Shown here: positions 1 through 23,650 of the stretch, piece by piece | Numbering within the stretch: the first letter of the stretch is position 1 | How the letters are laid out: every line of letters begins with the position of its first letter | IMG/VR virus record: IMGVR_UViG_3300025652_000563 | Coordinates: 1 to 23,650 of that record | Direction: 5' to 3' (one strand) | Source: a virus | Length of the DNA stretch: 23,650 nt | Position numbers and translations under genes: made by a program | The notes under the pieces: generated by a model | What the model was told of the DNA's origin: nothing | What the model saw: only the letters and a program-made list of their open reading frames with translations | The model's database searches: none

Positions 1-1917
1 CCTGTACCTACTGAGGGTGCTGAACAAGTAGTTAATGGAGATTTTGCTACAGATACGGATTGGACAAAAGGCACAGGGTGGACTATATCAGGTGGAACTG
101 CTACTTACAATAATTTAGGGGTTGCAAGTAATCTAACACAAAATATAGGGGGTATAATAGGTAAAGTGTATGAAGTTAAATTCACAACTAAATCTGACGT
201 TTCAGGAGCTTTAGCTATTGCTTTAGCATCATCTTACACGTCTATATCTGTTTCGGCAGATACAGAATACTCGCTAAAAATTACATCTAATGGGGCATCT
301 CTCGTTATTAGAGCAACTACAAATTTCACAGGTTCTATTGATAACGTATCAGTAAAAGAATGGGTTGGTGCAGATATGGATGTTACTAGAGCAACTGCTG
401 CTACAAGAGTAGATGAGAATGGTTTAGTAAATTATGCTTTAGGAGTTGAGGAAGTTACTAATGGAGATTTTTCTAATGGAAGTACAGATTGGACACCTTA
501 TGGCTCTACATTTGTAGTAAGTAATGCAAACCCTTACAATGGAAATGATACAGCTTTATTTACTGCATCAGGAGTAAATGGTGCTAAGGTTACTCAAAGC
601 ATTTCTACAGTAATTGGAAACACTTATCATTTTAGCTGTTATGCACAATATAATAGTGGAGACTATACACATATTGAAATTGAAGGTGTTTTAGAATATC
701 CTAATGGACTCGAAGTAAGTAATTCTCTTAATACTTGGACTTATTTAGAAACATCATTTACAGCTACATCAACAACTTCAATTGTAGCTGTAAGAGAAAG
801 AGGGGGTAGCAACAATGCTTCTTGTTATTTATATGGTTTAAGTGTAAAAGAAGTTAATAATGTACCTCGTATAGACTACACAGGAGGAGGTTGTCCACAT
901 ATATTAGCAGAGCCTCAGAGGACTAATTTGGTTACTTATAGTGAGGATTTTAGTAATAGTAGTTGGTTTAATACAGGAACAACAGAAAGTATTGCTGCAA
1001 GTATTACAGACCCATCAGGCAATAATAATTCTTATAAATTAATTGAATCTTCAAATACAGGGTTTCATTTTACAAACACCTTCACATCTACATTAAGTGG
1101 TGCAAATACATTTAGTTTTTACGCTAAATCATCAGAAAGAACACAGGTAAGTGCGTTTTTATCTCAAAGTGGTAATGTTGGTGCTATATTTAATTTGTCA
1201 GCAGAAACATCTACGCCAAGTGGTACAGGTAATACTTCTACAATAGAAAATGTAGGTAATGGTTGGTATAGATGTGTAGTTTCAAATAATGGAAGTTCAG
1301 AGATTTCAAATAATATAAGGATAGGAGTTCAGAATGGTGCTTTAGATTCCTATACAGGTGATGGAACTTCAGGGGTTTTTATTTGGGGCGCACAAATAGA
1401 ACAAGGCTCATATCCAACATCATACATACCAACCTCAGGAAGTACAGTAACAAGAAACCAAGACATCTTCACAAGAGATGGTATAGGTAGTTTGATTAAT
1501 AGTACAGAGGGGGTTTTGTTTGTAGAGATGGCTGCTTTGAGTGATGATTCTACAAATAGACAATTAACTTTATCTGATGGGAGTGATACTAATAGAATTG
1601 TATTAAAATATGACAATCAAAGTAATATCATACAATCGTTTAATAGAGTTAGTGGAGTGGAAACTGCTTCTTTATCTGCAACTGTATCTGATATAACACA
1701 ATTTAGCAAAATAGCAATCAAGTATAAATTAAATGATTATGCTATGTGGATAGATGGAGTTGAAGTAGATACCGATAACACAAGTACAACATTTCCATCT
1801 TCTACATTAAATAAATTGTCTTTTGGTACATCTTCTAGTTTATTTGCAAAAGTAAAACAACTACAAGTCTACGATACAGCACTAACAGATGAGCAATTAG
1901 AAGCTTTAACTACATAA
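1..1917 (+). CDS. Modular phage adhesin / tail fibre-like protein with LamG-like C-terminus (5' partial)
   Basis: The frame is open from base 1, so the gene starts upstream and only the last 638 residues are here; the ATG at 166 is internal. Two paralogous beta-rich modules come first, at about residues 9-120 and 150-285. Each begins with VVNGDF or VTNGDF followed by a D-W pair and ends in VSVKE. A linker with TRATAATRVDENGL lies between them. From about residue 305 comes PQRTNLVTYSEDF, then GAQIEQGSYPTSYIPTSG, a signature of phage and prophage carbohydrate-binding surface proteins. The last ~140 residues resemble a LamG/concanavalin-A-like lectin domain ending in a YDTALTDEQL motif. It probably sits at the tail tip or capsid surface and binds host glycans. 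The role is inferred from domain type; the target is unknown. The next ORF starts 1 nt after the stop. Confidence 0.75.
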   Translation, partial: PVPTEGAEQVVNGDFATDTDWTKGTGWTISGGTATYNNLGVASNLTQNIGGIIGKVYEVKFTTKSDVSGALAIALASSYTSISVSADTEYSLKITSNGASLVIRATTNFTGSIDNVSVKEWVGADMDVTRATAATRVDENGLVNYALGVEEVTNGDFSNGSTDWTPYGSTFVVSNANPYNGNDTALFTASGVNGAKVTQSISTVIGNTYHFSCYAQYNSGDYTHIEIEGVLEYPNGLEVSNSLNTWTYLETSFTATSTTSIVAVRERGGSNNASCYLYGLSVKEVNNVPRIDYTGGGCPHILAEPQRTNLVTYSEDFSNSSWFNTGTTESIAASITDPSGNNNSYKLIESSNTGFHFTNTFTSTLSGANTFSFYAKSSERTQVSAFLSQSGNVGAIFNLSAETSTPSGTGNTSTIENVGNGWYRCVVSNNGSSEISNNIRIGVQNGALDSYTGDGTSGVFIWGAQIEQGSYPTSYIPTSGSTVTRNQDIFTRDGIGSLINSTEGVLFVEMAALSDDSTNRQLTLSDGSDTNRIVLKYDNQSNIIQSFNRVSGVETASLSATVSDITQFSKIAIKYKLNDYAMWIDGVEVDTDNTSTTFPSSTLNKLSFGTSSSLFAKVKQLQVYDTALTDEQLEALTT

Positions 1918-1918
1918 A

Positions 1919-2278
1919 ATGAACATATATAAATTACACTACGACACAAAAGCAGAAGGAGATGCTGACTTACTTGCTAAAGGTACTTATGAAGTAATAA
2001 CTGAAGAAGGAGTTACTCAAGAAGTGTACAGAAATGGTACACAGGCTATCGTGTATCTTGGTAAGATAGTAGAGATACCTGCAACTTATGATAAAGATGG
2101 TAAAGAATTAACACCACCTGTATATTATGATGGAGTATTTTACGACCTAATGACTACAGAAGAATATGACTTTGGAATACACGAGTTATTTCCTGTAGAT
2201 TGTGTACATTCGTTCTTAGGTTACGAAAAGAACGCTGAAGGTACAGATGTAGACCCTGATGAATTAATAATAGAATAA
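1919..2278 (+). CDS. Hypothetical acidic 119-aa protein following the adhesin
   Basis: I do not recognise a family. The protein is short, acidic and soluble, with no membrane segment or signal peptide. It has a beta-rich N-terminal half and an aromatic stretch (PPVYYDGVFYDLM, about residues 66-78), then ends in a run of acidic residues. It starts 1 nt after the adhesin stop and ends 1 nt before the portal start, so it is surely co-transcribed with both. A small gene directly after a tail fibre is often a fibre chaperone or accessory virion protein, but nothing in the sequence proves that here. Confidence 0.6.
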   Translation: MNIYKLHYDTKAEGDADLLAKGTYEVITEEGVTQEVYRNGTQAIVYLGKIVEIPATYDKDGKELTPPVYYDGVFYDLMTTEEYDFGIHELFPVDCVHSFLGYEKNAEGTDVDPDELIIE

Positions 2279-2279
2279 A

Positions 2280-4124
2280 ATGGATAACATACTTTCAATA
2301 AATTTAGAAACATCAACAGCTCCAATAATACAAGAAGTAAGAGGTAGGGATTATATAGAATATGGTACAGATGAGTGGAAAAACTTGTATCCTCAATTTT
2401 TAATTGACCTTTACTATAATTCAAGTACTCACGCTGCAATTATAAATGGTACTGCTGAAATGATTGCAGGAGAAGATTTAATTTGTGAAGAAGATGATTA
2501 TAATTTAGATGCTTTTGTAAAGCTTAAGAAGTTTTTAAGACACGCAAATAGTAAAGAAAGTTTACACCAAGTAATAAAGAAAGTATCATTTGATTTCAAG
2601 CTTCAAGGAGCTTACGCTTTACACGTTATTTGGAATAGAGAACGTACAGAGATAGTTGAGCTTTTCCACGTTCCTGTAGAGAGAGTTAGAGCAGGAAGAC
2701 CTAATGAAATGGGTGTTGTAGATTGTTATTATATAAGTGCTGATTGGGGAAACACGAGAACTAATAAGCCTTATCCTGTTGCAGCTTTTAATGTAAACGA
2801 TAGGACTTCAGGAAGTCAATTACTATATACAGGTTCTTATAGTCCTAATATGGACGTCTATCATACACCTGATTACATAGCAGCTAATAATTGGGCATTG
2901 GTAGACCAAAGAGTTGCAGAGTTCCACCTAAACAATATACAGAATGGATTTAGTGGTAGTTATTTCGTTTCTTTTGCTAATGGCATACCTACTGCTGAAG
3001 AACGAAGACAAATAGAACAAAGCTTAGTAGAAAAATTCACGGGAGCATCTAATAGTGGAAAATTTGTATTGACTTTCTCAGACGATAGAAGTAGAGTTCC
3101 TGAAATAACACCGATAAGCGTTTCTGATGCCGATAAGCAATATCTAGCACTTCAGACTTTGCTTGTTTCAAATATTATGACAGGGCATCGTGTAACGAGC
3201 AAAACTCTTTTAGGGATTGATTCTGACAATGGTTTTTCATCAAATGCTGATGAACTTCTGAACGCTGCAAATTTCTATCAAAATACAGTAATTCGTCCTT
3301 TCCAATTAAATATCTTAAATACTTTACAGACTATATTTTCAGTTAATCAAATAGATTTACCTGTAAGTTTTGTTCAGTTGAAACCTATTACAATTAAATT
3401 TGATTCTGAAACTATTAGAGATGTAATGACGCAAGATGAAATTCGTGAAGAAATAGGACTTGCACCATTAACTGAAGAAGAAGAAAGAGAAGACTTTTCA
3501 AGTGAGAAAACAGAGCTACAAAATTGGATAGAGGAATTTGGAGAGGATATGCCTGAAGATTGGGAATTAATAGATGAGGAAGTGGTAGATGGAGAACACA
3601 ATGACTTTGACTTTGAACAAGTATTAAATGAAGAAGCAAACGAAAAGTTAGAACTTGCGTCAGCAGTAAGTGCAACACCAAATAAAAGAAGTAGTCAAGA
3701 TGGAGTAAATAAGTCTTACAATGACTATTACAAAGTTAGATATGTATATGCTACTGACAACTTCTTAACTAACAAATCAGGAACAAGCAGAGATTTCTGT
3801 AAGGATATGGTATCAGCTAAAAAGATTTATACTAAAGAAGATTTAAAAGATGCAAATAGTCTAGTGTTAAACAAAGGATTTGGGGAAGGAGGAACTAAAA
3901 AATACAATATATTTTTATATAAAGGAGGGCCTCAATGTAGGCACTTCTTCTTGAGGAGGATTTACAAGACTTCATTAAGAGCAGCTAAGAGTAAAATATC
4001 TAGCAGTCAATTAATCTCTTATACTAAAGCTAGGTCTGAAGGGTTTACAGCAGAAAAGAATGACAAGCTTGTAGCGATAGCACCACAAAGAATGAAAAAT
4101 AACGGATACAAAAACCCTAGATAA
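2280..4124 (+). CDS. Phage portal protein with a Cys/His C-terminal extension
   Basis: The first ~400 residues match a portal protein: an N-terminal segment with YPQFLIDLYYNSSTHAAIINGT (about 37-58), then a helical and beta core, and a region around 288-345 with TGHRVTSKTLLG and a helix leading to VIRPFQ. The portal forms the ring at the capsid vertex through which DNA is packaged and to which the tail attaches. Residues 395-465 are very acidic and look like a linker. Residues ~480-614 form a separate basic domain with SRDFC (C507) and YKGGPQCRHFF (C553, H555). This pattern recalls the C...CxH core of MuF/SPP1-gp7 head morphogenesis domains, so a portal-minor head protein fusion is possible. 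At 614 aa it is longer than many portals. Portal call strong; extension call tentative. Confidence 0.8.
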   Translation: MDNILSINLETSTAPIIQEVRGRDYIEYGTDEWKNLYPQFLIDLYYNSSTHAAIINGTAEMIAGEDLICEEDDYNLDAFVKLKKFLRHANSKESLHQVIKKVSFDFKLQGAYALHVIWNRERTEIVELFHVPVERVRAGRPNEMGVVDCYYISADWGNTRTNKPYPVAAFNVNDRTSGSQLLYTGSYSPNMDVYHTPDYIAANNWALVDQRVAEFHLNNIQNGFSGSYFVSFANGIPTAEERRQIEQSLVEKFTGASNSGKFVLTFSDDRSRVPEITPISVSDADKQYLALQTLLVSNIMTGHRVTSKTLLGIDSDNGFSSNADELLNAANFYQNTVIRPFQLNILNTLQTIFSVNQIDLPVSFVQLKPITIKFDSETIRDVMTQDEIREEIGLAPLTEEEEREDFSSEKTELQNWIEEFGEDMPEDWELIDEEVVDGEHNDFDFEQVLNEEANEKLELASAVSATPNKRSSQDGVNKSYNDYYKVRYVYATDNFLTNKSGTSRDFCKDMVSAKKIYTKEDLKDANSLVLNKGFGEGGTKKYNIFLYKGGPQCRHFFLRRIYKTSLRAAKSKISSSQLISYTKARSEGFTAEKNDKLVAIAPQRMKNNGYKNPR

Positions 4125-4126
4125 CT

Positions 4127-4699
4127 ATGAGCTACGTACTATTTATATCAGAGGCTAAATTAAAGGACTCTACGGCAATCAATCTTAATGTTGATGTAGA
4201 CCTACTACTTCCTTACGTAAGGCAAGCACAGAAGCTCTATGTGGAAACTAAGCTAGGTACAGACTTGAATCAAAAGCTAAAAGACTTAATCGTTGCAGGA
4301 GAAGTGAATTTACCTGTAAACGCAGCTTATAAAACTTTGTTAGATGACTACGTTGGAGATATGCTGCCGAATTGGGCATTTTATCACGCTGTTCCATTCC
4401 TGAGATTTAAGATTGAGAACGGCAATATTTACTCAAAGACATCAGAAACAGGAACGGCTTTAAGCACAGAGGAAAGTCAGCACTTACGAGAAGAAGTTAG
4501 GAATACAGCTGAATACTATACAGAAAGAATGATAGACTACATTTGTAATAACAATTCACTTTTTCCTGAATACAATACAAATACAGGAGCAGACGTTAAT
4601 CCTGACGAAAATGCTTACTATAACGGAATGAATCTTGAAAGACCAAGAGAACAAGGAACAAGATTTACAATAAGAAACGTATTAGGAAACTTAAATTAA
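4127..4699 (+). CDS. DUF6712-like head-tail connector candidate
   Basis: This 190-aa, largely helical protein starts MSYVLFISEAKLKD and carries a helical DVDLLLPYVRQAQKLYVE segment near residues 24-41, then a long helix with EEVRNTAEYYTERMIDYI. It looks like the DUF6712-type proteins found beside the portal in Bacteroidota phages, which I take to be head-tail connector (adaptor) proteins by position. The family name is from memory and was not checked. It begins 2 nt after the portal stop, and its TAA overlaps the ATG of the next small ORF by one base. Confidence 0.55.
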   Translation: MSYVLFISEAKLKDSTAINLNVDVDLLLPYVRQAQKLYVETKLGTDLNQKLKDLIVAGEVNLPVNAAYKTLLDDYVGDMLPNWAFYHAVPFLRFKIENGNIYSKTSETGTALSTEESQHLREEVRNTAEYYTERMIDYICNNNSLFPEYNTNTGADVNPDENAYYNGMNLERPREQGTRFTIRNVLGNLN

Positions 4700-4815
4700 T
4701 GAAGAAACGCTACAAGACAAAACCAATTAATATAACTAAGCTTAAATCCTACTTGGATAAAAAGCCTAAAAATAAAAGCAATGCAAGACAGCCTTCAAGT
4801 AGGAATAGCAAATAG
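4699..4815 (+). CDS. Tiny basic ORF (38 aa), function unknown
   Basis: An ATG overlaps the stop of the upstream gene by one base (TAATG). The predicted peptide is strongly basic: it begins MKKRYKTKPINITKLKSYLD and continues with many Lys, Asn, Ser and Arg. Its last 35 bases overlap the start of the 49-aa membrane peptide in another frame. The tight stop-start geometry favours real, translationally coupled expression, but a peptide this short cannot be assigned and could be spurious. Confidence 0.4.
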   Translation: MKKRYKTKPINITKLKSYLDKKPKNKSNARQPSSRNSK

Positions 4816-4930
4816 TACAGCAATAGGATTAAGTATAGGACAGGCAAATCAAGTTCTGACTCTAGTTTCTTTATCGCTAGCCATAGCTTTTACCATCTAC
4901 AAGTTTATCAAGTTTGATAAAAAAAAATGA
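4781..4930 (+). CDS. 49-aa single-helix membrane peptide (lysis-associated candidate)
   Basis: The peptide begins MQDSLQVGIANSTAIGLSIG and has one hydrophobic helix at about residues 25-41 (VLTLVSLSLAIAFTIYKF), ending with KFIKFDKKK. It has no signal peptidase site. The start lies inside the preceding tiny ORF and the stop overlaps the next ATG as ATGA, which suggests coupling to the DUF5675 gene. With a holin-like gene 0.4 kb downstream, it is a candidate pinholin, antiholin or spanin-like accessory. That is inference from size, topology and neighbours only. Confidence 0.5.
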   Translation: MQDSLQVGIANSTAIGLSIGQANQVLTLVSLSLAIAFTIYKFIKFDKKK

Positions 4931-5331
4931 TTAACCTCTTATTAATTAGAGATACATTTAGTAAGAAGTCTACGATTGGAGAACTCTTTTTAAATGGAGA
5001 AAGAATTTGTGATACCTTAGAGAATCCTTGGCAAGATAATCAAAGGAATGTAAGTTGTATTCCTCAAGGTGTTTATCCTGTAAGACTTAGACTACCAAGA
5101 GAATCAGCGACAAGGGATTATATTCATTTACTCGTAAAAGACGTTAAAGACAGAGATTATATCCTGATACATATAGGGAACACGGCTAAAGATACAAGTG
5201 GTTGTATTCTAGTAGGACTAGGAAGCCAACAAGACATTGTTAGTAACTCTACTTTAGCTATGGACTTATTAATCAAAGAAATACTACATTTGGGCGGAGA
5301 AAATATTAACTTAATAATCAAAAACAAATAA
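4927..5331 (+). CDS. DUF5675 family protein, candidate YkuD-like lysis enzyme
   Basis: This 134-aa protein fits the DUF5675 family, common in phages and usually found near lysis genes. It begins MINLLLIRDTFSKKSTIGEL, then has LENPW (31-35), CIPQGVYPVRL (44-54), and the motif IHIGNTAKDTSGCILVG (81-97). H82, S91, G92 and C93 resemble the H...SxGC active-site signature of YkuD L,D-transpeptidases. A peptidoglycan-directed activity is therefore plausible but unproven. It has no signal peptide, so export would need a holin. It sits between a one-helix membrane peptide (ATGA overlap) and a holin-like gene (1 nt gap), and no other endolysin is visible in the window. Confidence 0.7.
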   Translation: MINLLLIRDTFSKKSTIGELFLNGERICDTLENPWQDNQRNVSCIPQGVYPVRLRLPRESATRDYIHLLVKDVKDRDYILIHIGNTAKDTSGCILVGLGSQQDIVSNSTLAMDLLIKEILHLGGENINLIIKNK

Positions 5332-5332
5332 T

Positions 5333-5527
5333 ATGAAAAAGTTTTTTCAAAAGTACCTTATCGGACAGATGTTAAAGTCAAAGAAGTTTTGGTACGCAAT
5401 CAGTTCAGTAGTCATTCCTGCAATAGTAACTTACTTAGGAGTTGATGCTGATACAGCAAAAGAATTATATCACGCTATCTTAGTTCTTATCGTTGGACAA
5501 GGAATTGCAGACGTTGCTAAGAAATAA
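5333..5527 (+). CDS. Holin-like small membrane protein (two helices)
   Basis: This 64-aa protein has a basic N-terminus (MKKFFQKYLIGQMLKSKK) and two hydrophobic segments, about residues 19-38 and 46-60, separated by a short acidic turn (GVDADTAKEL), ending in AKK. Size, basic start, two-helix topology and position after the DUF5675 gene fit a class II holin that permeabilises the inner membrane at lysis. Holins have little sequence conservation, so this rests on architecture and context. Its last 35 bases overlap the longest possible frame of the phosphoesterase gene. Confidence 0.6.
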   Translation: MKKFFQKYLIGQMLKSKKFWYAISSVVIPAIVTYLGVDADTAKELYHAILVLIVGQGIADVAKK

Positions 5528-6236
5528 TAGATACAGACTAAAACCCCACGAGGTAGTTGCTTTAGAGAAAATGAGGGAATCAGAAACTAGGAATGTCTTA
5601 GTTATTGGGGACCTGCACGAACCATTTTGTTTAGATAGCTACCTTGATTGGTGTTTAGAACAGTATGAAACCTTTAATTGCACAGAGGTAGTCTTTATAG
5701 GCGATGTAATAGACAATCACTACTCAAGCTACCACGAAACCTCTGCTGATGGAATGGGTGGCTTAGAGGAGCTAGAATTAGCTATTAAGCGTATATCAAG
5801 ATGGAGAGATGCTTTTCCTAAAGCTACTGTACTTATAGGAAACCACGACAGACTCATAATGCGTAAAGCTCAGACTTCAGCAATACCTAGTAAGTGGATT
5901 AAGTCTTATAAGGAAGTCTTAGAAACTCCTGATTGGAACTTTGTAGAAAGATACACTTTAGATGGAGTACAATATATACACGGAGAAGGAGGTACTGCTT
6001 CAACTAAGTGTCGTGCTGATATGATGAATACAGTACAAGGACATTTACATACTCAATGTTATGTTCAAAATTTTGTAGGACAGAACTTCAGAATCTTTGG
6101 AGTCCAAGTTGGTTGTGGTATTGACCACGAAAGTTATGCAATGGCTTACGCTAAATATGGTAAAAAACCTGCGGTCGGCTGCGTTGTTGTTCTAAATAAC
6201 GGTAAAACTCCCATCAATTTGCTAATGCCTTTATAG
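5493..6236 (+). CDS. Calcineurin-like metallophosphoesterase (alternative TTG start)
   Basis: All metal-binding blocks of the calcineurin-like phosphoesterase fold are present when numbered from TTG 5493: GDLH (39-42), GDVID (70-74), GNHD (116-119), H163 in YIHGEGG, and GHLH (183-186). It would hydrolyse a phosphomonoester or phosphodiester; the substrate cannot be told from sequence. The frame opens after a TAG at 5481, and the only starts before the first ATG (5571) are TTG at 5493, 5505 and 5514. The ATG would remove RYRLKPHEVVALEK, which looks like genuine family sequence, so a TTG start is preferred and would overlap the holin-like gene. The position just after lysis genes is unusual; it may be a late-transcribed passenger. 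Confidence 0.82.
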   Translation: MDKELQTLLRNNRYRLKPHEVVALEKMRESETRNVLVIGDLHEPFCLDSYLDWCLEQYETFNCTEVVFIGDVIDNHYSSYHETSADGMGGLEELELAIKRISRWRDAFPKATVLIGNHDRLIMRKAQTSAIPSKWIKSYKEVLETPDWNFVERYTLDGVQYIHGEGGTASTKCRADMMNTVQGHLHTQCYVQNFVGQNFRIFGVQVGCGIDHESYAMAYAKYGKKPAVGCVVVLNNGKTPINLLMPL

Positions 6237-6275
6237 GTTTTTAGTACATTTTCAATCATTTTCTTATTTATTTTT

Positions 6276-6288
6276 AGGTAATATACCT
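6276..6288. promoter_or_regulatory. 13-bp palindrome in the control region
   Basis: AGGTA-ATA-TACCT is a perfect 5-bp inverted repeat with a 3-nt centre. It lies in a T-rich stretch between the phosphoesterase stop (6236) and the promoter near 6351. It could be a repressor operator or a weak hairpin; the U-rich tract lies before rather than after it, which argues against a standard terminator. Chance occurrence in AT-rich DNA is possible. Confidence 0.25.
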
Positions 6289-6306
6289 CTACTGTTGCTT
6301 AAATGT

Positions 6307-6332
6307 GTTAAAAACTTCGTTAAAAACTTGGT
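6307..6332 (+). repeat. 12-bp tandem repeat overlapping the -33 element
   Basis: GTTAAAAACTTC is followed directly by GTTAAAAACTTG and then a partial third unit, GGTTAATTAA. The second unit contains the TTG used as the -33 element of the promoter below. The helical-turn-like 12-bp spacing and overlap with a promoter suggest a binding site for a regulator. A further copy of GTTAAAAACTT occurs at 11529 inside the ninG-like gene. Confidence 0.45.
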
Positions 6333-6358
6333 TAATTAAAAAAAAGGTTTTATCTTTG
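6328..6358 (+). promoter_or_regulatory. Host-type Bacteroidota promoter (TTG-N20-TATCTTTG)
   Basis: TTG at 6328-6330, a 20-nt spacer and TATCTTTG at 6351-6358 match the known Bacteroidota consensus TTG / TAnnTTTG with 17-23 nt spacing. It lies in the only sizeable non-coding stretch of the left half, directly before the block of small early genes and after the lysis-type cassette. Transcription would start around 6364-6366. I infer that it is read by the host's main sigma factor and drives early genes. Confidence 0.65.
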
Positions 6359-6392
6359 AACCATCAAAATTAAATTAATTAAAAAAAATAAA

Positions 6393-6563
6393 GTGAAAAA
6401 ATTAACAATCATCATCAAGCAATTAATCAAGATAGTAAAATTTGATACTTCTTATCCAACTACAGAAATCAACTTAGTAAAATACGGAGCATACGAATTT
6501 AAGAATGGTATTTGCGAATATAATCAATACAGAACATTAATCAATTATTTAAAAGACAACTAA
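6393..6563 (+). CDS. Small early ORF (56 aa, GTG start), function unknown
   Basis: A GTG start about 30 nt downstream of the predicted transcription start opens a 56-codon frame. The product starts with a very basic, Ile-rich helix (MKKLTIIIKQLIKIVKF) followed by a soluble part with several Tyr residues and ends in NYLKDN. No ATG is available in this frame upstream. It would be the first gene of the early transcript. I recognise no family; the GTG start and short length keep confidence moderate. Confidence 0.45.
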   Translation: MKKLTIIIKQLIKIVKFDTSYPTTEINLVKYGAYEFKNGICEYNQYRTLINYLKDN

Positions 6564-6571
6564 ATTAATCA

Positions 6572-6589
6572 GGGGGTGTAAAAGCCCCC
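6572..6589 (+). promoter_or_regulatory. G/C-rich stem-loop leader before the early gene at 6604
   Basis: Five G-C pairs plus a G-U pair close a 6-nt loop (GGGGGT-gtaaaa-GCCCCC). The stem is followed by acaatacaattaag and then ATG, so 14 nt separate stem and start. In a ~33% GC genome such a stem stands out. No U-run follows, so it is not a typical terminator. The same arrangement is found before the ORF at 12973, with the same 14-nt distance, suggesting a shared 5' leader that affects translation or RNA stability. Confidence 0.5.
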
Positions 6590-6603
6590 ACAATACAATT
6601 AAG

Positions 6604-6801
6604 ATGAAAACAACACAACTAAATGAAATATTAACTAAAACTCTTAATGAGTTAGATGGTATAGAAAGAGTTAATAGATTAAAAATGTATGTTAAAAAAG
6701 CTGATACTAAAACATTAAAAAAATATCTATCAGGAAAAACAAATGAAAATTGGACTATTGAGTGTTCTATTGCAAATGATGAATTAATAAAAAGAAACTA
6801 A
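6604..6801 (+). CDS. Small early protein, 65 aa, unknown
   Basis: A soluble, Lys- and Thr-rich protein starting MKTTQLNEILTKTLNELDG, predicted mostly helical, with no recognisable motif. It is the first gene after the stem-loop leader at 6572-6589, and the next ATG follows its stop by 1 nt. Small proteins directly behind an early phage promoter often redirect host functions, but nothing specific can be claimed here. Confidence 0.55.
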   Translation: MKTTQLNEILTKTLNELDGIERVNRLKMYVKKADTKTLKKYLSGKTNENWTIECSIANDELIKRN

Positions 6802-6802
6802 G

Positions 6803-7054
6803 ATGAAAAACTTTAAGATTACAAATTTAAAAAGCAAAGTAGTTCAGTATATGAACGAAAGCGAAAAGAATCAATTCTTTACTAAGAACTCTTTAGGAAA
6901 CTATAAGAGAGAGAATGTTCAAGAACTAGACAGAGAAAGGTACAATAAAAAACTACACGATTTTGCTTTCTCAGTTGGACTAATGGCAGTCTTCTCAATC
7001 CTACTACTCTTAATGTGCGGTACATTAGGATTCATTGACTCTTTAATATTTTAA
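6803..7054 (+). CDS. Small early protein with C-terminal membrane helix, 83 aa
   Basis: The first ~50 residues are polar and charged (MKNFKITNLKSKVVQYMNES...). Residues ~54-79 form a strongly hydrophobic segment containing FSVGLMAVFSILLLLMCG, so this is probably a C-tail-anchored inner-membrane protein with its N-terminus in the cytoplasm. It is packed between neighbours with 1-nt gaps. No family recognised. Early phage membrane proteins of this shape include superinfection-exclusion factors, which is only a possibility. Confidence 0.55.
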   Translation: MKNFKITNLKSKVVQYMNESEKNQFFTKNSLGNYKRENVQELDRERYNKKLHDFAFSVGLMAVFSILLLLMCGTLGFIDSLIF

Positions 7055-7055
7055 T

Positions 7056-7433
7056 ATGACTAGACTAGACGCAGAATACTTAGAATACACTACTTTCATA
7101 GATTACAATAAACCTCACTACTCAAAGTTTATGGGGTATCAATTAGACAATAAGAAAGTAATAGCAGAGGAATGGTACTTAAAACCTCAATACTTATCTA
7201 CAGGAATAAACACTTATGATAGAATGTCAGGACACTTCAGTAATGACTTGAGCAATAACAATAGGTCAGTAATTGTAATAGGAACTGAACTACAGACTTT
7301 CAGAAAGTTTGAAGAAATGCTAAAGAATTATGGGTGGCAAACTCAAGATGATTGGGAAGTAGAATTGAAACCTGAATACTTAGAATACTATAAAGAAAAT
7401 AATAAATTACCAATAATAATAAATTTAAAATAA
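7056..7433 (+). CDS. Early hypothetical protein, 125 aa
   Basis: A soluble protein with many aromatic residues (Tyr, Trp, Phe) and paired segments LDAEYLEYTTF near the start and LKPEYLEYYKEN near the end, a weak internal echo. No catalytic motif or membrane segment is visible. It begins 1 nt after the upstream stop, and its TAA overlaps the ATG of the following gene by one base. I do not recognise the family. Confidence 0.55.
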   Translation: MTRLDAEYLEYTTFIDYNKPHYSKFMGYQLDNKKVIAEEWYLKPQYLSTGINTYDRMSGHFSNDLSNNNRSVIVIGTELQTFRKFEEMLKNYGWQTQDDWEVELKPEYLEYYKENNKLPIIINLK

Positions 7434-7636
7434 TGGCAGAAGAACTGATACACAAAAGAATGAATGATATTAATACATTTCAAGCTCACGAAAATGAAGT
7501 ATATTTAAGAGGTACAGATGAATATGGAAATGACTTTCAAATTTGTTTTGATTCTTATAACTTCTTAGAATGGATTGATACAGAACATTTAAAATACATC
7601 AAAAAAGAATTAATTAAATACATAAAAACAAAATGA
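7433..7636 (+). CDS. Small early protein, 67 aa, unknown
   Basis: The ATG shares a base with the TAA of the upstream gene. The product is acidic in the middle (RGTDEYGNDFQICFDSYNF) and ends in a Lys-rich helix (LKYIKKELIKYIKTK). The next gene overlaps its stop. No known domain is recognised. Confidence 0.5.
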   Translation: MAEELIHKRMNDINTFQAHENEVYLRGTDEYGNDFQICFDSYNFLEWIDTEHLKYIKKELIKYIKTK

Positions 7637-7932
7637 AAACAACTTTAAATTTTTATGAATTCGGACTATGGTTTGAAAGACATAGACCAAACAATTTCAG
7701 TCGTGCAGGATTAAGGTCTTTATTTGACTACTTAGAACAATACGAAGAAGATTGTGATACAGAAATAGAATTTGATGGTATAGCTTTATGTTGCGAATAT
7801 ACTGAATATGATGACTTAGGTGAGTTTCATCAAAATTATGACGCAGAAACTTATCCTGACGAAGATGCGATAATGGATTGTACAACATTAATTAAGGTTG
7901 GCGGAACTTCTTTTATCATTCAAAACTTTTAA
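7633..7932 (+). CDS. Acidic early protein, 99 aa, unknown
   Basis: The start overlaps the preceding stop as ATGA. The protein is very acidic, with clusters such as LEQYEEDCDTEIEFDG and YDDLGEFHQNYDAETYPDEDAI. Such charge could mean a DNA-mimic type inhibitor, but there is no direct evidence. Its N-terminal FYEFGLWFERHRPNNFSRAG segment is amphipathic. It is the last gene of the first early block; about 75 nt without a gene follow. Confidence 0.5.
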   Translation: MKTTLNFYEFGLWFERHRPNNFSRAGLRSLFDYLEQYEEDCDTEIEFDGIALCCEYTEYDDLGEFHQNYDAETYPDEDAIMDCTTLIKVGGTSFIIQNF

Positions 7933-8006
7933 TTAAAATAAATTTAGTATTTTTAACAAAATTATAAACAGGCAAAAATCCTAGCCACTAACATAGGTAG
8001 AAATAT
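7933..8006 (+). promoter_or_regulatory. AT-rich leader before the ERF gene
   Basis: These 74 bases are non-coding. They hold TATTTTTA at 7948-7955, one mismatch from the TAnnTTTG -7 element but with no TTG at the right distance, and a weak inverted repeat CCTA/TAGG (7980-7983 and 7994-7997) with a 10-nt loop ending 9 nt before the ERF ATG. A weak promoter or leader structure is possible; neither is convincing. Confidence 0.25.
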
Positions 8007-8567
8007 ATGAAAACAGAACCAAAAGAAGACTTCTTAATTGCTATACAAAGCGAATTAAAAGCACCTAAGAACCAATTTAACAGCTTTGGTAAGTATAAGT
8101 ACAGAAGTGCTGAAGATATCTTAGAAGCCGTTAAACCATTACTAAAGAAGTATAACTGTTATTTAACTATAACAGAAGAAACAAATGAAATAGCAGGTTA
8201 TTTAGTTCTAACATCAAGGGTAACTATAGCTTGTGGAGATGAATCTATCTTTGTAGAAGCTCAAGCAGGTATTAATCCTGAACGCAAGGGAATGGATATT
8301 GCTCAATCGTTTGGCTCTAGTAGTTCATACGCTAAGAAGTATGCACTTGGTAACTTATTCTTATTAGATGACACTAAAGACGCTGATAGTAATAAGGTAA
8401 ACGAACCTATTTCAATGCCTAAAATGACTACTGACATTTACAATATTATGTTAGAGTTTATCAATACAGGAAAAGGTTCAGCAGTAATGTCTAAGATGAG
8501 AAACTACTCAATGTCTGAAAAGCAAGAAAGTACATTAATGAGAATGTTAAAGCAATACAATGAATAA
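8007..8567 (+). CDS. erf: ERF family single-strand annealing recombinase
   Basis: The 186-aa protein shows the ERF hallmarks: GKYKYRSAEDILEAVKPLL (28-46), a beta-rich middle, and SFGSSSSYAKKYALGNLFLL (101-120) followed by DDTKDAD (121-127). ERF proteins, named after P22 Erf, bind single-stranded DNA and anneal complementary strands, driving phage recombination, genome circularisation or concatemer processing. It is followed by an SSB-like gene, a usual partner, and by nucleases further downstream. The length is normal for the core domain. The ATG of the next small ORF overlaps its end. Confidence 0.88.
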   Translation: MKTEPKEDFLIAIQSELKAPKNQFNSFGKYKYRSAEDILEAVKPLLKKYNCYLTITEETNEIAGYLVLTSRVTIACGDESIFVEAQAGINPERKGMDIAQSFGSSSSYAKKYALGNLFLLDDTKDADSNKVNEPISMPKMTTDIYNIMLEFINTGKGSAVMSKMRNYSMSEKQESTLMRMLKQYNE

Positions 8568-8715
8568 ATATTTTATATATAATAATGAAGAAATATTCTT
8601 TTTTTACTGCAACACATTAGATGAAGCAAAACAAAAAGCTATTATGATAAGTGATAATTCAAAAGAAATAATAGTTAGAGAAATAAAAGAAATTAGAAAC
8701 TATTTAAAACAATAA
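8560..8715 (+). CDS. Small ORF overlapping the end of ERF, 51 aa
   Basis: An ATG eight bases before the end of ERF opens a 51-codon frame (MNKYFIYNNEEIFFFYCNTL...), ending about 35 nt before the next gene. The protein is soluble, with an aromatic N-terminus and a helical, charged C-terminus (EIIVREIKEIRNYLKQ). No family is recognised. Its fit between two replication genes and the overlapping start favour a real gene. Confidence 0.5.
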   Translation: MNKYFIYNNEEIFFFYCNTLDEAKQKAIMISDNSKEIIVREIKEIRNYLKQ

Positions 8716-8725
8716 TTAATAAAGA

Positions 8726-8739
8726 CCTGCAAAAACAGG
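8726..8739 (+). promoter_or_regulatory. Stem-loop leader before the SSB-like gene
   Basis: CCTG-caaaaa-CAGG forms a short 4-bp stem with a 6-nt loop, followed by cacaataaaa and the ATG at 8750. The trailing CACAATA resembles the sequence after the stronger stems at 6572 and 12937. A nearly identical element, CCTGTAAAAACAGG, lies at 10641-10654 inside the small ORF at 10617. Confidence 0.35.
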
Positions 8740-8749
8740 CACAATAAAA

Positions 8750-9088
8750 ATGGAAGTAAAAGGAAAATTAGTAAAGAAGTTAGAGGTAGAATCAGGAATA
8801 AGTAAGTCTGAAAAAGTTTGGAAAAAGCAAACTGTAGTAATTGACACAGGTGCAGATTATAACCCTGAAATAGCTATAACAGCTTTTGGAGATGAAAAGT
8901 TAAGGGACTTGGATAAACTATCTGTAGGAGATGAAGTTATGATAAAGTGTAACGTATCTTCAAGAGAATACAACGGAAGATACTTCCACAACATAGATGG
9001 ATATTGGTTTGCAAAACAAAGTAATATTGATGAAATGATATCAGTTTCAACTACTAGACCTTCTATTGATGAAAATGTACCATTCTAA
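8750..9088 (+). CDS. DUF3127 family, OB-fold SSB-like protein
   Basis: The 112-aa protein fits DUF3127, a Bacteroidota-centred OB-fold family: MEVKGKLVKKLEVESGI at the start, WKKQTVVIDTG (24-34), LSVGDEVMIKCNVSSREYNG (57-76) and FHNIDGYWF (79-87). It probably coats single-stranded DNA during replication. The last residues, IDENVPF, resemble the acidic, Phe-ending tip of bacterial SSB (DDDIPF type) that recruits partner enzymes. It lies between the ERF annealing protein and replication initiator-like genes, a typical arrangement. ssDNA binding is inferred from fold and context. Confidence 0.78.
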   Translation: MEVKGKLVKKLEVESGISKSEKVWKKQTVVIDTGADYNPEIAITAFGDEKLRDLDKLSVGDEVMIKCNVSSREYNGRYFHNIDGYWFAKQSNIDEMISVSTTRPSIDENVPF

Positions 9089-9089
9089 T

Positions 9090-9605
9090 ATGACACAAGA
9101 AGATAACTTTAAAAACTTATGCAACCTAACGACAACTGTCTTAGGCTTGCGTAAGGGTTCTTTAGCTTTAAAAAGTAGAAAGCAGGAACTTCAGGTAGCT
9201 AGAATGATAGCTAGTATTATTGCTAGGACTGAATATGATATTAATCGTTCTGTAATTGCTAAGGTAATTAATAGAGATAGAAGTCTTATCTACCACTATG
9301 AAAAGAAACATAATGTAAACTATGCTTCATTTCCAAAATACAGAGATATTTTTAATAAGATTCACAATGCATTTATAACAATAGAAGAATCTAAAAAGAC
9401 TTTCAAATCTATTTTTAAGCTTAGAGAACATTTAAGAGTAAACAATGTTGTAGACAGCAATAAACATCAAACGATTGTAAGAATCAAATGTGGTGAAGTA
9501 GGTCTTGATGTAAAACTTTCTTACAGAGATTTCAGTAAACAATTAGAACTTATTAAAGAATCTTTGAATGGGTATAGTTATGATTTACAAATAATCACTG
9601 TATGA
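9090..9605 (+). CDS. DnaA domain IV-like DNA-binding protein
   Basis: Numbered from the ATG at 9090 (171 aa), residues ~29-75 resemble DnaA domain IV: SRKQELQVARMIASIIAR (29-46), a helix-turn-helix, then NRDRSLIYHYEKKH (61-74), which parallels the GRDHTTVxHA signature that reads DnaA boxes. There is no AAA+ ATPase domain. The remaining ~90 residues are unassigned. It may bind the phage origin or host DnaA boxes. TTG 9066, ATG 9069 and ATG 9075 are in-frame alternatives, but 9090 lies 1 nt after the upstream stop, the spacing used throughout this genome. The next ATG overlaps its stop. Confidence 0.7.
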   Translation: MTQEDNFKNLCNLTTTVLGLRKGSLALKSRKQELQVARMIASIIARTEYDINRSVIAKVINRDRSLIYHYEKKHNVNYASFPKYRDIFNKIHNAFITIEESKKTFKSIFKLREHLRVNNVVDSNKHQTIVRIKCGEVGLDVKLSYRDFSKQLELIKESLNGYSYDLQIITV

Positions 9606-10255
9606 AGCACTTACTAAGTAGTACAGCATTTATAATATTGAACAAAGAATTAGCAAGGCAGGTAGGATTAAAAGAAGCAGTCCTACTTGCTGACCTAATT
9701 TCAAAAGAAGAATACTTTATTTCTAAAGGAATGACGGATGGTTGGTTTTTTAATACTGAAGCGAATATTGAAGCTGATACTACGCTAAACCCATATCATC
9801 AGAGAAAGTGTCTTAAAACGCTTAAAACACATCAAATAATAGAAACTAAGCGTAAAGGTATACCTGCTAAACAATACTTCAAAATAAACGAGTTACAAGT
9901 CCTTCAAATTTTAAACAACTTGTCCGATAAAAATTATACAACTATTAATAAGAATAAAGAAATAAAAATAAATAATAATATTATATCTAACAGACGTGAT
10001 AATTTTGTTTCTGAAGTTTTAACTTTTGATTATGATGAAAGTATTTTAAATGGATTCATTGATTATTGGACAGAACCTAATAAGTCAAATACAAAAATGA
10101 AATTTGAATTAAACAAAACTTGGAAAACAGAATTAAGATTAAAGACTTGGGCAACTAATCAAAAGAAATGGGATAAGCCTAAGACTAAGTCAAAAGGAAT
10201 GTCTAAGTTAGACGCACAAATTAATGAATGGCAAAAAGCAAAAGAATTATTATGA
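9602..10255 (+). CDS. Winged-helix phage replication protein (replisome organiser-like)
   Basis: The start overlaps the upstream stop (ATGA). The N-terminal ~100 residues look like a winged-helix domain common in phage replication proteins: LKEAVLLADLISKEEYF (23-39), DGWFFNTEANIEADTTLNPYHQ (46-67), a recognition-helix region, then PAKQYFKI (88-95). After a low-complexity Asn/Lys linker (~115-130) comes a C-terminal motif FIDYWTEPN (152-160) with W174, W183 and W190. DnaD/DnaB-like replication proteins have this layout and help load the replicative helicase at the origin. No ATPase motif is seen. Function inferred from fold and position after the DnaA-IV-like gene. Confidence 0.65.
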   Translation: MKHLLSSTAFIILNKELARQVGLKEAVLLADLISKEEYFISKGMTDGWFFNTEANIEADTTLNPYHQRKCLKTLKTHQIIETKRKGIPAKQYFKINELQVLQILNNLSDKNYTTINKNKEIKINNNIISNRRDNFVSEVLTFDYDESILNGFIDYWTEPNKSNTKMKFELNKTWKTELRLKTWATNQKKWDKPKTKSKGMSKLDAQINEWQKAKELL

Positions 10256-10620
10256 TACCACTAAAAAAAGAAGAACTAAAAGAACTTACTGAAAAGGTTT
10301 TAGACTTACTAGCAAAGACAGCAGTAGAAATAGGACACAGGTCAGACGCTCAAACTTTAGCAAGTCTAAGTAAGATATTTGCATCAGACTTAATACAAGA
10401 GAAAAGATTCGGCAATATGTCTTGGAATCAAATACTAGATGCTTTTCACATAGGAGTTAGGTTTGGTAAAGACGAACCATTCTTAAACATCAGAACCTTT
10501 TATAAGTGGGTGTATGCTCATAAGAAAGTAATTGATGACGCAACCTATCAAGTAAGAACATTAGGTAACGACCCTAAGCAAGTAAGATATTATCAAGAAC
10601 CTATAAAATTATTAAGATGA
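10252..10620 (+). CDS. Hypothetical replication-region protein, 122 aa
   Basis: I chose ATG 10252 because it overlaps the upstream stop as ATGA; an in-frame ATG at 10228 would add eight residues. The all-helical product carries FGNMSWNQILDAFHIGVRFG and TFYKWVYAHKKV segments. I associate this kind of protein with Bacteroidota phage replication cassettes but cannot name a family. Position directly after a winged-helix replication gene makes a helicase-loading or accessory role possible. The next small ORF starts at its stop (ATGA). Confidence 0.55.
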   Translation: MIPLKKEELKELTEKVLDLLAKTAVEIGHRSDAQTLASLSKIFASDLIQEKRFGNMSWNQILDAFHIGVRFGKDEPFLNIRTFYKWVYAHKKVIDDATYQVRTLGNDPKQVRYYQEPIKLLR

Positions 10621-10769
10621 AGAAAGAAGAATTGTACGACCCTGTAAAAACAGGAAGTTTCCGAATGATGTTCGGATTCCCACAGCCAAGTACATACCGA
10701 CCTCAAAAGTGGGTATCAATTAAAAAGCCTAAAGAAGAAAAGAATGAAGTTCGAAAACAAAGCAAATAA
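10617..10769 (+). CDS. Small basic ORF, 50 aa
   Basis: An ATGA overlap couples it to the upstream gene, and its last 26 bases overlap the start of the nuclease gene in another frame. The peptide is basic with aromatic and Pro residues (GSFRMMFGFPQPSTYRPQKW). Codons 9-13 are within a hairpin-forming sequence (10641-10654). Coupling at both ends supports translation; function unknown. Confidence 0.45.
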   Translation: MKKEELYDPVKTGSFRMMFGFPQPSTYRPQKWVSIKKPKEEKNEVRKQSK

Positions 10770-11157
10770 ATTAAGGGAGCAAGAAACTCTTAAAACATTT
10801 GCTAATCATTTCGGATTGACATTTGCTAAGCATCCTGAATATGCACACATAGACGCAGTCCTTTATAACAAAGGAAAGATAACAGGGTTCGCTGAAGTTA
10901 AGGGAGTTCATAGAAGTATAGAAGATTCTAGTGATGTTATAGTTTCAATGCGTAAAATTGTAAGAGGTCAGATGTTACAAGTGCAAACTAAAAAACCTGT
11001 AGCTATCTTATGGGCATTTGATGACGCTATAGTCTATGAAAGAATTAACAACTTAAAAGGAATCTTCTACTATGGAGGAAGGGCAGTAAGAGAAGGAAGT
11101 ACATTTGACCAAGAGATGTTAGTTAAAGTATTAATCAAAAACTTAATTAGAATATGA
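10744..11157 (+). CDS. PD-(D/E)XK-type phage nuclease candidate
   Basis: The 137-aa protein shows the core of a restriction-endonuclease-like fold: an N-terminal helix with E12/E14, HIDAVLY with D37, and GFAEVKG with E51 and K53 (E-x-K). This is followed by helices and strands (KPVAILWAF). The size suits a single-domain nuclease such as a VRR-NUC-like or Holliday-junction-type enzyme. It lies immediately before the NinG-like nuclease (ATGA overlap) in the recombination cluster, so branched-DNA processing is a reasonable inference. The exact family is not certain. Confidence 0.65.
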   Translation: MKFENKANKLREQETLKTFANHFGLTFAKHPEYAHIDAVLYNKGKITGFAEVKGVHRSIEDSSDVIVSMRKIVRGQMLQVQTKKPVAILWAFDDAIVYERINNLKGIFYYGGRAVREGSTFDQEMLVKVLIKNLIRI

Positions 11158-11564
11158 AAAAGACAATCAGTAAACTAAAAAAGGAGTTAGACAAGTGGTT
11201 CAGTCTTTACATAAGACTTAGAGAGGCTAACGAGTATGGAATGATTCAATGCTTTACCTGTGGGGTAGTCAGAGGATATAAGGATGGTATGCAGAACGGA
11301 CACTTTCAAAGTAGGAAACATTTATCTACTAGATTTGATGAGGAAAATTGTCAGGTTCAATGCGTGAAGTGTAATGTATATTCTTGGGGAGAACAATATA
11401 AATTTAGTTTAGGATTAGATGCTAAGTATGGAGAAGGTACAGCAGAAGAATTAGAGTTTTTAGCTAGAACAACTTTAAAGATTTCTAGTATTGAGTATGA
11501 AGAAAAGATAAGTTATTACAAATCACTTGTTAAAAACTTAAAAGAAGATAAAGGAATACAGTAA
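11154..11564 (+). CDS. ninG: NinG/Rap family recombination nuclease
   Basis: The 136-aa protein contains CFTC (C33, C36), NGHFQSRKHLSTRFDEEN (48-65) and QVQCVKCN (67-74, C70 and C73), then YGEG. The conserved GHF.SR...TRFDE.N..QC..CN block is characteristic of the NinG (lambda Rap) family, a zinc-binding endonuclease that stimulates RecA-independent recombination and cleaves branched DNA. The long N-terminal helix (KLKKELDKWFSLYIRLRE) is also typical. It follows the PD-(D/E)XK gene with an ATGA overlap and closes the recombination module. Confidence 0.85.
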   Translation: MKKTISKLKKELDKWFSLYIRLREANEYGMIQCFTCGVVRGYKDGMQNGHFQSRKHLSTRFDEENCQVQCVKCNVYSWGEQYKFSLGLDAKYGEGTAEELEFLARTTLKISSIEYEEKISYYKSLVKNLKEDKGIQ

Positions 11565-11585
11565 CTTTTTTAATATCTTTGGCGT

Positions 11586-11942
11586 ATGATAGAACCCATC
11601 TACGCAAATGATGAACACAGAGTAATAGTAGAAACTTATATAACAATGTGCCAAGAGTTTGCAAAAGAAGTAAGCACAAAAAATAGATACAACAATTATT
11701 TAGAAGTAGTAGGAATTATCATAGAGTACCACAACAATTATGGAGCAGGGCAACGTGAAGAAAATTTCTATGATTGGTTAATGATAATACCAATTAACTT
11801 AGCAGTAGCAACTAATGGATTCTTTGCAGGAGTAGAAACAAAAAGCAATTCAGCAGTAGTCAGAGCATATAGATTAGTTCTTGATGAGTTAGTACAAAGC
11901 ACAGTAGATAAGATTGACAAGATAGAACCAATTAATGACTGA
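11586..11942 (+). CDS. Hypothetical protein, 118 aa, upstream of the sigma-like gene
   Basis: The product is soluble and largely helical, beginning MIEPIYANDEHRVIVETYIT, with a moderately hydrophobic middle (WLMIIPINLAVATNGFFAG, about 59-77) that is probably buried rather than membrane-spanning. The end overlaps the sigma-like start by eight bases. TATCTTTG lies only five bases before the ATG, but without a -33 element. Family not recognised; coupling to the next gene hints at a shared regulatory job. Confidence 0.5.
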   Translation: MIEPIYANDEHRVIVETYITMCQEFAKEVSTKNRYNNYLEVVGIIIEYHNNYGAGQREENFYDWLMIIPINLAVATNGFFAGVETKSNSAVVRAYRLVLDELVQSTVDKIDKIEPIND

Positions 11943-12483
11943 GATTTATTTAGAAATATCAAAGCTATCAGATAAGTTTAGGACTATGGCTTACGGATTA
12001 ACTACTGATGAGAACGAAGTCAATGAATCTGTGCAGGAATTAATGCTTTACTTTCTAAGTATGAATCAAGAAACATTATCAAATATTTGGGAGAAAGATA
12101 AAACGGAAGGAATTATTAGGTATGGTGCAGTAGCATTAAGGAGAGCTTTAACAAGTCCTAGAAGTAATTACTATTACAAATACAAGAAGTATTATAATGT
12201 AATTCAGGAGTTTTATACAAATGAAGAACAACAAATAAACGGCAACCACAAGCACATATACAATATTCCTAATCAAGAGATTGATTATCAATGGAATAAA
12301 TTAGAAGAAATAGATATAGCATTAGAAGATTTAACTTGGTATGATAAAAAGATATTTGAGTTATATTATTATGAATCCAATACGTTAGATAGTTTAGCGA
12401 AGAAGACAGGAATTAGCAGGAATAGTTTATTTACGACAATAGACAAAGTAAGAGTAGAACTAAAGGCAAAGTTAAATGAATAA
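11935..12483 (+). CDS. Divergent sigma-70-like transcription factor
   Basis: The 182-aa protein has an all-helical N-terminal part (about 8-75, with NEVNESVQELMLYFL and IIRYGAVALRRAL) in the position of sigma region 2, a Tyr/Lys-rich linker, and a C-terminal region-4-like helix-turn-helix (about 128-180): LEDLTWYDKKIFELYYYESNTLDSLAKKTGISRNSLF. The Leu-Thr-Trp-x-Asp start, the LDSLAKKTGIS turn and the following recognition helix match sigma region 4. I infer a phage factor that redirects RNA polymerase to later genes. It lies upstream of a 19-bp element found twice before later gene blocks. A DNA-binding regulator that is not a sigma is the alternative. Confidence 0.6.
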   Translation: MTEIYLEISKLSDKFRTMAYGLTTDENEVNESVQELMLYFLSMNQETLSNIWEKDKTEGIIRYGAVALRRALTSPRSNYYYKYKKYYNVIQEFYTNEEQQINGNHKHIYNIPNQEIDYQWNKLEEIDIALEDLTWYDKKIFELYYYESNTLDSLAKKTGISRNSLFTTIDKVRVELKAKLNE

Positions 12484-12883
12484 GTTCTTTGTACCACAGG
12501 AGATATATGAAGATAGAATGTCTATCTGTAAGAGTTGTGTTTACTATTCAAGTATTTTAGGAAACTGCACAGTATGTAAATGCTTTATGAAAGTGAAGTC
12601 TAGGATAGCAAATCAAGAATGTCCTCAGAAGTATTGGAGCAAAACTACAGAGGTAGAAGTTAGAACAGATATACCTGAAGAAATAATAGCAGAGATTATA
12701 CTTTTATACCCTGACTTAAAAACAGGTAGAGCAAAAAACCAAGCAGCAAAAAGTAAGATGATTCAACTTTACAATACGATATACAATACTAACTATGGAA
12801 CAGGAACTAATTGTGGTTCTTGTATATCCACTTGCTTTGATGGAATAAAAAAGATATATAAAGAATACTCAGGAAATAATTAA
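12476..12883 (+). CDS. Cysteine-rich zinc-binding protein, 135 aa
   Basis: The N-terminal region has C18xxC21, C31xxC34xC36 and C49P, a likely treble-clef or rubredoxin-like zinc site, followed by W54. The middle (about 65-105) is helical. The C-terminus has a second Cys group, C113xxC116xxxC120, in NCGSCISTCFDGIKKIY. The family is common in phages of this host group but I cannot assign a function. It overlaps the sigma-like gene end by eight bases, so the two are probably coupled, and it could be a transcription accessory factor. Confidence 0.55.
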   Translation: MNKFFVPQEIYEDRMSICKSCVYYSSILGNCTVCKCFMKVKSRIANQECPQKYWSKTTEVEVRTDIPEEIIAEIILLYPDLKTGRAKNQAAKSKMIQLYNTIYNTNYGTGTNCGSCISTCFDGIKKIYKEYSGNN

Positions 12884-12936
12884 TCAATAAAGGGTAAGAC
12901 CTAAGAGCTTTTAATTTTTCAGACCTGAGTAGTAAA

Positions 12937-12958
12937 GGGGGGGTGTGGTTACCTCCCC
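12937..12958 (+). promoter_or_regulatory. Strong stem-loop leader before the tiny-ORF cluster
   Basis: GGGGGGGT-gtggtt-ACCTCCCC forms an 8-bp stem with one G-U pair and a 6-nt loop. After the stem come aatacaataagact and ATG 12973, so 14 nt separate stem and start, as at 6572-6604. There is no U-run. The rest of the 89-nt gap (12884-12972) holds an imperfect direct repeat around AGACCT (12898 and 12922) and nothing else I can support. Confidence 0.5.
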
Positions 12959-12972
12959 AATACAATAAGACT

Positions 12973-13074
12973 ATGGAGATAATAATATCAGATGGAGGAG
13001 ATGAACAAGAAGGAATGCATATAACTTTAATTTTAAAGTGTCTAGTTTATTCATCAATTTACAAGACACAATGA
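12973..13074 (+). CDS. Tiny ORF, 33 aa
   Basis: The ATG lies 14 nt after the strong stem-loop at 12937-12958, as for the gene at 6604. The peptide starts acidic (MEIIISDGGDEQEG) and ends hydrophobic (MHITLILKCLVYSSIYKTQ). The stop overlaps the next ATG (ATGA). Supported only by this geometry; function unknown. Confidence 0.35.
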   Translation: MEIIISDGGDEQEGMHITLILKCLVYSSIYKTQ

Positions 13075-13130
13075 ACCGAATAGAAATAGTAATCGGCTCA
13101 ACTAAAACAATAGAAGTGTATCTAATATGA
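13071..13130 (+). CDS. Very short ORF, 19 aa, linked by ATGA overlaps
   Basis: This 19-codon frame has an ATGA overlap at both ends, bridging the ORFs at 12973 and 13127. Such exact double coupling in a row is suggestive of translation, perhaps to carry ribosomes through to the next gene, but the peptide is too short to assess. Confidence 0.25.
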   Translation: MNRIEIVIGSTKTIEVYLI

Positions 13131-13315
13131 AACAAAACAAGATAAAATGTAACTTAGATGACACAAAGCAAATTGAATTAGAACAATATGCTAATCAAAA
13201 AGTAATTGAAGAAGTGAATGAATTTAAACTATGGCTGTATAAAAACTACCCTGATAAATTTATAGATATAGATATTACTTTATTATATAAACTTTTTAAA
13301 AAAATAAAACAATAG
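13127..13315 (+). CDS. Small protein, 62 aa, unknown
   Basis: A charged, helical protein starting MKQNKIKCNLDDTKQIELEQ and ending in LLYKLFKKIKQ. It has no membrane segment or metal motif. Its ATG overlaps the upstream short frame, and the next gene starts 2 nt after its stop. I recognise no family. Confidence 0.45.
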   Translation: MKQNKIKCNLDDTKQIELEQYANQKVIEEVNEFKLWLYKNYPDKFIDIDITLLYKLFKKIKQ

Positions 13316-13317
13316 AT

Positions 13318-13488
13318 ATGGAAAGAACATACAAGACAATCAAGTGGGTGTTAAAAGGACACATCAAGAACAAAGTAAATTCTTTATGGATATGGGAAGA
13401 AGATAACTTCACTTGTATCTTTGATACTTATTCAGGAAGTGAAAGAATCTACACGAGTAGCCAACTACTAAGACTTTTATCAGAATGA
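13318..13488 (+). CDS. Small protein, 56 aa, unknown
   Basis: The protein begins MERTYKTIKWVLKGHIKNKV and has WIWEEDNFTCIFDTYSG in the middle, suggesting a small beta-rich fold. It starts 2 nt after the upstream stop and ends with an ATGA overlap into the next gene. No known domain is seen. Confidence 0.45.
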   Translation: MERTYKTIKWVLKGHIKNKVNSLWIWEEDNFTCIFDTYSGSERIYTSSQLLRLLSE

Positions 13489-13691
13489 TTATATTTACAA
13501 TACTAGGCATCTTAACAGCAATCTTCTTATTGATAGTTATTCTTATGACAATTGTAGAAGGGAAAACAAAAGGCAAACAAAATGAAAAGATACTTTGGAA
13601 AATGGATAAAGTAGAAACTAGGACAGGAGGACTAGCACACGATAGAAACAGAAGTTATAGCGAAATACAAAAAGGAAATGAAAAACAATAG
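13485..13691 (+). CDS. Small membrane protein, 68 aa
   Basis: Residues 2-24 (IIFTILGILTAIFLLIVILMTIV) form one N-terminal membrane helix, followed by a basic, polar tail of about 44 residues that should face the cytoplasm. No signal peptidase motif is seen. It is coupled to its upstream neighbour by ATGA and overlaps the next gene by 14 bases. Possible roles include anchoring or modulation of a host membrane protein, with no direct support. Confidence 0.5.
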   Translation: MIIFTILGILTAIFLLIVILMTIVEGKTKGKQNEKILWKMDKVETRTGGLAHDRNRSYSEIQKGNEKQ

Positions 13692-13887
13692 AATACCAAG
13701 TTACTACATAGGAAAAAGATATAAGATAGAAGCAAGAAAGGTTATAGAAGACTTTGACTTATCTTACAATGTAGGAACGGCTGTTACTTATCTACTAAGA
13801 GCAGAAAGGAAACACGCAACACCAATACAATGTATTGAGAAAGCAATTAACCACTTACAATTTGAACTTGATAAGCTAAAGAGATGA
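13678..13887 (+). CDS. DUF3310 family protein
   Basis: The 69-aa protein matches the short DUF3310 pattern: Y9 and Y15, EARKVIEDFDLSYNVGTAVTYLLRAERK (18-45) and a final helix with IEKAINHLQFELDKL. The central xxNxGTAxxYLLRAxRK block is the family core. DUF3310 is widespread in phages, sometimes fused to nucleotide kinases, and its role is unknown; a link with nucleotide metabolism is often proposed. It begins inside the preceding gene's end and couples to the next by ATGA. Confidence 0.65.
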   Translation: MKNNRIPSYYIGKRYKIEARKVIEDFDLSYNVGTAVTYLLRAERKHATPIQCIEKAINHLQFELDKLKR

Positions 13888-14135
13888 CATTATATAAATG
13901 TAAATGCGGTAAAGAGAAGGAACTATCTAAAGCTACAATAGTTTTAAGGGATAAGAAATGGGTAGCAAAAGAAGCTGAATGTTTATGCGGTAAGTATATG
14001 GATAGCGAACCAACGGAAGGAATACCAACACTTCAAAGAACAGAGCCTAGTCTAAGTAAGAACAGAGATAAGCTTTGGGCAGGAGCAAAAGAAAAGATGG
14101 TGGGGAGTAAAGGGGTAAATGAATCATACGATTAA
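13884..14135 (+). CDS. Small zinc-ribbon protein, 83 aa
   Basis: Two CxC knuckles, C6xC8G and C33xC35G, separated by 24 residues, make a compact zinc ribbon in the first 40 residues. The tail holds a basic segment, PSLSKNRDKLWAGAKEKMVG. The protein could bind nucleic acid or a protein partner. The start overlaps the DUF3310 stop (ATGA). It is the last gene before a non-coding gap that carries the 19-bp repeated element. Confidence 0.5.
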   Translation: MTLYKCKCGKEKELSKATIVLRDKKWVAKEAECLCGKYMDSEPTEGIPTLQRTEPSLSKNRDKLWAGAKEKMVGSKGVNESYD

Positions 14136-14144
14136 AATAAAACT

Positions 14145-14163
14145 AACAAATTTCTATTATATA
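14145..14163 (+). promoter_or_regulatory. 19-bp repeated element, copy 1 (candidate phage late promoter)
   Basis: AACAAATTTCTATTATATA is found here and, base for base, at 17759-17777. Copy 1 ends 2 nt before the ATG of the ParB-like gene. The 12 bases before it match copy 2 at nine positions. It fits neither the host TTG/TAnnTTTG pattern nor coding sequence. I infer a promoter for a phage-modified polymerase or a shared leader/operator. Confidence 0.5.
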
Positions 14164-14165
14164 CT

Positions 14166-14726
14166 ATGAAACTAAAAATCAACGAATTAAAACCAAACGA
14201 AAGCAATCCTAGAATAATCAAGGAGGCTAAATTTAAAAAACTTGTAAAGTCTATTCAGGATTTCCCTGAGATGTTAGAGTTGCGACCGATAATACTTGAC
14301 GAGAACAATGTTATACTCGGAGGTAATATGAGATACAAAGCTTGTGTTGCAGCAGGGTTGAAAGAAGTACCTGTTAAAATAGCTAAGGGATTGACAGAAG
14401 AACAGAAAGAAGAATTTATTGTAAAGGATAATGTAGGATTCGGGGAATGGGATTGGGATGTATTAGGAAACGAATGGAACAATGAAAAGCTAGGAGAATG
14501 GGGAATGGATGTTTGGCAGCCTGAAGAAGCTGTAGACTATTCTGTATTAGATGACCTAGACTTAGGAAGCACTTTGTCAGAAAAAGAAGCAGGAGTAAAG
14601 AGAGCAATCCAAATAGAATTTGAACCTGAGCATTATGACGAAGCTGTATTACTAATAAACACAGCAAGAAAAGCAGGTAGGAATGTAGGCTTAACTGTTT
14701 TAAACGCTTTTAAGAATGAAGCATAA
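14166..14726 (+). CDS. ParB/Srx-like nuclease-domain protein
   Basis: The first ~90 residues match the phage-type ParB/sulfiredoxin-like domain: NPRIIKEAKFKKLVKSIQDFP (14-34), LRPIILDENNVILGGNMRYKAC (39-60), then VPVKIAKGLTEEQKEEFIVKDN. GGNMRYKA corresponds to the GxxRYxA nucleotide-binding signature. Trp-rich GFGEWDWDVLGNEW (91-104) follows, often seen where these domains sit next to DNA-modification genes. Members bind or cut DNA or hydrolyse CTP; which applies here is unknown. It heads the block containing the glycosyltransferase, the dioxygenase and terminase, and overlaps the next gene by 11 bases. Confidence 0.75.
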   Translation: MKLKINELKPNESNPRIIKEAKFKKLVKSIQDFPEMLELRPIILDENNVILGGNMRYKACVAAGLKEVPVKIAKGLTEEQKEEFIVKDNVGFGEWDWDVLGNEWNNEKLGEWGMDVWQPEEAVDYSVLDDLDLGSTLSEKEAGVKRAIQIEFEPEHYDEAVLLINTARKAGRNVGLTVLNAFKNEA

Positions 14727-15396
14727 TGTATATGTAATATCAGCAGGAAGATATGATAAACTCCCATTCAATGAAGAACAGAAAGGAAAATACATATTCT
14801 GTGTTAAAAATGGAGAAGGACAGTTATACAAAGATAATGGATGCTTGAATGTTTATGAGACAGGAAACTTGATGGACAGTAGGAACTTTGCTTTAGAACA
14901 CGCATTCAAACTTAAAAAGATATGCGTTCAGCTAAGTGATGATATTAAAAAGGTAGTAGTAAATAAGAACTTTGGAGAGCCTGATAAAGTAGAACTTGAT
15001 TTCGCCATTGAAGATATAGTTTCAAGGTTCATTAATGTAAAAGGAGTAAAGCTATTAGGAATACCACCAACAGATAATTACTTCTTTGCTGCAAAGTTAG
15101 TAAGCGTAAACACTTTCTGTATTGGAGATATGTTATTTGTAAAACCATCAGACATTAGATTTGATACTCAGCTCACTCTTAAAGAAGATTACGACTTTAC
15201 TTTACAACATAAGCAAAGGGGAGATGTTATAAGGTATCAGAAATACTTATTTACTTTTGAGCATTATTCTAACAAAGGAGGAGCTGTTGATGTAAGAGAT
15301 GATAAAGAAGAACAGAAAAACATAATGATACTCAAATCAAAGTGGGGAGATAAGGTAAGACTAAACTCTAAACGAAAAAACGAAATACTAATATGA
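14716..15396 (+). CDS. GT-A-like glycosyltransferase, TET/JBP-associated type
   Basis: The 226-aa protein has features of a compact nucleotide-sugar glycosyltransferase: VYVISAGRYDKLP at the start, NLMDSRNFAL (51-60), an acidic QLSDD motif (72-76) in the place of the metal-binding DxD, and LKEDYDFTLQH (155-165) with H183 further on. This matches my memory of glycosyltransferases found beside phage TET/JBP genes. It would attach a sugar to a hydroxylated base made by the neighbouring dioxygenase. It overlaps ParB by 11 bases and the dioxygenase by ATGA. Sugar and acceptor are unknown, and a non-DNA acceptor is possible. Confidence 0.6.
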   Translation: MKHNVYVISAGRYDKLPFNEEQKGKYIFCVKNGEGQLYKDNGCLNVYETGNLMDSRNFALEHAFKLKKICVQLSDDIKKVVVNKNFGEPDKVELDFAIEDIVSRFINVKGVKLLGIPPTDNYFFAAKLVSVNTFCIGDMLFVKPSDIRFDTQLTLKEDYDFTLQHKQRGDVIRYQKYLFTFEHYSNKGGAVDVRDDKEEQKNIMILKSKWGDKVRLNSKRKNEILI

Positions 15397-16199
15397 AGAC
15401 ACTAAAGCTAGAGCAAGTAGAACACAATAAAAAAATAGGTAAAGACTGTCCTTACTATGAGCCAAATGTAAAAGAAGATTGTTTACTAGAAGTTGATGGT
15501 GAGATTGTAGGTTTTTACATAAGAGATGTAAAGGAGTATAGCGAAAGGTTGAATCTATTATTAGCAGTAGCCAACAAAGAGTTCAGGAGTGATAATGTGC
15601 CTAAGACAATCCTAGATAGAATGAGTACAGTACAGTTAAGTAAAACAGGAATGACAAGAAAAGAAGCAAGGAAAATAGGTGTAAGTCAATATAGCACAAT
15701 ACTTGGTTCTATTCCTCCAAGACCTGTAATGCGTAGACCTTACCCAAACATATCATCAGTACATAGAGTTGAAACCGCACAGACATTTGTAAAAGCAATG
15801 TGGGGAGCTTGTTTAGAAGCAGAGCAAATTATAAAACAACTTACACCACACATATATGAAAGGCAATTAGAATTACTTGAAGACGTTAAAGATGAATGGA
15901 AGTTTGGAACAATGTACACAGGTAGTATATCTAACTTTAACATATCAGCACCATTTCACAGAGATACAGGAAACATTGTAGGAACAGTAAACATAATCCT
16001 CACTAAAAGAAATAACGCTAATGGTGGGTGCTTAAATGTGCCTGACTATAATGTAACCTTTGAACAAGCTGACAACTCAATGTTAGTTTACCCTGCTTGG
16101 AAGAATGTACACGGAGTAACACCAATAAAACCAATAGCAGATAATGGGTATAGAAACAGCTTAATCTTCTATCCATTGAAAGCATTTAAAGGAATATAG
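15393..16199 (+). CDS. TET/JBP-like 2OG-Fe(II) dioxygenase
   Basis: The C-terminal double-stranded beta-helix has every expected catalytic residue: H189-R-D191 in APFHRDTGN, GG (211-212) before LNVP, H240 in NVHGVTP, and R254 in YRNSLIFY for 2-oxoglutarate. HxD...GG.L..P...W..HGV...R.S is the pattern of TET/JBP base hydroxylases rather than prolyl hydroxylases. The N-terminal half (QYSTILGSIPPR, RRPYPNISSVHR) is a conserved-looking extension of unknown role. The likely reaction is oxidation of a base methyl group, 5-methylcytosine or thymine, in DNA. It is coupled to the glycosyltransferase (ATGA) and ends 1 nt before terS. Substrate not determinable from sequence. Confidence 0.72.
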   Translation: MKTLKLEQVEHNKKIGKDCPYYEPNVKEDCLLEVDGEIVGFYIRDVKEYSERLNLLLAVANKEFRSDNVPKTILDRMSTVQLSKTGMTRKEARKIGVSQYSTILGSIPPRPVMRRPYPNISSVHRVETAQTFVKAMWGACLEAEQIIKQLTPHIYERQLELLEDVKDEWKFGTMYTGSISNFNISAPFHRDTGNIVGTVNIILTKRNNANGGCLNVPDYNVTFEQADNSMLVYPAWKNVHGVTPIKPIADNGYRNSLIFYPLKAFKGI

Positions 16200-16200
16200 T

Positions 16201-16560
16201 ATGGACGAAAGTAGACACATAAAAAAGGAAAGCATCTTAAAAGCTTTAGAAAGTAGCTTAGGAGTTGTAACAGTTGCTTGTAAGTCAGCAGATGTTCCAC
16301 GTTCAACATATTATAAATGGCTAAACCAAGATGAAGAATTTGCAGAAGCCGTTAGAGATATTGAAAACATAGCATTAGACTTTGGGGAAAGCCAATTACA
16401 TAAACAGATTGGAGATGGTTCAACTTCAGCGACTATCTTCTTCCTAAAGACTAAAGGAAAGCGTAGAGGTTACATTGAAAAGTCTGAACTAGATATAACA
16501 TCAGGGGATAAGGTAATCAATATGCCTGTAATAACATTCGTGAACACTGATACTGAATAA
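16201..16560 (+). CDS. terS: Terminase small subunit
   Basis: This 119-aa protein has an N-terminal helix-turn-helix (about 12-42, LGVVTVACKSADVPRSTYYKWLNQD), a helical oligomerisation segment (FAEAVRDIENIALDFGESQL) and SATIFFLKTKGKRRGY, the usual plan of small terminases. It recognises the packaging site and hands DNA to the large subunit. The size and position directly before terL support the call. Its final bases overlap the only possible beginning of terL in the +1 frame. Confidence 0.8.
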   Translation: MDESRHIKKESILKALESSLGVVTVACKSADVPRSTYYKWLNQDEEFAEAVRDIENIALDFGESQLHKQIGDGSTSATIFFLKTKGKRRGYIEKSELDITSGDKVINMPVITFVNTDTE

Positions 16561-17749
16561 GAAATACAATCCACTATTTGAATCTGATGCTAGATACTTT
16601 ATAATTACAGGAGGTAGGGGTTCAGGAAAGTCTTTCGCAGTTACAGTCTTTCTTACTTTACTGACAATGACTAAAGGGATAAGAATACTCTTTACTCGTT
16701 ATACAATGGTATCGGCTCACTTGTCAATTATCCCTGAATTCTTAGAAAAGATAGGGTTACTAGGATTTGATGAAGTCTTTAGCATTAACAAGCAAGAAGT
16801 CCTTAATAAAAAAAATGGTTCAGATATATTATTTAGAGGTATTAGGACTTCAGCAGGTAATCAGACGGCTAGTCTAAAGTCATTACAAGGAATAAGCACT
16901 TGGGTATTAGATGAAGCTGAAGAACTTATTGATGAAAACATCTTTGACACTATTGACCTAAGTATAAGGGAAAAGAATATACATAATAGAATCATACTTA
17001 TATTGAATCCTGTAACTAAAGAGCATTGGATATATAATAGGTTCTTTGAGGAGAAAGGTGTTGAAGGTGGTTTTAATGGTGTTAAAGACAATGTATGTTA
17101 TATCCATAGCACTTACCTAGATAATATAGTAAACCTCTCAGAGAGCTTCCTAGAGCGTATTAAGAGCATAAAGCATACTAACTTTAAAAAGTACACGCAT
17201 AAAATCTTAGGAGGGTGGCTTGACAAGGCAGAAGGAGTAGTCTTTGACAATTGGAGTATAGGAGAATTTAATCCTGATGGACTTCAGACTTCTTGTGGAA
17301 TGGACTTTGGTTTTAGTGTAGACCCTGACTCCTTGACTGAAGTTGCTATTGATAAGAAGAAACGAAAGATATACCTAAAGGAACATATCTACAGAAACGG
17401 ATTGAAGTCAAATGAACTTGCTCAGATAGTTTTAGATAAAGTAGGGCAAAGTCTGATAATAGCTGATAGTGCTGAACCAAGACTGATAGCAGACCTTAGA
17501 CATTTGGGAGTAAACATCAAGCCTGTAAAGAAAGGAACTATCGAAAGTGGTATTACTCGTATGCAAGATTATGAGCTTATCATAACACCTGAATCTACTA
17601 ACATAGCTAAAGAGCTAAACAATTACATATACGCTGATAAAGGCTCTAAGCTTTACGTAGACAACTACAATCACGCAATAGACGGAATAAGGTACAATGT
17701 AATTTACCACCTAGACAATCCAAACGCAGGGAAGTATTTCGTTCAGTAA
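16547..17749 (+). CDS. terL: Terminase large subunit (non-ATG start, CTG proposed)
   Basis: Numbered from CTG 16547 (400 aa): Walker A GGRGSGKS (22-29), Walker B VLDEAEE (120-126), and an RNase H-like nuclease with D253 (MDFGFSVDP), D307 (IADSAEP) and D379 (HAIDGIRY). It is the ATP-driven packaging motor that also cuts concatemers. The frame opens after a TGA at 16541 and contains no ATG, GTG or TTG before Walker A; the first ATG (16667) would remove the P-loop. CTG 16547 gives a family-like N-terminus (MILNKKYNPLFESDARYF). CTG 16553, ATA 16550, a +1 shift from terS or a sequencing error are alternatives. Confidence 0.85.
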   Translation: MILNKKYNPLFESDARYFIITGGRGSGKSFAVTVFLTLLTMTKGIRILFTRYTMVSAHLSIIPEFLEKIGLLGFDEVFSINKQEVLNKKNGSDILFRGIRTSAGNQTASLKSLQGISTWVLDEAEELIDENIFDTIDLSIREKNIHNRIILILNPVTKEHWIYNRFFEEKGVEGGFNGVKDNVCYIHSTYLDNIVNLSESFLERIKSIKHTNFKKYTHKILGGWLDKAEGVVFDNWSIGEFNPDGLQTSCGMDFGFSVDPDSLTEVAIDKKKRKIYLKEHIYRNGLKSNELAQIVLDKVGQSLIIADSAEPRLIADLRHLGVNIKPVKKGTIESGITRMQDYELIITPESTNIAKELNNYIYADKGSKLYVDNYNHAIDGIRYNVIYHLDNPNAGKYFVQ

Positions 17750-17758
17750 ACTAAAATC

Positions 17759-17777
17759 AACAAATTTCTATTATATA
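17759..17777 (+). promoter_or_regulatory. 19-bp repeated element, copy 2 (candidate phage late promoter)
   Basis: This is an exact second copy of the element at 14145-14163, lying in the 32-nt gap between terL and the tail chaperone and ending 4 nt before that ATG. Similarity extends to both sides (upstream AAAcTAAAA, downstream ATGAAAnTAAAAAT). Two identical sites, each just before a gene block, favour a regulatory role in initiating late transcription. Confidence 0.5.
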
Positions 17778-17781
17778 GTAG

Positions 17782-18381
17782 ATGAAAGTAAAAATTAAAA
17801 AGGAAGGTAAAGTAAAGGAGTTCAAGCTAATCAATAGTTGGTCAGATGTTACTCTGTCTACTTGGCTTAAACTTATTGACTTTGAAACAGGTACAAAGAC
17901 TGAAGAAGCTACTGAAACAATAGCAGCACTATCTGACATTCCTAAGAAGTTAATTAAGGAACTATCCTTATCAGACGTTGCAGTTATAATGAGTAAGGTA
18001 GGAGAGTTACAACAAGAGCAAGATACAAAGCTAAAAAGGATTATAGAGATTAACGGAGTTGAGTACGGATTCCACCCTGACTTAGATTCTATTAGTTTAG
18101 GAGAATACGCAGACATTGAGCAGTTCATCAAGAATGGAATAGACTCAAGTCTTCCTGAATTGATGGCTGTACTCTATCGTCCTATCAAACTAAAGAAGAA
18201 TGACATTTATATAATTGAGCCGTATGATGGAGATATTCGGCTCAGAGCTGAAGAAATGAAACTGATGTCAGCGGAACAAGTGCAAAGTGCATTGGTTTTT
18301 TTTTACACTTTAGGGAAGGTATTATCCGAGATTATGCCATTATATTTGATGGAGCGGCTGAAGGAAACGAAGACGCAGTAG
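17782..18381 (+). CDS. Tail assembly chaperone, unshifted product
   Basis: The 199-aa zero-frame product is soluble, with a beta-rich start (MKVKIKKEGKVKEFKLINSW), several helices (LSTWLKLIDFE, IPKKLIKELSLSDVAVIMSKV) and EINGVEYGFHPDLDSISLGEYADIEQFI. This arrangement, a gene of about 200 aa between packaging and tail genes whose end carries a slippery run, is that of tail assembly chaperones (lambda gpG type), which hold the tape measure protein. Nine T residues (18296-18304) lie in codons 172-175. The terminal part after the run (YTLGKVLSEIMPLYLMERLKETKTQ) is present only if no shift occurs. Family call rests on context and architecture. Confidence 0.6.
   Translation: MKVKIKKEGKVKEFKLINSWSDVTLSTWLKLIDFETGTKTEEATETIAALSDIPKKLIKELSLSDVAVIMSKVGELQQEQDTKLKRIIEINGVEYGFHPDLDSISLGEYADIEQFIKNGIDSSLPELMAVLYRPIKLKKNDIYIIEPYDGDIRLRAEEMKLMSAEQVQSALVFFYTLGKVLSEIMPLYLMERLKETKTQ
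18297..18303 (+). other. Programmed -1 frameshift site T_TTT_TTT
   Basis: In the zero frame the codons are GTT TTT TTT TAC. T TTT TTT at 18297-18303 is a canonical X_XXY_YYZ heptamer allowing both tRNAs to re-pair one base back. The -1 frame is open from 18252 to 18554, has no start before the conserved-looking part and ends inside the next gene. No clear downstream pseudoknot was found by eye. Analogous to the lambda G-GT shift. Confidence 0.72.
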
Positions 18382-18554
18382 CTAGTAATGACTTCGCAAG
18401 TAAGTGGGGATGGTTCGGAGTGATGCATAGGTTGTGTGGAGAGGACATTAGTAAATTAGAAAGTATTACAAACTTGAGTCTGTTAGAGTGTTTGACTTGG
18501 CTTAGTTATGAAACAGATTTGAACTCACAAAATAAAGTAAAAAGAAATGGTTAA
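18303..18554 (+). CDS. Tail assembly chaperone -1 frameshift extension (GT-like)
   Basis: After the slip, translation continues for 83 residues (LHFREGIIRDYAIIF...), giving a total of about 257 aa with the shared 174-residue N-terminus. The extension has NDFASKWGWFGVMHRLCGEDI (about 29-49) and SLLECLTWLSYETDL, the helical, Trp-rich pattern of chaperone C-terminal parts. The first in-frame starts (GTG 18420, ATG 18423) would cut off the SKWGWFG segment, so independent initiation is unlikely. It overlaps the next gene's start by eight bases. In lambda the long form binds the tape measure and recruits tail tube subunits; the same is inferred here. Confidence 0.65.
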   Translation, partial: LHFREGIIRDYAIIFDGAAEGNEDAVASNDFASKWGWFGVMHRLCGEDISKLESITNLSLLECLTWLSYETDLNSQNKVKRNG

Positions 18555-19095
18555 TAATAAGACATATAATAACGTAGTAAACACCTTACTTAGATTAGGA
18601 GAATACCACGACCAAATAAGCACGACTTCAGTAGGTGATATTTTTGACATCAACTTAGAGAAGATGCAGAAGTTCCCATTGCTACATATTAATCCAACAA
18701 GTGTAACTACAGGAGATAGTCAGCTTACTTATAACTTCCAAATATTCATAATGGATATGGTATCGGAAAAAGAAGATTGGACAAAGAACAATGCATCAGC
18801 TAACTTTCCAAAGCTTTACAAGACTTTAAGTAATGAGCAAGACGTACTTAACGAAACTCTACAAATAGCAACAGACTTTATAGGAATGCTTAGACATTCA
18901 GAACAACAGTCTTTAGCAGGAACAAATGACATTAATGCTCCTATCTATTTCACACAAGACCAATTCACGATTGAACCATTCTCAGAAAGGTTTGATAATC
19001 TTTGTTGTGGATGGACATTCACTATTGGAGTCTTAGTTCAGAATGACTTTCAAACTTGTATCATTCCTGTAACATCAGAAGGAGCAGGTTATTAA
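18547..19095 (+). CDS. Tail structural/terminator-like protein, 182 aa
   Basis: The protein begins with a helix (MVNNKTYNNVVNTLLRLGEYH) followed by strands (LTYNFQIFIMDMV, 60-72), a central helix (DVLNETLQIATDFIGMLR) and a closing beta region (PFSERFDNLCCGWTFTIGVLV) ending in CIIPV. This alpha-beta plan and the position among tail genes resemble tail terminator or tail completion proteins. I cannot name a family with certainty. The start lies eight bases inside the chaperone extension and the stop overlaps the next small ORF (TAATG). Confidence 0.5.
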   Translation: MVNNKTYNNVVNTLLRLGEYHDQISTTSVGDIFDINLEKMQKFPLLHINPTSVTTGDSQLTYNFQIFIMDMVSEKEDWTKNNASANFPKLYKTLSNEQDVLNETLQIATDFIGMLRHSEQQSLAGTNDINAPIYFTQDQFTIEPFSERFDNLCCGWTFTIGVLVQNDFQTCIIPVTSEGAGY

Positions 19096-19166
19096 TGAAA
19101 TGGAAAATTGGATATATTACAATACAGTTAAGTTGGAAAGGATGGAAAATAACATTTGATTTATGA
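19095..19166 (+). CDS. Tiny Trp-rich ORF, 23 aa
   Basis: It shares a base with the upstream stop (TAATG) and overlaps the next ATG as ATGA. The peptide (MKWKIGYITIQLSWKGWKI plus four residues) has three Trp and alternating polar/non-polar residues. It may simply keep ribosomes coupled across the gap; too short for a functional call. Confidence 0.3.
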   Translation: MKWKIGYITIQLSWKGWKITFDL

Positions 19167-19696
19167 AGACTGAAAACATAGAAAGATACTTAAATAGCTT
19201 CGGTAAGCAAGTAGTGAATAGGTCTAAGGGAAACTTACAGAAAGCAGGTAAAGGAGGTAAGCTTGAGGAGTCTATTAGTTTTAAGGTAATTGAAGACGCT
19301 GATGGTTTTACTGTTCAGTTCTATATGTCTTACTATGGTCAGTTTGTAGATAAGGGAGTTTCAGGAACTCAAAAGAAAAGAACCTTTAAAGACTATAAAA
19401 GCAAAACAATAAAAACTCCTTACGGATATAAGAACGCTAAAGGACATTCACAGCCACCTAGTAAAGCTTTAGATAAATGGGTAGTAAGAAAAGGAATAGC
19501 ACCAAGAGATGCAAGTGGTAAGTTTTTAAAGCGTAAGACAATAACATTCTTAATAGCTAGAAAGATTGGACGTTTCGGAATACAAGGAATAAGTTTCTTT
19601 CAAAAGCCTTTAGGACTTGGTTTAAAAGAGTTCGGTAAAGACTTACTAGGAAGCGTAAAAGAAGATATAATTAACAGCATAACAACAATTAAATAA
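19163..19696 (+). CDS. HK97 gp10-like tail completion protein
   Basis: The 177-aa basic protein has YYGQFVDKGVSG (57-68), the F/YxxFVxxGxSG-type core seen in HK97-gp10-like or tail-completion proteins, then a variable basic middle and TFLIARKIGRFGIQGISFFQKPL (128-150), close to the common ...GIxxxxFFxxPL ending of the family. These proteins sit at the head-tail interface and are needed to finish tails. It lies between the terminator-like and major structural genes, and its TAA overlaps the next ATG by one base. Confidence 0.65.
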   Translation: MKTENIERYLNSFGKQVVNRSKGNLQKAGKGGKLEESISFKVIEDADGFTVQFYMSYYGQFVDKGVSGTQKKRTFKDYKSKTIKTPYGYKNAKGHSQPPSKALDKWVVRKGIAPRDASGKFLKRKTITFLIARKIGRFGIQGISFFQKPLGLGLKEFGKDLLGSVKEDIINSITTIK

Positions 19697-21102
19697 TGGC
19701 ACTATCAATAGAACAGAATCCTTTATACACACTAAATCCTGTAGGTCAGGAAGTAATATTTACAGTTAGTGATTTAACTACAGTTGGTGCTTACTTCAAT
19801 GTCAAGTATGTAGCTGAAGTTCACATAAGTACAGTAGACATAGACTTAGCAACTACAACGGCTATAGTAGGAACATTCAAGACAACACCAAACAACACAG
19901 GAGTAGGTATGTACGACTTCAGACCTATTTTAGAAAGCTTTGTAAGTCCTGATAACTTAGCAGCTCTAGGAAGTGAATACAAAGGTGCAGCAACAACAGC
20001 TATTAAAACACATCCATTACATTTAGTAGATAAGTATTCTCTTAACGATAATGTAGTTAGATACTTAAAGATAAGATTTACAATAGAAGGTTCAACTACG
20101 GCAACAGGAACAGTAGCACAAGTAGGAGCTGAAGATGACTCTGTTCAATATACTTTAATCAATGGTTACTTAAAATATACAGACGTAATAAATAGAGATG
20201 CAACAGGGAACTTTGGATTCAATACAGAGATATTTCAATTAGGAGGTGGAGCAACAGGTAATCAATTGCTAACTAATGCACCAACTACTCAGTATGCTAA
20301 TATAAATGACTACGGAACTTTATCTTTTATGACTACACCTAAAACAGGTGATGTATCTGATACAACTTTAGATTACTTTAAAATTAAATTATATGATGAT
20401 AGTGGTTCTCCACTTGGAACAGATATTATAATAGAAAATGTTGATGCTAATGGGGGGAATACAACTTGGGATTCTGCAACTAAAAATCAATTATTTCATC
20501 TAGGTTGTTTCCCTGCTAATTTAAAAAATTGGAGTACTGTATTTCTTGCTAATATGACTGACTTATCTTATTACCTAGTAGAAGCTTTTAATAGTTCAGA
20601 TGCGTCAATTTCAGATAGATATACTATTTATATAAACTGTCCTACTCTTAAAGGCTACGAACCTATAAGACTTACTTGGCTTAATCAATGGGGTGTATGG
20701 GATTACTACACATTTAAGATGAAGTCTACTAAGTCTATCTCAACTAAGGGAAGTACATACCAACAACTTGAAGGAACTTGGAATGAAAGTATATATTTAC
20801 CTAATGGCTACAAAGGAGGAAAGAAAGCCTTTAGAGTTAATGCAATGGAAAAGATAAGTATGAACACAGACTTTGTAAATGAATCAGAATCTGAATGGTT
20901 TGAGGAGCTTATAAATAGTCCTGAGGTTTATATCTTAGAAGGTTTCCAAGTAGATGCAACTCTTTCTTCTCCTAATACTTATGTAACACCTGCAAGACTT
21001 ACTACTTCAAGCTATACTAGAAAGACTGTAGCAAACGATAAGCTTATGCAGTACACATTTGAAGTTGAAAAGAGTAAAACACTAAGAACACAATCAGTAT
21101 AA
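19696..21102 (+). CDS. Virion/tail structural protein, 468 aa
   Basis: A large beta-rich protein without signal peptide. The N-terminal ~130 residues form one probable domain (MALSIEQNPLYTLNPVGQEV...YDFRPILESFV). The C-terminal ~150 residues carry TWLNQWGVWDYYTFKMKSTK and end with LMQYTFEVEKSKTLRTQSV, a pattern I associate with tail or baseplate proteins of Bacteroidota phages. It may be a tail tube, distal tail or baseplate component; I cannot decide. It shares a base with its neighbours' start and stop codons at both ends, so it belongs to the late tail operon. No enzymatic motif was seen. Confidence 0.55.
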   Translation: MALSIEQNPLYTLNPVGQEVIFTVSDLTTVGAYFNVKYVAEVHISTVDIDLATTTAIVGTFKTTPNNTGVGMYDFRPILESFVSPDNLAALGSEYKGAATTAIKTHPLHLVDKYSLNDNVVRYLKIRFTIEGSTTATGTVAQVGAEDDSVQYTLINGYLKYTDVINRDATGNFGFNTEIFQLGGGATGNQLLTNAPTTQYANINDYGTLSFMTTPKTGDVSDTTLDYFKIKLYDDSGSPLGTDIIIENVDANGGNTTWDSATKNQLFHLGCFPANLKNWSTVFLANMTDLSYYLVEAFNSSDASISDRYTIYINCPTLKGYEPIRLTWLNQWGVWDYYTFKMKSTKSISTKGSTYQQLEGTWNESIYLPNGYKGGKKAFRVNAMEKISMNTDFVNESESEWFEELINSPEVYILEGFQVDATLSSPNTYVTPARLTTSSYTRKTVANDKLMQYTFEVEKSKTLRTQSV

Positions 21103-23650
21103 TGAGCGTACAACTTATATTATATCCACAAAGTTACGAAGGAGTCTATAATGCTTTTTCAGGTTCTCCTTATGAAGCTATTGTCAATGGTATTTCTTTT
21201 ACTGATTTAGATAATACAGGAACTTATACAACTACATCAGCTACACCTTATGTAGATACTTTAACTAATGCACCTCCTTCAATAATTAATACGTGGTATA
21301 GGTTTAGGAAAAACTTAAGTGGAACTTCTGCTTTCCCTACTGTATCTTTAGCTAATTTAGTTTTAGAATCAGATAACGCAAATATAACAGGAGTCTATCA
21401 ACAGCTATCTAATTTAACAATAGGACAGCCATATGTTGTAACTATAAATATATCTACACCACAAGCAGGAGGTCTTGTTGTAGTAGGTGCTTATAATGGA
21501 ATAACTCCTCAAGGAAGCTCTACATCTTACAGCTCAAATGTAACACAAATATCAAAGATTTTCATTGCATCTGCACCTCAGATAACTATAATGATAAGTT
21601 ATTCTCATCCTGCTGCACTTAATCTTGAAATAAGTTCTATTTCTGCTTTACCTATAGGCTCTACAACAGCCGACCCTATCTTATCAGATGGTCAAGTAAT
21701 CCTAGACTTGTATGAAGATGAAGACTTACCCTTGACTCTTAGTGTAGATAACTTCAAGAATGTAGCTGAGAAAGTTCAGTCATATTCTAAGGCATTTAAT
21801 TTACCTGCAACAAAAAGAAACAATAAAATCTTTAATCAAATCTTTGAAATAACAAGGTCAGATGATGGAGCAATATTTAGTCCTTACAAGAAGTCTGAGT
21901 GCGTTTTAAAACAAGATGGGTTTGTTCTATTTAAAGGTTATTTAAGGCTCTTAGATGTAACAGATAAAGACGGAGAGATAAGTTACAATGTAAATCTATA
22001 TTCAGAGGTTATAGCTTTAGCAGATTACTTAAAAGAATTATCCTTTAGAGATTTAGACTTTTCAGAATTATCCCACGATTATAATAAGACACAGATTAAA
22101 TATAGTTGGAATGATGGGATAACGTCAGGACAGACTACCCCTATTACTTGGACTAATGCAAATACATCAGGTTTTAGAACAGACTTTGAAACATTAAAAT
22201 ATCCTTTTGTAAATTGGAATAATAATTGGTTAATTGCTAATGGTTCAACAGGAAGTAGTGCTACACTAAATAGACCTGAATTAACGTCTTTAGAACAAGC
22301 GTTCAGACCTTTCATAAATATCAAGTACATAATACAAAGAATATTTGAAAACACTCCTTTTACTTTTACTTCTAATTTCTTTGATACCACAGACTTTGAA
22401 AAGTTATATATGGACTTTAATTGGGGTTCAGCAGAAGTCCCTAATGTTACAGGTATAAATAGTTTTAATGGTCAATGGGCAAAACAAATATCAGGTGTTA
22501 CAAGTGCGTCAGTATATGCAGGAACTACATTTACTAATTTAGTTTTAAAAAATACTCCAACAAATAATGTTCCTCCTAATTACGATTTAGCTACTAACAT
22601 CATAACAGCTACAACAGATGGAGAGCAGTATAATATATCAGGAGGTTATAGGATAGAAAACACTTCTACTACAGTAACACAAGTTGTAGATTGTCAATGG
22701 CTTTATAATTCAATTCCAATAGCTGTAACTCAGTTGTCTATACCACCATCAGATTATAGAGATTTTTCAACTAATTTCAATCAAATACTATTAACAGGAG
22801 ATACTTTGCAAGCTCAATTTAAAAGAAACAATCCTTTCAGTACGGCAACAGTTAGAATGTATGAAGATAGTATAACTCCAACTTCCAATGTAACTTTTAA
22901 TGTAAATACTACAGCAATAACTACTAATATATTATTGCAAACATTAAGAGGAGAGTTAGGACAATGGGAGTTCTTAAAGGGATTGATGACTATGTTTAAC
23001 TTAGTAACTATTCCTGATGAAAATAATCCTAATAACATTAAGTTTGAACCTTATGTAGATGTATTTATAAATAATACAGCAGGAACAAGTTTATCAGACA
23101 GAACTATTGAACACGATTGGACAGACAAGATAGATGTTTCAGAAATGAAATTAGAACCATTAACTGATTTAAACAGAAGGACTATTTTTAAGTTTGTTGA
23201 AGATGAAGATGACTTTGCTTTTATGAATTATAAGAATCAAGTAGGTGGACATTTATACGGAAGTAAGAAGTTTAACGCTACAGATGAGTTTAATATATTA
23301 GATGGATTAGATGAGATAATTGCAGAACCTTTTGCAGCTACAGTTATTAGACCTTTAAAGGATAATTTTGCTCAATTTATAACTCCTGCACTTTATTCTT
23401 ATAATTCAGAAGATGATACTTCTGAAGGCTTTGATAATAGTCCTAGAATAATGTATGATAATGGAATCAAGACTACAGGAACTTCTTATTATATACCTGC
23501 ACAAAATGGAGTTGCAGAAACAATAGCAGAAACAGACTTCTTACAGTTTAGTCATTTGTCAGACATACCAACAATAACATCATTACCTCCTGTACCTACA
23601 GACACAAGAGATTTTCATTTTGGAGAATGTCAATTACTTACAGGAGATGT
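21102..23650 (+). CDS. Large tail/baseplate protein (3' partial)
   Basis: From an ATG overlapping the upstream stop (TAATG), the frame stays open to the end of the window, at least 849 residues. The first ~200 residues are Thr/Ser-rich beta structure of adhesin type (MSVQLILYPQSYEGVYNAFS). At about 202-300 comes LDLYEDEDLPLTLSVDNF, then SYSKAFNLPATKRNN (227-241) and FKGYLRLLDVTD, a block I know from tail or baseplate hub-like proteins of Bacteroidota phages and prophages. The rest continues in the same beta-rich style. It probably forms part of the distal tail and may carry a receptor-binding N-terminus. The 3' end lies outside the window. Confidence 0.65.
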   Translation, partial: MSVQLILYPQSYEGVYNAFSGSPYEAIVNGISFTDLDNTGTYTTTSATPYVDTLTNAPPSIINTWYRFRKNLSGTSAFPTVSLANLVLESDNANITGVYQQLSNLTIGQPYVVTINISTPQAGGLVVVGAYNGITPQGSSTSYSSNVTQISKIFIASAPQITIMISYSHPAALNLEISSISALPIGSTTADPILSDGQVILDLYEDEDLPLTLSVDNFKNVAEKVQSYSKAFNLPATKRNNKIFNQIFEITRSDDGAIFSPYKKSECVLKQDGFVLFKGYLRLLDVTDKDGEISYNVNLYSEVIALADYLKELSFRDLDFSELSHDYNKTQIKYSWNDGITSGQTTPITWTNANTSGFRTDFETLKYPFVNWNNNWLIANGSTGSSATLNRPELTSLEQAFRPFINIKYIIQRIFENTPFTFTSNFFDTTDFEKLYMDFNWGSAEVPNVTGINSFNGQWAKQISGVTSASVYAGTTFTNLVLKNTPTNNVPPNYDLATNIITATTDGEQYNISGGYRIENTSTTVTQVVDCQWLYNSIPIAVTQLSIPPSDYRDFSTNFNQILLTGDTLQAQFKRNNPFSTATVRMYEDSITPTSNVTFNVNTTAITTNILLQTLRGELGQWEFLKGLMTMFNLVTIPDENNPNNIKFEPYVDVFINNTAGTSLSDRTIEHDWTDKIDVSEMKLEPLTDLNRRTIFKFVEDEDDFAFMNYKNQVGGHLYGSKKFNATDEFNILDGLDEIIAEPFAATVIRPLKDNFAQFITPALYSYNSEDDTSEGFDNSPRIMYDNGIKTTGTSYYIPAQNGVAETIAETDFLQFSHLSDIPTITSLPPVPTDTRDFHFGECQLLTGD

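Follow-up and report, generated by a model that had tools for sequence, protein, structure and literature searches.

Results

The window, by which we mean the whole stretch of DNA analysed, is a 23,650-base IMG/VR viral record that is classed as linear and is probably a fragment. It carries a cassette of three genes followed at once by the two terminase genes:

14166..14726, plus strand: ParB-like protein, 186 aa (PF02195; phrog_498/620), a constant member of the cassette
14716..15396, plus strand: TAGT-type glycosyltransferase of GT-A fold, 226 aa (PF20691 below cut-off; phrog_842), the occupant of a variable slot
15393..16199, plus strand: TET/JBP 2OG-Fe(II) dioxygenase, 268 aa (PF12851; phrog_6059; AlphaFold model)
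16201..16560, plus strand: terminase small subunit, terS, 119 aa (phrog_4044, 6e-8; PF20901, 2e-4)
16544..17749, plus strand: terminase large subunit, terL (PF04466, 2e-26; PF17288, 1.4e-13)

The ParB-like and glycosyltransferase genes share 11 nt and the glycosyltransferase and TET genes share 4 nt (ATGA); a single nucleotide separates the TET stop codon from terS. The first-pass annotation had described three coupled genes with terS 1 nt later, encoding ParB-like, GT-A-like and TET/JBP-like proteins; coordinates, overlaps, families and folds all agree with that description. The cassette is not a chance arrangement, because nearly all of 160 viral contigs keep its gene order and because the models of both enzyme folds are confident. 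The terS gene, which adjoins the TET gene in nearly all loci of clade I (defined below), is a conserved downstream neighbour and lies outside the modification chemistry.

The start of TerL is unusual. The window has no ATG, GTG or TTG codon in the TerL frame (16544-16667) ahead of the Walker A motif GGRGSGKS, and the same gap is present in 10 of 15 loci examined, the window's own copy counted among them. A conserved CTG that overlaps the end of terS lies upstream in the TerL open frame, which suggests that TerL probably begins at this non-canonical codon and is coupled to terS.

The dioxygenase belongs to the TET/JBP family. It scores 40.4 bits against Tet_JBP (PF12851, cut-off 34.9) and matches phrog_6059 at 2.7e-51. 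A single-sequence search of the PDB returned nothing useful; a profile search gave matches. The AlphaFold model, built from an alignment of relatives (pLDDT 92.9), is closest to TET2 (Z 18.8 for 245 residues) and NgTet1 (Z 18.7, rmsd 2.7), followed by CcTET and CMD1. These four DNA enzymes span Z 16-19, and the first non-TET fold is FTO at Z 14.4. The iron ligands H189, D191 and H240 and the 2OG-binding R254 are invariant in 54 homologues; the first-pass annotation had placed exactly these residues in a TET/JBP arrangement. As a member of this family, the enzyme is predicted to oxidize a 5-methylpyrimidine in DNA.

This family is poorly labelled in the databases. TET/JBP oxygenases in NC_020847.1, NC_011044.1 and other RefSeq phage records carry the name 'queuine tRNA-ribosyltransferase', apparently taken from a misnamed PHROG (phrog_6059), and a member in Mycobacterium phage PRodriguez is called 'DpdA-like tRNA-guanine transglycosylase'. 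We rejected the queuine reading, as profile and fold both identify a 2OG-Fe(II) TET/JBP oxygenase.

The active site differs from those of TET2 and NgTet1 at the position of a cytosine-contacting histidine. Y260 occupies the base-stacking position, and L262 falls at TET2 His1904 and NgTet1 His297, as judged from structure ranges and profile alignment (model residue 268 matches TET2 1910 and NgTet1 303). In TET2 and NgTet1 these histidines contact the cytosine. Asn at 194 together with Leu or Ile at 262 is found in the window's clades and in the aligned actinophages; P12024L, Cr30 and HTVC112P have Asp at 194 and Arg at 262, and the TET of phage Melnitz, which does have a C5-methyltransferase, has Asp at both. 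Leu262 in place of histidine fits a different base, without proving one. Loss of this residue is also compatible with 5-methylcytosine (5mC), because CcTET is active on 5mC and lacks the conventional cytosine contact (PMC12730594).

The glycosyltransferase groups with the TAGT (TET-associated glycosyltransferase) family. The match to PF20691 itself does not reach the cut-off (22.6 bits, E 1e-4, cut-off 27.5), and the protein matches phrog_842 (beta-glucosyl-HMC-alpha-glucosyltransferase) at 2.5e-10; two homologues in the same slot score above the PF20691 cut-off (L014 at 48.0 bits, L055 at 41.7 bits). The family is that of the T6 beta-glucosyl-HMC-alpha-glucosyltransferase, and the T6 enzyme has been modelled as GT-A (PMC13216743). 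Our AlphaFold model of the window enzyme, also built from an alignment of relatives (pLDDT 90.3), matches GT-A enzymes, led by GalNAc-T2 (Z 13.9) with TarS and TarP at Z about 11.3. D75 of the metal-binding motif S-D75-D76 (QLSDD) is invariant in 31 homologues and D158 of KEDYDF nearly so. The first-pass annotation had read a GT-A-like enzyme from these two motifs, and the model bears this out. It had also called for structure searches of both enzymes: these put the dioxygenase with TET2 and NgTet1 rather than with protein- or lipid-modifying families, and the glycosyltransferase in the GT-A fold, where family placement points to TAGT. Its suggestion of possible base hypermodification is strengthened by both placements.

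The third protein has a ParB_N/ParB-CTPase domain with a GGNMRYKA motif (PF02195, 27.6 bits, cut-off 26.3) and a conserved C-terminal region. Homologues occupy the same position in most relatives. We propose that it acts as a DNA-targeting or scaffold subunit, a role suggested by its constancy in the cassette and by known fusions of phage ParB folds to DNA methyltransferases (PMC12704722). One relative, CPAG_00033 of Prochlorococcus phage MED4-184, is labelled 'DNA methylase'. It aligns with the window's ParB-like protein (32% identity), and so we infer no methylase from that label.

The gene between ParB and TET is repeatedly replaced. Two scans of viral contigs yielded 160 loci that fall into two clades, one (clade I) containing the window and the other (clade II) centred on Prochlorococcus phages MED4-184 and MED4-117. 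The order ParB, TET, terS is kept in almost all of them. Of the 162 loci that result when the two isolates are counted, 72 have an FkbM methyltransferase in the slot, 71 a single TAGT and 7 a P-loop kinase; the slot is empty in 6, holds two TAGTs in 1 and a Gly_transf_sug protein plus a TAGT in 1, and is cut off in 4. The slot TAGTs themselves fall into many subfamilies, with identities down to about 20%.

In a phylogeny of 129 TET proteins, the class of the slot gene changes at least 12 times and its subfamily at least 40 times. Within clade I, with genes clustered at 50% identity, the TET tree requires no change for ParB, 1 for terS, 9 for terL and at least 34 for the slot. Near-identical neighbours can flank different occupants: L136 and L166 are 96% (ParB), 92% (TET) and 93% (terS) identical in DNA and carry FkbM and TAGT, respectively; L067 and L077 (94%, 92% and 96%) carry TAGT and kinase. 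Slot subfamily differs in 210 of 580 pairs whose ParB and TET DNA are both at least 80% identical. The slot gene is thus exchanged, not merely divergent, and ParB and TET form a constant core. The glycosyltransferase of the window is one among several interchangeable occupants, which the first-pass annotation had not seen.

The pattern extends beyond the two clades. A distant TET branch (Nonlabens phage P12024L and relatives) has the same decorator families beside TET, and its kinase is 50% identical to the slot kinase. Pelagibacter phage HTVC112P has the order ParB-TET-FkbM, and in a divergent MAG locus (L199) TET directly follows ParB. A genome scan gave only three distant loci. The slot kinase is remotely related to actinophage kinases (hhalign probability 95%, E 2e-8).

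Several loci are individually unusual. Two slots hold tandem genes, a TAGT pair (L034:8599-10004) and a Gly_transf_sug (PF04488) gene with a TAGT (L064:6-1396), which suggests a two-sugar decoration. The slot protein of L198, a betaproteobacterial MAG contig (5075-6004, 309 aa), matched no Pfam family; by eye it resembles a GT-B glycosyltransferase and is possibly a further slot type. In Streptococcus phage Javan291 (L003, 3970-5765), a ParB-like gene and an unambiguous TAGT gene (63 bits) lie directly before terminase, and the stretch examined contains no TET. In P12024L (L090/L172; signature D194/R262), TET and TAGT are followed by an N6/N4 DNA methylase (PF01555), without a C5-methyltransferase.

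Which base would the oxygenase act on? In the characterized phage pathway a C5-methyltransferase makes 5mC, which TET oxidizes (PMC12730594). The first-pass annotation had seen no such methyltransferase in the window, and a profile search with PF00145 agrees within this 23.65-kb fragment. PF00145 likewise had no match in the other 24 clade I records tested or in the 38-kb phages MED4-184 and MED4-117, and matched 2 of 25 additional clade II contigs; this makes 2 of 51 clade I and II relatives, most of which are fragments like the window, which limits what these absences can say. The search does recover the HhaI-like C5-methyltransferase that abuts the TET of Melnitz. We therefore set aside a C5-methyltransferase elsewhere as the default explanation. 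The two positive contigs are L125 (G028:C1:19966-20502), with the gene about 4 kb upstream of the cassette, and L131 (G029:C1:3402-4013); these enzymes may supply the oxygenase or may be unrelated anti-restriction genes. Supply by a thymidylate-synthase-type dNMP hydroxymethylase was also rejected, as PF00303 is absent from the window and from 34 relatives.

PF00145 and PF00303 are both missing from six actinophages that carry related oxygenases (Nigel, Tonitrus, Terij, CloverMinnie, Prairie and Prince). In three of them (CloverMinnie, Tonitrus and Prince) an amino acid:DNA transferase (ADDT, PF18724) and a P-loop kinase (PF18751) lie beside the oxygenase; Nigel, Terij and Prairie have related TETs without ADDT. 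Both enzyme types are familiar from the chemistry of 5-hydroxymethyluracil. Such ADDT/kinase sets are annotated as thymine hypermodification in the literature (PMC11955845), families of this type are tied to thymidine hypermodification (PMC9599517), and the Prince oxygenase (gp2) is itself annotated 'thymidine hydroxylase'. ADDT is absent from 30 clade I and II records, a set that includes L005, a near-identical relative of the window, rather than the window's own record.

The first-pass annotation had raised thymine as an option, and the rarity of C5-methyltransferases (2 of 51) and the thymine-hypermodification enzymes beside the oxygenase in half of the six actinophages now favour it. On these genomic grounds we judge thymine to be the probable target, likelier than 5mC. 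That the cassette serves DNA base hypermodification of some kind is very likely.

Modification of DNA about to be packaged had also been put forward. The conserved neighbour on which that idea drew is real, as terS follows the cassette in the two close clades as well as in several actinophages. Arthrobacter phage Prairie, by contrast, has the cassette far from terminase, and in P12024L and HTVC112P several kb lie between the two. A packaging link is possible; the position beside terminase may simply reflect expression timing.

Discussion

We propose a post-replicative, thymine-directed modification cassette, a reading we hold to be somewhat better than an even bet. The TET/JBP oxygenase would hydroxylate thymine in phage DNA at its methyl group, yielding 5-hydroxymethyluracil (5hmU), and the TAGT glycosyltransferase would link a sugar to the new hydroxyl to give a base-J-like 5-glycosyloxymethyluracil. 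The ParB-like protein would bind DNA and direct or license oxygenase action at particular sequences. The constant core would consist of ParB and TET, with the gene between them serving as an exchangeable 'decorator'. Relatives would glycosylate the hydroxyl with other glycosyltransferases, phosphorylate it with the P-loop kinase, O-methylate it with the FkbM-type methyltransferase or leave it bare. Related phages appear to differ mainly by their tag, because the decorator gene is exchanged between near-constant neighbours. Such swapping would let them vary the DNA tag against modification-dependent nucleases and glycosylases of the host.

A more specific version is that this marine phage family has a ParB-TET core that hydroxylates thymine at directed sites, with the result that 5hmU in near-identical phages would be glycosylated, phosphorylated or O-methylated in different ways. 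Among the products would be bases, such as 5-methoxymethyluracil, of which we know no description in natural DNA. We put this forward tentatively, and on balance lean slightly against it.

The conventional alternative is that a C5-methyltransferase elsewhere in the phage genome or in the host makes 5mC, TET converts it to 5-hydroxymethylcytosine (5hmC) and the TAGT glycosylates that. This is the characterized chemistry of phage TETs (PMC12730594), and Melnitz places its C5-methyltransferase directly beside its TET. The two clade II contigs with a C5-methyltransferase count against thymine, and the closest characterized TAGT, that of T6, counts against 5hmU, as it uses hydroxymethylcytosine that is already glucosylated (PMC13216743). 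Host 5mC could also be the substrate. However, the other 49 of 51 clade I and II records, MED4-184 and MED4-117 included, have no C5-methyltransferase, nor has the window; a host supply would have to serve flavobacterial-type, cyanobacterial and actinobacterial phages alike; and the window group lacks the cytosine-contacting histidine and has N194/L262 where Melnitz has aspartates. We consider the 5mC route unlikely, if far from negligible.

Two further explanations weigh much less. If the slot exchange were ordinary phage mosaicism or chimeric metagenome assembly, its occupants would be functionally unlinked. The neighbourhood is indeed mosaic, since terL switches too, and metagenomic contigs make up most of the data. 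Nevertheless, on one tree the slot changes far more often than ParB or terS, nearly every gene found there encodes an enzyme that can decorate a hydroxyl, the decorator families also lie beside a second, divergent TET branch, and the configurations recur in independent contigs and in the isolates MED4-184, MED4-117, HTVC112P and P12024L; we regard this explanation as very improbable. A shade more improbable still is a target other than DNA (a protein, lipid or small molecule), the place beside terminase being incidental. Both superfamilies do hold protein- and glycan-modifying enzymes, and GalNAc-T2 is the top GT-A match by Z. Against this, DNA enzymes lead the fold matches of the dioxygenase with FTO behind them, the glycosyltransferase itself groups with TAGT, a gene for a DNA-binding ParB protein is a constant cassette member, and DNA-hypermodification kinase and ADDT families recur beside related oxygenases.

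It is already known that phage TETs occur with TAGTs, as the name of the TAGT family itself implies, and that the tailoring enzymes near them vary. What is new here is a variant in which an unchanging core is joined to one slot whose decorator can be swapped, with thymine as the probable base. A constant ParB-TET core with one often-exchanged decorator gene was not found in the searchable open-access literature, which is weak evidence of novelty; FkbM methyltransferases as TET-linked decorators were not found there either.

If our proposal of a thymine-directed cassette holds, a natural matched set of enzymes for marking the hydroxymethylated bases of intact DNA with different tags would exist in abundant marine phages, among them sequenced phages of Prochlorococcus and Pelagibacter. 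Unrecognized DNA bases would be predicted, the use of thymine or 5mC among phage TETs would become directly testable and a widespread mis-annotation would be explained. Moreover, with the decorator replaced dozens of times between unchanged neighbours, these phages would be a clean comparative example of selection acting on the tag, of the kind that an arms race against modification-dependent restriction should produce.

Comparison with known systems

The closest parallel is the phage TET, C5-methyltransferase and TAGT systems of Burke et al. 2021 (PNAS), as papers citing that work describe them. There, too, a TET/JBP oxygenase clusters with a TAGT-type glycosyltransferase, and tailoring enzymes vary between phages as they do among the window's relatives. 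The window type differs in having no C5-methyltransferase, here or in 49 of 51 close relatives, and in having a constant ParB, the N194/L262 signature and a single fixed slot at which the tailoring gene is exchanged.

The actinophage sets (Rhodococcus phage Tonitrus, Gordonia phage CloverMinnie and Mycobacterium phage Prince) likewise place a TET/JBP oxygenase gene, related to that of the window, behind a ParB-like gene. They share the active-site signature, the location near terminase and the lack of a C5-methyltransferase and a dNMP hydroxymethylase, and their kinase is related to the slot kinase. Unlike the window, they have ADDT and a kinase instead of one glycosyltransferase, in a separate cassette arrangement, and identity is only about 25-30%.

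The kinetoplastid base J pathway (JBP1/JBP2 and the J glucosyltransferase) follows the same logic that we predict here, thymine hydroxylation and then sugar transfer; the window cassette would place that logic in a phage. In contrast to JBP1, the 268-aa window protein has no J-binding domain, Tet_JBP being the only match in a profile search. The T-even glucosylation enzymes (alpha-GT, beta-GT and T6 TAGT) include the family with which the slot glycosyltransferase groups, that of the T6 TAGT. T-even phages make the hydroxymethyl group on dCMP before replication, whereas here it would be made on DNA, by the oxygenase.

Follow-up and report, generated by a model that had tools for sequence, protein, structure and literature searches.

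The standard example of ribosomal recoding during phage assembly is the G/GT frameshift of phage lambda, whose slippery heptamer is G_GGA_AAG. Both G/GT recoding in tail chaperones and transcriptional slippage at nine-base runs are already known. Phage tail chaperones of known mechanism use the ribosome, and slippage of RNA polymerase at runs of nine A or T, with an RNA–DNA hybrid of 9–10 bp, has been reviewed (PMC5009743). The E. coli enzyme slips by insertion (about 5% on T7, 10% on T8) and does so more readily on T than on A (PMC6260861). The literature that we searched, with subscription journals mostly outside it, returned no case of transcriptional slippage in a tail chaperone and no report of the phage family described here as recoded.

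The window analysed here is the whole of a 23,650-base stretch of virus record IMGVR_UViG_3300025652_000563. On its plus strand, an ORF of 199 codons (17782–18381), hereafter G, encodes a putative tail assembly chaperone. Near its 3′ end lies a run of nine T (T9, 18296–18304) read as GTT TTT TTT TAC, within which an in-phase heptamer, T_TTT_TTT (18297–18303), forms a candidate site for a ribosomal −1 shift. Open reading in the −1 frame extends over 18252–18554, the stop codon lying at 18552–18554. From the slip it reads FFLHFREG...SKWGWFG...KRNG*, giving an extension, T, of 83 codons plus stop (18303–18554) that carries a KWGWF motif. A slip from the zero frame of G into T is predicted to yield a G–T fusion of 257 aa. 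Between 18252 and the WGW motif, the −1 frame of the window holds no ATG, GTG or TTG. The end of T overlaps the start of the next ORF (18547–19095) at 18547–18554, and the stretch between T9 and the G stop (18305–18381) is dual-coded. A TAG in the +1 frame (18311–18313) lies just 3′ of T9. The preliminary description had placed an in-phase heptamer in a run of nine T near the end of a roughly 200-codon gene, followed by 83 open −1 codons without a start ahead of SKWGWFG and ending just inside the next gene, and this was exact. It had further held that simple ORF calls would miss the extension; they do miss the join, but the 3′ part of T is annotated in one cultured relative (gp39 of P12024S, see below).

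A search of IMG/VR with the G protein returned 314 relatives, and the best 80 of these (84–100% identical) all carried 9 to 12 consecutive T together with a −1-frame T extension. A second search used the T part only as its query, which was built without the run. This returned at least 591 relatives and, among the 80 kept after dereplication, 73 had T9 and one had T10. The pooled set comprised 471 loci, with some contigs held twice, and was reduced to 147 loci by dereplication at 90%. Runs could be scored in 464 of the pooled loci: 431 carried T9, 32 T10 and one T12, with none shorter. In all 464, as in the window, the run contained an in-phase slippery heptamer and was followed by T in the −1 frame; all three registers of the run occurred. 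Comparison of the slippery site and extension in related phages had been proposed in the preliminary description, and both were kept in 464/464 scored loci. No other heptamer was found in place of T_TTT_TTT in the family. The seven unscored loci (L031, L120, L134, L225, L242, L357 and L434) were explained, where inspected, by contigs that ended too early, by a stop within T (L242) and by a frame change (L225). The frame change in L225 lies 3′ of the run, near the contig end, and puts G and T in the same frame, and L242 combines an intact T9 with a stop in T; both anomalies are probably errors or decay.

The same arrangement occurs in two cultured phages of Nonlabens, P12024S and P12024L, whose G proteins are 29–36% identical and whose T9, in the same register, is followed by a −1 extension reading FFLSFRERL...LKWSWY.... 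A tblastn search of the phage collection with the T part of the window gave no match; T of P12024S is a diverged copy reached through G. The G and T parts are annotated in the P12024S record as the hypothetical proteins gp38 and gp39, and gp39 (locus L235) covers the 3′ portion of T, its start being arbitrary. Two minus-strand calls in the same phage, gp40 and gp43, run into the ends of opposite-strand tail genes and are probably spurious. A very divergent group (L435–L478) keeps the G–T9–T arrangement as AGT TTT TTT TTG, with the run at about locus position 1000, but was found with a pattern including FFF and hence is not an independent test of the run. Most of its members have a G6 run just 5′ of T9, and T reads AGYGWLMVVWRMANKDVLKF. 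In the most distant relatives (e.g. L101, L103 and L210), the zero frame of G extends about 55–90 codons, overlapping T, and this tail has a conserved C-terminal stretch, GxGIxxSMxxLKExLxDL. These relatives thus have a long dual-coded region, in which the tail of the zero frame may serve a role of its own.

The gene directly upstream of G encodes the terminase large subunit (16667–17749, plus strand; phrog_3717, 1.7e-33). Two genes past G lies a homologue of P12024S gp42 (19163–19696, plus strand; phrog_29822, 1.9e-14), a tail-completion/neck-like gene; gp42 itself matched phrog_5 (tail completion) at 4.2e-4. Tail chaperone genes usually, though not by definition, stand immediately 5′ of the tape measure gene. 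In P12024S the probable tape measure gene gp49 (phrog_58, 2.2e-4) begins about 6.6 kb downstream of G/T; the window stops short of its own tape measure gene. The lambda layout claimed in the preliminary description is therefore found inside the gene but not around it, with the terminase upstream and the P12024S tape measure gene far downstream. Elsewhere in the window, a queuine tRNA-ribosyltransferase-like gene (15393–16199; phrog_6059, 2.7e-51), possibly for DNA or tRNA modification, directly precedes the terminase small subunit gene. The window also contains a G7 run at 12937–12943 and an A9 run at 4919–4927, just before an ORF at 4927–5331. The Nonlabens phages, together with a locus in a Bacteroidetes MAG (L234), suggest a host within the Bacteroidota. 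A scan of bacterial genomes with the G protein found no homologues. A DNA-pattern scan of bacterial genomes returned nine stretches, with G–run–T in L234 only, and a T profile run over 395 genomes of the same phylum matched the L234 genome plus one weak partial hit.

Selection was analysed in 53 aligned, gap-free near relatives, the window included. In the part of T beyond G, dN/dS was 0.14 in the −1 frame (0.11 for G), and variation was concentrated at the third codon positions of that frame. Stops were absent from the −1 frame and present in all 53 sequences in both other frames. Nucleotide diversity in this near clade was 0.0 across T9, 0.092 across the dual-coded stretch, which is constrained in both frames, and 0.16 across G. 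These alignments place the T extension under purifying selection in the −1 frame. The gene pair has −1 access near the end of its first ORF and an extension lacking its own start. Mechanism left aside, recoding at the T run is almost certain on this comparative evidence. The programmed −1 frameshift of the preliminary description is accordingly borne out strongly as programmed −1 access at the T run (464/464; dN/dS 0.14), but its choice of T_TTT_TTT as the signal fared less well, as relatives keep a total run of at least nine whatever the register and conserved downstream structure was not found, a pattern that suits transcriptional slippage no less well than ribosomal frameshifting.

The length of the run is what is new here. 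The heptamer needs seven T, though the minimum across the 464 scored loci is nine, and the run slides in register without ever falling below that number. Among the 147 dereplicated loci, surplus T 5′/3′ of the heptamer numbered 1/1 in 117, 0/2 in 11, 2/0 in one, 1/2 in 13 and 2/1 in five; the combinations 0/1, 1/0 and 0/0, which would give a run of eight or seven, never occurred. Where the pre-heptamer codon is AGT, TCT, ACT or GCT (middle T lost), the post-heptamer codon is TTG, which brings the total back to nine. In two loci (L032 and L040) the run has slid the opposite way, to ATG TTT TTT TTT GCT, and still counts nine. This codon coupling gave P = 2e-10 over all loci (Fisher; 90% dereplication, phylogeny ignored), the strongest data coming from a search pattern containing FFF[VA]KFR that favours such sites, and P = 0.013 (phylogeny likewise ignored) in a small subset whose retrieval did not depend on the run. 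The encoded amino acids, V/L/I before and Y/W after, partly dictate the two flanking T of the commonest register. The family therefore shows one feature used to recognise programmed transcriptional slippage, a homopolymeric A/T run of about 8–9 or more whose length is conserved. A +1-frame stop lies within 30 nt past the run in 145/147 dereplicated relatives, so the products of other slips end at once.

Long homopolymers are scarce elsewhere in these phages. A runs of at least nine were seen seven times in other genes against about 25 expected, whereas A8 was near expectation (43 vs 48). T runs reaching nine were not found in the open frames of related phage loci other than the G genes. Avoidance of long runs may also reflect DNA replication slippage. 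T7–T8 in the coding genes of related phage loci occurred about half as often as expected in almost every phase.

We interpret the locus as a case of G/GT recoding in a tailed phage, probably infecting Bacteroidota, in which the frame change would occur mainly by slippage of RNA polymerase, a reading that the sequence comparison moderately favours. Ordinary expression would give G (199 aa), and a minority of events at T9 would move decoding into the −1 frame downstream and give the 257-aa fusion. During transcription, nine U would fill the RNA–DNA hybrid and realign, such that some transcripts gain one U, and ordinary translation of a U10 transcript would read into T. By analogy with lambda, G may coat the tape measure protein and T may recruit the major tail protein. 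Polymerase slippage is favoured because a run of at least nine is kept in a sliding register and because no conserved stimulatory RNA structure was found. A pseudoknot-free model of 37 sequences yielded zero consensus pairs downstream, and nine downstream segments of eight phages showed no unusual folding (z-scores −1.43 to 0.67). Shine-Dalgarno sequences are absent from Bacteroidetes mRNAs (PMC6847099), and on that account a dnaX-like upstream stimulator is unlikely. The slippage rates cited above are those of the E. coli enzyme, from which the RNA polymerase of Bacteroidota may differ. Insertion of a single U and −1 slippage by the ribosome yield identical residues (V-F-F-L-H here), so mass spectrometry could show the fusion but cannot separate polymerase from ribosome.

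The main competing explanation is −1 frameshifting by the ribosome on T_TTT_TTT, as in lambda G/GT but with another heptamer, T9 then being the heptamer plus amino acids required in two frames. We regard this as a serious possibility, though a less likely one than polymerase slippage. Every nine-T run also holds the in-phase heptamer, which speaks for the ribosome and against the polymerase reading; tail chaperones of other phages shift in this way, with reporters from an HK97-like cluster giving 6–7% (PMC3711429); and the conserved [VLI]FF[YW] and FFL around the run are alone enough to give T9 in the commonest register. Against it stand a run that is never seven or eight across the 464 loci, including those with a changed register or changed residues, and the failure to find conserved downstream structure in the sequences and segments folded above. 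Moreover, in E. coli U_UUU_UUU promotes shifting less strongly than A_AAA_AAG does (PMC5009743), and the family yielded no other heptamer. The two processes may also act together, with ribosomal −1 slippage on T9 adding to slippage by the polymerase. Explanations that dispense with recoding fare far worse. It is very improbable that T stands as a separate gene initiating by itself, or that it is reached by translational coupling once G has ended, with no change of frame. The P12024S annotation takes this form, gp39 starting at the gp38 stop, but an ATG, GTG or TTG before the motif is lacking in the window and in 82/147 dereplicated relatives, and only 5/147 have an ATG. The T frame opens no more than 6 nt 5′ of the run in 19/147, and it is at the run that −1-frame selection and the conserved FFLxFR set in. 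The G stop falls 30 to 276 nt past the slip codon, which would leave coupling without a fixed place. Phase variation at the DNA level or homopolymer sequencing error, concealing what is really one fused or one broken gene, is the least credible reading of all. Homopolymers are prone to both, and the frame change 3′ of the run in L225, near a contig end, may be of this type; against this reading stand exactly nine T in 431 loci, scored T10 and T12 loci that all keep G and T in different frames, and the dual-frame constraint 3′ of the run.

A separate question, compatible with either mechanism and weighed apart from the explanations above, is whether the recoding is real but the protein is something other than a tail assembly chaperone. 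The studied G matched PHROG 32199, a family without assigned function, at E = 1.2e-14; 40/40 diverse G proteins also matched this family. Pfam and NCBIfam assigned G no function. AlphaFold2 predicted G as a confident mixed fold with a long helix at its end (mean pLDDT 83.6), whereas the T part alone folded poorly (pLDDT 58). Structural matches to G were uncharacterised phage proteins, including one of Flavobacterium phage 6H (E = 5e-4), and two weak Foldseek matches (E = 0.02 and 0.25) were to entries bearing the name tail assembly chaperone. Foldseek and VIA-align of G against the PDB produced nothing usable and no confident match to a solved tail chaperone. One relative weakly matched Pfam Phage_TAC_7 (0.099) and one the phrog_166 tail protein profile (2.5e-5). 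The weakness of the matches to named chaperone families and a gene order unlike that of lambda would suit a different protein. The G–slip–T architecture with its small helical C-terminal T part, the nearby neck/tail-completion homologue and the structural and phrog_166 matches speak for a chaperone. On architecture, position and these fold and profile matches, a G/GT tail assembly chaperone is very probably the correct reading, and another identity is unlikely. The preliminary description had named the gene so, and this holds as the best reading although its family match is weak.

Across this large phage family, probably of Bacteroidota, it is an evenly balanced proposition that polymerase slippage on T9 generates the chaperone fusion and that transcription sets the ratio of the two proteins. 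If so, evolution keeps the two-protein ratio rather than the mechanism, in a phage family common in environmental viromes, and run length would be a simple tuning knob. For annotation, the consequence is that simple ORF calls leave a fusion unjoined in two cultured phages and in metagenomic genomes by the hundred. P12024S and its Nonlabens host provide a cultured system in which the mechanism is testable.

Among known phages, P12024S and P12024L (Nonlabens, also given as Persicivirga) are closest, with gp38–gp39 belonging to the same family and agreeing in the register of T9, in having both G and T, and in an upstream terminase; they differ in being annotated as two hypothetical proteins with the join unmarked. 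Flavobacterium phage 6H (Duneviridae) also has a G-like protein (AGN89393; E = 5e-4) followed by a T-like −1-frame ORF, but lacks T9 and has just TGTTTTTTC. In its genome (L238, KC959568), the G-like gene occupies 10352–10927 on the minus strand, the T-like ORF just downstream is unannotated, and a stop in the −1 frame comes right after TTTTTTC. PHROG 25418 spans the G-like and T-like parts of phage 6H, so some record joins both. With lambda G/GT the locus shares a G ORF that gives −1 access close to its 3′ end, and a T extension readable solely as a fusion. It differs in having no detectable sequence relation, in T9, in following the terminase gene where that of lambda directly precedes the tape measure gene, and in a run-length constraint that points to the polymerase. 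In this last respect it resembles Shigella mxiE and spa13 and Thermus dnaX, where polymerase slips on A/T runs of about nine and no ribosomal signal is needed (PMC5009743); those are bacterial genes and not phage tail chaperones, whereas the gene described here serves phage assembly and is dual-coded over a long stretch.
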